From assembly GCA_030949405.1 (NCBI GenBank), contig JAUZSN010000002.1:2900553-2964552 (forward strand): a stretch of DNA of 64,000 nucleotides, written 5' to 3'. Below, piece by piece: positions 1-64,000 of the stretch; position 1 is the stretch's first letter; each line of letters begins with the position of its first letter. Source of the DNA: Methylococcales bacterium (GTDB taxonomy: Bacteria; Pseudomonadota; Gammaproteobacteria; Methylococcales; Methylomonadaceae). The notes under the pieces were generated by a model. That model did no database searches. It was not told where the DNA came from and saw only the letters and a list, made by a program, of their open reading frames with translations. The position numbers were made by a program, and so were the translations under genes.

Positions 1-27
1 TTTTACCCTGAAATTTAAAGTAGATAC
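1..27 (+). mobile_element. End of an IS66-like element cut by the window edge
   Basis: The first 27 bases match the terminal repeat found at the transposase-3' end of the IS66-like copies in this window (positions 42877 onward and 950 onward), here in inverted orientation. The rest of the element lies outside the window. It abuts a group II intron remnant, so the insertion probably truncated the intron-encoded protein. Confidence 0.8.
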
Positions 28-29
28 GT

Positions 30-209
30 TTTCAGGGTGAAACCAGCATTCATGTACACCATATTATAAGACGGTGTGACGGTGGTGGCGATGCTTTGAG
101 CAATCTTGTAATGCTACATCCTAACTGTCATCGTCAAGTCCATTACTTGATGAACCTCGATGCAGATACGAATTTTGTATCGGCACATTTAACGGCTGGC
201 TCTGGATAA
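30..209 (+). pseudogene. C-terminal HNH domain of a group II intron-encoded protein, truncated
   Basis: The open frame ending at TAA 207-209 encodes an HNH endonuclease tail: VHHIIRRCDGG followed by NLVMLHPNCHRQVH, which supplies the H-N-H residues used by group II intron reverse transcriptase/maturases for second-strand cleavage. The reverse transcriptase and maturase domains are absent because the frame is cut at the IS end. There is no start codon of its own, so it is a relic. Confidence 0.8.
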
Positions 210-227
210 CGGGGCTTAGTAAGGCTT

Positions 228-261
228 GAGCCGTGTGCGGTGAAAGTCGCACGCACGGTTC
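228..261 (+). ncRNA. Group II intron domain V
   Basis: A 34-nt hairpin with GAGCCGTGTGCG on the 5' arm, a GAAA tetraloop, and CGCACGCACGGTTC on the 3' arm. It carries the AGC catalytic triad and two-nucleotide bulge region expected of bacterial domain V. This is the catalytic core of group II ribozymes; here the rest of the intron is mostly lost. Confidence 0.85.
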
Positions 262-308
262 TTAGAGGGCTTCCCCGCCGCGAGGTGGGGCGGCTACTCG
301 ACTTATGT

Positions 309-863
309 TTAAATTCCAAGTATAACCACCAATTCTTGATTCTCAATACTCACATTCTTAAGTACCATTTTTGCTAGTACTTGTTTTGTATCAGTTACAC
401 GCAAAGTGTAAATAGGATGGTTTTTATAATATGCAGCTAAAGCTTTTGTAAGGGCTTTATTGGTCTTATCTGTATATTTAGGAGGAATACCCTGAATAGT
501 TAAATGCTCAACAATCGGTTCTGTAAGAAAAAATTGACCCTTCTCAGCTAAATAGACAACTTTCCCAGATACATCTAGTATACCGGCAAGAGACTTAGAA
601 CTTTTGTTGATATTGATATTAAATACTACATCTAATCCTGCATCCACTCTGCTAGAACCATTTTCAAGATGAACTCTAGGATTTTTAAGTGTTACTTGAA
701 TGATAAACAAATAGGTTTTCGTTAGCGGTAGTTTTGCCTCAAGTTTACTCTGCATGTCGGACTCAGAAAGCCTAACGACGTATTCTTTGCCAGAAAAATA
801 GTAATAAGAACCTGCTAACAGAGCAATAAATACGATAATTGTAACTAACGCTATTTTTTTCAT
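309..863 (-). CDS. DUF1439-like membrane-anchored protein
   Basis: About 184 residues, with an N-terminal hydrophobic anchor (residues about 4-22) and then a soluble periplasmic-type domain. The pattern of short beta segments with an internal helix resembles the DUF1439 (YceB-like) family; there is no lipobox cysteine, so it is probably anchored by an uncleaved signal. The ATG at 863 is preferred over a GTG three codons upstream because a GTGGA stretch lies just before it. Function is not known. The promoter region is short: an IS66-like element begins only about 87 bp upstream, and a group II intron remnant ends 7 bp after the stop. Confidence 0.65.
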   Translation of the reverse strand: MKKIALVTIIVFIALLAGSYYYFSGKEYVVRLSESDMQSKLEAKLPLTKTYLFIIQVTLKNPRVHLENGSSRVDAGLDVVFNININKSSKSLAGILDVSGKVVYLAEKGQFFLTEPIVEHLTIQGIPPKYTDKTNKALTKALAAYYKNHPIYTLRVTDTKQVLAKMVLKNVSIENQELVVILGI

Positions 864-949
864 ATTTTCCACTTGAACATAACGCCAAAATCAGCGCGCA
901 GCTAAAAGTGGCAGGGCTTTTGCGTCAGCAAAAGGCATGACGCTTTTAG

Positions 950-2530
950 GTATCTACTTTAAATTTCAGGGTAAAACAAATATCAGACCTGCAAACTTTG
1001 CGCTTTTTGAGCGATAAGATTCGCCATAGACGGCATTTTGAATTCACCACTAACTCGGTCATAAACATAATCATAAAAACTCACGGCTAGTTTTTTAGCC
1101 GTTTCAGCAAGACTCATAAAACTGTCTTTGATTTTCGTGCCTTTCTCATTTCGAGTCTGGAAGCTTATGTCTCGCGCACGCGCTTGTCTTCTTGCGCCGA
1201 GTTCGGCTGCATTATTATGTAATGGTAATTTCGGAAGTTCCAAAACTCGCAATAATTCGGTCTTTTTCGCCAGTGTTTTGGCGATGCGATCATTGAGGTC
1301 TTCATAATCGCTTGTGGTTGCAAACAATTCATTAAATCGCGTTAACAACCATGCCTTTTTATCGGGGCTGGGATTTTTTTGATAGTTAAGCAACTCCTTA
1401 TAATACTCCCAATAGAGCCCTCGAAAATCGGCTAATGCTTGCTGATGTATTTCCAGAATTGGACGGAGTTTTTTGTAGTGGCGAGCATCGTGAACCCAGC
1501 ATAACCCCAAATGTTCCGTCAGTAATTTGAATTGCGGCGCATCGTCTGCAAGCAAGGTTTCAATAACAGGAAAATCCGTTTGTTGCTGATAATAGGCAAT
1601 GGCGCAAGCTTCGGTGACATGCGTTGCCTGTCTTACGCCTAAGGTATTTAAGATCGCTAAGTGCAACTTAAATTGCGCTTCATTCATCACTGTATTGACA
1701 GGTATTTGAGCATCAACTTTTGCCCGTGCTTTATCAGCTAACTTGAACTCGTCAAGCAAGGATTGAGCCTGTTGATTGTAGATATAATGGCGTGGCGCAT
1801 AATCGGTCAGCACGTCCAGAACCGATAAACGGTTTTTGTGTTTGGTGGTGAAATAAGCGGTAAACAAGTCGTTGCAGACCACCTGACAATAGTGGTTATC
1901 ACCGTTGACTCGCGCACTGGTATCATCAATCTGCCCGTAATTACTGTTGAGAATACCGCTGCGATAAAGCTCGCTTTTTTCCTGAGACTTAAGCATGGGA
2001 ATTAAGCTACGAAAAAGCCTTTAGATACTAAGTCGCTAGGCAAGCCAGTTTTGTCGAGTAGGCATTTTAGCGTTTGGTCGATTTTAACTCGTGGGATCTT
2101 GGGTTTACGGCGGCGTTTTTTCTTATCCGAGTCCGTATTTTCAGTGTCGTTATTAGTTTCTTTTTGCGCGTCAACTTGTGCTTTTTTACGTTCGTCTTCG
2201 GATGAAATATCATCACCCTTATTATTTTTATTGGGTTTGATATCAGGCTTTCCCTGCTCACCTTTCAAGCGATTAACCTCGTCACGAAGTTGCTGTAATT
2301 CAGTTTCTAAAGACAATTTATCACTGGCTAAGCGTTCAATAAGATTGAATATTTTTTTGACAATATCCTGCGCTTCGCTACTTTCCATTTGAGCGATCGC
2401 TTGATAAATGGCGTTAGTTTCAGCCTGTAGGTCGTGGATATTCAAAGTATGTAAATGATCGTTCTTTTATGATATGTTGTCAAATCTATTTTAGAAATTT
2501 TATCTTTACCCTGAGATTTAAAGTAGATAC
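950..2530 (-). mobile_element. IS66-like element, internally deleted copy
   Basis: Both ends match the intact copy at 42877-44709: GTATCTACTTTAAATTTCAG at the left, and its near-inverse at the right. This copy is about 250 bp shorter, with two internal deletions near 1987-2017 relative to the intact copy. The bases flanking it (942-949 and 2531-2538) do not form a target duplication, and the right end runs straight into an inverted 122-bp end fragment. This suggests rearrangement after insertion. Confidence 0.85.
983..2445 (-). pseudogene. IS66-like transposase, deleted copy
   Basis: The N-terminal part (coiled-coil and Lys-rich region, 2002-2445) and the C-terminal part (983-1996) are both readable, but the region between them has lost about 250 bp present in the copy at 42910-44624. 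The C-terminal part keeps the DDTSARVNG block, the DDAPQF block and the LHNNAAELGARR block that carry DDE-type acidic residues. This copy has six T at 1469-1474 where the copy at 43396 has five, and it reads through here. It is probably inactive because of the deletions. Confidence 0.85.
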
Positions 2531-2652
2531 ATTATGTTTATGACCGAGTTAGTGGTGAATTCAAAATGCCGTCTATGGCGAATCTTATCGCTCAAAAAGC
2601 GCAAAGTTTGCAGGTCTGATATTTGTTTTACCCTGAAATTTAAAGTAGATAC
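2531..2652 (+). repeat. Inverted 122-bp end fragment of the IS66-like element
   Basis: These 122 bases are the reverse complement of the left end of the IS66-like element (transposase 3' end plus terminal repeat, compare 950-1071). They directly abut the right end of the damaged copy. The result is a palindrome-like arrangement with two outward-facing left ends, which could be the scar of an adjacent inversion or nested insertion. Confidence 0.85.
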
Positions 2653-2894
2653 ATAAAAGCCTTACTGGATATGAGTACGCTCACGAACCATATCACTGCG
2701 CTTCCTAAATTACCTCGGGCTTTATTAGCTTATCAGTATTTAATAAAAGGTCTGGTTTTTCAACAGGAATTGAAACGGGCAGGCATTCCTATTTTAGAGG
2801 GAGTCAGTGAATTAAAGGCGTTAGGCGATCAGGATAAAATTAACGCGATTCAATTTAAACATAAAGGTCAACTTAAAACCTTAACCACGGATTT
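2653..2894 (+). pseudogene. Fragment of an NAD(P)/FAD-dependent oxidoreductase
   Basis: The open frame (KALLDMSTL... to ...TTDLLL) reads like the middle of a pyridine-nucleotide/FAD oxidoreductase of the sarcosine/opine oxidase alpha type. It has the stretch LAYQYLIKGLVFQQELKRAG, followed by a beta strand and a TDLLL segment that normally precedes a second nucleotide-binding strand. Both ends are lost: an IS66-like end cuts it on the left and an IS5-like element on the right. The family call rests on pattern memory, so it is moderate. Confidence 0.5.
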
Positions 2895-4024
2895 ATTATT
2901 AGACTTGTTCTTTAAGAAGAAGTTAATATATCATGTTAAAATTCCATAGGATAGCCGCTAAAAAAGAAAATAAATCTTTTACACCTTCTTTTTTATTTCT
3001 AAACTTGTCAACTAGACATCTATATCTTTTCATTCCACCGATTACATGCTCAACAATGACTCTTTCACGACTCATCTCTTTGTTTTCTTTTTTTTGTTTT
3101 TCAGTTAATGTTGGGTTTGGATTATGCTTAGATTTATTTGGTTTTTTATGAGGAATATTTACCGAATTAGTTTTATATTCATTATTAAACCCCAAATAAC
3201 CTAAATCAATAAATATATTAAAATTACTAAACCAATTTAATTCTGGATTAAATTCTTTTTTAAACATTCCATAATCATGATTTTTACCCGGAAAACTAAC
3301 CCCAATATATAAAATTAAATGACCTAAAGAAGCTATAGTGGTATTTTTAATTGTATGCTGTTTTTTTACCACTGTAAAATTCATTTTGTTCTTCATAGTC
3401 ACTAGGGCGTTGTACAGCACGCTCTGTAGCATCTATTATCAATGTTTGAACTCCGCCAAAAGCCTGCTGCATTTCTTCAGGGGTTGAAAAACTTGTTGCA
3501 GGTAAAACATTAAATATATCTAACGTCTTTATTAAAATTGGAAATAATTTGTATACATGAGTATGAGCGCATGATTTATTCATATTAAAAGAAAACCCTA
3601 AGTGATCGAAAGTAGAATAGCACCTCATATAATTTAATATAAATAATAATTTGTCTGCGGGTGTTTTTAATGTGCTATCTAAACCACTACCGTATTTTCT
3701 TTCTTTATTTTCATGTTTTTCTTTTTGATCTTCAATAAGGGTCTTTTCAAATAGAGATAATAGTAAAATAAAATGTTCTGTTTTTAATCCTGTTAAAGCT
3801 CTTAACTGTCTATCATCATAAATTCTTGGTAAAATTTCTTTTATTTTCATGTTATACTTTGATTTTTATTTTTTATAGAAATTTATTATAAAGCTTATTT
3901 ATTATTTTTAATAATTTAATTTAAAGTTTATTTATTAGGCTGTATCAACTGATTGTGAGTGTTATCAAGTATATATAAGCAATTGATTTTAATATATTTT
4001 ATTTAGAAGAACAAGTCTAATAAT
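2895..4024 (-). mobile_element. IS5-family-like insertion sequence
   Basis: An 18-bp perfect inverted repeat (ATTATTAGACTTGTTCTT at 2895-2912 and its inverse at 4007-4024) bounds a 1.1-kb element with a two-frame DDE transposase. The left flank is the oxidoreductase fragment and the right flank is an IS110 transposase tail, so the element separates two unrelated remnants. The true ends may be a few bases inside the repeat if the outer TTA/TAA is a short target duplication. Confidence 0.75.
2923..3850 (-). pseudogene. IS5-family transposase in two frames
   Basis: The first frame (3347-3850) has an N-terminal helical domain and the block LIIDATERAVQRP. The second (2923-3432) has TIKNTTIASL, FIDLGYLGF, and RERVIVEHVIGGMKRYRCL, giving the expected D-D-E layout of IS1031/IS5-type transposases. 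The frames join at a run of seven T at 3361-3367 on the plus strand; six would give one continuous protein (SGKKQHTIKN). Either a one-base insertion has broken it or a programmed shift is used. The homopolymer pattern elsewhere makes an indel the simpler reading. Confidence 0.7.
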
Positions 4025-4138
4025 GGTAAGCCTAAAAAAGTAGCGATAATCGCTGTCATGAGAAAATTATTAATTTTGTCCTATGGTGTCTTAAAGTCAG
4101 AAAAAACATTTGATATAAATTACCAAATTAAGAGCTAG
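4019..4138 (+). pseudogene. C-terminal tail of an IS110-family transposase
   Basis: About 39 codons ending at TAG 4136-4138 read NGKPKKVAIIAVMRKLLIL and then YGVLKSEKTFD. This matches the highly conserved C-terminal end of IS110/IS1111 transposases, where the Ser/Gly catalytic region precedes this helix. The rest of the gene is gone, cut by the IS5-like element. Confidence 0.75.
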
Positions 4139-4446
4139 GGTTTTAAAGAGTAAATCAAAATAAGCTTAATTTTTAATAAATAAAAGTAAAATAGAGTTGC
4201 TTTTTAAGACAGTATCTGCCCCCTTTATTATTCTTTATTAATATAAAATAATTAATTTAGTGATATTTCGTCGGTTAAAATTTACCGAAGAGTGGCTTGC
4301 ACTTAAAAGAAAATTGTTTTTTTTAAATAAGAAAAATATTACTTGGACGGGAATTACTGATTTATCAGTATTTATTGTATATTGATAAATTGACGATAAG
4401 CATTTAATCGTTTAAATAAATTTTTTTAGTCTATTGGAGTATAGCA
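4139..4446. other. AT-rich intergenic region before narK
   Basis: No open frame is supported in these 308 bp. The sequence is very AT-rich with poly-A and poly-T runs and must hold the promoter of the nitrate transporter gene. A TTGGAG Shine-Dalgarno lies at about 4434-4439, ahead of the GTG start at 4447. I could not identify a convincing FNR or NarL site by eye. Confidence 0.4.
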
Positions 4447-5857
4447 GTGGAATTACAACATAAAGCAACCAACCTTTGGGGGAATTTCTTTAACGTCAGA
4501 ATGGTGCAAATTAGAACCTTCCATCTCACATGGTTTGCCTTCTTTTCTGCTTTTTTTGCATGGTTTGGTATTGCACCGATGATGGTGGTGATTCGAGAAG
4601 AATTACATTTAACCAAAGAGCAGGTGGGGTGGACGATTATTGCATCGGTGGCGGCAACTGTCTTTGCGCGTTTTTTTTATTGGTTGGTTATGCGATAGAA
4701 TCGGGCCAAGATTAGCCTATACTTATTTACTGCTATTTGGTTCGATACCTGTTGCCTGTATTGGGTTTGCAGATAGTTTTGAAAGCTTTTTAGTATTTCG
4801 ATTATTGATTGGCGTGATTGGGGCTTCATTTGTGATTACCCAATATCATACTTCGGTGATGTTTGCTCCCAATGTGGTGGGACAAGCGAATGCAACCAGT
4901 GCAGGCTGGGGAAATCTAGGCGGCGGGGTGACTCAATTAGTGGTGCCGTTAATGTTTTCTGCCTTCGTGATTGGTTTTGGCTTTACCGATGCTGCTGCAT
5001 GGCGTGCATCAATGGTCGTAGTGGGAACAGTTATTTTCTTTACGGGTATTGCGTATTATCTTTTAACTCAAGATGCACCCGATGGCAATTTTAAAGAATT
5101 ACGTGAAAAGGGTCTGTTACCTGAAAAGAAAGAAGTGACAGGGACATATTTTGATGCGATGAAAGATTATCGTATCTGGGTATTATTTGTGCTTTATGGC
5201 GCGTGTTTTGGGATTGAATTAACCGTTAATAATGTCGCTGCACTGTACTTTTACGATTATTTTGAAGTCGATATGGTAACAGCAGGGATGATTGCCGCAT
5301 GTTTTGGTTTGATGAATGTTTTTGCTCGTACGTTAGGCGGTATTTTTGCGGATAACTGTGCCTCATTATGGGGTTTAAAAGGGCGTGCTTATTGGTTGTT
5401 TGTGGTGTTATTTGCAGAAGGTCTGGCGTTAATGCTATTTTCACAAATGAGTGTATTATTCTTGGCGATTCCCACTTTAATTATTTTTTCCTTATGTACG
5501 CAAATGGCAGAAGGAGCAACGTATTCAGTAGTGCCTTTTATGAATAAAAAAGCCTTGGGTGCTGTTTCAGGCGTGGTGGGTGCTGGTGGAAATGCAGGGG
5601 CTGTTGCCGCTGGATTTTTATTTAAAGGGGCGATGGACTGGGATGAAGTATTTTTTGTGATTGGTATTGTGGTCACTATTGCATCATTTTTAACCTTTTT
5701 ATTACGTTTTACACCTGAGCAAGAACGTGAAGAGCGAGTGGCATTTGAACGAGCGAATATGGATGTATTACAAGCAAAAGCAGCCGATGCTAATGCGGCA
5801 GTAGAACATTCTTTACAAGTTATTCATGATACTGAAGCAGAGATGCGTCAAAAATAA
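4447..5857 (+). pseudogene. narK: NarK-type nitrate/nitrite MFS transporter, frameshifted at a T run
   Basis: An inner-membrane MFS protein moving nitrate and/or nitrite. The GWGNLGGGVTQLVVP segment and the later GAGGNAGAVAAGFLF segment are the two nitrate signature motifs of NarK/NasA proteins. The GTG start at 4447 follows a TTGGAG site. The frame changes at eight T (4671-4678); seven T would give RFFIGWLCDRIGPR, the usual TM2-loop motif, so a single extra T splits the gene into 83 and about 395 residues. The C-terminus is an acidic, helix-prone tail. A hairpin terminator follows. No nitrate reductase genes are in the window. Whether the shift is real or a sequencing error is open. Confidence 0.85.
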
Positions 5858-5891
5858 TAATGTAAGCTATTTTGTTTCTTGAATTAAACAT

Positions 5892-5920
5892 AAAAGGAAA
5901 GGCAGTCGTCCTTTCCTTTT
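5892..5920 (+). terminator. Rho-independent terminator after narK
   Basis: An 11-bp perfect stem (AAAAGGAAAGG / CCTTTCCTTTT) with a short loop, 35 bp after the narK stop; the 3' arm is T-rich. Confidence 0.7.
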
Positions 5921-5929
5921 CTAAGATTT

Positions 5930-5956
5930 CTCGTTCCCAAGCTGGAGCTTGGGAAT
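5930..5956. repeat. Short palindromic repeat (TTCCCAAGCT..AGCTTGGGAA)
   Basis: A near-perfect inverted repeat, TTCCCAAGCT / AGCTTGGGAA. It resembles a dispersed intergenic palindrome of the CTCGTTCCCA type that I recall from other gammaproteobacterial genomes. It lies directly at the broken end of a truncated IS66-like copy. Confidence 0.5.
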
Positions 5957-5961
5957 AAGAC

Positions 5962-6462
5962 AAGTCGCTAGGCAAGCCAGTTTTGTCGAGTAGGCATTTT
6001 AGCGTTTGGTCGATTTTAACTCGTGGGATCTTGGGTTTACGGCGGCGTTTTTTCTTATCCGAGTCCGTATTTTCAGTGTCGTTATTAGTTTCTTTTTGCG
6101 CGTCAACTTGTGCTTTTTTACGTTCGTCTTCGGATGAAATATCATCACCCTTATTATTTTTATTGGGTTTGATATCAGGCTTTCCCTGCTCACCTTTCAA
6201 GCGATTAACCTCGTCACGAAGTTGCTGTAATTCAGTTTCTAAAGACAATTTATCACTGGCTAAGCGTTCAATAAGATTGAATATTTTTTTGACAATATCC
6301 TGCGCTTCGCTACTTTCCATTTGAGCGATTGCTTGATAAATGGCGTTAGTTTCAGCCTGTCGGTCGTGGATATTCAAAGTATGTAAATGTTCGTTCTTTT
6401 ATGATATGTTGTCAAATCTATTTTAGAAATTTTATCTTTACCCTGAGATTTAAAGTAGATAC
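5962..6462 (-). mobile_element. Truncated IS66-like copy (transposase N-terminal half)
   Basis: This 501-bp piece is almost identical to the right part of the intact copy (44209-44709). It holds the transposase start (ATG at 6377), its coiled-coil and KKKRRRKPK segment (to about codon 138), and the right terminal repeat ending at 6462. The transposase frame then runs into unrelated sequence. The right end sits inside an RTX gene whose 5' part is missing. No target duplication can be checked because the left end is lost. Confidence 0.85.
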
Positions 6463-7220
6463 GTTTTTCTCATATTATCTCAGAAAAAACGGCGGGTAAT
6501 TTTAGTACAACGCTCTCATCGAATACCAGTGTCGATATATTGAACGTTAATCTATCAAATTCTGATTTAACCACCTTAACCGCAACAAATTATGAAACCA
6601 TCAACCTAAAATCCTCGTTAGGGGAAGGCAGTGGTAGCGTGACGAATACGGTGACCACCTTAATCAATCAAATCGCCTCAACACTGGTTATTACGGGGGA
6701 TACCGATTTAACTATCACAAATGCTCTTGCCCAAGGAAGTATTAATGCCGCAACATTCACAGGAATATTAACCGCCACCGGTTCTGCCGCTGCCGATACT
6801 CTTAATGGCGGAACCAACAATGATAAATTAACAGGCGGGGGCGGCGTTGACACCTTTACAGGGAATGCAGGGGACGATACCTTTATGACCTTAACCGCCT
6901 CTGGAAATGACCGTGATACCACCGTAGACGCGCTAACCGATGTCATTAAAGATTTTACTAATGGCCTTAATACCCTTGGTGGCTTAGGCACAAAAGCCAA
7001 TGCAACTAACTATTTTGAAGAAACAACCTCAGTCATCAATTTAACCAACTTGTTAGCCGCAGCCGAGACTAAACTTGATGGGACTGTCAAATATTATCTT
7101 GATAGCGTTGGCAGTGATACTTATTTAGTGGTTGATGATAACGGAACAGGTTACACCGATGTGATTAAACTCATGGGGACAACCCTTGATAATATTGATA
7201 CCAGCAGCATTATTGCGTAA
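6463..7220 (+). pseudogene. C-terminal fragment of an RTX-type secreted protein
   Basis: The frame is open from the IS end to the stop at 7218-7220, about 250 residues, with no proper start (only a TTG at 6540). It is rich in Thr, Ser, Asn and Gly and contains the nonapeptide-like repeats LNGGTNNDKLTGGGG and TGNAGDDTF, typical of Ca2+-binding RTX beta-rolls. After them comes an Asp-rich C-terminal domain such as those used for type I secretion. The N-terminal part was removed by the IS66-like insertion. Adhesin, S-layer or enzyme identity cannot be told. Confidence 0.75.
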
Positions 7221-7279
7221 AAAAATAGCGTCTTAAAAAACTAAATTATTTATTTAAAATCCTTGCCTTATAACGTTGT

Positions 7280-7306
7280 AAAAAACCGTTGAAGTTAGGT
7301 TTTTTT
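7280..7306 (+). terminator. Rho-independent terminator after the RTX fragment
   Basis: Stem AAAAAACC / GGTTTTTT with a 10-nt loop, followed by T residues, 60 bp after the RTX stop codon. Confidence 0.6.
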
Positions 7307-7371
7307 GCTTAAGGATAAAAATTAAACTTGACGATTAAAATAAATAGCCTAGAATATGCACACCTTGTCGC

Positions 7372-7448
7372 GGAGCGGTAGTTCAGTTGGTTAGAATACT
7401 GGCCTGTCACGCCAGGGGTCGCGGGTTCGAGTCCCGTCCGCTCCGCCA
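7372..7448 (+). tRNA. tRNA-Asp (anticodon GTC)
   Basis: A 77-nt cloverleaf. The acceptor arm GGAGCGG pairs with CCGCTCC and is followed by G-CCA. It has a D-loop with AGTTGGTTAGA, anticodon GTC at 7406-7408 in a CTGTCAC loop, and the T-arm GGGTTCGAGTCCC. The encoded CCA is present. It closely matches enterobacterial tRNA-Asp. Confidence 0.97.
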
Positions 7449-7613
7449 AGATCATTACACGAACTCAAGTCTTCTTTAAACCTTAAGATAAAGACACTTT
7501 ATCTCTTAGGTTATTCTACATTGTCGTCCTATACCCCATATTCTCGTTCTATCCCTAGAACACGTTAAATCAAAATGTAAAATAGAAAATTCATCGTCTT
7601 AAAACTACGATAG

Positions 7614-8927
<1,314 letters not shown>

Positions 8928-8930
8928 ATA

Positions 8931-9563
8931 ATGCTAACCATTGCTGTTTCAAAAGGTCGAATCTATAAAGATGCACTTCCTTTGCTCGAAGCTGCGGGCA
9001 TTGTTCCGCTTGATGACCCTAAAACGTCGCGTAAACTTATTTTAAGAACCACTCAAAAAGATGTTCGCTTGGTTATTATTCGTGCAACCGATGTTCCGAC
9101 CTTTGTTGAATATGGAGCAGCCGATTTAGGCATTGCGGGTAAAGATGTCCTTTTAGAACACGGAGCGGAAGGACTTTATGAACCGTTAGATTTAGGGATT
9201 GCCCGTTGCCAAATGATGACCGCAGGCTACGTTGATGCGCCGCCATTAGGCCGACGAGTTCGTGTCGCCACTAAATATGTTAAAACAGCAAAACGTTATT
9301 TTGCAAGCATCGGGATACAAGCTGAGATTATAAAACTTTACGGCGCGATGGAACTTGCCCCCTTAGTTGGACTCGCTGATTGTATCGTTGATTTAGTCGA
9401 AACGGGAAATACCTTAAAAGCCAATGGACTTGAACCGAAAGAATTAATTTGTGAAATCAGCTCACGATTAGTCGTTAATAAAGCCTCCATGAAAATGAAA
9501 CATCAAATGATTCAACCGCTTATTGACCAATTTGAAGAAACATTAAAAACGATGAAATTATGA
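8931..9563 (+). CDS. hisG: ATP phosphoribosyltransferase, short form
   Basis: Catalyses the first step of histidine synthesis, joining ATP and PRPP. At 210 residues this is the short HisG form, which lacks the C-terminal regulatory domain and in known cases needs the HisZ partner; hisZ is not in this window. The [15 protein letters not shown] motif is the PRPP-binding loop, and the N-terminal [11 protein letters not shown] is typical. It overlaps hisD by 4 bp (ATGA), implying translational coupling within the murA-hisG-hisD operon. Confidence 0.96.
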
Positions 9564-10867
9564 GTGATCTACACATAACCCACCTTGATACCGCTGACAC
9601 TGATTTTTCTGTCAATTTAAACACCTTATTAGCGTGGGATAACTCCGATGATTTAGCCATTCATCAGCGTGTATTAGATATAATTTCCACAGTACGCTCT
9701 CAAGGAAATCAAGCGGTTATAGATTATACCAATCAGTTTGACCACTGTAATATTAAAACCGCCTCAGAATTAGAGCTTTCTAAGGAAGTCTTAAAGCAAG
9801 CATGGGATAATTTACCTAAAAAAGAAGCGAATGCGCTACAAATAGCAGCGGATCGTATTTTTGCTTACGCAGAACATCAAAAATTAGAAAGCTGGGACTA
9901 TCAAGAAGCGGATGGAACCGTATTAGGTCAAAAAATAACCGCCTTGGATAAAGTAGGGCTTTATGTCCCTGGTGGAAAAGCCGCCTATCCCTCCTCCGTA
10001 CTGATGAACGCCATTCCTGCCAAAGTAGCAGGAGTCAATGAACTCATTATGGTGGTTCCCACACCTCACGGTGAAACTAACGCGCTAGTCTTAGCGGCTG
10101 CTTATTTAGCAGGCGTTGATCGTATTTTTACCATTGGCGGCGCACAAGCGATCGCGGCATTGGCTTATGGAACTGAAACCATTCCAGCGGTTGATAAAAT
10201 TGTGGGCCCAGGTAACATTTACGTCGCGACCGCCAAAAAACTCGTCTTTGGACAAGTGGGTATTGATATGATTGCAGGCCCGTCTGAAATTCTCATTGTC
10301 TGTGATGGAAAAACCCATCCTGATTGGATTGCAATGGATTTATTTTCACAAGCTGAACATGATGAGCAAGCCCAAGCCATTTTAATTTCAGATGATGCCG
10401 CTTATCTTAAAGCGGTTGAAGCGAGTATTCAAAAATTACTGCCAACAATGGAACGACAAGCCATTATTAAAACCTCACTAGGAACAAGAGGGGCTTTTAT
10501 TAAAGTCGCGAATTTAGATGAAACCGCCGAAGTCGTCAATCGCATTGCTCCTGAGCATTTAGAACTTTCTATTGAAAACCCTGAAGAACTCTGCCTTAAG
10601 ATTCGTAATGCAGGGGCTATTTTTATGGGACGCTATACCGCAGAAGCCCTAGGGGATTATTGTGCAGGGCCAAATCATGTTTTACCAACCTCAAGTACCG
10701 CCCGCTATTCCTCTCCTTTAGGGGTCTATGATTTCCAAAAACGTTCCAGTTTAATTAATTGCTCAAAGGAAGGTGCGAATACTTTAGGTGAAATTGCTTC
10801 GGTATTAGCACGTGGCGAAGGTTTAACCGCACATGCCCGTTCTGCTGAGTATCGGCTACCAACTTAA
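9560..10867 (+). CDS. hisD: Histidinol dehydrogenase
   Basis: Oxidises L-histidinol to L-histidine in two NAD-linked steps using Zn2+. It is 435 residues, the usual length. Conserved blocks include [22 protein letters not shown], the IVGPGNIYV segment, [19 protein letters not shown] with the Zn/catalytic residues, and the C-terminal [12 protein letters not shown]. The last codons and TAA lie inside the inverted repeat of a MITE (10854-10993), so the insertion has replaced the native end by a few residues at most. hisC, often next, does not follow. Confidence 0.97.
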
Positions 10868-10993
10868 GGCGGGACAGCTCGTAATAATGTTTTAAAACCA
10901 TGAAAAGCATGAAGCACTTGAAGATTAAGACTTCATGTCCTTCATGGTGTATTTAACAAAAGTTGTTATCTGTCCCGTCTTAAATCGGTAGCC
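10854..10993. mobile_element. 140-bp MITE-like element at the hisD 3' end
   Basis: Terminal inverted repeats: GGCTACCAACTTAAGGCGGG at the left, and GGCTACCGATTTAAGACGGG read inward from the right end. Both match the ends of the 1.7-kb IS at 27890-29594, so this looks like a non-autonomous derivative. Inside is an imperfect hairpin (CCATGAAAAGCATGAAG / CTTCATGTCCTTCATGG). No obvious 8-bp target duplication remains. It provides the hisD stop and also truncates the facing gene fragment at 10980-11066. Confidence 0.8.
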
Positions 10994-11066
10994 CTTTTTT
11001 ATAGACGCGATCAATATCCGGAATGCCGGCTAAATGTTCGATAACTACCCATTTTTCATTTTGCAT
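10980..11066 (-). pseudogene. Truncated short gene fragment next to gpx
   Basis: An ATG at 11066 opens 28 codons (MQNEKWVVIEHLAGIPDIDR, then VYKKGLPI), with the last residues and stop coming from the MITE end. It lies 5 bp after the glutathione peroxidase stop on the same strand, as an operon partner would. I do not recognise the family; it appears to be the 5' stub of a gene destroyed by the element. Confidence 0.4.
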
Positions 11067-11071
11067 AATGA

Positions 11072-11560
11072 TTAACTCGCTAAATAATTGTCAATGTCAG
11101 ATGTTAGTTTGCTTGGTGAGGTGATAGGGGCGTACCTTTGAACGACGGCCCCATTTTTATCAATTAAAAATTTGGTGAAATTCCATTTTATAGGGCTTAT
11201 TCCTAACAAACCCCTTTGTTGAGATTTAAGATACGTAAATAAAGGTTCTGCATTACGACCATTAACCTCTATTTTTGCAAATACTGGAAACGATACTTGA
11301 TAATTTAACTGACAAAATTTATTAATTTCAGTATTATTTTCAGGTTCTTGATGACCAAATTGATTGCAGGGGAATGCTAACACCACAAATTTATCTGCAC
11401 CATATTTATCTTGAAGCTGTTGTAATTTTTCATATTGTGGAGTAAAGCCACATTTGCTAGCGGTATTTACAATGAGTAATACTTTACCTTGGTAATCAGC
11501 CAGATTGATTGTTTGCTGATTAGACGTTGTTACTGAAAATGAATATAGTTTTTCTGACAT
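11072..11560 (-). CDS. Glutathione peroxidase family protein
   Basis: A thiol peroxidase of the BtuE/Gpx type, reducing hydroperoxides in the cytoplasm with glutathione or thioredoxin. It is 162 residues. The catalytic tetrad residues are visible: Cys in NTASKCGFTPQY (Cys rather than selenocysteine), Gln in FPCNQFG, and Trp-Asn in IKWNFTKFL. The second Cys in FPCNQFG fits the thioredoxin-dependent two-Cys type. The downstream partner is only a stub. Confidence 0.93.
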   Translation of the reverse strand: MSEKLYSFSVTTSNQQTINLADYQGKVLLIVNTASKCGFTPQYEKLQQLQDKYGADKFVVLAFPCNQFGHQEPENNTEINKFCQLNYQVSFPVFAKIEVNGRNAEPLFTYLKSQQRGLLGISPIKWNFTKFLIDKNGAVVQRYAPITSPSKLTSDIDNYLAS

Positions 11561-11729
11561 AGTTTTGTTACACCTTAAATTTATAAGTAAGTATTAACAA
11601 TATAAACGACGTTTAATAAATCAGGAAAATTCTTATGCCATGCTTGAATTTGATAGACACAAACTTGTGTGTTTTTCACTATCTTTGTTGATAAAGCAGG
11701 CGTTTCTGTAAGACAAAAATAGCTTACAA

Positions 11730-12494
11730 TTAATCTCTAATGCCAATGCCTTTTTGAAGTAAATTTAAGCAAATTAAGGTTAGTAAAACAATAAACCCGA
11801 CGGTTCTCCCTAAAGCCAATTCAACCGCAATATCACTAATACCTAAAAAACCATATCGAAAACTATTAATCATATATAAAATAGGATTAGCAAGCGATAT
11901 ATGCTGCCAAATTTCAGGCAACATGGCAACCGAATAAAAAACCCCACCTAAATAATTTAAAGGCGTTAAAATAAAGTTAGGAATCAGGGAAATATCATCA
12001 AAACTATTTGCAAATACCGCATTAATAAAACCCGCTAATGCAAAAAGTGTAGCGGTTAAAAATGCAGTCACTAAAATAATAGCTACGTTATGAATCTGAA
12101 TCTGTGTAAATAAAAGTGAAATCATCGCAACAACACAACCAACCATTAACCCACGCAGAATTCCCCCACTCAGATAACCCACTAAGATAACCCAGTTAGA
12201 CACGGGGGCAACTAACAGCTCTTCAACATGACTTTGAAATTTAGCGGCGTAAAAAGAAGAGGCAACATTAGAATAAGCGTGGCTAATAACGGACATTAAT
12301 ATCACACCCGGTACAATATAATCCATATAGCTAACGCCATTAATACTACCGACACGATCACCAATTAATTTCCCAAAAATTAAAAAATATAACGAGGTAC
12401 TAATAGCAGGGGGTAATAATGTTTGCGGCCAAATACGAAGAAAACGGTGAGTTTCTTTGTGTACGATCGTAAAAAGGGCGATTAATGTATTCAT
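11730..12494 (-). CDS. ABC-2 type transporter permease
   Basis: 254 residues with about six predicted membrane segments and the ABC-2 permease pattern, with NPILYMINSFRYGFLG near the C-terminus as in YadH/NodJ-type exporters. Its start overlaps the stop of the upstream ATPase gene by 4 bp, so both are co-translated and form one transporter. The substrate is not known; YadGH-like pairs have no firmly assigned cargo. Confidence 0.9.
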   Translation of the reverse strand: MNTLIALFTIVHKETHRFLRIWPQTLLPPAISTSLYFLIFGKLIGDRVGSINGVSYMDYIVPGVILMSVISHAYSNVASSFYAAKFQSHVEELLVAPVSNWVILVGYLSGGILRGLMVGCVVAMISLLFTQIQIHNVAIILVTAFLTATLFALAGFINAVFANSFDDISLIPNFILTPLNYLGGVFYSVAMLPEIWQHISLANPILYMINSFRYGFLGISDIAVELALGRTVGFIVLLTLICLNLLQKGIGIRD

Positions 12495-13396
12495 TGTACA
12501 ATATCCATAAATAGCTGCTCTAAACGATTGGATTTATTTTTAAGGCTTTTTATTTGAATATTATGCGTGGACAACTCTTCAAATAATTGATTTAACGAGT
12601 TTCTCTTAGGAATGGCCACACTAAGTACCTTTTCTTCAATTAAATCAAATTTATAACCTTCAATTTCAGGGGTCTTATGTAACGGTTTTTCTAAATCTAA
12701 AATAAAATGATTAACGTTAATATAACTTAAAAGCGTCGCCATATCGGAGTTTTCAACAATCATTCCTTCATGAATAATCGCAATATTACGACACAGATTC
12801 TCAGCCTCTTCTAAATAATGCGTTGTTAGAATAATGGCCGTCCCCTCTTTGTTGACTTGCTCCATCATTTCCCACATTGAGCGACGAATTTCAATATCGA
12901 CACCCGCTGTAGGTTCATCTAAAATGAGTAATTTAGGATGTGGAATTAAGGCACGCGCAATCATAACACGACGTTTCATCCCCCCAGATAAACGCCTAGA
13001 AACCGTATCGCGCTTTTCCCATAGGTGCATTTGTTTTAAGGCTTTTTTAGCCCGAATTTTAGCTTCTTTACGCGGAATACCAAAATACCCTGCATAAATA
13101 AGCAAAATATTTTCAACGGTTTCATATTGGTTGAAATTAATTTCTTGAGGAACAATGCCTAAATTTAGTTTCGCTTTTTTATTTTCCTTAACAATGTCAT
13201 GTCCAAAAATACTTACATTGCCTGATGTTTTATTAATTAAGGAACAAATAATGCCAATCGTGGTTGATTTCCCTGCGCCATTTGCACCGAGCAATGCAAA
13301 AAAATCACCTTCTTCGACATCAAGATCAATCCCTTTCAAAGCCACAAAGCCGTTCTTATAGGTTTTGGTTAAATTTTCTATTGAAAGTGCGTACAT
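12491..13396 (-). CDS. ABC transporter ATP-binding protein
   Basis: 301 residues. Walker A GANGAGKST, Q-loop in VPQEINF, signature RLSGGMKRRV, and Walker B LLILDEPTAGVD, followed by an H-loop TTHYLEEAE. It resembles YadG/CcmA-like ATPases paired with ABC-2 permeases; the permease gene overlaps its stop by 4 bp. The C-terminal 80 residues form the extra domain seen in exporter ATPases of this class. It is divergent from ppx, with a 75-bp shared promoter region. Confidence 0.92.
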   Translation of the reverse strand: MYALSIENLTKTYKNGFVALKGIDLDVEEGDFFALLGANGAGKSTTIGIICSLINKTSGNVSIFGHDIVKENKKAKLNLGIVPQEINFNQYETVENILLIYAGYFGIPRKEAKIRAKKALKQMHLWEKRDTVSRRLSGGMKRRVMIARALIPHPKLLILDEPTAGVDIEIRRSMWEMMEQVNKEGTAIILTTHYLEEAENLCRNIAIIHEGMIVENSDMATLLSYINVNHFILDLEKPLHKTPEIEGYKFDLIEEKVLSVAIPKRNSLNQLFEELSTHNIQIKSLKNKSNRLEQLFMDIVQ

Positions 13397-13471
13397 TTGT
13401 CAAAAAGATAGTAGAGTAGATGAGTTTAGTATAAATTAACGCTATAATTTTATCAGTTTAATTTTTCAATA

Positions 13472-14992
13472 ATGATATATAGGATAATTCCCGTGACTCA
13501 AAAATTACCTGAAATTGTTGCGGCTGTCGACCTAGGTTCAAACAGCTTTCACATGATTGTATGTAGTCTTAAAGAAGGAAAACTACAAACTGTTGACCGA
13601 TTAAAAGAAATGGTTCGTCTCGCTTCAGGGCTTAATGAGGATAATAAACTAAATGCTAAAACTCAGGCCCGCGCCCTCATTTGCCTAGAACGTTTTGGGC
13701 AACGGGTGCGTAATTTTCCCCCTAGCAGTGTGCGTATCGTCGGTACAAATACGTTGCGAATGGCTAAAAATTCACGACAATTTCTGATTAAAGCCGAAGC
13801 CGCGTTAGGTCATCCTATTCATATTATTTCAGGCATAGAAGAAGCCCGTTTAATTTATCAAGGCGTGGCCCATAGTTTAAGTTCTAATGCTAAATTACGC
13901 TTCGTAATGGATATCGGCGGCGGAAGTACTGAATATATTATTGGGAATAATGATACCCCTCGAACCAAAGAAAGTTTAAATATGGGCTGTGTTACCGTCA
14001 GTAATAAATTTTTTCGGAACGGCGTCCTCTCTGAACACGCGTTTAAACAAGCTGTTTTATTTTCGGAACAAAAATTAGAACCCTATCAAGGACGTTTTTC
14101 GTATACGCAATGGGATGAAGCCATTGGTGCATCAGGTTCTTTAAAAGCGATTGGGAAAGTAGTCACCGCGAAAGGCTGGAGTAATAATGGAATTACCCTT
14201 ATAGGGTTAGAGAAATTAGTCAGTCATATCACTGCCTGTGACCATGTTAATGATTTAAAATTACCCGAATTAAGTGATGAGCGTTTACCTGTTTTTGTTG
14301 GCGGCGTGGCTATTATTTATGCCACCTTTAAAACGCTAGGTATCCAGCAAATGACTCTTTCAGAAGGGGCCTTGCGAGAAGGTCTGATTGATGATTTATT
14401 AGGGCGAATTTATAATCATGATACCCGTTTAAAAACCGTAGAAACCTTAGCCAGTCATTATTATGTGGATAAAAGTCATGCTTTAAATATTAAAAAAACG
14501 GTTTATTACATGTTAAAGCAACTTGATCGCACACAAACACAGGATGAGCGAAAAATGGTTGCACAATTTTTAGGCTGGGCGACTGAGCTTCATGAAATTG
14601 GTTGTGATATTGCCCACAGTGGTTATCATACACACGGGGCTTATATTATTGAACACGCTGACCTTGCAGGATTTTCACGCCAAGATCAAATTTTATTAGC
14701 GACCTTAGTGAGACTTCATCGAAAAAAATTTTCCACCAGTTATTTTAAAGAATTACCCAAGCCGTGGAAGAATTATGCCCCGTTATTAACCATTATTTTA
14801 CGGTTAGCTGTGGTTTTACATCGCAATCGACATACGCAATCCTTACCTAGTTTTGAAATTTCCGTTATCAAAAAACAAATCAAACTGATCTTTCCTAAGA
14901 ATTGGTTAACCGAATTACCCCTAACTCATGCCGATTTAGAGCTTGAAGCTGATTATTTAGAGAAGGGTGGTTTTAAACTCAGCTATCGTTGA
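13472..14992 (+). CDS. ppx: Ppx/GppA exopolyphosphatase family protein
   Basis: 506 residues, in the size range of Ppx/GppA (about 500). N-terminal sugar-kinase-like fold with AVDLGSNSFHMIV (phosphate 1 loop), E in SGIEEARLIYQGV, and MDIGGGSTEYI (phosphate 2 loop). The C-terminal half contains an HD-like helical region with HEIGCDIAHSGYHTHGAYII. It hydrolyses polyphosphate from the ends or pppGpp; sequence alone does not separate Ppx from GppA. The next gene starts at or within a few bases of its stop codon. Confidence 0.9.
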   Translation: MIYRIIPVTQKLPEIVAAVDLGSNSFHMIVCSLKEGKLQTVDRLKEMVRLASGLNEDNKLNAKTQARALICLERFGQRVRNFPPSSVRIVGTNTLRMAKNSRQFLIKAEAALGHPIHIISGIEEARLIYQGVAHSLSSNAKLRFVMDIGGGSTEYIIGNNDTPRTKESLNMGCVTVSNKFFRNGVLSEHAFKQAVLFSEQKLEPYQGRFSYTQWDEAIGASGSLKAIGKVVTAKGWSNNGITLIGLEKLVSHITACDHVNDLKLPELSDERLPVFVGGVAIIYATFKTLGIQQMTLSEGALREGLIDDLLGRIYNHDTRLKTVETLASHYYVDKSHALNIKKTVYYMLKQLDRTQTQDERKMVAQFLGWATELHEIGCDIAHSGYHTHGAYIIEHADLAGFSRQDQILLATLVRLHRKKFSTSYFKELPKPWKNYAPLLTIILRLAVVLHRNRHTQSLPSFEISVIKKQIKLIFPKNWLTELPLTHADLELEADYLEKGGFKLSYR

Positions 14993-14994
14993 TA

Positions 14995-16243
14995 ATGCGG
15001 GTCTTACTGCGGTTATTATTTTTTTGTTTTTATGCCCCCATTATTATATGTAGTGTTTTAGGGCTATTAATGACCACAGATAAACCCATGGTTGTCATCA
15101 ACTATCCACTGGATGTCATTGAAATCAGACAGCTTAAAGCAATTTTTCGCCAAGTTAATGCCAGTAAACAAGCCATTAAAACCTTACGGTTAAGCCAGAA
15201 AAACCTTAATAATTTATTTAATTATTTTTTAAATCGTTATTTTGAAATCGCCACTCATATCGTTTTTGCGCGTAATGAATTAGCCATTCAAATTTCCTTA
15301 CAGCTCCCTAAAAAAAGTCTAGGAAATTATTTAAATATTAGCTTTAAATTAAATTATCAAGATAATCGTTTATTCAAATTTCATTCGTTGCAAATTGGTC
15401 AGCTCCTCATTGCCGATGAATTTTCGCAATTTTTTTTACAAAGAGTGCCTAACTATGGCTCTTTTAATGAGCCTTATACCCTTGTAAAAAAAGCGGTTAA
15501 GCGGATTAAAGTAACCCCCGATTATCTAACCTTAGCCTATTATTTTGAATCCTCCGCTAACGAGGGTTCACCCACCTCATTACTCACCGAAAACAAACGG
15601 GCCTTAAGGTTTTATCAACATCAAATTGATCTTATTATTGAAAAACATGACCCCGCATGGCGACTTTCACTGGCTCAGTTATTACAACCTTTATTTAAAA
15701 TAGCCTATCAACGCTCAAGTTTAGACACCGCTATTGATGAAAACAAATGGGTCATTATGGCGGTCAGTCGTTATGTTAACCAATCTGAAATTCAACGTTA
15801 TTTACCCTTTAATAAATTAAATCATAAGCTACAATATGCCACCTTTTTATATAAACGGATGGATATGGCAAAACATTTTATGGCCTCTGCACTACTGACT
15901 GCGGTTGGTAACAGTACGTTAGCCGTACTCTTAGGTGAAAAAAAAAGAATTAAGGGATGCTAAATTTGGACAGGGATTTAGTTTTATTGATTTGGCGGGC
16001 GATAAGGCGGGCATTCGTTTTGGAAAAACGGCGACTGAAAACCCTCAAAGCGCACGACAATTACAAAAAAAAATGGCCATTATTGCAAATTATCGTGCAT
16101 TTATGCCCGAAGTTCGTGATTTACCTGAAAATATTAGTCATGATGCCTTTAACACAACCTTTGGCTCTATCGAGAGCCCCGCGTATCAATTGATGGTAAA
16201 GAAAATAGATGATCGCATCGCTGCTTTATCTATTTATCAGTAA
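14995..16243 (+). pseudogene. Unknown membrane-anchored protein, frameshifted at an A run
   Basis: Not assigned to a named family. An N-terminal membrane segment (residues about 3-24) is followed by an extracytoplasmic domain, then a C-terminal region (FGQGFSFIDLAGDKAGIRFG) that looks like a conserved motif. The frame breaks at nine A (15938-15946); eight would give one protein of about 415 residues joining the two halves (LGEKKELRDAKFG). It follows ppx immediately, with start ATG 14995 (or TTG 14989). The shift may be a sequencing error. Confidence 0.65.
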
Positions 16244-16332
16244 GGATACTGGCTAACACCCAACCGAAAAAATAAGGTTAAGCCCTTAATTTTTATTAAT
16301 TTATATCCCCTATTTCATTCAATCGTCAAATG

Positions 16333-16596
16333 CTAAGGGGTTGATGCAGGTATGGATTGCATGGTTCGTTGATGCTGCATTCTAGCCCCGATTCCTTCAG
16401 GTTTAATAAGGCCTGTTGCATACGCGATAAAAATTAAAATAAATAAGGTTAATGACAATCCAATACGAACCGTTAAGGCCTTGGCCGTTTTTTCAGAAGG
16501 CTCCTGACCGTTATTTTTAACCATGTAAAAAAATGCAGTCCCTAAACTCGCAATGATAAGAAGGAAGGCAATGATAATAAGGCTTTTAGTAATCAT
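16333..16596 (-). CDS. Twin-transmembrane small protein (DUF2909-like)
   Basis: 87 residues with two hydrophobic helices (about 5-25 and 44-64) separated by a short polar loop, ending in a polar tail. It matches the DUF2909 small membrane proteins that sit between cytochrome c oxidase subunit III and SURF1 in many proteobacteria. Here it is on the opposite strand, 77 bp from the SURF1 gene start, sharing a divergent promoter region. Its role is probably in oxidase assembly, but it is not characterised. Confidence 0.75.
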   Translation of the reverse strand: MITKSLIIIAFLLIIASLGTAFFYMVKNNGQEPSEKTAKALTVRIGLSLTLFILIFIAYATGLIKPEGIGARMQHQRTMQSIPASTP

Positions 16597-16673
16597 TAAA
16601 AAATGTTCAAATTGAGTAAAATGACTATTTTCGATTATTAAGGCGTATTTGCCAATAGAGAGATCTAAAATTT

Positions 16674-17411
16674 ATGCACTTTAAATTATTTAAACAAACG
16701 ATTCATCAGTCTTTTTTCTTAATCATCGCTTATCTATTGATGATGATCCTTTTACTCAACTTGGGTTTTTGGCAATTAAATCGTGCCGATGAAAAAAGAG
16801 AGTTTTTACAGCGGCAACAAAAACAATTAAAATCTGTTTTAAATTTAACCACTGAGACCGATGACAATCTGGACGCATTACGTTATCAACCCGTTCGCAT
16901 TGAAGGGGTTTATGATACGAGTAAACAATTTTTAATTGATAATCAAATTGTAAAAGGTAAAGCGGGCTATTTTATCATGACCCCTTTCGTTTTAAAGGGC
17001 GGAACAAAGGCGGTATTAATTAATCGAGGTTGGCTACCCGCCAATCCTGACCGTTCTATTTTACCTAACATTGACTTAATTAAAAATACGTACGCTCTTA
17101 AGGGAAGAATTAATAATTTTCCAAGCGTGGGTTTAAAACTTAAAGGGGCTGAAATTCCCTCTAAAGGATGGCCCTCTGTGCTACAAATCGCAGAAAGTAA
17201 TATTTTAGCGCAAAAATTAGGCTACGAATTATTTTCATTTCAAGTGGAATTAGACCCCACAGAAACACAGGGGTATAGCCGTTATTGGTTAGAAAAGACT
17301 ATCATGCCACCTGAAAAGCATATAGGCTATGCCGTACAATGGTTCGGGTTGGCCATGACTTTAACCTTTTTATTTTTTTGGCATAGCCGTAAAACACGAA
17401 TAAATGACTAA
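16674..17411 (+). CDS. SURF1 family cytochrome oxidase assembly protein
   Basis: 245 residues with two membrane anchors, N-terminal (about 14-34) and C-terminal (about 220-238), flanking a periplasmic domain, the SURF1 topology. Family motifs include LGFWQLNRADEKRE near the N-terminus, LINRGWLP in the middle, and HIGYAVQWFGLA at the start of the last helix. SURF1 helps place heme a in aa3-type oxidases. It overlaps the next gene by 8 bp and leads a probable operon that continues to ftsX. Confidence 0.93.
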   Translation: MHFKLFKQTIHQSFFLIIAYLLMMILLLNLGFWQLNRADEKREFLQRQQKQLKSVLNLTTETDDNLDALRYQPVRIEGVYDTSKQFLIDNQIVKGKAGYFIMTPFVLKGGTKAVLINRGWLPANPDRSILPNIDLIKNTYALKGRINNFPSVGLKLKGAEIPSKGWPSVLQIAESNILAQKLGYELFSFQVELDPTETQGYSRYWLEKTIMPPEKHIGYAVQWFGLAMTLTFLFFWHSRKTRIND

Positions 17412-18000
17412 ACAACAACAACAAAATCGACGCTCGATTTTAATTATTTTTGGATTAACCTTCATTCCCTTTTGTATCGCGTGGTTCTTATCAAATAATC
17501 CCGATTTAGTACGATCGGGTAGTAGTAATGGTGAACTGGTTACGCCTGTCATCACGACTGAACGAGCTGAATTTACAGGATTTGATGAGTTTTCTAAACA
17601 AAACATTAGCGAATTAGCGGGCCATTGGTTATTAGTGAATATTATTCCTAATAAAACCTGCAATCTAGTGTGTGTCGATGCAATGCATAAAACGAAACAA
17701 TTGCGCTTAATGCTGAATAAAGATTTAACCCGCGTACGGCGAATCGTTTTAGTTTTTAAAGACAGTGATCCTCAATTAGCTAAAACGTGGTGGCAAGAAG
17801 ATACCCGCTTATTGCATATTAAACCGACTCCATCATTAATCACTAAACTTGAAACCATTAGAAAAGGAACGGTTGCCGAGGGCATGTTATTTTTAATCGA
17901 CCCGTTAGGCAATATTATGATGCAATATGACCCTAAATTTGACCCTTATGCGGTTAAACGCGACCTTAAAAAATTACTTAGAATTTCACAAATTGGTTAA
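17404..18000 (+). CDS. Oxidase-associated thioredoxin-fold-like membrane protein
   Basis: 198 residues with one N-terminal membrane helix (about 12-30) and a periplasmic domain. HWLLVNIIPNKTCNLVCVDAMH carries a C-x3-C pair, resembling the Cu-binding CxxxC of SCO proteins in a thioredoxin-like fold, and FLIDPLGNIMMQYDP resembles the later SCO segment. It sits between SURF1 and ctaA, where a small SCO-like protein is common. A role in copper or redox handling during oxidase assembly is inferred. Confidence 0.7.
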   Translation: MTKQQQQNRRSILIIFGLTFIPFCIAWFLSNNPDLVRSGSSNGELVTPVITTERAEFTGFDEFSKQNISELAGHWLLVNIIPNKTCNLVCVDAMHKTKQLRLMLNKDLTRVRRIVLVFKDSDPQLAKTWWQEDTRLLHIKPTPSLITKLETIRKGTVAEGMLFLIDPLGNIMMQYDPKFDPYAVKRDLKKLLRISQIG

Positions 18001-18012
18001 GAGAATAAAAAA

Positions 18013-19920
18013 ATGTTAAGAAAAATAACCTTTTTCGCCTGTTTGCTGGCTTTAATAAGTAGTATTTTTAGTGCTTATTTTCATTTAACAGCGGTTAATG
18101 TCAGTGTATTGACCTTACAAAACGTTTCAACGGAACCGTTTGCCTTACTGAATAGTTGGAAGCTCCCTTATTTTTGGGCCCTTTCATTTTTAAATTTACT
18201 CGTATTAATCGTTGTTGCGTGGCGACCTCAGACCCATCACTGCAAAGTCGCAACCACGGTGGTTACGGTGATGCTGTTAATGGGATTACAGGTTTTTACC
18301 GGTGTTTGGGCGATAGAAACGCAGGGGATGCCGTTAGCGGTCACGTTGGAAATTAGTTTAGGCTTTATTAATTTTTGGTTGTTATTTCGTTTGTATTTAC
18401 AGACACACCCAAAATTAGTACGACAAACTAACCGATCGGTCGCGGGGTATTTTGCTTATGCTGCGATCCTATTATTATTTGTGCAAATTCTACTAGGCGT
18501 TTGGTCAAGTAGTAATACGTCAAGCTTAATGTGTAGCGATTTCCCACGTTGTCAAGGACAGTGGTTACCCGCACAAGCCGATTTTATTAATGGACTTAAT
18601 CTTTTTAACGGGGTTGTAACGCATTATTTTGGGGTGATCTCATTTGATGCCCAACTTGCTGTCCATTGGTTACATCGAGTAGGCGGGGGCATTACGTTCA
18701 TTGTCCTCGTATTACTCATGTTGAATGTCACCTCAGTTCAACAACCAAAGCCCATACGTAAAGCGGGCCTGTTAATGAGTATCTTTTTACTCATTGAATT
18801 AGGTCTGGGTACGTTTAGTATTAAACTAGGCTTACCTCTATGGATTATGATGGCACATAATAGCTTTGCGGCTTTATTAATGTTGCCCTTAATTGCGATC
18901 AGTGTTTATAGTCGTTATGGTTTTGTCGTTGATGCCCCTCAAGTTGATGCGGTTATTGAAAAATCGCCTACCGTTGATGTTCAACCCAGTTCAACTGACC
19001 CTTTATATTTACGCTTAACCTCACAACTGAAAAAAACCCGTCATGGCTTAGGGGGAATTTTAACCAGCTTACCGCTCGGACAAAAAGGACTCAGTGAGGA
19101 TTTATTAGATAAGATCGAAGCTCAATTATTGTTAGCCGATATTGGGGTGGAAGCAACGACCGACATTATTAATAAATTAACCGAAAATTTAGATAAACAT
19201 CAACTTAAGGACAGTGAAGCCTTATTATTAGCGTTAAAGAAGGATTTATTAGACATTCTCACCCCGTGTGATCACCCACTCGTTATTTCTAAACAGGACA
19301 AGCCTTTTGTTATCTTAGTGATTGGTGTCAACGGAGCGGGTAAAACCACAACGATTGGAAAATTAGCTAAAAAGTTACAAAACCAAGGGCATAGTGTCAT
19401 GCTCGCCGCAGGGGATACCTTTAGAGCAGCGGCAGTTGAGCAATTACAAGTTTGGGGCGAGCGTAATGATGTTCAGGTTGTTGCACAACATAGTGGAGCT
19501 GATTCCGCTTCAGTCGTATTTGATGCCTTGCAATCGGCACAAGCGAAAGGCATTGATGTCTTAATTGCCGATACCGCAGGTCGTCTACATACCAAATCCA
19601 ATTTAATGCAAGAGCTGGAAAAAATTAAACGCATTATGGGAAAATTAGATGATACGGCCCCGCATGAAGTCTTATTAGTGTTAGATGCAGGGACGGGACA
19701 AAATGCCTTATCACAAGCTAAATTATTTAATGAGACCGTTACCTTAACGGGATTAATCTTAACTAAATTAGATGGAACCGCAAAAGGCGGGGTTATTTTT
19801 GCCTTAGCGAAACAATTAAATCTACCTATCCGTCATATCGGTATTGGCGAAGGCATTGATGACTTACAAGAATTTAATGCAAAACACTTTGTAGATGCCT
19901 TATTTGTAACTGACGAGTAA
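18013..19920 (+). CDS. ftsY: Heme A synthase-like (CtaA) domain fused to FtsY
   Basis: One uninterrupted 635-codon frame. Residues 1-302 form a COX15/CtaA-like membrane domain with about eight helices; the second half keeps the CSDFPRCQGQW loop, His218/His221 (HWLHR) and His282 (MAHNSFAALL). The first half lacks the usual Cys loop and His ligands (the second is Glu113 in VTLEISLG). Residues 331-635 are the SRP receptor FtsY NG domain: GVNGAGKTTT at 438-447, DTAGR at 520-524, and TKLDGTAKGG. A short acidic linker (about 304-330) replaces the FtsY A domain. ftsE and ftsX follow directly, as they do after normal ftsY. The FtsY part is probably functional; heme A synthesis by the degenerate half is doubtful. 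Confidence 0.9.
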   Translation: MLRKITFFACLLALISSIFSAYFHLTAVNVSVLTLQNVSTEPFALLNSWKLPYFWALSFLNLLVLIVVAWRPQTHHCKVATTVVTVMLLMGLQVFTGVWAIETQGMPLAVTLEISLGFINFWLLFRLYLQTHPKLVRQTNRSVAGYFAYAAILLLFVQILLGVWSSSNTSSLMCSDFPRCQGQWLPAQADFINGLNLFNGVVTHYFGVISFDAQLAVHWLHRVGGGITFIVLVLLMLNVTSVQQPKPIRKAGLLMSIFLLIELGLGTFSIKLGLPLWIMMAHNSFAALLMLPLIAISVYSRYGFVVDAPQVDAVIEKSPTVDVQPSSTDPLYLRLTSQLKKTRHGLGGILTSLPLGQKGLSEDLLDKIEAQLLLADIGVEATTDIINKLTENLDKHQLKDSEALLLALKKDLLDILTPCDHPLVISKQDKPFVILVIGVNGAGKTTTIGKLAKKLQNQGHSVMLAAGDTFRAAAVEQLQVWGERNDVQVVAQHSGADSASVVFDALQSAQAKGIDVLIADTAGRLHTKSNLMQELEKIKRIMGKLDDTAPHEVLLVLDAGTGQNALSQAKLFNETVTLTGLILTKLDGTAKGGVIFALAKQLNLPIRHIGIGEGIDDLQEFNAKHFVDALFVTDE

Positions 19921-19924
19921 ACCT

Positions 19925-20590
19925 ATGTTAATTTTTGATAAAGTATGCAAACGTTATCCCGATACAGGGGATGTTTTACTTGATGTAAATTTTCAATTAC
20001 ATCATGGAGAAATGGCCTTTTTAACAGGCCATTCAGGCGCAGGAAAAAGTACTTTATTAAAACTTATTGCCATTATGGAACCGTGTACCCGTGGACAAAT
20101 TTTCTTGGATGGGCGTAATTTAAATGAGACCAAAGAACACCATATTCCTTTTGTTCGTCGAAAATTAGGGCTTATTTTTCAAGATTACAAATTATTACCC
20201 GATAGAACCGTCTTTGATAATGTCGCGTTACCCTTAGTGATTTCAGGTTATGGGCATCAAGAAATAGGTCGGCGTGTTAGAGCCGCCTTAGATAAGGTCG
20301 GTTTGTTAAAAAAAGGAAAAAAATACCCGTTAGCCTTATCAAGTGGTGAACAACAACGTATAGGAATAGCGCGAGCCGTTATTAACAAACCCTCATTAAT
20401 TCTAGCCGATGAGCCAACAGGGAGTCTTGACCCTGAGCTATCCTCCGAAGTAATGCGTATATTTGAGCAATTTCAACAAGTTGGCGTAACCATTTTAATT
20501 GCAACCCATGATATTAATTTAATTACACGGATGGGATATCGGGTATTAACCCTCCAAAATAAACAACTAATGGAGAGTGTACGGTTATGA
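19925..20590 (+). CDS. ftsE: Cell division ATP-binding protein FtsE
   Basis: ATPase of the FtsEX complex, which drives peptidoglycan hydrolase activation at the septum. 221 residues with Walker A GHSGAGKST, signature LSSGEQQRIGIARA (Ser in place of the first Gly), and Walker B ILADEPTGSLDPE. It begins 4 bp after ftsY and overlaps ftsX by 4 bp, the standard ftsY-ftsE-ftsX operon. Confidence 0.97.
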   Translation: MLIFDKVCKRYPDTGDVLLDVNFQLHHGEMAFLTGHSGAGKSTLLKLIAIMEPCTRGQIFLDGRNLNETKEHHIPFVRRKLGLIFQDYKLLPDRTVFDNVALPLVISGYGHQEIGRRVRAALDKVGLLKKGKKYPLALSSGEQQRIGIARAVINKPSLILADEPTGSLDPELSSEVMRIFEQFQQVGVTILIATHDINLITRMGYRVLTLQNKQLMESVRL

Positions 20591-21606
20591 TGACACGACA
20601 AAGTAAGCATCTACAAAAACTTGCTAAAGTAGAAAAAGAAGAAGAGATTACCCCCCAAATTAAAAAAGTAGACGATCCTATTATTGAAAAATTTCAAGCT
20701 TATTTAGGACTCCATGCTCAAACCTTATTTTCAAGCTTAGGCCGATTAGCTCAAACGCCGTTTACCTCCACAATGACGATTACGGTACTCGCCATTAGTA
20801 TCGCGTTAGCAAGCTGCTTTTATGTTTTATTAGGGAATGTTAAGCAATTAACGGGAAATTTAGAAGCGTCCAATCAAATTTCATTATTTTTAAAAGGTAA
20901 TATTAGTGATTTAGAGGGGCGGAAATTAGCGGATAAAATCAAACTTTCCATTAATGTAAAAAGTGTCGATTTAATTACCCAAGATTCCGCTTTAGCAGAA
21001 TTTCGAGATTACAGTGGATTTGGCAGTGCCTTAAATGCACTAGCAACTAATCCGCTTCCAACCGTCATTCAAGTCTTACCCAAAAACACCTTAGAAAGCA
21101 GTGAAGAGCTTCAACGCTTTGTGGATGAATTAGGGCGGTTAGATGAGGTGGATGTTTCTCAAATGGATATGCAGTGGTTACAACGCTTATTATCTATTAT
21201 GGATTTAGCCCAACAAGGCGTTTTTTTATTGAGTTGCGTACTCAGTTTTGCGGTGTTATTTATTACTGGCAATACGATTCGCTTAGAATTAGAAGATCGC
21301 CGTGATGAGGTTTTAATTGCGAAATTAGTCGGCGCGACCCACGCCTTTATTCAGCGACCTTTTTTATATATTGGTTTTTGGTATGGTTTTTTTGCAGGAA
21401 TGATTGCCTGGTTAATGGTCACGGTGATTATGTGGGTCTTAAAAACTCCGATGGAAAACCTATCTAAACTTTATGATAATAATTATAACGTTTTATTTTT
21501 AACGCTCTCAGAAAGCCTTATTTTAGTTTCCATCGCCTCATTACTGGGCGTACTAGGCGCGTGGATCGTGTTACGGTATCAACTTAAACAAATGAAGCTA
21601 GAATAA
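20587..21606 (+). CDS. ftsX: Cell division protein FtsX
   Basis: Membrane partner of FtsE. 339 residues with a cytoplasmic N-terminus (about 1-60), a first helix near 62-82, a periplasmic domain with the ISLFLKGNIS start, and three more helices after about 205. The FtsX segment RRDEVLIAKLVGAT links TM2 and TM3. rpoH, which often follows, is absent; a MITE-like hairpin lies 17 bp after the stop and may act as a terminator. Confidence 0.95.
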   Translation: MMTRQSKHLQKLAKVEKEEEITPQIKKVDDPIIEKFQAYLGLHAQTLFSSLGRLAQTPFTSTMTITVLAISIALASCFYVLLGNVKQLTGNLEASNQISLFLKGNISDLEGRKLADKIKLSINVKSVDLITQDSALAEFRDYSGFGSALNALATNPLPTVIQVLPKNTLESSEELQRFVDELGRLDEVDVSQMDMQWLQRLLSIMDLAQQGVFLLSCVLSFAVLFITGNTIRLELEDRRDEVLIAKLVGATHAFIQRPFLYIGFWYGFFAGMIAWLMVTVIMWVLKTPMENLSKLYDNNYNVLFLTLSESLILVSIASLLGVLGAWIVLRYQLKQMKLE

Positions 21607-21622
21607 CTCAATTGCGTTATTT

Positions 21623-21694
21623 GACTACCCACTTAAGATGAGACAAGTTGAGGTTAAGCCTCACTCCGTAGTATCCCGTCTTAAGTGGGTAGTC
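21623..21694. repeat. 72-bp inverted-repeat element between ftsX and a kinase gene
   Basis: Ends GACTACCCACTTAAGATGAG and its inverse (GACTACCCACTTAAGACGGG read from the right), related to the TTAAGACGGGACA ends of the 10854 MITE and the 27890 IS. With stems of about 24 bp it could fold into a strong hairpin between the two convergent genes and serve as a bidirectional terminator. Confidence 0.65.
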
Positions 21695-21711
21695 CATTAT
21701 TTAAGCATCAA

Positions 21712-23658
21712 TTAGACTTGTTTTTGAGAAGACTTTTTAATCCAGTGTTCTAACGATTCGTAGAGCAGTTTTGAATCAATGGGTTTAGGAACATGCGTGT
21801 TCATGCCTGCATCAATAAATTTCTGCTTTTCTTCATCCATCGCATAAGCGGTCATTGCGATAATCGGAATATGTTTAAGTTGTTCACGAATAAGTCCTGT
21901 AGCCTCTATCCCATCCATTTCAGGCATTTGTACATCCATTAAAATAGCATCATAATGGTTTTCAGGATCTAGGGCTTTTGTTACCGCCTCTTTCCCGTTA
22001 TTTGCAATATCAATTTTAATACCGACCGCTTTTAAAAACTCAGTGGCCACTAATTGATTAATTTTATTATCTTCAGCTAATAAAATAGAACTATTTTCTA
22101 AAATATTAATTTTTTCAGGTTTAAGTGTTGTTTCTTTTTGAGGTTTGACAATAATAGGTGATTGTTCATCTTGAAAACCTAAGTTTACGGTAAAAGTAAA
22201 AATGCTTCCAATACCGAGGTCACTTTCTACAGAAATATGACCGCCCATTAATCCAGTCAGTTGCTTACAAATAGCCAGTCCTAATCCTGTACCCCCAAAG
22301 TGGCGAGTCGTTGAGCTATCCGCTTGTGTAAAGGGTTTAAATAATTTTTTTATTTGTTCAGGCGTAATGCCGATGCCAGAGTCTTGAATATTAAAAATCA
22401 ATTCAACCCTTTTACCGGTACTATTGCCTTTTTTAATGGTGACAATAACTTCCCCTTGTTCTGTAAATTTTATCGCATTACTGATTAAATTGATTAATAC
22501 CTGTCTTAAACGTAGAGAGTCACCCACTAAAAATTGAGGAACATTAGGGCTAATAGTACAGTATAGGTTGATGTTTTTTTCTAAAGCACGATTATTACTT
22601 AAATTAAGTGCGTTATCAATAACTTCAGAAGATAAATTAAACCCTTTCGATTCAATAGCTAACATGCCTGCTTCAATTTTAGAAAAATCTAAAATATCAT
22701 TAATAATCCCCAGCAAATCTGAAGCAGAACTGTTTATTTTAGACAAAAAATCATGTAACTTAGGGTCAATATCCGTTTTTAAAGCCAGTTCACTTAAACC
22801 AATAATTGCACTCATAGGGGTACGAATTTCATGACTCATATTCGCTAAAAAATTACTTTTTGTTTGATTGGCTTGATTCGCCTTATCTTTTTCAATGATT
22901 AATTCTTTCTCAATGGTTTTTATTTCTTCCATCATCGTACTGAAACCCGTAAATAATGCACCATATTCATCATTACGTTGCATTTCTTTAGACAGATTAT
23001 AATCGCTATTATCCGATACTTTTTTCATAATATTTAATAGCGCGTAAAGAGGGTTTGAAAAAATGCGCTGAATAAACGTAGCAAAGATAAAAATAATCAG
23101 TAAGGTAATACTAATAACAATTAATAGGGAATAGCCCAGTTTTTTAACTTTTTCTCTAAAGTAATAAGTATCAGCCGTAATGTGTAATAGCCCAATGATT
23201 TCCGTTTGATTTTTAATGGGAACAATGACATCAAAATTTTTCCAAAAATATAAAGTTTCTTCCGCTGGAAGATCAGTTTTATTATAGTTAAGTAGCTGTG
23301 CTTGTGATGCGTTTGTTAATTGTTGTTGTTGATCAAGGTTAATTTTATCATGAAAATACTTGACAAAAACCTCATTACTTGAATTGTAAATTAACGCGGA
23401 CATAATACTGGGATTAACCGCCAGTGATGACAACACTTTATAAGCCGTTTCTTCATCACCAAAATCAATCGAAGCGGTGATATTAAAACTACTGACCTCC
23501 GCAAGTTGTTTTATATTTTCAATTTCATTTCTTTTAACCGCTTCAATACTGGTATAAAAGAGGACACTACTTGCAATAAATAAGGCTATTATTGCGGTTA
23601 AACTTAAAATGAGAACTAATTTAGTGCGAATTGAAATATCAGAAAATTTCTTGATCAT
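21712..23658 (-). CDS. Hybrid sensor histidine kinase/response regulator
   Basis: 648 residues. TM1 about 13-33, a periplasmic sensor region (35-170, CHASE8-like by pattern), TM2 about 174-198, HAMP, then HisKA with the phospho-acceptor His in [10 protein letters not shown], HATPase with DSGIGI and GGTGLGLAI, and a C-terminal receiver with phospho-acceptor Asp in [12 protein letters not shown]. There is no Hpt domain and no DNA-binding output, so a separate phosphotransfer partner is needed. It faces away from a yfiR-like/TonB receptor group and may regulate it; that link is by position only. Confidence 0.93.
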
Positions 23659-24077
23659 TTATTTTTTCCAAAAAATAATACCTTAAGGCTTGCGATTAAA
23701 AAAATTAAGAATGCGCTTAATAATACCATTGATAAAATTTAAACGATAAAAGATTATTTAATTTTTTATTAAAGTTGTGTATGATAGGATGTAAAGGTTA
23801 AGTGGCTATGGCATAGAGAGGCTATCAACTTAAGATGGTGTAATAGTGAATCATTAGTGTAAAAGTGCAATGCTTTGCAGCTCTTATCCTCTAGTCTTAT
23901 ATTATGCAACGCTGAAAGGTGAAGTATGCACTTACCTATTTTTTATTCTACCTTAAGATGGTCATTTAAACAGAGCTTAAATTTAATTTTTATTCCTGAG
24001 GTTATGCTATTAAAGTACCGACTGTTTCTTAAATTTTCGCTATTATTTATTATTTGATTGACTTATAGAGATTAATT
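23659..24077. other. Intergenic region between kinase and yfiR-like gene
   Basis: A 419-bp divergent region with no supported gene. It contains GGCTATCAACTTAAGATGG at about 23819, similar to one end of the TTAAGACGGG inverted-repeat family, and a second CTACCTTAAGATGG at about 23950 in the same orientation; these may be decayed ends. Promoters for both genes must lie here, but I see no site strong enough to place. Confidence 0.35.
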
Positions 24078-24662
24078 GTGCATAAGTGGTGGATAACGAG
24101 TTTATTCTTGAAGACACGAGTTAAGCAAAAAACCCTTTATAAGGTGTTTTGCTTGTGGGTTCTGTGGTTGCCTATTTTTTGCCTTCCATTACCTACTTAT
24201 GCAGTCGACCGAGAACATCATAAAGCCATGTATTTAGGGCGTTTATCTAATTATGTTACTTGGCCCTCTATGGCAATCCAACCTGAAAGTAAGACGTTTA
24301 ATTTATGTGTTTTGGGTGAGGATACTTTTAAAGGTTTTTTACAATCACTCTATACTGAAAAATCAATCAAAGACAAGCCAGTCAAAATTTATTATTTTAA
24401 TAATATTGAAAATATCCCTAACTGCCATTTATTATTTATCAGTATTTCAAAACGTAAAGCGGTCTCTAAAATACTCAATTTTGTTAAAGACAAGCCTATA
24501 TTAACCATTAGTGAAACGCGTGGGTTTACAGGAAAAAAGGGAATTATTCAATTTTATATGCAAGCTCAAAGAGTGCGCCTTAAAATTAATAATCAGGCGG
24601 CTATTAGTCAGGGTTTAAAAATAAGTTCCAAACTACTGGCCATTGCTAACGTTATTAAATAG
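24078..24662 (+). CDS. YfiR family (DUF4154) periplasmic protein
   Basis: 194 residues starting at GTG 24078, with a signal peptide (hydrophobic LWVLWLPIFCLPLP, cleavage near AVD). The mature domain has the family's opening AMYLGRLSNYVTWP and FNLCVLGEDTF, and the end VRLKINNQAAISQGLKISSKLLAIA. YfiR represses a periplasm-sensing diguanylate cyclase in Pseudomonas; in other bacteria the family sits beside TonB receptors and sensor kinases, as here. The next gene starts 11 bp after the stop. Confidence 0.85.
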   Translation: MHKWWITSLFLKTRVKQKTLYKVFCLWVLWLPIFCLPLPTYAVDREHHKAMYLGRLSNYVTWPSMAIQPESKTFNLCVLGEDTFKGFLQSLYTEKSIKDKPVKIYYFNNIENIPNCHLLFISISKRKAVSKILNFVKDKPILTISETRGFTGKKGIIQFYMQAQRVRLKINNQAAISQGLKISSKLLAIANVIK

Positions 24663-24673
24663 GTATCGGTTCT

Positions 24674-27085
24674 ATGAGAAAATTAGTCGTTGTTGTACTG
24701 AGTCTTGTTATACAAAGTCTAGTAATCGCATCGGCTGCTGAAGAAAAAACGGCCCCTAATTTAAAACAGTCACTAGATAATACCTCGTTAGAAGCACTCT
24801 TAAACATAGAAACCGATCTTAAAACAACCATGGGTAATCGTGGAAACTCGGTTGATTTGTTAAAAACGAACGTTCCTGTTGATGTTGTCACCGCAGAACA
24901 AATTAATCATTCAGGTTATACCGAGTTAAGCAAAGTGTTACAACGGTTTATCCCTGGGTTTAATTTTCCACGCCCCGCCAATGATGATGGCACCGATCAT
25001 ATTCGCCCGTTTACGTTGAGGGGCATGGCACCCGACCAAGTTTTAGTCCTCATCAATGGTAAACGTGTTCATAGCAGTAGTTTATTGCATGTGAACGGCA
25101 CCATTGGACGTGGATCAACAGGCGTTGATTTAAATACCATTCCGTTACGTTCCATTGAACGCGTCGAAGTATTAAGAGGCGGCGCAGCGGCTCAATATGG
25201 GTCGGATGCGATTGCGGGCATTATTAATATTATCCTTAAAACAGGCAGTGAAGAGCATCGCCTAACCACAACAATGGGTCAAACCTATTCAGGTGATGGC
25301 GCACTTTACCAAACCGATATTCACTATGGTATTTCATTGCCTTTGGATGGTTTTGTTAATGCAACCGCTGAATTTCGAGATCGTAGTCGAACCAATCATG
25401 CCTTAATTGATGGTCGGCAGCAATACTTTGACGACGATGTTAGAAATAACGACCCTATCCATCAAAATAACCGCTTTGGCGACCCCGATACACAAGACTT
25501 TTTATTTGCGCTTAATTCTGAATTGCCTTTATCCGATGATATTATCATTTATCTTCATGCCACTATGGATTACCGTAAAAGTGAGGCGGGGGCTTTTTTT
25601 AGACGACCTGCGGATAACCGAAATGTTAGAGGCATTTATCCTAATGGTTTTCTACCGATTATCGCCCCTGAGATGATGAACTACACCACAACAACGGGTA
25701 TAAAAGGTGAAATAGACAACGGTCTAAAATGGGACTTAAGTCATACTGTCGGTGGAAACCAGTTAGATTATTATGTTAAAAATTCACTCAATACCTCGTT
25801 AGGAACAAAGAGTCCACGAACATTTGATTCGGGCGGACTCAGTTCTAGGCAACATACAACGACCTTAGATTTATTTAAAAACATCAATTTAGGGCTAAAA
25901 AAACCCATCAAATTAGCAGGTGGTTTTGAATGGCGTTATGAAAATTTTGCAATTAATGCGGGCGAAGCCTCTTCCTATATTCAAGGGGATGTTCCTATTT
26001 TAGATGGGCCTAATGCCGGTAATAGTGCCTCATCAGGTGCGCAAGGGTTTGGTGGTTTTAGAGAAGAGAATGTACTCGACCGAGATAGACACAATTTTGC
26101 AACCTATTTAGATTTAGGGATTGAATTAGCCGATAAATGGTCACTCAATCTTTCAGGACGGTATGAATATTTTAGTGATTTTGGTTCTAGCCTCAATGGG
26201 AAGTTTTCACTTGGCTATCAAATTCATGATCACCTTTTGTTACGAAGCTCCGTAAGTACGGGCTTTCGCGCGCCTTCACTGCAGCAATCTTATTTTAATC
26301 ATACCTCAACATTAACCAATTTAAATGGCAGTCTCAATCGCGCTGAAATTTTAGGGGTTAACTCATCCGTCGCGAAAGAATTAGGGGCAAGTTCTTTAGA
26401 AGCCGAAGAATCAGAACATTTTACCCTCGGTTTTATTTATCAACCCACCGTTAATTTTTCATTGAGTGCCGATTATTTTTACACCAAAATAAAAAATAGA
26501 ATTATTTTCTCCCGTAATATTTCCTCTAGCACCTCCATAGATAACGATATTTTAGCGTTAATCCCTTCCCGTTTTTTTAGCAATGCGATTGATACGGAAA
26601 CGCAAGGGGTTGATTTGCGTGCAAATTACCATTTAGATTTACAAGAGAACGGCGACTTAAAATTCACCGTCGGTTATCATTATAATAACAATAAGATTAT
26701 AGGTGATGTCCGTTCACCCGCGATTTTAGGCAAAGAAGGGGCGGGTATTTTTCTCAGTGATCGAGATAAAGAACGTTTAGAACTCGGTCAACCTAATGAT
26801 AACTTAATCTTAATGGCGCATTATAAGCAAGGTAACTTTGATGGCGTAGTTAAATTAATTAAAGCTGGGGCCTTTTCTGATCAAAAAGAACGTCCTGATA
26901 GTCAATGGCTGACCGATATAGATTTAGCCTATCAAATTCATTCTAATTTCAATGTGGCCATCGGCGTTCATAATTTATTTAATACCGACCCAGAACGTAA
27001 TAGTGAAGATGGTGAATTTCCACGAAGCGCGCCTTACGGTTATAACGGTGGATTTTATTATGCCCGTTTAGCGGCTGATTTTTGA
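24674..27085 (+). CDS. TonB-dependent outer membrane receptor
   Basis: 803 residues. Signal peptide (about 1-22), an N-terminal segment with LEALLNIETDLKTT, a plug domain with VDVVTAEQI, LRGMAPDQVLVLINGKRVH and a GSDAIAGIINIIL motif, then a 22-strand barrel ending in YYARLAADF with the terminal Phe needed for outer membrane insertion. The ligand is not known; no siderophore or cobalamin genes are adjacent. A close paralog follows 9 bp downstream, so the pair arose by tandem duplication. Confidence 0.95.
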   Translation: MRKLVVVVLSLVIQSLVIASAAEEKTAPNLKQSLDNTSLEALLNIETDLKTTMGNRGNSVDLLKTNVPVDVVTAEQINHSGYTELSKVLQRFIPGFNFPRPANDDGTDHIRPFTLRGMAPDQVLVLINGKRVHSSSLLHVNGTIGRGSTGVDLNTIPLRSIERVEVLRGGAAAQYGSDAIAGIINIILKTGSEEHRLTTTMGQTYSGDGALYQTDIHYGISLPLDGFVNATAEFRDRSRTNHALIDGRQQYFDDDVRNNDPIHQNNRFGDPDTQDFLFALNSELPLSDDIIIYLHATMDYRKSEAGAFFRRPADNRNVRGIYPNGFLPIIAPEMMNYTTTTGIKGEIDNGLKWDLSHTVGGNQLDYYVKNSLNTSLGTKSPRTFDSGGLSSRQHTTTLDLFKNINLGLKKPIKLAGGFEWRYENFAINAGEASSYIQGDVPILDGPNAGNSASSGAQGFGGFREENVLDRDRHNFATYLDLGIELADKWSLNLSGRYEYFSDFGSSLNGKFSLGYQIHDHLLLRSSVSTGFRAPSLQQSYFNHTSTLTNLNGSLNRAEILGVNSSVAKELGASSLEAEESEHFTLGFIYQPTVNFSLSADYFYTKIKNRIIFSRNISSSTSIDNDILALIPSRFFSNAIDTETQGVDLRANYHLDLQENGDLKFTVGYHYNNNKIIGDVRSPAILGKEGAGIFLSDRDKERLELGQPNDNLILMAHYKQGNFDGVVKLIKAGAFSDQKERPDSQWLTDIDLAYQIHSNFNVAIGVHNLFNTDPERNSEDGEFPRSAPYGYNGGFYYARLAADF

Positions 27086-27889
27086 GTTGTTTTAATGAAA
27101 AAATTAGTTTTTATTAAAGTTATCTTATCCTTAACTTATTTAGTCAGTACATCACCTATTGCACAAGATAAGCCCCCTACCCCACCCCTTGAAGAAACCT
27201 CACTTGCTGACTTATTAAACATGGAAATGGATGCTCAAGCCAGTATAGGCAGTCGTGGAAAGGCGGTTGATTTACTGGAAGCTAAAGTCCCTGTTGATGT
27301 CATCACCGCTGAAGAAATTAAACATTCGGGTTATACCGAACTGAGTAAAGTGTTACAACGTTTTATTCCAGGGTTTAATTTTCCACGTCCCTTTATTCGT
27401 GATGGAAGTGATCATATTCGTCCTTTCACCTTAAGAGGAATGTCTCCTGACCAAGTTTTAGTCTTAATCAATGGTAAACGTGTTCATAATAGCAGTTTAT
27501 TGCATGTCAACGGCACAATAGGGCGCGGATCAACGGGAAGTGATTTAAATACAATTCCTTTAGCTTCTATCGCACGTATTGAAGTACTCAGAGATGGAGC
27601 AGCGGCTCAATATGGCTCAGATGCTATTGCAGGAATTCTTAATATCATTCTTAAATCTGGTGGAGAAGAACGCCGAATAAGTTCGACTGTGGGGCAAACG
27701 TATCAAAGTGATGGCGAATTGTATCAAACGGATATTCATTATGGAATAGGCTTACCCTTAGATGGTTTTATTGATTTGACCGCAGAATTACGCGATCGTA
27801 ATCCAACAAACCGTACCCTTTCAGATACCCGTCAACAATACTTTGAGGGGGATATTAGGAATAATAACCCTCCGACACAAAATGATCGA

Positions 27890-29594
27890 GGCTACCAATT
27901 TAAGACGGGACATCCAGCAATTTCAAAGGGTTAGAAAACACACGCTTTCGACTATTTCTAGGAAGCGGTAACTCGCCCATTTCATTCAGTAGCCATGAAA
28001 ACAAGTCTGGAAACTCGGTATCAAATAAACGCATGGCGGCGGTTGTGCCATCCTCACGTTTGATTCCGTAGTTATGAATGACCGTCAACGCGTTTAATCG
28101 CTTTTTATTCAAACCTCGCCCATTGCGATACATTTGCGATAAACAGCCATTTCGCCCTTCCACCGCAGATGAACTGCGTTGAAACTGCCTTGCCATATGC
28201 TCCGCCAATGTTAGCCATCGCTGCATTTCACTGATTGATAACTTTGCACTAAATGGGTCTGATTTGAGCTTATCAGACGCGGTTTCCCAAGCTTTTCGAT
28301 AGTTTTCCTTTGACCTGCGGCTTTTAGTTTGTTCCATTTTCTGATGCCAATAAACAACGGGTAATAATGTTGTGGTCAACCAATATTCGGTATCCGCATC
28401 AAGCCCCAAATTTTGCAAGGTTTCGCGTACCCAAAGCCACCAAAAACTGATGGATACCGCTAACGGTTTTATTTGATTACGAAACTTTTTCATCACGCCT
28501 TTATGATCGTTAATCCCTTGTTTTTCCGCTATTTTTTCAAAGGCTCGCGCTCTTAACTCTAGCAACTTCTCAACCTGTTCCGCATCGTTTCTACGACTAT
28601 CATTGAGTGAAAAAGGATGAACTTCATCCGCAATCCCTTGTAAGTTTTCGTGATAATCTGTTTGTATTTTTTTGGCTTCTTCAAGCTCTTTTTCAGCCGT
28701 TATCCGTGTTGTTTTAAGTCCAATAATTTTCTGCATCGTTGCCGTTTTAGAAACAGTAGACTCTGCGGTTTGCGCTGCTTGCCGCTGTTTTTCAGCCCTT
28801 GCTGCACGCCTGCCGATTTTCGCGCCTAACCAGCGACTCATATCTTGTTGAGCATGAAAAATATCTGCCCCCGATTCGCACTTAAACCCCGTCACTGCCA
28901 TTTTTATCAACGCCTTAGCGCGATCACTAATCGCATGATTAACCTCAATGCCTAATGATTCTAATCGTGGCGAAACCTTTTTATACCAAGTATCGTAGCA
29001 CCTATCATCGCTAATATCTTCCAACAAAAGATAGCCAGAACGTAAGTCCATTAAAACTAAAATCATAAAGTTGCCGAAAAAAGTCTCATCCAGCCCAGCA
29101 ACAACTTTACGTGTTTGTTTTTTCACACTTTTTTCGCATTCTTGCTGAAACTGCAGGCAATAAGACTTCCATTTTATTGATTTGAGTCCGCAGTGCGTCG
29201 GGTGATACGCCCACATGGGTGTCAATCCGTATCATTTTAAAAAACAGCGATAAAGTCTCTGCACCTACGCCTGCCTTTAATCCAAAGACATACAAGGCGG
29301 AAAACACCATTAATCTTTGCCAAGAACTACCTGCCTCGGTTTCCCATAATGATGATTCAGGATGTCGATTTCGCTTTGTTTGCGCTTGACGATGACGATG
29401 CACACTGCTTTTTGAGCGACCAACAATTGAAGCTAAGTTACGAACAGTTTGCTTGCCTGTTGTTGTAATTTCAGCGATAATTGCGTGACTAGCTGCGCGT
29501 ATTTTCTGTGTTGTTCTGTTTTTTTAGTCATTAACCTATGATACAAGAATATCGCAGTTAGTTCTTTATTTTGTCCCGTCTTAAGTTGGTAGCC
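27890..29594 (-). mobile_element. 1.7-kb insertion sequence with 8-bp target duplication
   Basis: Terminal repeats GGCTACCAATTTAAGACGGG at the left and GGCTACCAACTTAAGACGGG read inward from the right. The 8-bp direct repeat ATGATCGA flanks it at 27882-27889 and 29595-29602, proving transposition into the TonB receptor gene. The transposase family is not one I can name with confidence. Its ends match the MITE at 10854-10993. Confidence 0.9.
27900..29540 (-). pseudogene. Unclassified DDE-type transposase, frameshifted
   Basis: The main frame (27900-29225) carries GLDETFFGN, ISDRAKALIKMA and, near the C-terminus, SSSAVEGRNGCLSQMYRNG, an acid triad layout D-D-E. The N-terminal part is spread over other frames: MTKK... 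at 29540, an HTH-like TTTGKQTVRNLASIVGRSKS, and LWETEAGSSWQRLMVFSALYV. The frame changes coincide with a run of seven A (29519-29525, minus strand) and a run of six A near 29129-29134. Restoring one base at each gives one protein of about 545 residues. It resembles a DUF6399-type group from memory; that is uncertain. Confidence 0.65.
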
Positions 29595-31277
29595 ATGATC
29601 GAAGAGGCGACCCTAATACTCAGAATTTTTTATTTGCACTTAATTCAGAATTGCCTTTATCTGATGATATTATCGTTTATCTTCAGGGGACAACCAATTA
29701 TCGTGAAAGTGAATCAAGTGCATTTTTTAGACGTCCTTTAGATAATAGAAATGTGAGAAGTATTTATCCTAACGGTTTTTTACCTTTAATTTCACCGACT
29801 ATTTTTGATTATAATGCAACGGTTGGAGTGAAAGGCGAAACAAATTTTAATTTAAATTGGGATTTAAGTCATACTGTTGGAGGAAATCATATTGATTATA
29901 CTCTTAACAATTCACTTAATACTTCATTAGGGATTAAGAGTCCTACAACATTTGATGCGGGCGGGTTGGGTGTTAGACAGCATGTGACCAATTTAGATTT
30001 GTTTAAATCGGTTGATTTAGGACTGGACTCGCCTATTAAAATAGCGACAGGTTTTGAGTGGCGTTATGAAATGTTTGAAATAAATGCAGGGGAAGAAGAC
30101 TCTTATCGTGACGGTGGCGTACCTGTTTTAGATGGGCCTAATACAGGGCAAACTACGATGGCAGGAGTACAGGGGTTTCCAGGATTTAGTCAAGAAAATG
30201 CGACACAAAAAGATCGACATAATTTTGCCACTTATATTGATTTAAACACACAGTTTTATGATAGCATCTCGGTAGGATTAGCGGGACGTTATGAATATTA
30301 TAGTGATTTTGGTTCGACTTTGAATGGGAAGTTTTCCTTGGGGTATCAAGTAGTGGACTCAATTTTGTTACGCGGCTCAGTAAGTACTGGATTTCGCGCA
30401 CCTTCATTACAACAATCCTTTTTTAATTCAACGTCTTCCTTGATAGATGGCGGTGAAATTAATTCAGTAGCAACGATAGCATTGGGTTCACCGCTTGCAA
30501 ATGCATTAGACGCAAGACTGTTAAAACCTGAAACATCGAAAAACTTCACGATGGGATTCATTTATAAACCCACTGAAAATTTTTCAGTCAGTGTGGATTA
30601 TTTTTATACACAAATTATTGATCGAATTATTTTGTCCGATAATATTAGTATTGTTAATGCACCTGAAATAACCCCTGCTTTAGAACCTTATGGTTTATGG
30701 GCTGCGCGTGGTTTTATTAATGCGATTGATACTGAAACGCAAGGCGTGGATTTACGAGCTAATTATGAGTTAGATTTTAAAAATAAGGGTCATTTAAAAC
30801 TAAGTGCGCGTTATCATTACAATAAAAATAGAGTTGATGGGCCTATTCAATCCCGTATTATTTTAGATGCGGCTGGAAATAACCTGTCTTTTTCTGAAAA
30901 AGAACGAGAGCGATTAGAATTTGGTCAGCCGAATGAAAGTTTAATTTTAATGGCGCATTACAAAAGCAGGGGGTTTGATGGTGTTATTAAACTGATTAAA
31001 GCGGGCGCGTTTTCTGAAGAAGCGCAGCGTTTAAAGAGTCAATGGTTAGCCGATATAGATTTAAGCTATCAAGTACATTCTAATTTTAATGTCGCTGTTG
31101 GTGTACATAATCTGTTGGATAGTCAGCCCAGTCGCAATGCTTTAAATGGGCAACTTTTAACGTCCTCACCCTACGGTTATAATGGTGGGTTTTATTATTT
31201 TCGCTTAACAGCCGATTTTTAATAAGCTACGCTACTTAGATAGCGCAGCTTAATATCACAGGTTTCTGTTTAAAACG

Positions 31278-33599
31278 TTATGATTCCCCTTCATCTTTCT
31301 TAATTTCATCCAAATTCCCCTCATAAGGCGTTACATATTTACAGACTTTTTGAGGACACACTTTTTCTTCACCTCGACGCTTCGTAGTTTTAAGCGTCAG
31401 AATAGGCCATTGACAATCAGGACAGGCTTCTTTAAGCGGAGGATTCCAAAGTGCGTATTTACATTTGGGGTATTTTTCACACGAATAAAATATTTTCCCA
31501 GAACGGGCTTTGCGTTTTAAAATATTTCCCTTATGACATTCAGGACATTCAATCCCTGTATCTTCAGGCTTTTCTAAAGGTTCGATATGTTTGCAATCGG
31601 GATAACTACTACAGCCAATAAACTTCCCATAACGTCCTGTTTTAATAATCAAATCCGAATCACACGTCGGACATTTTCGACCTTCAACAACTTCAGGTTG
31701 ACTTGATTCGGAACCATCATCATTAAGATTGCGCGTATAAGAACACTCTGGGTAGTTAGTACACCCAATAAAACGTCCATTTCGACCTAAGCGAATAGAT
31801 AAGGGATGACTGCATTCTGGGCATTTTTCATCTAAGGCTTCTTGCGTTACATCTTTACGCTGTACCGTTTCATCTTTTTCTTTAACCAAATCTTTAAAAG
31901 GCTGCCAAAAATCGGTCATTAAAGGCACCCAATCTTTTTCACCTCGCGAAACTGCATCCAACTCATCTTCTAAATTAGCGGTAAAATTATAATCGACATA
32001 TTTAGTAAAATGCTCGGTTAAAAATTTATTAACAATACGCCCGACATCGGTTGGGTAAAAACGCTTTGTTTCTAACGTCACATACTCACGATTTTGGAGT
32101 GTTGAAATAATTGCCGCATAGGTTGAAGGACGACCAATGCCATGTTCTTCTAATGATTTAACTAAACTGGCTTCACTGTAACGAGGCGGTGGCTCCGTAA
32201 AATGTTGATTGGCTACGATTTCATTTAAAGGAATTTTATCGCCTTGATTAAACGACGGTAAAAAATACTCCTTATCATCATCTTCTTTATCATCATCCAA
32301 GCCTTCTAAATAGACCGCCATAAACCCAGGTTTAGCAATCGTAGATCCAGTCGCCCTAAAAATATTAGTTTCTGTCCCACAATGAAAATCAATGGCCATT
32401 AAATTTAAAGTCGCATGAGTCATTTGACACGCAATGGTTCGCTTCCAAATTAACGTGTAAAGCTTATACTGTTCGGGACTTAGAGACGATTTAATTTGGC
32501 TTGGTTGCTGGTTTACCGACGTAGGGCGTACGGCTTCATGCGCCTCTTGTGCATTTTTAGATTTTGTTTTAAATTGTCGAGGCTCTTTAGGCACATTTTC
32601 ACTGCCATAAGTGTCGGCGATCAACTCACGAATTTCAGTGATCGCCTCTGCCGCTAGATTAACCGAATCCGTTCGCATATAGGTGATAAGCCCTGCTGTT
32701 TCGCCATCGACCTCAATCCCTTCATACAGTTGCTGAGCCACAATCATCGTGCGTTTCGTGGTAAACCCTAATTTACGCGCCGCTTCTTGTTGCAGGGTCG
32801 ATGTGGTAAAAGGCGGGGATGGGTTACGTTTACGTTGTTTCTTTTCAATCTTTGCAACCGTTAATTGACCGTCTGCCGCCTCTATTAAGTGCTGCTGTGC
32901 GTCATTAGCTTGGGGAGCCGCCGTAATTGAAAACTGCGATAATTTTTTACGGTCCAGATACGTCAGTTTAGCTTTAAACGTTTGTTTTTCAGCGGTAACA
33001 TGAGCATCAATGGTCCAATATTCGCGGTTTTTAAAGGATTCAATTTCAATAGCCCGTTCAACAATCATCCGCAACGCAGGACTTTGGACACGACCCGCCG
33101 AAAGCCCACGACGAATTTTTTTCCATAATAAGGGCGATAAATTAAACCCCACTAAATAATCTAATGCGCGCCGTGCTTGTTGCGCATTGACTAAATCAAT
33201 CCCTAATTCAGAAGGATTGGCAATCGCTTCTGTCACGGCTTTTTTAGTAATTTCATGAAAAACAACCCGATGAACGGGTTTATTTTTAAGTATTTTTTTC
33301 TCTTTTAATAATTCCAACAAATGCCATGAAATAGCCTCCCCTTCCCTATCAGGATCGGTTGCTAGATACAGGGTATCAGCTTTTTTAAGGGCTTTAATAA
33401 TTTCTTGAACATGCCGTTGATTACGTTCTATCAACTGATATTTCATTGCAAAATTATTTTCAGGATCAACGGCCCCCTCTTTAGGCACGAGATCACGAAC
33501 ATGACCGTAAGAGGCTAAGACATGAAAATCTTTTCCTAAGTATTTTTCAATTGTTTTGGCTTTTGCAGGCGATTCTACAATAACTAGGTTTTTACTCAT
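31278..33599 (-). CDS. topA: DNA topoisomerase I
   Basis: Relaxes negative supercoils. 773 residues: N-terminal TOPRIM (NLVIVESPAKAKTIEKYLG, then TDPDREGEAISWH), catalytic Tyr in LITYMRTDS, and a C-terminal region with four Cys4 zinc-ribbon repeats (CPECSHPL..., CPTCDSDL..., CPECHKGN..., CPDCQWPI...). It is slightly shorter than the E. coli enzyme (865) because the C-terminal tail differs. It lies downstream of smg and dprA, the usual gammaproteobacterial order. Confidence 0.97.
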   Translation of the reverse strand: MSKNLVIVESPAKAKTIEKYLGKDFHVLASYGHVRDLVPKEGAVDPENNFAMKYQLIERNQRHVQEIIKALKKADTLYLATDPDREGEAISWHLLELLKEKKILKNKPVHRVVFHEITKKAVTEAIANPSELGIDLVNAQQARRALDYLVGFNLSPLLWKKIRRGLSAGRVQSPALRMIVERAIEIESFKNREYWTIDAHVTAEKQTFKAKLTYLDRKKLSQFSITAAPQANDAQQHLIEAADGQLTVAKIEKKQRKRNPSPPFTTSTLQQEAARKLGFTTKRTMIVAQQLYEGIEVDGETAGLITYMRTDSVNLAAEAITEIRELIADTYGSENVPKEPRQFKTKSKNAQEAHEAVRPTSVNQQPSQIKSSLSPEQYKLYTLIWKRTIACQMTHATLNLMAIDFHCGTETNIFRATGSTIAKPGFMAVYLEGLDDDKEDDDKEYFLPSFNQGDKIPLNEIVANQHFTEPPPRYSEASLVKSLEEHGIGRPSTYAAIISTLQNREYVTLETKRFYPTDVGRIVNKFLTEHFTKYVDYNFTANLEDELDAVSRGEKDWVPLMTDFWQPFKDLVKEKDETVQRKDVTQEALDEKCPECSHPLSIRLGRNGRFIGCTNYPECSYTRNLNDDGSESSQPEVVEGRKCPTCDSDLIIKTGRYGKFIGCSSYPDCKHIEPLEKPEDTGIECPECHKGNILKRKARSGKIFYSCEKYPKCKYALWNPPLKEACPDCQWPILTLKTTKRRGEEKVCPQKVCKYVTPYEGNLDEIKKDEGES

Positions 33600-33620
33600 T
33601 ATGTTTTAAACTCTACAGTT

Positions 33621-34073
33621 TTAATGTAAATAGGCAGGGGATAAATCGTAAACGATGTCTTCCATTCTCGAATAGGCAACTTCATCATCAGATTGAGTCA
33701 GAAGTATCATTAATACAATCCATTTCAGCTCATCTAAGTAAATTACCTCATTTTCTAAAACCAAGGCTCGATCAATCACTGTTTCTCGATGATCTGGTGA
33801 TAAAATACCCGTGTGTTCCAGAAAAATTAATAAATTACGACAGTCTAAGTCCAAATGTCTTTTTTCAGATTCAGAAAAAATTCTAAAGGCTTGTGTTTCA
33901 CATTCACGCTTATCATTTTCATTTAAGGATTCTAACCATGCAAAGGCTAAATTAACATTCGGCAACGCAAAGCCTGCTTGGAGTAATTCATCTCTAATGG
34001 CGTGACTATTGGGAAATAAATCCACATTATCTTCTAAATAATTCTCAAATATATAAATGAGTACATCAAACAT
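33621..34073 (-). CDS. smg: Smg family protein (DUF494)
   Basis: 150 residues opening with MFDVLIYIFENYLE, characteristic of Smg/DUF494, and rich in acidic residues. It lies between dprA and topA, as in many Gammaproteobacteria. Molecular function is not established. The 21-bp gap to topA suggests co-transcription. Confidence 0.93.
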   Translation of the reverse strand: MFDVLIYIFENYLEDNVDLFPNSHAIRDELLQAGFALPNVNLAFAWLESLNENDKRECETQAFRIFSESEKRHLDLDCRNLLIFLEHTGILSPDHRETVIDRALVLENEVIYLDELKWIVLMILLTQSDDEVAYSRMEDIVYDLSPAYLH

Positions 34074-34097
34074 AATTTATTTTTGTATTGGTTTAAG

Positions 34098-35171
34098 TTA
34101 GTGTGTTTTTAAATATCCCCCACCCGGTGCGGCACTAATATGCCCTTGTAGTTCTAAAATCAGCAACATTGAAGAGATAACATCAGCAGAATAGCCACTT
34201 TCCTCAACTAAAATATCCACCGATGTGGGACTAAACATAATAAGATTCAATAGATTTTGCTGGGCTAGGTCAAGTTCTGATTGATTATTTGTTGACTTAG
34301 AAATGCTATGTTGTTGATTGTATTGATTTAGCTCTTGTAAAATATCATCCGTTGTTTCGACTAGTTTTGCGCCTTCTCGAATTAAACTATTACAGCCTTT
34401 CGCTAAGGGGTTATTAATTGAACCTGGAATAGCAAAAACATCCCGATTTTGCTCTAAAGCTAACCGCGCACTAATTAATGAACCACTTTTTTTAGCCGCC
34501 TCAACGACCAATAATCCTAAACATAACCCACTAATAATCCGATTACGTCGTGGAAAATTACTGGCAATCGCATTTGTACCCAGTGGAAATTCTGAAATCA
34601 TCGCCCCTGACGTTACAATTTCGGTTGCCAGTGATTTATGCGCGGCAGGATAAACACGGTCAAGCCCCGTCCCTGCCACCGCGATTGTATTACCTGTGGC
34701 TTTTAAGGCCCCTTGGTGACTGCACGCATCAATTCCCAAGGCTAAACCGCTATTAATGGTAAATCCTTGGTTAGCAAGACTATAGGCGAAATCAAAGGCA
34801 ATTCGCTTGCCCTCAATAGAGGGGTTTCGACTCCCCACAATAGCAATTTGAGGCGTTGAGAGTAATTGCTTTTGACCGCGTAAAAATAATAAGGGCGGGG
34901 GGTCTGAAATTTCTTTGAGTTGCTGCGGATAAAAAGGATTGTCTAAAGTTAGAAGATGATTATTTTCTTGAGATAGCCACGCTAAATCATTATCAACACG
35001 CGTCCAGTCAGGGTTTTGAATCCCTTTAATCACTTTATTATTAAGGCCTAATGCCGTAAGGGCTTGTGTTGATTCTGAAAAAACAGCCTCAGGCGGACAA
35101 TGATCGAGAATTTTTAAAAACGTACGACACCCCACGCCAGAGACGCGTAATAATGCAAGCCAGTGTTTCAT
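34098..35171 (-). CDS. dprA: DNA processing protein DprA
   Basis: Binds incoming single-stranded DNA and loads RecA during natural transformation. 357 residues: an N-terminal SAM-like region, then the Rossmann-like core with IVGSRNPS, GFTINSGLALGIDACSHQGAL, GTGLDRVYPAAHK, SEFPLGT and FPRRNRIISGLCLG, and a C-terminal winged-helix-like region (VDILVEESGYSADVISSML). It is encoded with the LysM-type neighbour (10 bp upstream), smg and topA. Confidence 0.96.
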   Translation of the reverse strand: MKHWLALLRVSGVGCRTFLKILDHCPPEAVFSESTQALTALGLNNKVIKGIQNPDWTRVDNDLAWLSQENNHLLTLDNPFYPQQLKEISDPPPLLFLRGQKQLLSTPQIAIVGSRNPSIEGKRIAFDFAYSLANQGFTINSGLALGIDACSHQGALKATGNTIAVAGTGLDRVYPAAHKSLATEIVTSGAMISEFPLGTNAIASNFPRRNRIISGLCLGLLVVEAAKKSGSLISARLALEQNRDVFAIPGSINNPLAKGCNSLIREGAKLVETTDDILQELNQYNQQHSISKSTNNQSELDLAQQNLLNLIMFSPTSVDILVEESGYSADVISSMLLILELQGHISAAPGGGYLKTH

Positions 35172-35181
35172 AAATGAATTA

Positions 35182-36126
35182 TTAGTCTAAGGAGTCATCA
35201 ACAGGCGTTTTAATTTTATCCAAAATATGAATAGCCTGCGTTGCTCTTAATATCAAGGCGTAACTCACTCGTTTAAAATTACGAAAAATCATTAAGGCAC
35301 CCGCTAATTCGTCAGGCAATTGAACAACGGAATCATCACGTTCTTGATTAATCGTATCAGTAATAAGACGGCCCCGCTGATAAATATCTAAAACATGCCC
35401 TACTTTTAAACCATCAACCGTGCCTTTATCAATAACGACAATATTATATTTTCCAATTTGGGAGACCCCGTCTAAGACACTAATAATCGTTCCCTTTATT
35501 ATTTTTTTAGGGTATTCGGGAAAGTAATTAAGTTCCGATGGCCGCTTAGTCGCCTCCATTAAACGATCCCCTCGTCGCACTTCTTGCGTCGATTTCGTTA
35601 TCATTAACGTAGCAGGATCACCCTCTCGTTGTAACGTAGCACTGGCAATATAAAGGGCTTCATAGCCTAATAACTCTTTCGTGTCAGGATTAATATAAGC
35701 GTCGCCTTTACGATACACCGCATAATCCAGCGTTGTTGGGGTTAATATCGAACGAACATAAACTCGCGTTCCAGCTCCCCCAATAAGATGTTCACCTGCA
35801 AAATCAATCACATAGGGCGCGGCATTAATTTCATCATCATTGACAACCTTCGGGGTACTTAAAAACTGCATAATCGCGTCAGCAGGGATTTTTTTCAATG
35901 CCTCCTCAATGTCTTCAATACGAGTACGTGGGTATAATTTCAACTCGCGTCGATAAACATTACGCGGGGTTAATGATTTTGACGATTGCTTGGACAAGTT
36001 GCCTGTCGAGGCATTCGTATTTTTTTTCGTATTTTTTTTCGTCTTGAGGTCAGGGTCTTCACCTGCGATCACAGTAAGACTTAAAAGTAGCCCTGCTAGA
36101 CCTGTTAATTTTTTTAAAAATGCCAT
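35182..36126 (-). CDS. dprA-linked envelope protein lacking the LysM domain
   Basis: 314 residues with a signal peptide (about 1-22). The C-terminal three quarters match the proteins encoded upstream of dprA in Gammaproteobacteria: ADAIMQFLSTPKVV, YVIDFAGEHLIGGAGTRVYVR, YRKGDAY, and GQ-like VIDKGTVDGLKVGHVLDIY. Those proteins normally begin with a LysM peptidoglycan-binding domain. Here the region between signal peptide and core is only a Lys/Asn-rich linker (KTKKNTKKNTN), so the LysM appears to have been lost. Function is not established. Confidence 0.8.
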   Translation of the reverse strand: MAFLKKLTGLAGLLLSLTVIAGEDPDLKTKKNTKKNTNASTGNLSKQSSKSLTPRNVYRRELKLYPRTRIEDIEEALKKIPADAIMQFLSTPKVVNDDEINAAPYVIDFAGEHLIGGAGTRVYVRSILTPTTLDYAVYRKGDAYINPDTKELLGYEALYIASATLQREGDPATLMITKSTQEVRRGDRLMEATKRPSELNYFPEYPKKIIKGTIISVLDGVSQIGKYNIVVIDKGTVDGLKVGHVLDIYQRGRLITDTINQERDDSVVQLPDELAGALMIFRNFKRVSYALILRATQAIHILDKIKTPVDDSLD

Positions 36127-36224
36127 TGTTTAACTCGATTGTTCTTCAATTTGATAATATCTGGATGTAAAGTCTAGATGAATTCAGATAGAATACTAGT
36201 ATTAAAATAATTATGGAGAAATTG

Positions 36225-36731
36225 GTGGCCATCTTACCTATTCTTGAGTTCCCTGATGAGCGTTTACGCAAAAAAGCAGCGGTTATCAAAAAAGTAGATA
36301 AAAAAATTAAAAAACTTGTCGATGATATGACTGAAACCATGTATGAAGCGGAAGGAATAGGTCTTGCCGCAACACAAATCAATCATCATCTACGGTTAAT
36401 TGTTATTGATATTAGTGAAAATAAGGATACCTGTTTATGCCTTATTAACCCTGAAATCATTGAAAAAGAAGGTATTGAAGAATCCGAGGAAGGCTGTTTA
36501 TCCGTGCCTAATTTTTTTGAAATAGTTCAACGGGCTGAACGGATTAAAATTAAAGCCCTAGATCGCGAAGGACAGCCTTATGAATTAGAGGCTGAGGGCT
36601 TGTTAGCTGTCTGCATTCAACATGAAATGGATCATTTAAAAGGCACGTTATTTGTAGATTATTTATCCGCCTTAAAACGCCAACGAATTAAAACCAAGTT
36701 AGAAAAAATTCACCGAAAAAATCGTAAATAG
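36225..36731 (+). CDS. def: Peptide deformylase
   Basis: Removes the formyl group from nascent proteins. All three metal-site motifs are present: [15 protein letters not shown] (Cys ligand) and QHEMDHL (two His ligands and the catalytic Glu). The GTG at 36225 is preferred over the ATG at 36213, because GGAG at 36215-36218 is six bases upstream and the product then begins [15 protein letters not shown], as in homologs. It is divergent from the LysM-type/dprA genes. fmt, its common partner, does not follow; nadK converges instead. Confidence 0.95.
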
Positions 36732-36752
36732 CCTGACTATTATTCCATTTTT

Positions 36753-37637
36753 TTAAATTTGATGACCACTGCTCCAGTGAAGTTTTTTGCGTAATATATC
36801 AAAAAAATCATAGTCTTGAGGGTGTAACATTTTAATAGACATCGACGATTTACTGATTAAAATTTTATCACTCATGCGGACCTCGGGAATATCAAGATAA
36901 TCACAGGTTACTTGAGCATTAATTTGTTTTGACTGACAAAAACTAATTTCAATTTTACAATCATCATTCACCACAATAGGGCAATTTGATAAGGTGTGAG
37001 GGTTTAAAGGGACTAAAACAAACGCACTCAAGCTCGGATGTAAAATAGGCCCACCTGCCGAAAGTGCGTAGGCTGTTGACCCTGTTGGCGTAGAAACAAC
37101 CAAACCATCGGAACGTTGTGAATTAAGAAATTTACCGTCAACGTGAGTGACAATCTCAATCATACTTGGGGTTATCCACCGATGGATAACCACTTCATTC
37201 AACGCGGTTTCTTCATGAATAATATGCGCATCACGAACAATTTGAGTTTGCAAAAAATAACGACGTTCTTCTTTGTAATTACCTAAGAGTATTTCGGTTA
37301 AATAGTCACACATTTTTTTAGGCGATATATCCACCAAAAAACCAATACGGCCTAAATTAATCCCAATGAGCGGAACATTGTAAACGGCACTCCAACGGGC
37401 GGCTAATAAAAAAGTCCCATCGCCTCCTGCGGCAATCATCAAATCACAATGGGCCCCTAATGTTTCGATGGGATAAGCATCAATAGAGGGATCATCAATA
37501 AATGGCGCACTGTTTTTTGCAACAATAATTTGATAGTGTTGTTGTTTTAAAAACTGAAATAACGTCATTAAAGTTTTTGCAATACTTGAATCACTGGGTT
37601 TACCGATAATTCCAATGGTCTTAAATTGAACGGGCAT
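36753..37637 (-). CDS. nadK: NAD kinase
   Basis: Phosphorylates NAD to NADP. About 294 residues from the ATG at 37637 (MPVQFKTIGIIGKPSD), the usual start for this family; an ATG-like alternative lies six codons upstream. AAGGDGTFLLAAR holds the catalytic Asp, and STPTGSTAYALSAGGPI the substrate-binding segment. It converges on def. Confidence 0.95.
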   Translation of the reverse strand: MPVQFKTIGIIGKPSDSSIAKTLMTLFQFLKQQHYQIIVAKNSAPFIDDPSIDAYPIETLGAHCDLMIAAGGDGTFLLAARWSAVYNVPLIGINLGRIGFLVDISPKKMCDYLTEILLGNYKEERRYFLQTQIVRDAHIIHEETALNEVVIHRWITPSMIEIVTHVDGKFLNSQRSDGLVVSTPTGSTAYALSAGGPILHPSLSAFVLVPLNPHTLSNCPIVVNDDCKIEISFCQSKQINAQVTCDYLDIPEVRMSDKILISKSSMSIKMLHPQDYDFFDILRKKLHWSSGHQI

Positions 37638-37781
37638 TGTTGATAAGTAAATCAATAAAATGACAGAATTATAACCACTGTTATGGTTCTATAGTAAAAA
37701 ATATGTTTAAACTTAAAAATTTACCGCAAATATACACCCTCATTATGAGAAAAACGACCGCGTTTGTCGTCAGTATTGATT

Positions 37782-38022
37782 ATGCGAGTCTACGATGAAA
37801 ATATTTTAGGGACGCTCTATCACACTACGCTTAAGCATCATTTAGGGGGGGCGAGGAACGCTTCATTCTGGCTTTATTAATGATCTAAGCAAACCCAATG
37901 CTCAGTTTTTACGTGCCGAGAAAAATCTGCCCATCATCGCGCGTAATCTGTTGTTATTTTGGAAATCAGTAACGGCCACTTTATTGTTAAGTCACTTAAT
38001 ATTGATTTATTTACTGACGTAA
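37782..38022 (+). pseudogene. Possible small protein gene, frameshifted at a G run
   Basis: In the 404-bp gap between nadK and the htrA-like gene, an ATG at 37782 opens MRVYDENILGTLYHTTLKHH, and a second frame gives FINDLSKPNAQFLRAEKNL followed by a hydrophobic tail (LLLSHLILIYLLT). Reading six rather than seven G at 37845-37851 joins them into about 80 residues with a C-terminal membrane segment. I do not recognise it. The rest of the gap shows nothing else I can support. Confidence 0.35.
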
Positions 38023-38059
38023 TCGTGACCCGTTTTAAACGATCACGATAGGAATCATC

Positions 38060-38820
38060 ATGCCCAAAATACCCCTGTTTTTTTACTGTTTTTTGATTCT
38101 AATCCCCTTAGATTCAAAGGCATTACCTGATTTTACTGAAATGGTAAAAAACAAAGGTAATAGTGTCGTGAATATCACCACACAGCAGAATGTCAACCTG
38201 ACTCAAACGCCCCTGCAACAAAATAATGCGTTAATGGCTAATACCATTGGGTCGGGATTTATTATTTCTCAGCAAGGCCATATTGTGACTAATTATCACG
38301 TCATTAATAAAGCCTCTGTTATCGTTGTCAAGCTCAAAAATCAACGTGAATTTATTGCTACATTAATCGGGGGCGATCAAAAAATCGATATTGCCTTATT
38401 AAAAATACAAGCTGAACACTTACCCGTGGTGACGCTTGGTCATGCGGATACCTTAAACGTAGGGGAATGGGTTGTGGCTATTGGCTCGCCTTATGGACTG
38501 GAGCAATCCGTCACCGCTGGGATCATTAGTGGAAAAAATCGGCAATTATCAACCCATAATAAGATTCCTTTTATTCAATCGGATGTCATCATTAACCCTG
38601 GAAATTCAGGCGGCCCGTTATTTAATTTACAAGGCAATGTCATCGGAATCAATTCACAAATATACAGTCATTCAGGGGGGGTATCAGGGGTTATCCTTTG
38701 CGATTCCCATTAATATTGTGATGCAGGTTGTGGAACAACTTAAAAACAAAGGACAGGTAACGCAAGGTTGGCTCGGTGTTCAAACCCAAAATGTAACGGA
38801 TGATTTAGGAACGCCATTTT
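38060..38820 (+). pseudogene. HtrA/DegP-type serine protease, frameshifted and truncated
   Basis: A periplasmic trypsin-like protease. Signal peptide (LFFYCFLILIPLDSKA), His in TNYHVINKA, Asp in KIDIALLKI, and Ser in NPGNSGGPLFNL complete the triad. Seven G at 38675-38681 break the frame; with six, it continues SGGYQGLSFAIPINIVMQVV and into the first PDZ domain (GWLGVQTQNV). The coding sequence then stops at a MITE-like element (38821), so most of the PDZ is lost. A real truncation remains even if the G run is a sequencing error. Confidence 0.85.
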
Positions 38821-39086
38821 AATAATACCCGAAACTACACATTGGTTTACGCAATAAAACATATAAATCATGACAATAGTTCGGACAGTTTTTGTAACCC
38901 ATTGATTTAAAAAGAATTTACCAACACATCTCGTAAATATAAAACACTTTAAAATCAATGCCTTATAAAATTAAGACCGCTATCTTTTTTAAAACTGTCC
39001 GAAGTATTGATGAAGAACATGAAGTTTTAATGATTTTTCTTCATGTTCTTCATGGTAAAAATATATTTTAAGTTTCGGGTATTATT
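38821..39086. mobile_element. 266-bp MITE-like element between htrA and TPR remnants
   Basis: Ends are a perfect 16-bp inverted repeat (AATAATACCCGAAACT at 38821-38836 and its inverse at 39071-39086). Left and right flanks are the broken 3' end of htrA and the broken 5' end of a TPR gene, so a deletion or recombination accompanied it. It has no coding capacity. A hairpin (GAAGAACATGAAG / CTTCATGTTCTTC) lies near its right end. Confidence 0.7.
38874..39009. repeat. Inner inverted-repeat element nested in the 266-bp MITE
   Basis: A second pair of inverted repeats, CAATAGTTCGGACAGTTTT and the inverse of CAATACTTCGGACAGTTTT, bounds 136 bp inside the outer element. The ends differ from those of the outer element, which suggests one miniature element inserted into another. 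Confidence 0.55.
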
Positions 39087-39797
39087 TAGTTCTCATTCCT
39101 TAGCTCTGCAAACATGGGACTCAGCAAATGAAAAGTTTGTGGGTGAATTATCGTTAGAGGAAAAACAACGCTGGATTATTAACCTTAAAAACTTGTTGGC
39201 CAAATTAGAAGCAGACGATAGTAAAACCCGTCGTAACTTACTTAATCGTTTAGGTCAATTGTACAATTCATTAGCTGATTACGATAAGGCATTGGAATGT
39301 TACCAACAAAACTTAAACCTTTGCTGAGAGTTAGCGGATAAAAAAAATGAAAGGGTGACTTTAACTTTAAATAATATTTCACAGATTTACCAAGTGAGAG
39401 GCGACTACGACACCGCGTTACGCTATTTAGAAAACTCGCTGAAAATCCACCAAGACATTGGCGATAAATCGGGTGAAGGGACTACGCTGAATAACATCTC
39501 GCAAATTTATAATACTCAAGGCGACTACGACACCGCGTTATGCTATTTAGAAAACTCGCTGAAAATCCACCAAGACATTGGCGATAAGGCAGGTGAATGT
39601 GCTAGTTTATTTAATCTAGCTCATATTTATCAACAAAATGGAAATAATCAGCACGCTTTAAACACTTGGCGAAAAGTATATAAAATCGCAAAAAAATAAG
39701 CAATGCTCAAGCATTAGAAGCATTGGAAGACCTAGCAAAAGAATTAGGTGGGGACGGTTTAGAATTTTGGGAGTCAGAAACAAAAACTGCTAAATAA
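39087..39797 (+). pseudogene. TPR-repeat protein remnant
   Basis: Three to four tetratricopeptide repeats (GDYDTALRYLENSLKIHQDI is repeated almost exactly, about 120 bp apart). The gene is broken three ways: its 5' end is lost at the MITE, an in-frame TGA at 39325-39327 replaces what is probably an Arg codon (LNLC-stop-ELADKKNE), and a run of seven A at 39690-39696 needs one more A to reach the final NAQALEALEDLAKELGG segment. Probably dead. Similar TPR_12 proteins serve as interaction domains. Confidence 0.7.
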
Positions 39798-39868
39798 TGA
39801 ATCTTTCCTTTCTTCTGTTTTCTATTATTTAAGCTTGCTGGTTTATACAATTAGCCATAGAATAAAGT

Positions 39869-40144
39869 ATGAAAATTGAATTTGATCCTAGAAAAGCGAC
39901 TGTTAATCCGATTAAACACGAAGGAGTCACTTTTGAAGAAGCCAAAGCCGTTTTACTCGACCCATACACCTTAACCCATGAAGATAAAGACATCATCAAT
40001 GAACAGCGTTTTATAAGCTTAGGAATGGGGGCAAAAGCACGAGTATTAATCGTTGTTTGGACATTACGCGCTGAAACCATTCGCCTAATCTCTGCATGGA
40101 AAGCAAACCAATCACAAAAAAAACGCTATGAACAACAATTCTGA
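39869..40144 (+). CDS. brnT: BrnT family toxin
   Basis: 91 residues with the family pattern: FDPRKATVNPIKHEGVTFEEAK near the start, an ERFI-like INEQRFISLGMG, a central VLIVVWTLRAETIRLISAWKA. BrnT is a RelE-fold ribonuclease that stops translation. The gene overlaps the antitoxin gene by 17 bp, typical of the brnT-brnA order. Confidence 0.92.
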   Translation: MKIEFDPRKATVNPIKHEGVTFEEAKAVLLDPYTLTHEDKDIINEQRFISLGMGAKARVLIVVWTLRAETIRLISAWKANQSQKKRYEQQF

Positions 40145-40421
40145 TCCACTATTCGACAACTACCAAGCCATGGATTTTGAAGAGGCAAAACCTATTGAAA
40201 AAATTCCAGCATTGGCAAAACTACAAGCGCAACACGACAAAAAATCTAAAATAACCATGCGAGTTGATAATGATACCCTAGCCATTTTCAAAGCCCGTGC
40301 AGAAATAATGGGCGGAAATTATCAAACACTGATGAATGATGCTTTACGCCAATTTTCACAAGGTTTAACTTTATCTGAGTTAATAAAAAAAACAATTCGA
40401 GAAGAATTACATAATAATTAG
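40128..40421 (+). CDS. brnA: BrnA family antitoxin
   Basis: 97 residues. The C-terminal half contains ITMRVDNDTLAIFKARAEIMGGNYQTLMNDALR, the ribbon-helix-helix DNA-binding domain of BrnA; the N-terminal half binds and blocks BrnT. The complex is expected to repress its own promoter, upstream of 39869. Confidence 0.9.
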   Translation: MNNNSDPLFDNYQAMDFEEAKPIEKIPALAKLQAQHDKKSKITMRVDNDTLAIFKARAEIMGGNYQTLMNDALRQFSQGLTLSELIKKTIREELHNN

Positions 40422-40500
40422 CAAGTAGTCTGTATCAAACTTGCGTAATACAAAAATCCTCGCGCTTTACAACTTATCAAAATTTTCAGCTTCAACATCA

Positions 40501-40534
40501 GTTACGTAGGGTAGGCTAAGCCACCCTACGTAAC
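40501..40534. terminator. Palindromic hairpin after brnA
   Basis: A perfect 12-bp stem GTTACGTAGGGT / ACCCTACGTAAC with a 10-nt loop, 80 bp after brnA. It has no T tail, so it may be a dispersed palindrome rather than a true terminator. Confidence 0.5.
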
Positions 40535-40625
40535 CCCTAAACCTTTTTCAATTTTTTCAAATCAAGTCCCTCTCTTTCCTGATAAAATAAACGCCCTTAA
40601 AAAAACCAGCATAAATAGGAAAACA

Positions 40626-40982
40626 ATGAATATAACCCGACTCGGTACAGAACGACGACGAATGAGTAAAATAGTCATCCATAATCAAACGATCTATTTA
40701 TGTGGACAAGTCGCAAAAGATTCAACCGCCGATATTAGCGAACAAACCCGCACCATGCTGGAAAAAGTAGACACGTTACTAAAGGAGGCAGGCAGCGATA
40801 AAAAACATATCTTATCAGCCACCCTCTATATCAAAGACATGCGCTATTTTGCCGACATGAATGCCGTTTGGGATAACTGGGTTGCTGAAGACTATTCACC
40901 CGCTCGCGCCTGTGTCGAGGCGAGTTTAGCCCGTGATGAATTACTGGTTGAAATCTCCGTTATCGCCGCGGTAAAAACATAA
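40626..40982 (+). CDS. RidA family (YjgF/Rid) protein
   Basis: 118 residues of the Rid family, whose members hydrolyse reactive enamine/imine intermediates. Visible family features are [17 protein letters not shown], a central [18 protein letters not shown], and the C-terminal [23 protein letters not shown] with the conserved Arg and Glu. It lies 41 bp upstream of the solute-binding/OmpA gene and might be a distinct unit. Confidence 0.92.
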
Positions 40983-41022
40983 CCCATTGATCTAAAATTA
41001 ACGTAAACGCTAGGTTAGACGA

Positions 41023-42561
41023 ATGAAAGGACATACTAAATTTGCCCTAGGACTTCTCATTGTAGGTGTTTTAAGCCTTATCATTGCAAAAGTCGTCCAT
41101 ACACAGTGGCAAGATAATAAACTATTTTCATTAACCGATGCAGGTTCTAGCAAAGGCAAAATAACCATCGGGATCGACAACTGGATTGGCTATTTCCCCT
41201 TATGCTCCCCTGTCATGAAACGCCGTCTTTACCAACAAGGCTATCTACTGGAATGCATTGAAGACCAAGGCGATTATGAACAACGCCTCGAGGCCTTAAA
41301 TACGGGATCCTTAGATATGGCGGTCGCCACCGTGGATAGCTATTTAATCAATGGTCAAAAAACGCAATACCCTGGGACTATTATCGCCGTATTAGATGAA
41401 TCTAAAGGCGGTGATGCCTTATTAGCTTGGACCGATAAAATTGCAACACTGGACGATTTACGCAAAAATAAAACCGCAAAAATTGCCTTTACGCCCAATT
41501 CACCTTCCGATTACCTACTCAAAACCATCGCCGTTCATTTTGATATTAATCATTTAAAACAACGTCAAAACTGGCCTGTTTTAACCCGAGGGTCTGAAGA
41601 TGCCTTACAACGCTTACTGAATAAAGACGTAGATGCGGCCGTTCTGTGGCAACCTGATGTATCTAAAGCCCTAGCTCAAACAGGTATTCATTTATTACTC
41701 AGTACCGAGCAAACGCAACAACTCATTGTTGATGTGTTAATGGCAGGTAAAGAAATGATCCAGAATAAACCTGATGTCATTAGCCTTTTACTCACCGAAT
41801 ATTTTCATACCCTCAAATACTATCGTGATAATCAAAGTGAATTATTAACCGATGTCAAAGAGCTAACTAAATTAGAAGACAAAGCCGTTAAATCATTATT
41901 AAAAGGCGTGCAATGGCAAGGATTAACTGAAAATGCACACAAATGGTTTGGAACCGTTGCCGTTAATGGCTTGCCTGAGCAAGAACTCATTGAAACCATT
42001 CATGCCAGTATTGCTATCTTTATAGATTATGGTTCAATAACCACCTCCCCTTTAATTAATAACGACCCTTATCGCATTATAAGCAGTCACTTTATTGCCG
42101 AGGTTTACCAAAAATTAGGCTTACCGAATGTAATGGTTGCCCTAGAAACCCATCAGTTTACGCCGCTTACGGACGAGCAATGGCAAAATTTACAGCATGT
42201 AGGCAAACTTAAAATCAGACCCGTTATTTTTGCCAGTGGGGCCGATCATTTAACCTTGAATGATAAAATGCAATTAGATGTCGCGGGAAAAACATTGAAA
42301 CATTACCCTAATTTTAGAATTTTAGTGAAAGGTCATACCTCCGTACGCGGCGACACGAGCTTAAATAAAATCCTATCACAGGATAGAGCCGACGCGGTTG
42401 CCCGTTATTTAAGGATTACCCATGACATTCCAGCACAACGAATGAAAGCCATCGGCTATGGAGGCGAACAGCCGTTAACACAATATCCTGCTGAAAGCCG
42501 ACGTGCTTATCATTATCGCCTCCCTCGAGTTGAACTTATTTTAGTCGCGGATAAATTTTAA
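41023..42561 (+). CDS. Solute-binding protein fused to an OmpA domain
   Basis: 512 residues. An N-terminal membrane anchor or signal (about 7-25), a periplasmic ABC-type solute-binding domain (about 45-335; ITIGIDNWIGYFPL, LDMAVATVDSY, VDAAVLWQPDV, as in nitrate/taurine/urea binding proteins), then an OmpA/MotB-like peptidoglycan-binding domain (about 395-508; ILVKGHTSVRGDTSLNKILSQDRADAVARYL). So it can tie a ligand sensor to the cell wall. No ABC permease or ATPase is nearby. It overlaps the next gene by 1 bp. Confidence 0.85.
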   Translation: MKGHTKFALGLLIVGVLSLIIAKVVHTQWQDNKLFSLTDAGSSKGKITIGIDNWIGYFPLCSPVMKRRLYQQGYLLECIEDQGDYEQRLEALNTGSLDMAVATVDSYLINGQKTQYPGTIIAVLDESKGGDALLAWTDKIATLDDLRKNKTAKIAFTPNSPSDYLLKTIAVHFDINHLKQRQNWPVLTRGSEDALQRLLNKDVDAAVLWQPDVSKALAQTGIHLLLSTEQTQQLIVDVLMAGKEMIQNKPDVISLLLTEYFHTLKYYRDNQSELLTDVKELTKLEDKAVKSLLKGVQWQGLTENAHKWFGTVAVNGLPEQELIETIHASIAIFIDYGSITTSPLINNDPYRIISSHFIAEVYQKLGLPNVMVALETHQFTPLTDEQWQNLQHVGKLKIRPVIFASGADHLTLNDKMQLDVAGKTLKHYPNFRILVKGHTSVRGDTSLNKILSQDRADAVARYLRITHDIPAQRMKAIGYGGEQPLTQYPAESRRAYHYRLPRVELILVADKF

Positions 42562-42876
42562 TGAAACCCAATCCTCTCTCTCAACAAGCGGTGAATCAAG
42601 CCGTGTTAGCCAATTCACTCCAACATCCATTCGTTTTATACTCCGCAGTGGCAGGCGTTCTTGCCATTGCTTCGGGTGTTGTCTTTAACTTAGGCAGCTT
42701 ACCGTTGATTGCATCAAGCACCCTAACGGTTATTTCAATCGGTAATTGGTTTTTTCAATTCTTTGCTCGCCGTGATGTTTATTTTCATGCCTATTTTTCT
42801 AAAGTTCATGCACGTTTAAAGCGAGAAAAAAAACAAAAATTGACTAAACTTAAAAAGGAATTACAACAAGTTGATA

Positions 42877-44709
42877 GTATCTACTTTAAATTTCAGGGTA
42901 AAACAAATATCAGACCTGCAAACTTTGCGCTTTTTGAGCGATAAGATTCGCCATAGACGGCATTTTGAATTCACCACTAACTCGGTCATAAACATAATCA
43001 TAAAAACTCACGGCTAGTTTTTTAGCCGTTTCAGCAAGACTCATAAAACTGTCTTTGATTTTCGTGCCTTTCTCATTTCGAGTCTGGAAGCTTATGTCTC
43101 GCGCACGCGCTTGTCTTCTTGCGCCAAGTTCGGCTGCATTGTTATGGAGTGGTAATTGTGGAAGCTCCAAAACTCGCAATAATTCAGTCTTTTTCGCCAG
43201 TGTTTTGGCGATGCGATCATTGAGGTCTTCATAATCGCTTGTGGTTGCAAACAATTCATTAAATCGCGTTAACAACCATGCCTTTTTATCGGGGCAGGGA
43301 TTTTTTTGATAGTTAAGCAACTCCTTATAATACTCCCAATAGTGCCCTCGAAAATCGGCTAATGCTTGCTGATGTATTTCCAGAATTGGACGGAGTTTTT
43401 GTAGTGGCGAGCATCGTGAACCCAGCATAACCCCAAATGTTCCGTCAGTAATTTGAATTGCGGCGCATCGTCTGCAAGCAAGGTTTCAATAACAGGAAAA
43501 TCCGTTTGTTGCTGATAATAGGCAATGGCACAAGCTTCGGTGACATGCGCTACCTGTCTCACGCCTAAGGTATTTAAGATCGCTAAGTGCAACTTAAATT
43601 GCGCTTCATTCATCACTGTATTGACAGGTATTTGAGCATCAACTTTTGCCCGTGCTTTATCAGCTAACTTGAACTCGTCAAGCAAGGATTGAGCCTGTTG
43701 ATTGTAGATATAATGGCGTGGCGCATAATCGGTCAGCACGTCCAGAACCGATAAACGGTTTTTGTGTTTGGTGGTGAAATAAGCGGTAAACAAGTCGTTG
43801 CAGACCACCTGACAATAGTGGTTATCACCGTTGACTCGCGCACTGGTATCATCAATCTGCCCGTAATCACTGTTGAGAATACCGCTGCGATAAAGTTCGC
43901 TTTTTTCCTGATGCGCCCAGTCATAACCGCCTGTCCATTGCTGAGAAACATAAGTCGGCGACACCACAATGCCAATATTTTCAAAAAAACCGACCATGGG
44001 TTTTTCGGTCACGCCCATCATCTTAAGCATGGGAATCAAGCTACGAATTCCAATACCAAATTCGCCCTGACCTCGAACGCCTTCAGGCAATTGGGCGCGG
44101 TAATACTTATTTTCAGAAGGTGAATAAAAAATCTCACGGAGATACTTAATATTATTGGTTTTGATGACAATGTCTTGAATCACCACTTCCGCAAAGCCTT
44201 TAGATACTAAGTCGCTAGGCAAGCCAGTTTTGTCGAGTAGGCATTTTAGCGTTTGGTCGATTTTAACTCGTGGGATCTTGGGTTTACGGCGGCGTTTTTT
44301 CTTATCCGAGTCCGTATTTTCAGTGTCGTTATTAGTTTCTTTTTGCGCGTCAACTTGTGCTTTTTTACGTTCGTCTTCGGATGAAATATCATCACCCTTA
44401 TTATTTTTATTGGGTTTGATATCAGGCTTTCCCTGCTCACCTTTCAAGCGATTAACCTCGTCACGAAGTTGCTGTAATTCAGTTTCTAAAGACAATTTAT
44501 CACTGGCTAAGCGTTCAATAAGATTGAATATTTTTTTGACAATATCCTGCGCTTCGCTACTTTCCATTTGAGCGATTTCTTGATAAATGGCGTTAGTTTC
44601 AGCCTGTAGGTCGTGGATATTCAAAGTATGTAAATGTTCGTTCTTTTATGATATGTTGTCAAATCTATTTTAGAAATTTTATCTTTACCCTGAGATTTAA
44701 AGTAGATAC
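42877..44709 (-). mobile_element. Full-length IS66-like element with target duplication
   Basis: 1,833 bp bounded by GTATCTACTTTAAATTTCAG and its near-inverse, flanked by 8-bp direct repeats AGTTGATA at 42869-42876 and 44710-44717. Eight-base duplications and a single tnpC-like gene without tnpA/tnpB match the ISBst12-type members of the IS66 family. This is the reference copy for the damaged ones at 950 and 5962. Confidence 0.92.
42910..44624 (-). pseudogene. IS66-like transposase (TnpC-like), one-base frameshift
   Basis: The first frame (43359-44624) has a leading coiled coil, a Lys/Arg-rich stretch (KKKRRRKPKIPR), DDTSARVNGDNHYCQV (first acidic residues) and LADDAPQFKLLTEHLGLCWVHDARH. The second frame (42910-43428) has LPLHNNAAELGARRQARARD with the catalytic Glu. 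They separate at five T (43396-43400), where the otherwise similar copy at 1469 has six; six T gives one protein of about 570 residues. So either this IS is inactive or the run was misread. Confidence 0.85.
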
Positions 44710-45223
44710 AGTTGATAGTCACATAGGAATGAAACAGTTAACGTTACTCGCCAATAAATACCAAAATTTTGAAGAAATTCTTGGTACTAAATTATCGCCA
44801 ACAGAAATGACCTATGCCCGTTATTTGAGCATGGCCGAACAAGTTTATTTAGCTGTTTTAGATAATTTGGACAATGTGTTTTTAACACTTAAAAGCATTA
44901 GTGCGGTAGATACGGTTCATTTAAATCAACGACTTGCGAGTTTAGAAGCCGATAACAGCCGCTCGGCAAAAAAAGAAAAAGCCATCTTAACAAGACGTTT
45001 AACATTATATAAACAACAGCAACAACGTACCACTGAGATTATTTTAGCCAATGAACGTGCCTTAACCGAACTTGATGAAGTCAGTGCTAAAATTGCCTCG
45101 GTACAAATGAATAAAGGACGAGCGGATCTTGACCTTGATAGTGCAATGGAAGCGTTACGCCATCTTTCAGAACGTACCGATCAATATGCACGCTAATCCC
45201 TTACTAGTTGGAGAATAAAGCTT

Positions 45224-46420
45224 ATGAGTGCCGTCAAAACTGAAACCGCCCTGCCCTTAATGGTCTTTGATACCAATCGCGTTAAAAATGAATTACAGCT
45301 TAATCAACCGTTTCATGATGAAAATAGTGAGCTACAACAACGCGCACAAGCCTCGGTTGAACAATTATTAGGCATTAAACCTCATAATATTAAAGAAAAA
45401 ATAACAGTGTTGCCGCCGTTGAAACCATTGGAATTGAACTCCAAAAAATGGCTGCAAGGCGTTCGGATATGCTTAAACAATCCATTCATGTCCTCTCAAA
45501 AACAGGGGATGATGGCGGGCCTGTTGCGAGTTCATTAATTGATTTACGCACCACGGTTGAAGAGCTTGACCCTAATAACATTGATTTTTCTATGGGCTGG
45601 CTACGTCGTCTACTGTCCTCCCTCCCTTTTATCGGCACTCCGATCGAAGAATATTTTTCACGCTATCAATCCGCTAATACCGTTATTAGCGATATTGTCA
45701 ACAGTTTAGAAAAAGGGGCGCGATCAATTAAAACGCGATGTCATTACCTTAAATGATGACCAGCAATATATGGGCGATTTAGCTGAAAAATTAAAAAAAG
45801 CGGTCACTTTTGCCGAAATGGTTGATCGGGGGTTAACCGATAAAGTCGATAATGAACTGCCCTCTGATGACCCTCAAGTCATTTTTATTAAAGAGGAAAT
45901 TATGTTTCCTTTACGACAACGAATCATGGATTTACAACAGCAATTAGCGGTTGCTCAACAAGCGGTATTAACCATTGAAATTATTAAACGTAATAATAAA
46001 GAATTGATTCGAGGCGTTTCCAGAACGTTAGGCGTAACCATTAACGCCTTACAAATTGCGATAACACTGTCTTTGGCCTTAGCCAATCAAAAAATTGTGT
46101 TAGAAAAAATTGAGGCGGTTAATAAAACCACCGATAAATTAATTGGGGCCACCGCTGAAAAATTAAAAACTCAAGGCGTTGAAATACATAAACAAGCCTC
46201 CTCTGCTCAATTATCAATGGATGTTTTAAAGAAAGCATTTGATGATATTCAAACCACGTACAAAGATATTTCTACCTTTCGTCAAGCCGCCCTACCTAAA
46301 ATGGCCTCCACTATTTTAGAAATGGATGAGTTTGCGGCAAAATCACAAGAAATTATTAATAAAATGGAAAGCAGTCAACAAGTAGAACACTACTATGGCT
46401 TGGATGTTATTAACGATTAA
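45224..46420 (+). pseudogene. telA: TelA-type toxic anion resistance protein, two frameshifts
   Basis: The three successive frames join to a TelA/KlaA-like protein of about 400 residues. Family blocks are IELQKMAARRSDMLKQSI, VASSLIDLRTTVEELDPN, LPFIGTPIEEYFSRYQSA, QQLAVAQQAVLTIEIIKRNN, and TLGVTINALQIAITLSLALANQKIVLEKI. One more A at 45396-45401 and one fewer G at 45715-45718 restore the frame, giving KNNSVAAVETIG and EKGRDQLKRDVI. Such proteins are linked to tellurite resistance and bacteriophage/colicin tolerance, with an unclear mechanism. Part of the cluster with the flanking binding proteins. Confidence 0.85.
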
Positions 46421-46479
46421 AAAAATAAAACGTACTCTTTTAGAGCGTTCTTAACTTTACCCAAATAATGGAGTCACCC

Positions 46480-47526
46480 ATGCGTCAATTATTTTCGAGT
46501 TTAATTTTATTATTAAGCCTCTCAATGGTTTCAACAACCGCATTTTCAGCCGATAAATTTAAAGCCTGCTGGTCTCATTACACAGGCTGGGAAGCTTGGG
46601 GCTATGCCGATAATCAAGGTATTTTAAAAAAATGGGCCGATAAATACGGTATCGAAATTGAAATGACCTTAATCAATGATTATGTTGAATCCATTAACCT
46701 ATATACCGCAGGCCAATATGATGCGTGTACGATGACAAATATGGATGCGTTGACCATTCCTAGTGTCGGTGGGGTTGACTCAACTGCGTTAATTATTGGT
46801 GATTACAGTAATGGCAATGATGGTATTGTCGCCAAAGGCATAAACAGTTTAGCGGCTTTAAAAGGGCGTGAAATTATGCTCGTTGAATTATCCGTTTCAC
46901 ATTACTTATTAGCACGCGCTTTAGACAGTGCAGGTTTATCGGAGCGGGATGTAAAATTAGTCAACACCTCCGATGCCGATATTGCCTCCATCTTTATTAC
47001 AACGCCTGATGCGGTAACCGTAACGTGGAATCCACCGTTACAACAAGTGCGTAATACCAAAGAGGCGACGTTATTATTTGATTCGTCTAAAACACCAGGA
47101 GAAATTTTAGATTTAATGGTGGTTAGAACCGATACGGATGAACGTTTTAAAAAGGCACTTGTAGGGGCTTGGTATGAAACTTTAGGCCATTTAACCGCTG
47201 GGGGTAAAAAGGCGGACGCGGCGATTACTTACATGGCAAAATCATCAGGGGCAACCGTTGCCGAGTTTAAATCACAACTAAAAACCACTAAATTATTTCC
47301 TGATCCTAAGCAAGCGGTAATGATTGCTGAAAATCAACAAATCAAACAAACAATGGAGCATGTACGAAAATTTAGCTTTGATAAAGGTTTATTTGGACAA
47401 GGCGCGGCCAGTGTTGATTTTGTCGGTATTTTATTTCCAGATAAAACAGTGCTAGGATCTAAACGTAATATTAAATTACGCTTTGATAGTCAGTTTATGA
47501 AAATGGCTGAACAGGGAAGTTTGTAG
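46480..47526 (+). CDS. Periplasmic solute-binding protein (putative urea/nitrate type)
   Basis: About 348 residues. Signal peptide (LFSSLILLLSLSMVSTTAFSA). Mature part: FKACWSHYTGWEAWGYADNQG, then YDACTMTNMDALTIPSVGG, and LFGQGAASVDFVGILFPD near the end, a pattern of the binding proteins annotated as putative urea ABC transporter components. The ATG at 46480 is preferred over one four codons upstream, because GGAG at 46470-46473 lies six bases before it. No cognate permease or ATPase is in the window. Confidence 0.85.
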   Translation: MRQLFSSLILLLSLSMVSTTAFSADKFKACWSHYTGWEAWGYADNQGILKKWADKYGIEIEMTLINDYVESINLYTAGQYDACTMTNMDALTIPSVGGVDSTALIIGDYSNGNDGIVAKGINSLAALKGREIMLVELSVSHYLLARALDSAGLSERDVKLVNTSDADIASIFITTPDAVTVTWNPPLQQVRNTKEATLLFDSSKTPGEILDLMVVRTDTDERFKKALVGAWYETLGHLTAGGKKADAAITYMAKSSGATVAEFKSQLKTTKLFPDPKQAVMIAENQQIKQTMEHVRKFSFDKGLFGQGAASVDFVGILFPDKTVLGSKRNIKLRFDSQFMKMAEQGSL

Positions 47527-47582
47527 TTTTTAAAGGTAGGGTTTTTTAATCCCTACAATGATCTAAAATAAGTGAGTGGATT

Positions 47583-47632
47583 TGTAGGCTAGGTTATATT
47601 TTTTTATCGCAAAAAAATCTAACCCGCCTACA
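47583..47632. terminator. Hairpin between the binding protein and hppA genes
   Basis: Stem TGTAGGCTAGGTTA with TAACCCGCCTACA, a few mismatches, and A/T-rich arms next to the loop. It lies between convergent genes. A similar TGGGTTA-type hairpin recurs at 57296. Confidence 0.5.
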
Positions 47633-47676
47633 CTAAAATTTCGAATGTTATGAAATTTTTATCCCTTGATCTACGA

Positions 47677-49779
47677 TTATAATAACGGTGCAATAACTAA
47701 TGAAACCACCGCCATTAATTTAACCACAATGTTTAATGCAGGGCCTGAAGTATCTTTAAAAGGGTCGCCAACCGTATCACCACATACAGCGGCTTTATGA
47801 ACATCGGAACCTTTACCACCATGCGCGCCGCCTTCAATAAGCTTTTTCGCATTATCCCAAGCACCGCCCGCATTTGCCATAAACAGGGCCATTAAGACAC
47901 CCGCTAATAATGAACCCGCTAATAAGCCACCGAGTGCTTCTTCACCTAAAATAAAGCCGACAAAAACAGGCGTTACAATGGTTACAACACTTGGTAAAAT
48001 CATTTCACGTAACGAGGCTTTTGTTGAAATTTCAATACAACGACTTGAATCAGGTTTTGCCTTTCCTTCCATTAAACCTGTAATTTCACGAAATTGGCGA
48101 CGAACTTCTTCGACCATATCTTGAGCTGCTTTACCAACAGAATCCATCGTCATTGCAGCAACTAAGAAAGGCACCGCGCCGCCAATAAATAAACCAACTA
48201 CGACTAATGGGTTTAATAAGTCAATCGACTCTAAACCTGCCGCCGCTGCATAGGCTGAAAATAACGCTAAGGCCGTTAATGCCGCTGAACCGATGGCAAA
48301 ACCTTTACCTACAGCCGCCGTTGTATTACCAATAGCATCTAATGAATCGGTAATTTTACGCGTTTCTTCACCTAATTCGGCCATTTCGCTAATACCGCCT
48401 GCATTATCAGCAATCGGACCATAACCATCAACCGACATGGTAACGCCTGTGGTGGCTAACATACCGACTGCCGCAATCCCAATACCATATAAGCCCGCTG
48501 ACTCATAAGCTAATAAAATGGCTGCTGAAATACCGATGATAGGCAATACAACTGAGCGCATTCCAATTCCGAGTCCTGCGATAATATTCGTTGCAGGTCC
48601 AAATTTAGACGCTTGTGCAATGGCTTCAACAGGAGCTTTTGACGTATAGTAATCCGTCACGCGACCAATAAAAACGCCGACCAACACACCACTTAGAACT
48701 GCGTAGAAAGGCCCTAAAACAGAGGTAGTTCGATCACCTAAATCAAATTGTATGCCTGCCGAAATAACGATAGGGAAAGCAAATAATAAAAATAATCCTG
48801 CGGCAATCCATGTAACCGCTTCTAACGCATGAGCGGGGTTATAATCCTTAATTTTTTGCATCGCAACAACGCCCATTGCAGAGGCAATTAAACCGACCAC
48901 GATAAAGGCAAGAGGTAACGCTATCGCGTTAATTTGCATATCAGCTTCAACAAAATTAGTGGCTGAGGCCGCAATAGCAACCGTTGCAATAACAGACCCG
49001 ACATAAGATTCAAAAATATCCGCGCCCATGCCTGCGGTATCACCGACGTTATCACCGACATTATCAGCAATCGTTGCAGGATTTCGTGGATCATCCTCTG
49101 GAATACCCGCTTCAACTTTACCCACTAAATCTGCACCAACATCCGCAGCTTTAGTATAAATACCGCCCCCAATTCGAGCAAACAAGGCAATTGAAGAGGC
49201 GCCCATAGCAAAACCATTCAGCATTTTATAGCTTTCCATATTACTGGGGTCAATAAACATAAAAACAGTGCCAATACCCAGTAAACCTAATGAGGCAACG
49301 GATAATCCCATGACGGATCCCCCGCCAAAGGCGATCATCAGTGCCGCGCCCATTCCCTCGGTATTCGCCGCACTTGAGGTTCTAACATTCGCGCGGGTAG
49401 CCGCTTCCATACCAAAAAAGCCTGCCGACATCGAGGAAATAGCCCCTGCTAAAAAAGCATAAGCCGTTGCATGACTAATGAATATATATAATAGCAATGC
49501 GACCACGGCAACAAAAACAGATAAAATTTTGTATTCGGCTTTTAGAAAGACCATCGCACCTTCGTGGATTAACTCCGCGATAGCTTTCATTTTTTCTGTT
49601 CCTGCCGAGTACGCTAGAATTGTTTTATAAATAAAAAAAGCAAACCCTAATCCTGCAATCCCTAAAATGGGCGCAATAGTTTGAAATGACTCAATATTTA
49701 TAAAATAGGCTATTACCGCAATAACCCCGCCTGTAATCGCAAACTTCGGTCCTATGGTTTTAAAAACCTCAATATTCAT
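47677..49779 (-). CDS. hppA: Membrane-bound proton/sodium-translocating pyrophosphatase
   Basis: About 700 residues with some 15 membrane segments. It couples pyrophosphate hydrolysis to ion pumping across the inner membrane. [35 protein letters not shown] holds the pyrophosphate-binding Asp motif. [24 protein letters not shown] carries Ala at the site that separates K+-stimulated from K+-independent enzymes, so it is predicted K+-stimulated; proton or sodium specificity cannot be read. The start is the ATG at 49779, which has GGAG seven bases before it, rather than the upstream ATG at 49815. Confidence 0.95.
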
Positions 49780-49913
49780 GCAAATCTCCAAATCTATACT
49801 TTCATAAATAGCCATGAAAATACGTTATTTTTATTATAATTATGTGAATACTAACCAGTTAACCAGTTAGCAATGTGTAGCGAATATAAGTAATAACCTC
49901 CCAATTATTCTTT

Positions 49914-50471
49914 TTATTTCCACTTAATATTACAGCCCATACTGGGTATTTGAGTGTCAGGAATGGGCGTTTTAGCGAGTAAATTATCTAAAGCCGTGCG
50001 TAAATCATGTCCTGTTAAAGGCTCATCATTTTTAGGGGTTGATGCATCCAAACGCCCCCGATAGACACAAGCCAGTGTTTCATCAAATAAATAAATATCA
50101 GGGGTGCAAGCGGCTTGATAGGCTTTAGCTGTCTTTTGTGATTCATCATAGAGATAGGCCGCAAAAGGATGTCCCCATTGCGCCATTAAGGTGACCATTT
50201 TATCAGGAGCATCTTGTGGGTAGTTGGCCATGTCATTCGCATTAATCGCAATCGTATTAATGCCTTTTTTAGCATAAGCCATTGAAATATCAATAAGTTG
50301 TTGCTTAATATGAATAACATAAGGGCAATGATTACACATAAAAATAACCACGGTTCCTGTTTTTCCCTTTAATGAAGGCAGGCTACGCGTTACAGAGCTG
50401 ATAGGATCAAGTAATTCGAAATGGGGAGCGGTTGTGCCTAAAGGCATCATATTTGAAAGCGTCGCACTCAT
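49914..50471 (-). CDS. Thioredoxin-fold redoxin (AhpC/TSA-like)
   Basis: About 185 residues. FMCNHCPYVIHIKQQL contains a CxxC active-site motif at the usual position after strand 1, and AINANDMANYPQDAPDKM and YDESQKTAKAYQAACTPDIYLFD match the thioredoxin-family redoxins with the TPD cis-Pro. The start is the ATG at 50471, preceded by GGAG; a TTG four codons upstream is unlikely. No signal peptide, so it is cytoplasmic. Substrate unknown. Confidence 0.9.
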   Translation of the reverse strand: MSATLSNMMPLGTTAPHFELLDPISSVTRSLPSLKGKTGTVVIFMCNHCPYVIHIKQQLIDISMAYAKKGINTIAINANDMANYPQDAPDKMVTLMAQWGHPFAAYLYDESQKTAKAYQAACTPDIYLFDETLACVYRGRLDASTPKNDEPLTGHDLRTALDNLLAKTPIPDTQIPSMGCNIKWK

Positions 50472-50660
50472 TTTTTTCTCCAAAGCATGTTATTTTCTAT
50501 AATAATGCGCTCAGTATAAATTGATATGCGTATTAATGGTAGCCATGGAGTTGATATTTATTCAGGGTAAAACCCCCATGTTTTATAAGTCTCTTATAAA
50601 AATTATCGCGACAAACCGTTTAAATTTAAAAACACCCTCCCCTAACCTATTGAGCCTGAA

Positions 50661-51980
50661 TTACTTAAATGCGGAAAGCCGTTGTTGCCATTCGGGTAAT
50701 TTCGCTTTTAATTCGTTAATATCCAAAGTCGTTAACTGTCGTTGTTTCAAAAGTTGTTTTCCTGCGACCCATACATCCGTTACTTGTTGACGTGAACACG
50801 CATAAACAATATGGGAAACCACATCATATAAGGGCTGTGTTTCTAATTCATCTAATTTGATCGCAACTACATCAGCTGATTTTCCAATTGCTAACGAACC
50901 TATTTCATCCTCAAGACCCAATGCTTTTGCACCATTTAAAGTCGCCATTGTTAACGCCGTGATGGCAGGAATATTACTGGCATCTCGTGTACCCCCTTTG
51001 GCTAATAGCGCGGCGGTTCGCATTTCACCCAACATATCTAAATCATTATTACTCGCGGCCCCATCGGTGCCTAAAGCGACATTAATCCCTGCGGATAAGG
51101 CGAGACTAATAGGACAAAATCCACTCCCCAGTTTTAAATTGGATTCAGGGCAATGAACAATATGCGCCCCTGTCGTCGCATAATGATGCGCTTCTTCTTC
51201 GGACAATTGCGTCATGTGAACGGCGATAAAATTAGGCGTTAATAAACCTAATTGATCCAAGCGTTCCAACGGGGTTTGCTGGGTTTGTTGTTGCTGTTGA
51301 TGCACCTCAAACTCTGTTTCATGAACGTGCATGTGAATTGGAATGTTGAGCTGACCGGCCAGTGTACGAATTTTTCTTAAAGGCTCATCCGACACCGTAT
51401 AGGGGGCATGAGGGGCAAACGCAGTCCGTACTAAAGGATCATTGACTAATGATTGGTGCAATGCGAGACCTTTTTCTAAATACATCTCGCTGTTTTCTGC
51501 CCATGCACTGGGAAAATCAATTGAAATTAACCCAATACTCGCACGAATACCGTATTTAATCGCTTGATGCGCCGTAACTTCGGGGAAAAAATACATATCA
51601 TTGAAACAGGTCGTCCCCCCTCGTAACATTTCAGCAATCGCTAAGTCGGTTCCATCCCTGACAAATTCTTCACTCATCCATTTTTGTTCTAAGGGCCAAA
51701 TATGTTTTTCTAACCATTCCATTAACGGTAAATCATCGGCAATACCGCGCATTAAATTCATCGGGGCATGGGTATGACAATTAATCAGCCCAGGAATAAG
51801 CGCGTGATCTTCCAGTTTTTCAACCATTTGAGCGGTATAGGTCTGTTCTGCAACCTTACTGGGTAATAAATCAACAATACGCCCTTTATCAATGACTAAA
51901 CAGTGATGTTCTAAGGTTTTTGTATTCGGCGTAACAGGAACAATCCAACGTGCGTAAATAAGGGTATCAACAAGTTTCAT
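50661..51980 (-). CDS. mtaD: TRZ/ATZ family hydrolase, probable MTA/SAH deaminase
   Basis: 439 residues, amidohydrolase superfamily. Metal ligands: GLINCHTHAPMNLMRG, HMHVHETEFE, and TDGAASNNDLDML, with AFAPHAPYTVSD at the substrate site. It resembles the 5-methylthioadenosine/S-adenosylhomocysteine deaminases common in Gammaproteobacteria. A poly-Gln stretch (HQQQQQTQQ) interrupts the middle loop. Homologs usually lie beside ubiG; that gene is not here. Related deaminases act on other amino-heterocycles, so the substrate is moderately certain. Confidence 0.88.
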   Translation of the reverse strand: MKLVDTLIYARWIVPVTPNTKTLEHHCLVIDKGRIVDLLPSKVAEQTYTAQMVEKLEDHALIPGLINCHTHAPMNLMRGIADDLPLMEWLEKHIWPLEQKWMSEEFVRDGTDLAIAEMLRGGTTCFNDMYFFPEVTAHQAIKYGIRASIGLISIDFPSAWAENSEMYLEKGLALHQSLVNDPLVRTAFAPHAPYTVSDEPLRKIRTLAGQLNIPIHMHVHETEFEVHQQQQQTQQTPLERLDQLGLLTPNFIAVHMTQLSEEEAHHYATTGAHIVHCPESNLKLGSGFCPISLALSAGINVALGTDGAASNNDLDMLGEMRTAALLAKGGTRDASNIPAITALTMATLNGAKALGLEDEIGSLAIGKSADVVAIKLDELETQPLYDVVSHIVYACSRQQVTDVWVAGKQLLKQRQLTTLDINELKAKLPEWQQRLSAFK

Positions 51981-52013
51981 AGGGATAAATAAAGTTTATG
52001 AGAGGGAGTCTAT

Positions 52014-53172
52014 TTATGATTGGTTTTTAGGGAGTTTTAATGAAATAACAAACGTCGCTGTAAAGACTAACCCCCCAAGAATTAACATAGCGGTCACAGG
52101 GCTAACCTGTAAAGTAACGGCATAAGTATAAGTGCCTACCGCTAATAACATCGCTACATTTTGGAAAAAGTTTTGTAAGGCAACCGCGCCCCCACTCCCA
52201 ATACTTTGCTGCCCAATTTCTTGTAAAGCCGCATTAATCGGAACAATGAAGAGTCCGCCCGTAATGCCAATTAAGAGTAATAATCCTCTCGCACCCCATA
52301 CCGTATCCATAAAACTCAGCCCTATAATAAAAATACCCATAAAATAGGCTGGAATTCGAGCGCGGCGTAATTGTTCTAAGGGAATAAGTTTAGGCACAAC
52401 CGCCGAGCCTATAATAATACCGATGGCTAAAAATAAGGTTAATTCCGCAATCTCTGTGGCATTTTTAGTCATCAAGATTAAAGGGGCCCATGCAATTAAT
52501 ATCACCCGAACGGTTGCCGCAGCCGCCCAAAATAAAGACGCACTCAAAACAGCAAAACGTGAACGCGTGGTATCAAAAAAAGTGCCAATTTGCTGCCCAA
52601 ATTGAATTATTTTTGAGCCAGACGTTTCTTTTTTTTGCTATCGTTGTCGGCAATAATAAAGTAATCGCCGCAGAACAGATAAATAAAGCAATCGTCCCGA
52701 TTAAGGCCCAGTAAATTGAATAATCCGCGACCTTTGCCCCCACAATCATTCCCAAAAGAATTGCAAAAATAGTTGAACCTTCAATCCAACTATTCGCCCT
52801 TACAAGTAAGTCATGGTCTACAATTTCTGGTAAAATGCCATATTTAGCAGGACTATAAAGTGCAGCCCCCGCTCCAACAAGGCAATAGGCGATTAAAGGC
52901 TCAATATTAATGAGGAGCAATACCGCCCCTAATGCCTTAATTAAATTAGCAATAATTAAAATTTTCGGTTTAGCATAATTATCGGCAAATGCACCCACCC
53001 ATGGGGCTAAAACAACAAAGGCAATTAAAAAAACGCTTTGCAAAGCAGGAATATACCAAGTAGCTAGCTCATTTGACTGCATTACCATGGCAATGACCGT
53101 AAATAAAATAGCATTATCAGCAAAAGCGGATAAAAATTGAGCGATCAGTAAAGGATAGATTTGTCTGTTCAT
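52014..53172 (-). pseudogene. lplT: Lysophospholipid transporter LplT, frameshifted at a T run
   Basis: An inner-membrane MFS-type transporter that flips lysophospholipids for re-acylation. N-terminal LLIAQFLSAFADNAILFTV, VGAGAALYSPAKYGILPE and NSWIEGSTIFAILLG match LplT closely; the C-terminal half has GLFIVPINAALQEIGQQSIGSG and AVALQNFFQN. Eight T at 52629-52636 (minus-strand A run) split the gene; seven would give one protein of about 385 residues through KKETSGSKIIQFGQQIGTFFD. The aas acyltransferase gene, often its partner, is absent. Confidence 0.88.
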
Positions 53173-53196
53173 GATGAATAATAAGCGGGCAATCAA

Positions 53197-53572
53197 ACGA
53201 GAGGTTTAATTTAACCTAAGATAAATTTTCCTCTGCACATAAAATTTAAGGGTAAACCAAAATTAAAAACAGATCTTAAACCAAGTATTTAATTGATTTA
53301 TAAGCAATTTATTATATACACTATTTTTATCCTGTACCTAATAAAAATCTAATATCAATTTGATTATTAATCCTATCACTAAGCTTATTTTTTTTAAATT
53401 TGTCTATAAAATACAATATTACAAGAAAGTATGACACAAATAACCTTGACAATTCACGTCTATTTAGGCTAAATACCTTCTTTTTAATAAGGTTCTGTTA
53501 TGAATCCAAACAATTTACAATTCTCCTGCGGATTAATTTCATAACAAATAATGCTACGGATAATAATTTATT
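53197..53572. promoter_or_regulatory. AT-rich region with a candidate promoter before the GTPase module
   Basis: 376 bp with no gene I can support. A TTGACA at 53446-53451 has TAAATA about 18 bases downstream, plausible as a sigma-70 promoter about 100 bp before the start at 53573. The evidence is by eye only. Confidence 0.35.
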
Positions 53573-54676
53573 ATGTTAAAAAATACGACACTTGCACTTT
53601 TTGATTTTAATGCTAGACAACAAGCTGCATTTACGGCAATATTAGTCTTATCTGAAATGAGCCTTAACGATACGTGGAACATTGTTGATAAGGAGGTTGC
53701 AAGTATAATTTTTGTATGCAGCCCACCCAATATAACGCAGGAACAATGGAATAAAATTCAATTATCTCACCCCAATGCACTCCTTATTGCCTATGGTATA
53801 AATTCAAAGAATTTGGATGTCAACTGGAAGTTATTAACGGACACAGATAAACCACCCCAACGCTCACTCTTAATTTCATTACTTGACCAAGTTGCAATAA
53901 AGCTTAGAACAGTCACCCCTCCATCTGTTGACAAAAGTGACGCAACAAGTACACCTAAACCTGAAATTATTCCTAAACCTGAGCAGGCATCTAAAAAGAA
54001 AATTGAAGATAAAGTTATTAAAAAAGTGGCTCCTAAACAGCCTTTTCAAAATAACGCAAATGAATATGAATGTTTTGTACCCAAAGATTATTTTCTGGGG
54101 ATCATACAAAAATGTATACAAACTGGCGAAATATATCATTGTCAAACCACGTGTAATATTGATATTTTTTTATATCCTCAACAGAAGAGTTATTTTTGTC
54201 AACTTAAAATATCTGAATTAACACGTTTATTTTTAATGTCCCCTGAGGATATTGACGTTAAAATAATATCCGAAACAATACTGAACCAATCTGTAAAAAA
54301 AATAGGAAGAATGCCTTTAAATGATTTATTATGGTATTCAACAATCATTCCATCACAAGGGCGCTTGATGGAAAACCATAAGAATAATAACATCGTTAAT
54401 TTGAAGTTTTGGCCTGATATTTCATACATCACGACCTCTAAAAATTATTTAGCCATTACCTCCTTTATGAACCGTAATGCCGTTGACCTAAACAAAATTG
54501 CAGATCATACTGAAAAAAAATTAACCGATGTCATTAATTTTCATAATGCCTGTGACATGTTAGGGCTTATTGATCACAGTCAACAACTTACTATAAAGTC
54601 TACCCCTGCCTCTGATAAATTACGACAATTACGTCAGTGTATTTTTGACACACTATCCTTAAACACTGCAAATTAA
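53573..54676 (+). CDS. Hypothetical protein with degenerate receiver-like and winged-helix-like ends
   Basis: 367 residues, no named family. Residues about 5-105 look like a receiver-type alpha/beta fold without the acidic pocket. Residues about 112-150 are a Pro/Lys-rich charged linker. Residues about 160-365 contain a beta-rich part and a C-terminal helix-turn-helix-like segment (NRNAVDLNKIADHTEKKLTDVINF). Its last base is the first base of the small-GTPase gene, so the two are coupled. It could be a regulator or effector of that GTPase. Confidence 0.6.
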   Translation: MLKNTTLALFDFNARQQAAFTAILVLSEMSLNDTWNIVDKEVASIIFVCSPPNITQEQWNKIQLSHPNALLIAYGINSKNLDVNWKLLTDTDKPPQRSLLISLLDQVAIKLRTVTPPSVDKSDATSTPKPEIIPKPEQASKKKIEDKVIKKVAPKQPFQNNANEYECFVPKDYFLGIIQKCIQTGEIYHCQTTCNIDIFLYPQQKSYFCQLKISELTRLFLMSPEDIDVKIISETILNQSVKKIGRMPLNDLLWYSTIIPSQGRLMENHKNNNIVNLKFWPDISYITTSKNYLAITSFMNRNAVDLNKIADHTEKKLTDVINFHNACDMLGLIDHSQQLTIKSTPASDKLRQLRQCIFDTLSLNTAN

Positions 54677-55185
54677 TGAATACAGTTGAGCTGACTAAAA
54701 TAGTGTTCACAGGGAGCATCGCTGCAGGTAAATCGACTGCGATCAATACCATTAGTGCTATTGGTAATACCACTAAAAACACGTCAGAAGCCATAAGCTC
54801 CACCATGGATTACGGACAGCTCTATCTACCTAATAGTGAAAAACTAGACTTATACGGAACCCTCGGTGATCGGCGTTTTAGTTTTATGAGTGCAACCCTT
54901 TGCCAAGGGGCGTTAGGCATTATTATCTTAATTAATAATACCCATAAAAATCCGTTTGATGAGCTGGATTACTATTTAAATTTAAATGCAAATTTTTTAA
55001 CTAAAAATCCCGCTATTATAGGCGTTACGCATTATGATGAAGTGAACACACCCAGTATTGAAAATTACCAATCTTACTTACAGCAGTGCGGTAATTCATC
55101 GCCCGTAATTCATGTCGATGTCCGCAAAGCTAACGAGGTTGCCGTGCTTATCAATGCCCTTTTATTAGCACGAGAATACGCATAG
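54676..55185 (+). CDS. Small Ras-like GTPase (COG2229 type)
   Basis: 169 residues. P-loop FTGSIAAGKSTAIN at 13-26; switch II region LYGTLGDRRFSFMSATL, comparable to the LYGTPGQ.RF.FM of the COG2229 predicted GTPases (Leu replaces Pro and Asp replaces Gln); and a THYD in place of NKxD in the guanine-binding loop. The catalytic Gln of the switch region is replaced, so intrinsic hydrolysis may be slow. It overlaps the preceding gene by 1 bp. MglA-like proteins of this type work in polarity or pilus-related processes elsewhere; role here is unknown. Confidence 0.8.
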   Translation: MNTVELTKIVFTGSIAAGKSTAINTISAIGNTTKNTSEAISSTMDYGQLYLPNSEKLDLYGTLGDRRFSFMSATLCQGALGIIILINNTHKNPFDELDYYLNLNANFLTKNPAIIGVTHYDEVNTPSIENYQSYLQQCGNSSPVIHVDVRKANEVAVLINALLLAREYA

Positions 55186-55216
55186 AACCCAATAAAACCG
55201 TTATTGCCTAAAAGTT

Positions 55217-56818
55217 ATGTCAAACACGCTACTGAGTGTCAAAAATTTAACCCTTTCGTTTAAAAACACTAAAGTGGTTGACTCCATTAACTTTGAAATT
55301 ACACACGGAGAAACCTTTGCGCTAGTTGGTGAATCGGGGTCTGGAAAATCACTGACCGCTCTGTCAATATTACGTTTATTACCCGCAAATGTCCATTTAG
55401 AAGCCGATACGATCCTATTGCAACAGCAAGATCTACTCATGCTTTCTGAACTAGATTTTTGTAAAATACGCGGCTCTCGTATCGGGCTTATTTTTCAAGA
55501 CCCCCTGTCCGCCCTTAACCCCGTCATGACCATTGGCGACCAAATTTCAGAAGTATTAACAATTCATTTTGCCCTATCCAACACTGAAATTAAAACGCGT
55601 GTCTTAGAATTACTCAACCAAGTCGAAATGCCAAACCCGCAACAGAGGCAATTAGATTACCCCCATCAATTATCAGGTGGACAGCGACAACGGGTGATGA
55701 TTGCCATTGCATTAGCGGCAAAACCTGATTTATTAATTGCAGATGAGCCGACAACCGCATTAGATGTCACGATTCAAGCGCAAATCTTACAACTCTTAAA
55801 ATCCATTCAACAACAAACAGGCATGGCGTTATGGCTCATTAGTCATGACTTAGCCTTAGTCTCGACTATTGCTGACACCGTTGCCGTTATGCAGCAAGGT
55901 AAAATTGTTGAAATAGCGACCAATCAACAATTATTTAACCACCCTCAGCATCCTTATACGCAAAAATTACTCGCCGTATTACCGTCATTAGATCATTGTT
56001 TACAAACGTCCCGTCCCGCTCAACCGCCCCTATTAACGGTTTCAAATTTTAAAGTCTATTACCCGATTCATAAAGGTTTTTTCAAACGGGTTGTGGATGC
56101 TGTGCGTGCCGTTGATGGCGTTAGCTTTGAATTGCAACACGGTAAAACATTGGCCTTAGTCGGCGAATCAGGCTGTGGAAAAACCACCTTAGCTAAAGCA
56201 CTATTAAATTTAATTCCAAATTCAGGCGGTGAGGTTTTATTAGGAAATAAATACATCCATGAATTAAAGGGAGAGGCATTACGCCGAACACGCGCTGAAA
56301 TTCAAATTATTTTTCAAGACCCCTTTGCATCAATGAATCCTAGAATGCTCGTCGGTGATATTATTGCTGAAGGAATTAAAGCCTTACACCCTCAATGTAG
56401 CCCATCCGCTATTCATCATAAAGTCAGTACGTTACTGCACCAAGTCGAATTACCCGAATCCTCTGCACTCCGTTACCCCCATGAATTTTCAGGTGGGCAA
56501 CGCCAACGTATTTGTATTGCCCGATCATTAGCGGTTGAACCCAAACTAATTATTTGTGATGAACCGACCAGTGCCTTAGATGTCTCCGTACAGGCACAAA
56601 TTATTAATTTATTAAAATCATTACAGCAACAACAGGGCCTTAGTTATTTATTTATTACCCACGATTTAGCGGTGGTTGCTGAAATTGCAGATGAAGTCGC
56701 GGTCATGTATCAAGGAAAAATTGTCGAACAGGGGCTTGTTAAACAAGTTTTAAAGGCCCCCCAACATCCGTACAGTCAAAAATTATTAGCGGCTGTTCCC
56801 AAATTACAAAAAAAATAA
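55217..56818 (+). CDS. yejF: Oligopeptide/dipeptide ABC transporter ATPase, two-domain (YejF-like)
   Basis: 533 residues with two complete ABC domains. The first has [22 protein letters not shown] and [11 protein letters not shown]; the second [22 protein letters not shown] and [11 protein letters not shown]. Each ends with the oligopeptide-transporter motif HPYTQKLL or HPYSQKLL. Matches YejF/DppD-DppF fusions that drive peptide import. The permease and binding protein genes are not adjacent here. Confidence 0.92.
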
Positions 56819-56894
56819 TACTATCAGTTGCATGTTTTCTTAAATTAGCCTTAAAATCAAAATTCATTTTAATTTAATTTAATGGAGATTGATT

Positions 56895-57226
56895 ATGACT
56901 AAATTACAATACGTTATCGCGTGTTCTACCGCGATATTATGCTTTAATCCTCCGCAGTTATGGGCCGCCGCAGAATGCGCTCAAGCTGATAGTTGTCTGG
57001 TCTCACCACATTATCCCAAGGGAATAACGTTGTTGCTGTCGGGGAAAAACAACCACTCAGTAGTGGAACAGGGCTTGTTTTGCTGTCAACCGATGGGGGA
57101 ATTAATTTTAAAAATATTACGGATTCTGGAATTAGCGCGCAAACCGTGAGCCGTTGTCAGTTCTTAACCGATGGACGAATTGCTGTTGCAGGTTCAGGTG
57201 GCTATGTGGGAATTTATACCCCTTAG
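56895..57226 (+). pseudogene. Small secreted BNR/Ycf48-like protein, frameshifted
   Basis: A signal peptide (MTKLQYVIACSTAILCF, cleavage near WAAAE) starts at ATG 56895. The frame changes near 56993 to SGLTTLSQGNNVVAVGEKQP, then LLSTDGGINFKNITDSG and DGRIAVAGSGGYVGIYTP. The latter resembles one beta-propeller blade of BNR/Ycf48-type repeats (TDGG..F). About 110 residues when joined. This break is not in a long homopolymer. Function not assigned. Confidence 0.5.
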
Positions 57227-57295
57227 CACGATAAGTTGGAGTGAGGAACAAACGCCATTCCTGTTCATAGTTATTTAAAAGCAAGCAAATGATTG

Positions 57296-57335
57296 CTGGG
57301 TTATGTTATTTTTCAAGAAAAATAAGCTAACCCAG
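57296..57335. terminator. Strong hairpin between convergent genes
   Basis: Stem CTGGGTTATGTTATTTTTC / GAAAAATAAGCTAACCCAG with one internal mismatch pair and a 2-nt loop, followed by more TGTAGGC-rich sequence. It lies between the secreted protein gene and rseB and resembles the one at 47583. Confidence 0.55.
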
Positions 57336-57399
57336 CCTACAAAATTTATTTTTATTTTGTAGGCGACTTTCGGACGTTATTAATCCTTTATCCCTTATT

Positions 57400-58350
57400 T
57401 TAAGGAGTCTTTAAGCGAATGCCTTCCGCAATTAATTGAATTGTTTTTACGGGAACATCACCGATAACGACAAACTGAAACCCCTTAATTTTCTTAACCA
57501 ACGAGTTAATAGACCCTGCGGATTGAATACCTGCTGGAATCATTTCTTCAGATATTTCTTGATAAATAGAAACCGATGAAAAACCATCGCTTAATAATAA
57601 ATGTTCAACCGCTTGATTAGAGCCGTGCATCTTCATTTGCATAAAAAAAACTTCCTCAAAACCTTGGGGAATATTATTAATAACAAATTTTGATTGATCC
57701 CTTGTCTGTAAATGTGACTGATGAATATGTTTGACTTTTAAATGATCCGATACGATATTAAGACTGACGAACGGTAAGTTTTTTTTCACCTTTAATTCGG
57801 TAAACATCACCTGTTCTATTATTGCGCCTGCGTGATTATACACTTCTGCTTTTAAAGGGATAAAATGTTGTTGATCAACCCAAATTTTCCGCAGATAGCG
57901 CAATTCATCTTTTGGCTTAATAACAATAACTTGAGCCGTCAGCCCAGCAACTTTAGCCTGATTTTTTAATTCAAACTCATAATAGGCCGCTTGGTGTTGA
58001 AAATTTTCGGGTAAATCTATAATAAATGAACGGTTATTCGGTAGGTGATTAATTTCTACTTTTTTTGAGTCTTTAAAAATACAACTGACATTGCCTTCAT
58101 TTCTAAGTATTTCCCGCATCGGCGAATTTAATGACAGTAAATATTCTTGTTCCTGTCCCTTATTGACCGCATGAAAATAGCTCATACTGTCTAATTTATT
58201 ATTTTTAAAAAAAACAACCGTCCCTTGATAATTCAGAGATTGCATGGAGTGTTGCATTTGAGTCAGCCACTCAATGGCTGTCGGCGGTTTTTCAATTGCG
58301 TAGACAGGCGTTGCGAATAACACGGTCAACCAGAACCAAACTTTAAACAC
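57400..58350 (-). CDS. rseB: Sigma-E regulatory protein RseB/MucB
   Basis: Periplasmic regulator that shields RseA and senses lipopolysaccharide or lipoprotein intermediates. From the GTG at 58350, 316 residues (E. coli 318), with a signal peptide (FWLTVLFATPVYA). The GTG lies 1 bp beyond the rseA stop and is preceded by AGGATTAAG. The LolA-like N-terminal domain starts EWLTQMQHSMQSLNYQGTVVFF; the C-terminal domain carries LPEGF-like IPQGFEEVFFMQ. mucD (degP) does not follow. Confidence 0.93.
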   Translation of the reverse strand: MFKVWFWLTVLFATPVYAIEKPPTAIEWLTQMQHSMQSLNYQGTVVFFKNNKLDSMSYFHAVNKGQEQEYLLSLNSPMREILRNEGNVSCIFKDSKKVEINHLPNNRSFIIDLPENFQHQAAYYEFELKNQAKVAGLTAQVIVIKPKDELRYLRKIWVDQQHFIPLKAEVYNHAGAIIEQVMFTELKVKKNLPFVSLNIVSDHLKVKHIHQSHLQTRDQSKFVINNIPQGFEEVFFMQMKMHGSNQAVEHLLLSDGFSSVSIYQEISEEMIPAGIQSAGSINSLVKKIKGFQFVVIGDVPVKTIQLIAEGIRLKTP

Positions 58351-58351
58351 C

Positions 58352-58975
58352 TTAATCCTGCCTATAACTGACGGTTTGAGCATAAGGCTGAAAGTTGACG
58401 CTTCCTTGGGTATAAAAACGGGTATTGTGAGCTTGTAAATAATCATTAAAGCGCGTCTCCTGCGAATTTACGGGCTTAGATAATGACGCTAATTGATTAT
58501 CTGCTTTGCTGATCGCCGCTATGACAGGGGGAGAAATAGGCGTATCCTGCGAATTAATGGGCTTAGGTAGTGAATCTGCTTCACTGATATCCGCTATTAC
58601 GGTAGGGGAAATAGGTGTATCGTCTAATAACGTAGGATTAACAAATTTTGATAGCAATAATGCAATTAAGGCAACGGAGGCCGCTAAGGCAAGATAAGAG
58701 CCGTACGTTTTTTTAGAGGGGGGCTTATGATTAACCGAGGGGAAATATAACGGTTCATTTGAAATTCCCTGTTGAATCGTGTCTAAAAAATTATCATTAA
58801 TCGGTAAATTTTTTTTCGAACTCAGTGCGTAAGAAACGCGTTGGTAATCATTAAATTTATGTCTTAATTCAGGCTCTAATTGAATTTTTTTTAACAACTT
58901 CAAGGCCTCATCACCATCCAATTCATCATCCATAAAACAGGATATTTTTTGATTTACATTTTCATCCATAGACAC
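58352..58975 (-). CDS. rseA: Anti-sigma-E factor RseA/MucA
   Basis: 207 residues. The cytoplasmic N-terminal domain (KISCFMDDELDGDEALKLLKKI) binds RpoE; a single membrane helix lies at about 93-111 (LALAASVALIALLLSKF). In the periplasmic part a segment of about 32 residues is duplicated: DDTPISPTVIADISEADSLPKPINSQ and DTPISPPVIAAISKADN...KPVNSQ. It begins at an ATG 1 bp after the rpoE stop, typical of a tightly coupled pair. Confidence 0.92.
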   Translation of the reverse strand: MSMDENVNQKISCFMDDELDGDEALKLLKKIQLEPELRHKFNDYQRVSYALSSKKNLPINDNFLDTIQQGISNEPLYFPSVNHKPPSKKTYGSYLALAASVALIALLLSKFVNPTLLDDTPISPTVIADISEADSLPKPINSQDTPISPPVIAAISKADNQLASLSKPVNSQETRFNDYLQAHNTRFYTQGSVNFQPYAQTVSYRQD

Positions 58976-59575
58976 TCACCTTTCGTTATCAAGCAATGGG
59001 GTTAATTTTTTATCAATCGCTTCACGCGCCCTAAAAATACGTGAGCGGATTGTTCCAACAGGACATTCCATTGTTTGTGCAATTTCGTCGTAACTCATCC
59101 CTTCAAATTCTCTTAATATAATCGCCACACGCATTTCTTCGGGAAGCTCCTCAATAGTCGCCTCAATAGTTTGCACAATATCATCATTCATAAGTAATGA
59201 TTCAGGGGTATCCATTCCTTGTAATTGTTGCGCATTTTCGATTTGTTCAGCCTCTTGCACATCCACCTGATAATCGCTATAACGACGTGAGCGTGATAAT
59301 AAATAATTCTTAGCCGTATTTATAGCGATTCGATAAAGCCACGTATAAAAGGCACTATCGCCCCTAAAATTAGCTAACGCGCGGTAGGCTTTAATAAACG
59401 TTTCTTGAGCAACATCTTGCGCTTCGCTGGGATCTTTAATATAGCGATTCACTAACTGGATGATACGGTGCTGATATTTTATAACCAATAAGTCGTAAGC
59501 CGATTTATCGCCCTCTTGAACCTTTTTAACGAGGTCATTATCAAAAATTTTATTTATATTCGATTGATTCTTCAC
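58976..59575 (-). CDS. rpoE: RNA polymerase sigma-E factor
   Basis: Group 4 sigma factor for envelope stress. From the GTG at 59575, 199 residues (E. coli 191), with DLVKKVQEGDKSAYDLLVIKYQ (region 2.1), EAQDVAQETFIKAYRALANF, YTWLYRIAINTAKNYL (region 2.4), and region 4 with LPEEMRVAIILREFEGMSYDEIAQTMECPVGTIRSRIFRARE. An open frame extends to a TTG at 59671, but a sigma-E-like promoter (59595-59622) sits inside that stretch, which supports the GTG, though no Shine-Dalgarno is seen. Divergent from nadB; followed by rseA and rseB. Confidence 0.95.
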   Translation of the reverse strand: MKNQSNINKIFDNDLVKKVQEGDKSAYDLLVIKYQHRIIQLVNRYIKDPSEAQDVAQETFIKAYRALANFRGDSAFYTWLYRIAINTAKNYLLSRSRRYSDYQVDVQEAEQIENAQQLQGMDTPESLLMNDDIVQTIEATIEELPEEMRVAIILREFEGMSYDEIAQTMECPVGTIRSRIFRAREAIDKKLTPLLDNER

Positions 59576-59594
59576 ACAGTCGTTTTTATGTTGA

Positions 59595-59622
59595 GATAGA
59601 CACGCTTTATTCGCGTAAGTTC
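59595..59622 (-). promoter_or_regulatory. Candidate sigma-E autoregulated promoter for rpoE
   Basis: On the minus strand GAACTT (59622-59617) is followed, after 16 bases, by TCTATC (59600-59595). The -35 is a perfect match to the sigma-E consensus GAACTT; the -10 agrees in the leading TCT but not the rest of TCTGA. The predicted transcript start would lie about 13 bases before the GTG at 59575. Confidence 0.6.
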
Positions 59623-59715
59623 TATAAAAATAATTGCTATCATTTAAAAAAGCGTTATTATCTCTAAACAAAGCGGATTAAGCCACCGTAACTTTCAATG
59701 TTTCTATATTAATCT

Positions 59716-61323
59716 ATGTTTAATTCTAATTCTTTTGATGTCCTAATTATAGGCAGTGGTGCGGCAGGTTTAAGTCTTGCGCTCAAACTTGCTGATAATA
59801 CACGGGTTGCCGTTCTTTCTAAGTTCTCTTTAATCTCTGGCAGTACCTATTACGCCCAAGGAGGGATTTCAGCGGTTTTGGATAAAAGTGACTCTCTTAA
59901 CTCCCATATTGAAGACACCTTAAATGCAGGCGGCGGACTTTGTAATAAAGACATTGTAAAATTAACCGTCTCTCAGGGGAAACAAAGTATTGATTGGTTA
60001 CGGCAACAAGGGGTCGCGTTTACTGAAAAAATATCAGGGGAGTTACATTTAAACCGTGAAGGTGGCCATTCTCATCGGCGCATTGTTCATGCCACCGATG
60101 CGACTGGAAAAGCAATGTCGTTATCGTTAATCAAACGAGCGCGTGAACATTCAAATATTGAAATTTTAGAATATCATAATGCCATTGATTTAATTACCGC
60201 CGATAAAGGTAAAAAATCCGAAGAGACGCGTATTTTAGGCGCGTATGTTTTAGATACCCAAAATCAGCAGGTCAAGGCGATTGCAGCGCGAATTGTGGTT
60301 TTAGCTACAGGTGGAGCAAGCAAGGTCTACCTTTATTCAACTAACCCCCATATTTCAACGGGCGATGGCATTGCTTTAGCATGGCGATTAGGCTGTCATA
60401 TTAGTAATATGGAATTTATGCAGTTTCACCCGACCTGTCTTTATCATCCTAATGCTCGTTCCTTTTTAATTAGTGAGGCGGTACGCGGTGAAGGAGCGTT
60501 CCTTATCTTACCGAATGGTCAACGTTTCATGCAACACTATGATGCCCGTGCCGAACTTGCTCCGCGTGATATTGTCGCAAGGGCAATTGATAATGAAATG
60601 AAAACACATGGAATAGCCTGTGTTTATTTAGATATTAGCCATAAACCCTCTGACTTTATTAAACAGCATTTTCCGACAATTTACAGTCACTGTTTAAAAT
60701 TAGAGATTGATATTTGCAAGCAACCGATTCCTGTCGTCCCAGCGGCGCATTATACCTGTGGCGGCGTAGTAACGAATGCGGATGCTCAAACAAATATCCC
60801 TCGGCTTTATGCGATTGGTGAGGTGGCCTGTACGGGGTTACATGGGGCCAATCGAATGGCGAGTAATTCGTTATTAGAATGTTTGGTGTTTGCAGAACGC
60901 GCTTCAGTCGCTATTTTAAAGCAATTACCGACCTTAACCGATCTTAATACCAAGCTTCCTAAATGGGATGAATCACAAGTAACGGACTCCGATGAGGAGG
61001 TCGTTATCTCGCATAATTGGGATGAATTACGGCGTTTTATGTGGGATTATGTAGGCATTGTGCGAACCGATAAACGCTTACACCGTGCCATGCGGCGGAT
61101 TGAGTTATTAAAAGAAGAAATTAATGAATACTACACCCATTTTAAAATTAGTAGTGATTTGTTAGAATTACGAAACTTGGTGATTGTTGCCGAATTAATT
61201 GTGCGGTGCGCTCTACAGCGTAAAGAAAGTAGAGGGCTTCATTTTACTCAGGATTACCCTGACAGAGATGATAGCCAACCGGCAAAAAATAGTTTTTTAA
61301 ATCCTGATGATTTTAAAAATTGA
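59716..61323 (+). CDS. nadB: L-aspartate oxidase
   Basis: Oxidises L-aspartate to iminoaspartate for de novo NAD synthesis, with FAD. 535 residues, family length. N-terminal [18 protein letters not shown] fold, [36 protein letters not shown] near the active site, [15 protein letters not shown] and [24 protein letters not shown]. Divergent from rpoE, a standard gammaproteobacterial arrangement. Confidence 0.97.
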
Positions 61324-61634
61324 GGCGAGTGGGTAATAAATAGTTTGTTCCCAAGAGGAGTCCATCAGCTGTTAATGTAACGTAACTACTCAGGTTATTA
61401 TTTACTGTAGCCCGTATGTAGCTTGAGGAATACGGGATGTCTGGCAAAATTTTTTATGATATTTTTAAAAGCGTCCTAACGAATAACAGTACCCCTCCCC
61501 GTATTCCGCAAGCTACATACGGGCTACACAACTACCTGAGTAGTTACAATGAACCTTTTATTTCATGCTCGCCAATAGCTAACGTTATTGGACTAATGCG
61601 TTAGAACAGCAACGTTAGTTCTGATACTTTAATA
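61324..61634. other. Repeat-rich intergenic region between nadB and rpn copy 1
   Basis: 311 bp with no gene I can support. It holds the inverted-repeat element at 61382-61547 and, near 61573-61620, a smaller repeated GCTAACGTTATTGG / AACGTTAGTT arrangement. Both lie between convergent genes. Confidence 0.5.
61382..61547. repeat. 166-bp inverted-repeat element
   Basis: Outer arms GTAACTACTCAGGT (61382) and ACCTGAGTAGTTAC (to 61547); inner arms TGTAGCCCGTATGTAGCTTG (61406) and its inverse ending near 61528. The arms pair over more than 40 bp with small gaps, leaving a 60-bp AT-rich centre. It looks like a MITE or REP-type palindromic element. Confidence 0.65.
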
Positions 61635-62486
61635 TTACAGGCTCTGTAATTCTTGTTCAGAAATGCCTGTTATTTTAGAAATTAATGATAGATCAAGCCC
61701 TTCTGTTATCATGGCTTTAGCATTTTCTATTTTTTCTTGTTGCACGCCTTCTCTCATTGCTTTATGACATTCATCACTTAAGTATTGCTCATCAGAATAT
61801 TCATCTATCATCCGTGCAGCATCTTGTGGGCTAATGGTGTTCTTTTCTATCAATGGAAATATTTTTTGAATAGTATCGTTTTGATAATCTGTTTCTTCAA
61901 TGTGTTCATCTAAGCTATCATTAATCAGCCGTAACCATTCTTGATAGGGTTCAGGGGTTTTATCGTTTACATATTTAGGGCAGAGGTACACAATTTTATG
62001 CTCAGTTTCTGAAACAGTGCTGTGATCCAGTTTTCTGGGTTTAAAATCATTGATTAATATATCAGTTTTATGTTTATCGCCAGAGGTTAATACCACAATG
62101 GTATAAACATTCATCTTAGGTTTGTAATTACTGGCGCTTGTAATTTGATCTAGGAGTGCCACACAATGATAATGTAAAAACCGATCATAGTGATCTTGAT
62201 AGCGTCGGTGTTGTATGTCAATGATGAGATGATTTTTTTTATCTTCGGCATATAAATCAAAACGGCTATCGACATGACCTATGACTGGCGAAAATGATTT
62301 TTCGGTTTCTACTTTTTCAATTTCGATTTCAAGCCCGAGAATATCTTTAACAAATGCGGTAAAGATGGCGGGTTTAGAGAAGACTTTTTTAAAGATAACG
62401 CCGTAGCGTAGGGGAGCAACGTCAATCATTTGGAGGAGGCCTGTTGTACAATACATGGTGGGTGGATAAGCAATAATGTCATCCAT
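61635..62486 (-). CDS. Rpn family PD-(D/E)XK nuclease, copy 1
   Basis: 283 residues from the ATG at 62486 (a TTG precedes it). PLRYGVIFKKVFSKPAIFTAFVKDILGLE at the start, SRFDLYAEDKKNHLIIDIQHR with Asp and the D-x-Q pair of the nuclease core, and a C-terminal helical tail (HKAMREGVQQEKIENAKAMI) typical of Rpn/PDDEXK transposase-type proteins. RpnA-like proteins cleave DNA and raise recombination. This copy has a single EGV unit in the tail, while its two neighbours have four and seven EGxK units. Confidence 0.88.
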   Translation of the reverse strand: MDDIIAYPPTMYCTTGLLQMIDVAPLRYGVIFKKVFSKPAIFTAFVKDILGLEIEIEKVETEKSFSPVIGHVDSRFDLYAEDKKNHLIIDIQHRRYQDHYDRFLHYHCVALLDQITSASNYKPKMNVYTIVVLTSGDKHKTDILINDFKPRKLDHSTVSETEHKIVYLCPKYVNDKTPEPYQEWLRLINDSLDEHIEETDYQNDTIQKIFPLIEKNTISPQDAARMIDEYSDEQYLSDECHKAMREGVQQEKIENAKAMITEGLDLSLISKITGISEQELQSL

Positions 62487-62581
62487 CAAGGCGTTATTAT
62501 ACTATAAATGCTTATTCTATAGAATGTTACAATCTACCTCACTTTAACAGACCTCTTTTTTTACTCTGCCCCCCGTTATTT

Positions 62582-63468
62582 TTATAAGTTCTGTAATTCT
62601 TGTTCAGAAAAACCTGTTATTTTAGAAATTAATGACCCATCAAGCCCTTCTTTTATCATAGCTTTAGCATTTTCTATTTTTTCTTGTTTCAACCCTTCTT
62701 TCAGTCCTTCTTTTAATCCTTCTTTCAACCCTTCTCTCATTGCTTTATGACATTCATCACTTAAGTATTGCTCATCAGAATATTCATCTATCATCCGTGC
62801 AGCATCTTGTGGGCTAATGGTGTTCTTTTCTATCAATGGAAATATTTTTTGAATAGTATCGTTTTGATAATCTGTTTCTTCAATGTGTTCATCTAAGCTA
62901 TCATTAATCAGCCGTAACCATTCTTGATAGGGTTCAGGGGTTTTATCGTTTACATATTTAGGGCAGAGGTACACAATTTTATGCTCAGTTTCTGAAACAG
63001 TGCTGTGATCCAGTTTTCTGGGTTTAAAATCATTGATTAATATATCAGTTTTATGTTTATCGCCAGAGGTTAATACCACAATGGTATAAACATTCATCTT
63101 AGGTTTGTAATTACTGGCGCTTGTAATTTGATCTAGGAGTGCCACACAATGATAATGTAAAAACCGATCATAGTGATCTTGATAGCGTCGGTGTTGTATG
63201 TCAATGATGAGATGATTTTTTTTATCTTCGGCATATAAATCAAAACGGCTATCGACATGACCTATGACTGGCGAAAATGATTTTTCGGTTTCTACTTTTT
63301 CAATTTCGATTTCAAGCCCGAGAATATCTTTAACAAATGCGGTAAAGATGGCGGGTTTAGAGAAGACTTTTTAAAGATAACGCCGTAGCGTAGGGGAGCA
63401 ACGTCAATCATTTGGAGGAGGCCTGTTGTACAATACATGGTGGGTGGATAAGCAATAATGTCATCCAT
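62582..63468 (-). pseudogene. Rpn family nuclease, copy 2, frameshifted
   Basis: Near-identical to copy 1 from the ATG at 63468, but five T at 63368-63372 replace the six T of copy 1 (62395-62400), shifting the frame at FKKVF. Downstream, the frame from 63145 is intact and contains the tail with four EGLK units (REGLKEGLKEGLKEGLKQ). So only the N-terminal third is broken. The change may be a real mutation or a homopolymer misread. Confidence 0.85.
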
Positions 63469-63563
63469 CAAGGCGTTATTATACTATAAATGCTTATTCT
63501 ATAGAATGTTACAATCTACCTCACTTTAACAGACCTCTTTTTTTACTCTGCCCCCCGTTATTT

Positions 63564-64000
63564 TTATAAGTTCTGTAATTCTTGTTCAGAAAAACCTGTT
63601 ATTTTAGAAATTAATGACCCATCAAGCCCTTCTTTTATCATAGCTTTAGCATTTTCTATTTTTTCTTGTTTCAACCCTTCTTTCAGTCCTTCTTTTAATC
63701 CTTCTTTTAATCCTTCTTTTAATCCTTCTTTTACCCCTTCTTTCAACCCTTCTCTCATTGCTTTATGACATTCATCACTTAAGTATTGCTCATCAGAATA
63801 TTCATCTATCATCCGTGCAGCATCTTGTGGGCTAATGGTGTTCTTTTCTATCAATGGAAATATTTTTTGAATAGTATCGTTTTGATAATCTGTTTCTTCA
63901 ATGTGTTCATCTAAGCTATCATTAATCAGCCGTAACCATTCTTGATAGGGTTCAGGGGTTTTATCGTTTACATATTTAGGGCAGAGGTACACAATTTTAT
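63564..64000 (-). CDS. Rpn family nuclease, copy 3, incomplete at window edge
   Basis: C-terminal 140 or so residues of a third copy, continuing beyond the window. The tail has seven EGLK/EGVK units, more than copies 1 and 2. The visible sequence is otherwise identical to copy 2 apart from the repeat number. Whether the N-terminal part is intact cannot be seen. Confidence 0.85.
   Translation of the reverse strand, partial: KIVYLCPKYVNDKTPEPYQEWLRLINDSLDEHIEETDYQNDTIQKIFPLIEKNTISPQDAARMIDEYSDEQYLSDECHKAMREGLKEGVKEGLKEGLKEGLKEGLKEGLKQEKIENAKAMIKEGLDGSLISKITGFSEQELQNL

Follow-up and report, generated by a model that had tools for sequence, protein, structure and literature searches.

At least eight near-identical rpn genes lie in tandem on the minus strand of contig C2 of a Methylococcales bacterium, differing in the number of 12-bp repeat units in the C-terminal part of the gene. 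We interpret this locus, with a probability of about 0.6, as an amplified array of rpn toxin-antitoxin modules in which the pairing helix is varied by gain and loss of units. The window analysed is a stretch of 64,000 nucleotides (C2:2,900,553-2,964,552) from a 2.98-Mb genome of five contigs, of which C2 comprises 2,969,825 bp. A PF02461 (pmoA/amoA-type) protein is encoded in the genome (425 bits), and the array protein has few relatives in named genomes, one of them in a Methylococcaceae bin; together, these observations make a gammaproteobacterial methanotroph the most likely host.

Organization of the array

The array starts to the right of nadB (59716-61323) and occupies all of the 5.3 kb of contig C2 that lie beyond the window, ending within copy c8. 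Seven copies are whole and one is cut by the contig end, so that their number is a lower bound. The copies, of about 950 bp and 96-100% identical, recur with a periodicity of 947-1055 bp, and chance is no explanation for such identity.

The window includes three copies, all on the minus strand, the last of them only in part. The first, c1 (61635-62429), forms the left edge of the array and has an intact frame for a predicted PD-(D/E)XK Rpn nuclease of 264 aa, with a single unit (EGVQ); its upstream region is the first spacer (62430-62581). Copy c2 (62582-63411) contains four EGLK units (tract at 62683-62739) in an open tail frame, with the full-length frame broken, and is separated by the second spacer (63412-63563) from c3 (63564-64000, continuing to C2:2964982), which has seven units (tract at 63665-63757) and an intact frame of 288 aa. 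Both spacers are 152 bp long and identical in sequence. A preliminary description of the window had reported at least three rpn copies, identical spacers and one, four and seven units, in agreement with our results, and the count beyond position 64000 that it proposed, done here on the contig sequence, gave the minimum of eight.

A candidate sigma-70-like promoter (GTAACA-18-TATAGT, a consensus match only) is found in the spacers across the whole array, and a search for terminators within the array returned none. Bases 1-140 of C2 resemble the upstream spacer of the array genes (alignment score 83 versus a shuffle maximum of 56), suggesting that a circular chromosome was probably opened inside the array. 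The search for further copies in the genome covered the contigs other than C3 and C4, whose sequences consist of N throughout.

Other repeated elements occur in the window. Between nadB and the array there is a palindromic, MITE-like element of about 166 bp (61382-61547), with 31-bp arms that are 97% complementary and lie inside 23-bp arms; a second copy (86%) is found at C2:627666-627817, and several further places hold the core inverted repeat. Stretches at positions 950-1340, 2531-2653 and 42874-43267 of the window, and at 845-1238 of L011, at the other contig end, are near-identical (97-100%) and lie in a transposase-like frame, so they probably belong to a multi-copy insertion sequence. 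We also considered, and rejected, a conserved nadB-rpn neighbourhood: the gene downstream of nadB differs in three relatives, with an integrase-like end (G004), a tRNA-synthetase-like gene (G002) and a fabD-like gene (G005).

Reading frames and nuclease family

Only c1, c3, c4 and c5 have open full-length frames, with ATG-initiated products of 264, 288, 268 and 292 residues, respectively. Copies c2, c6 and c7 contain T5 in place of T6 at the same position near the gene start (near 63368 in c2), a shift predicted to abolish the full-length nuclease in all three; c2, read from its ATG, reaches a stop after 39 codons for this reason. The downstream, tail frame is open in these three copies, and c8 lost its start to the contig end. 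A reading of the window as three working nucleases is therefore not supported. A TTG-initiated frame of c1 reaches 62489, adding an N-terminal extension of 20 aa, but relatives use the same ATG, and these longer frames are thus probably too long.

The product of c1 matches PF12784 (PDDEXK_2) with 47 bits, above the cut-off of 27.4, and those of c5 and of a paralogue at 224 kb score similarly, in accordance with the Rpn/PD-(D/E)XK identity originally proposed. The NCBIfam Rpn model TIGR01784, at 45 bits, is below its cut-off of 52.1, yet it is the best family for c1 and aligns over nearly the full length. Residues D58, D71 and Q73 are invariant in six homologues and fit a D...(D/E)xQ active site of the PD-(D/E)XK type, as expected of the putative nucleases of the array; the more distant L023 and L022 show EIQ and DIQ, respectively, at the corresponding position. 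A role for Rpn as a transposase was also considered and set aside on the published view that rpn genes are not autonomous transposons.

The paralogue at 224 kb belongs to a second rpn cluster (C2:224-227 kb; L010 2486-3484 and 4313-4561), composed of an intact gene plus broken relics. Its intact gene has a far longer tail, with roughly 20 GMEK/GIEK units.

The tail resembles RpnS

Modelled with AlphaFold (pLDDT 87), the C-terminal 82 residues of c3 form a long helix (residues 7-60), which includes the repeats, followed by two short helices. The best match of this model in the PDB was RpnA-S of E. coli (7TH0), with a Foldseek probability of 0.99 and an E of 0.55; a second alignment to this structure covered 46 of 46 residues with an rmsd of 1.7, Z 7.2 and 28% identity. 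These Z and E values are modest for a short helical domain and alone are not decisive; the match carries weight because 7TH0 is the named relative, was the top hit in the PDB and is in line with a weak sequence match (profile search, E 0.26). The tail is thus modelled as an RpnS-like three-helix domain with a long first helix, as in 7TH0. The full-length model gave no usable fold (pLDDT 61), making a fold search meaningless, and the match returned by PADLOC was weak and limited to the repeat and C-terminal part.

A Met (MIDEYSD) is conserved within the gene about 20 residues ahead of the repeats, and putative RpnS-like antitoxins starting from it would span 62582-62794 in c2 and 63564-63812, the region modelled, in c3. 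The position of this putative internal start matches the published RpnS architecture, and its weak point is the Shine-Dalgarno sequence, with a duplex energy of only -0.7 in the array copies. Some 34 residues resembling the RpnS end come after the repeat; the repeat, placed at the C-terminal tail in the preliminary description, thus lies in the C-terminal part of the protein but not at its very end.

Repeat number varies by whole units

From c1 to c8, the numbers of 12-bp units (EGLK/EGVK/EGVQ) are 1, 4, 7, 2, 8, 7, 10 and 7. Lengths are not all distinct, since three of the eight copies share seven units, and the frameshifted copies hold four, seven and ten. The gradual increase along the array perceived at first thus disappears in the complete series; it arose because the window edge cuts the array within the third copy. 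Tract changes are in frame throughout the eight copies.

The long tracts share one fixed succession of codon variants and read GAAGGGTTGAAA, GAAGGGGTAAAA, n copies of GAAGGATTAAAA, m copies of GAAGGACTGAAA and, again, GAAGGGTTGAAA; n ranges from 2 to 4 and m from 1 to 4 in the tracts of c3 and c5-c8, with one mixed unit in c8. This A-B-C(n)-D(m)-E order suggests growth inside two homogeneous blocks, C and D, amplified separately, and such block-wise expansion fits unit duplication and is what slippage or unequal exchange would yield. The tandem duplication and the change in length by whole 12-bp units that had been anticipated from the window are thus consistent with the codon make-up of the tracts.

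The gene ahead of the tail is close to constant. Only two sites vary among all copies in the 618 bp of nuclease body before the internal Met, and, leaving the tail aside, the coding sequences differ mainly at the T6/T5 homopolymer. Conversely, the 105 bp after the repeat contain five variable sites among c2-c8 (5/105 vs 2/618; Fisher p = 0.001) and 11 when c1, treated separately because its end sits at the array edge, is included (11/105; p = 2e-8), these p-values being approximate, as linked sites are counted as independent. Against relatives, the body shows a dN of about 0.11-0.12 and an omega of 0.05-0.07 (two pairs with estimable dS, near saturation), indicative of purifying selection. The contrast with the tail could partly reflect relaxed constraint there and not diversifying selection.

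Repeat-length differences in relatives

Within the genus, homologues are mostly dispersed single genes with units of their own (GMEK, GIQE, GIEK), but close rpn pairs and triplets occur in G001, G004, G053 and G146. The initial view that these nucleases usually occur as dispersed single copies, making an array uncommon, thus has to be revised, as small tandem groups are present in several relatives.

Five loci from the same taxonomic family (G146:C88, G130:C1, G097:C2, G013:C1 and G099:C1) contain neighbouring paralogues that are 94-97% identical and whose tails differ by gaps of 12, 24 or 36 bp; G130 is a one-contig genome, and G013 and G097 are two-contig genomes. With four pairs pooled, mismatches were more frequent after the repeat gap than before it (47/598 vs 84/3083, p = 2e-8). 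A sixth pair (G013, 4.25 Mb) is without a repeat difference, and in the G013 pair, two small gaps close to where the gene starts, beside a masked stretch, were left uninterpreted. From these comparisons, repeat-length diversification between neighbours appears not to be rare in the family of the Methylococcales host, although genome counts are no guide to the frequency of arrays, which short-read assemblies would collapse.

In G013, G097 and G130 (L096, L097, L098), rpn copies adjoin or are interleaved with a small gene family that has MTTVTRDEVWEMFREVARRFEETD close to the start, and it is possible that this family represents a partner gene of rpn. Contig L022 (1-753), from Sulfurovum sp. bin170, encodes an Rpn that is 66% identical to the array protein over its best segment and has no repeats, probably owing to horizontal transfer or to a mis-binned contig. 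A search for relatives of the array protein in viral contigs found none, and that in plasmids gave no more than two distant matches, both in Aureibacter (26% identity).

A model for the array and its alternatives

The Rpn proteins of E. coli have nuclease activity that is inhibited by RpnS, a product translated from within the same gene (Zhong et al. 2023, PMC10327210). Their four-residue repeats vary by strain and lie in the first RpnS helix, beginning 8-20 residues after the Met; adding one repeat to RpnC abolished inhibition unless both partners had the added repeat, and RpnP2 protects against some phages (PMC10327210). For E. coli Rpn, an effect of the tail on assembly or activity, as raised in the preliminary description, is thus already published.

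In the model that we favour, a unit of about 1 kb, comprising the gene and a 152-bp spacer, would have been duplicated locally in tandem, the copies being near-identical over the nuclease domain through recent origin, gene conversion or both. Gain and loss of whole 12-bp units would then lengthen or shorten the first helix of the RpnS-like domain, which forms the dimer interface in E. coli RpnA. By general helix geometry, each four-residue unit should add about 6 Angstrom to the helix and turn it by about 40 degrees, so that pairing would be expected to favour partners of equal length, resulting in partly separate nuclease/inhibitor modules within one genome. By the published rule, copies of unequal length would inhibit one another poorly and the three seven-unit copies would cross-react, while the frameshifted copies would make at most an inhibitor, comparable to E. 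coli rpnS genes that stand alone. We infer internal RpnS translation, pairing by length, nuclease toxicity and an anti-phage role for the array. A bolder version, which we consider unlikely, is that of a length-coded toxin-antitoxin repertoire, in which otherwise identical nucleases are separated only by unit number, nuclease-dead copies serve as a bank of antitoxins with other lengths and exchange between copies creates new lengths.

Alternatively, the locus might be a neutral hotspot, that is, a selfish or redundant array, recently amplified, with free slippage, weak 3' constraint and decaying copies, and in which repeat length plays no part in pairing. The frameshift in three of the seven copies with a readable start, the recurrence of seven units and the presence of rpn relics with stops elsewhere in the genome (C2:226 kb, 1141 kb and 1529 kb) all agree with this possibility. 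However, it sits poorly with tract changes that are in frame in eight of eight copies, with a body almost without change except at the T6/T5 site, with the loss of inhibition caused by one repeat in RpnC (PMC10327210) and with the matching pattern at five other loci, and we regard it as rather unlikely.

It is also conceivable that the array is a contingency locus, in which recombination keeps reassorting tail lengths into new nuclease/inhibitor pairs, for example against changing phages. This is compatible with an array of length-varied modules, to which it adds ongoing exchange. All four combinations are present at columns 34 and 47 of the C-terminal region, a mosaic that suggests exchange between copies, and the near-identical bodies and spacers favour unequal crossing-over. 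Nevertheless, the mosaic is based on few sites and the case on one genome, and we view continuing reassortment as doubtful.

Lastly, long-repeat errors in assembly or consensus might account for the copy number, the T5/T6 difference and some tract lengths, given that C2 stops within an array copy, that the main non-tail coding difference is a homopolymer and that spacer homopolymers vary as well. This is very improbable, however, because tract, C-terminal haplotype and spacer homopolymers are combined differently in every copy and one- or two-contig relatives hold similar pairs, and also because seven copies show no variation in an A8 run of this gene and the start of C2 is as expected for a circle opened in the array.

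Comparison with known systems

Like E. coli RpnA-E and RpnP2 (COG5464), which are gene-within-gene toxin-antitoxins of the RpnL/RpnS type, the array proteins combine a PD-(D/E)XK nuclease domain, variable four-residue repeats that begin about 20 residues downstream of a conserved Met within the gene and a three-helix C-terminal domain, and their genes are duplicated in tandem. Unlike them, they match PF12784 and are encoded by at least eight near-identical, side-by-side copies with 1-10 repeats, three of which have a broken full-length frame. The five neighbouring rpn loci in the family contain only two or three copies, which are more diverged than those of the array and are in some cases interleaved with the small gene. 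HsdS of EcoR124I/II, which has either two or three TAEL repeats, offers a parallel (cited in PMC10327210): a helix changes in length with the count of 12-bp units, and specificity changes with it. In HsdS this concerns the spacing of DNA half-sites, whereas protein-protein pairing is expected for the array. Variable 12-bp repeats and rpn tandem arrays, which appear to come from tandem duplication, were both already published, and Zhong et al. left open how the repeats grow or shrink and what drives it (PMC10327210); what is new here is the diversification of repeat length among near-identical copies within one array. The array is a natural series, from one to ten units in an otherwise constant protein, that allows a direct test of whether toxin-antitoxin pairing depends on unit number alone and of how repeats expand between copies.
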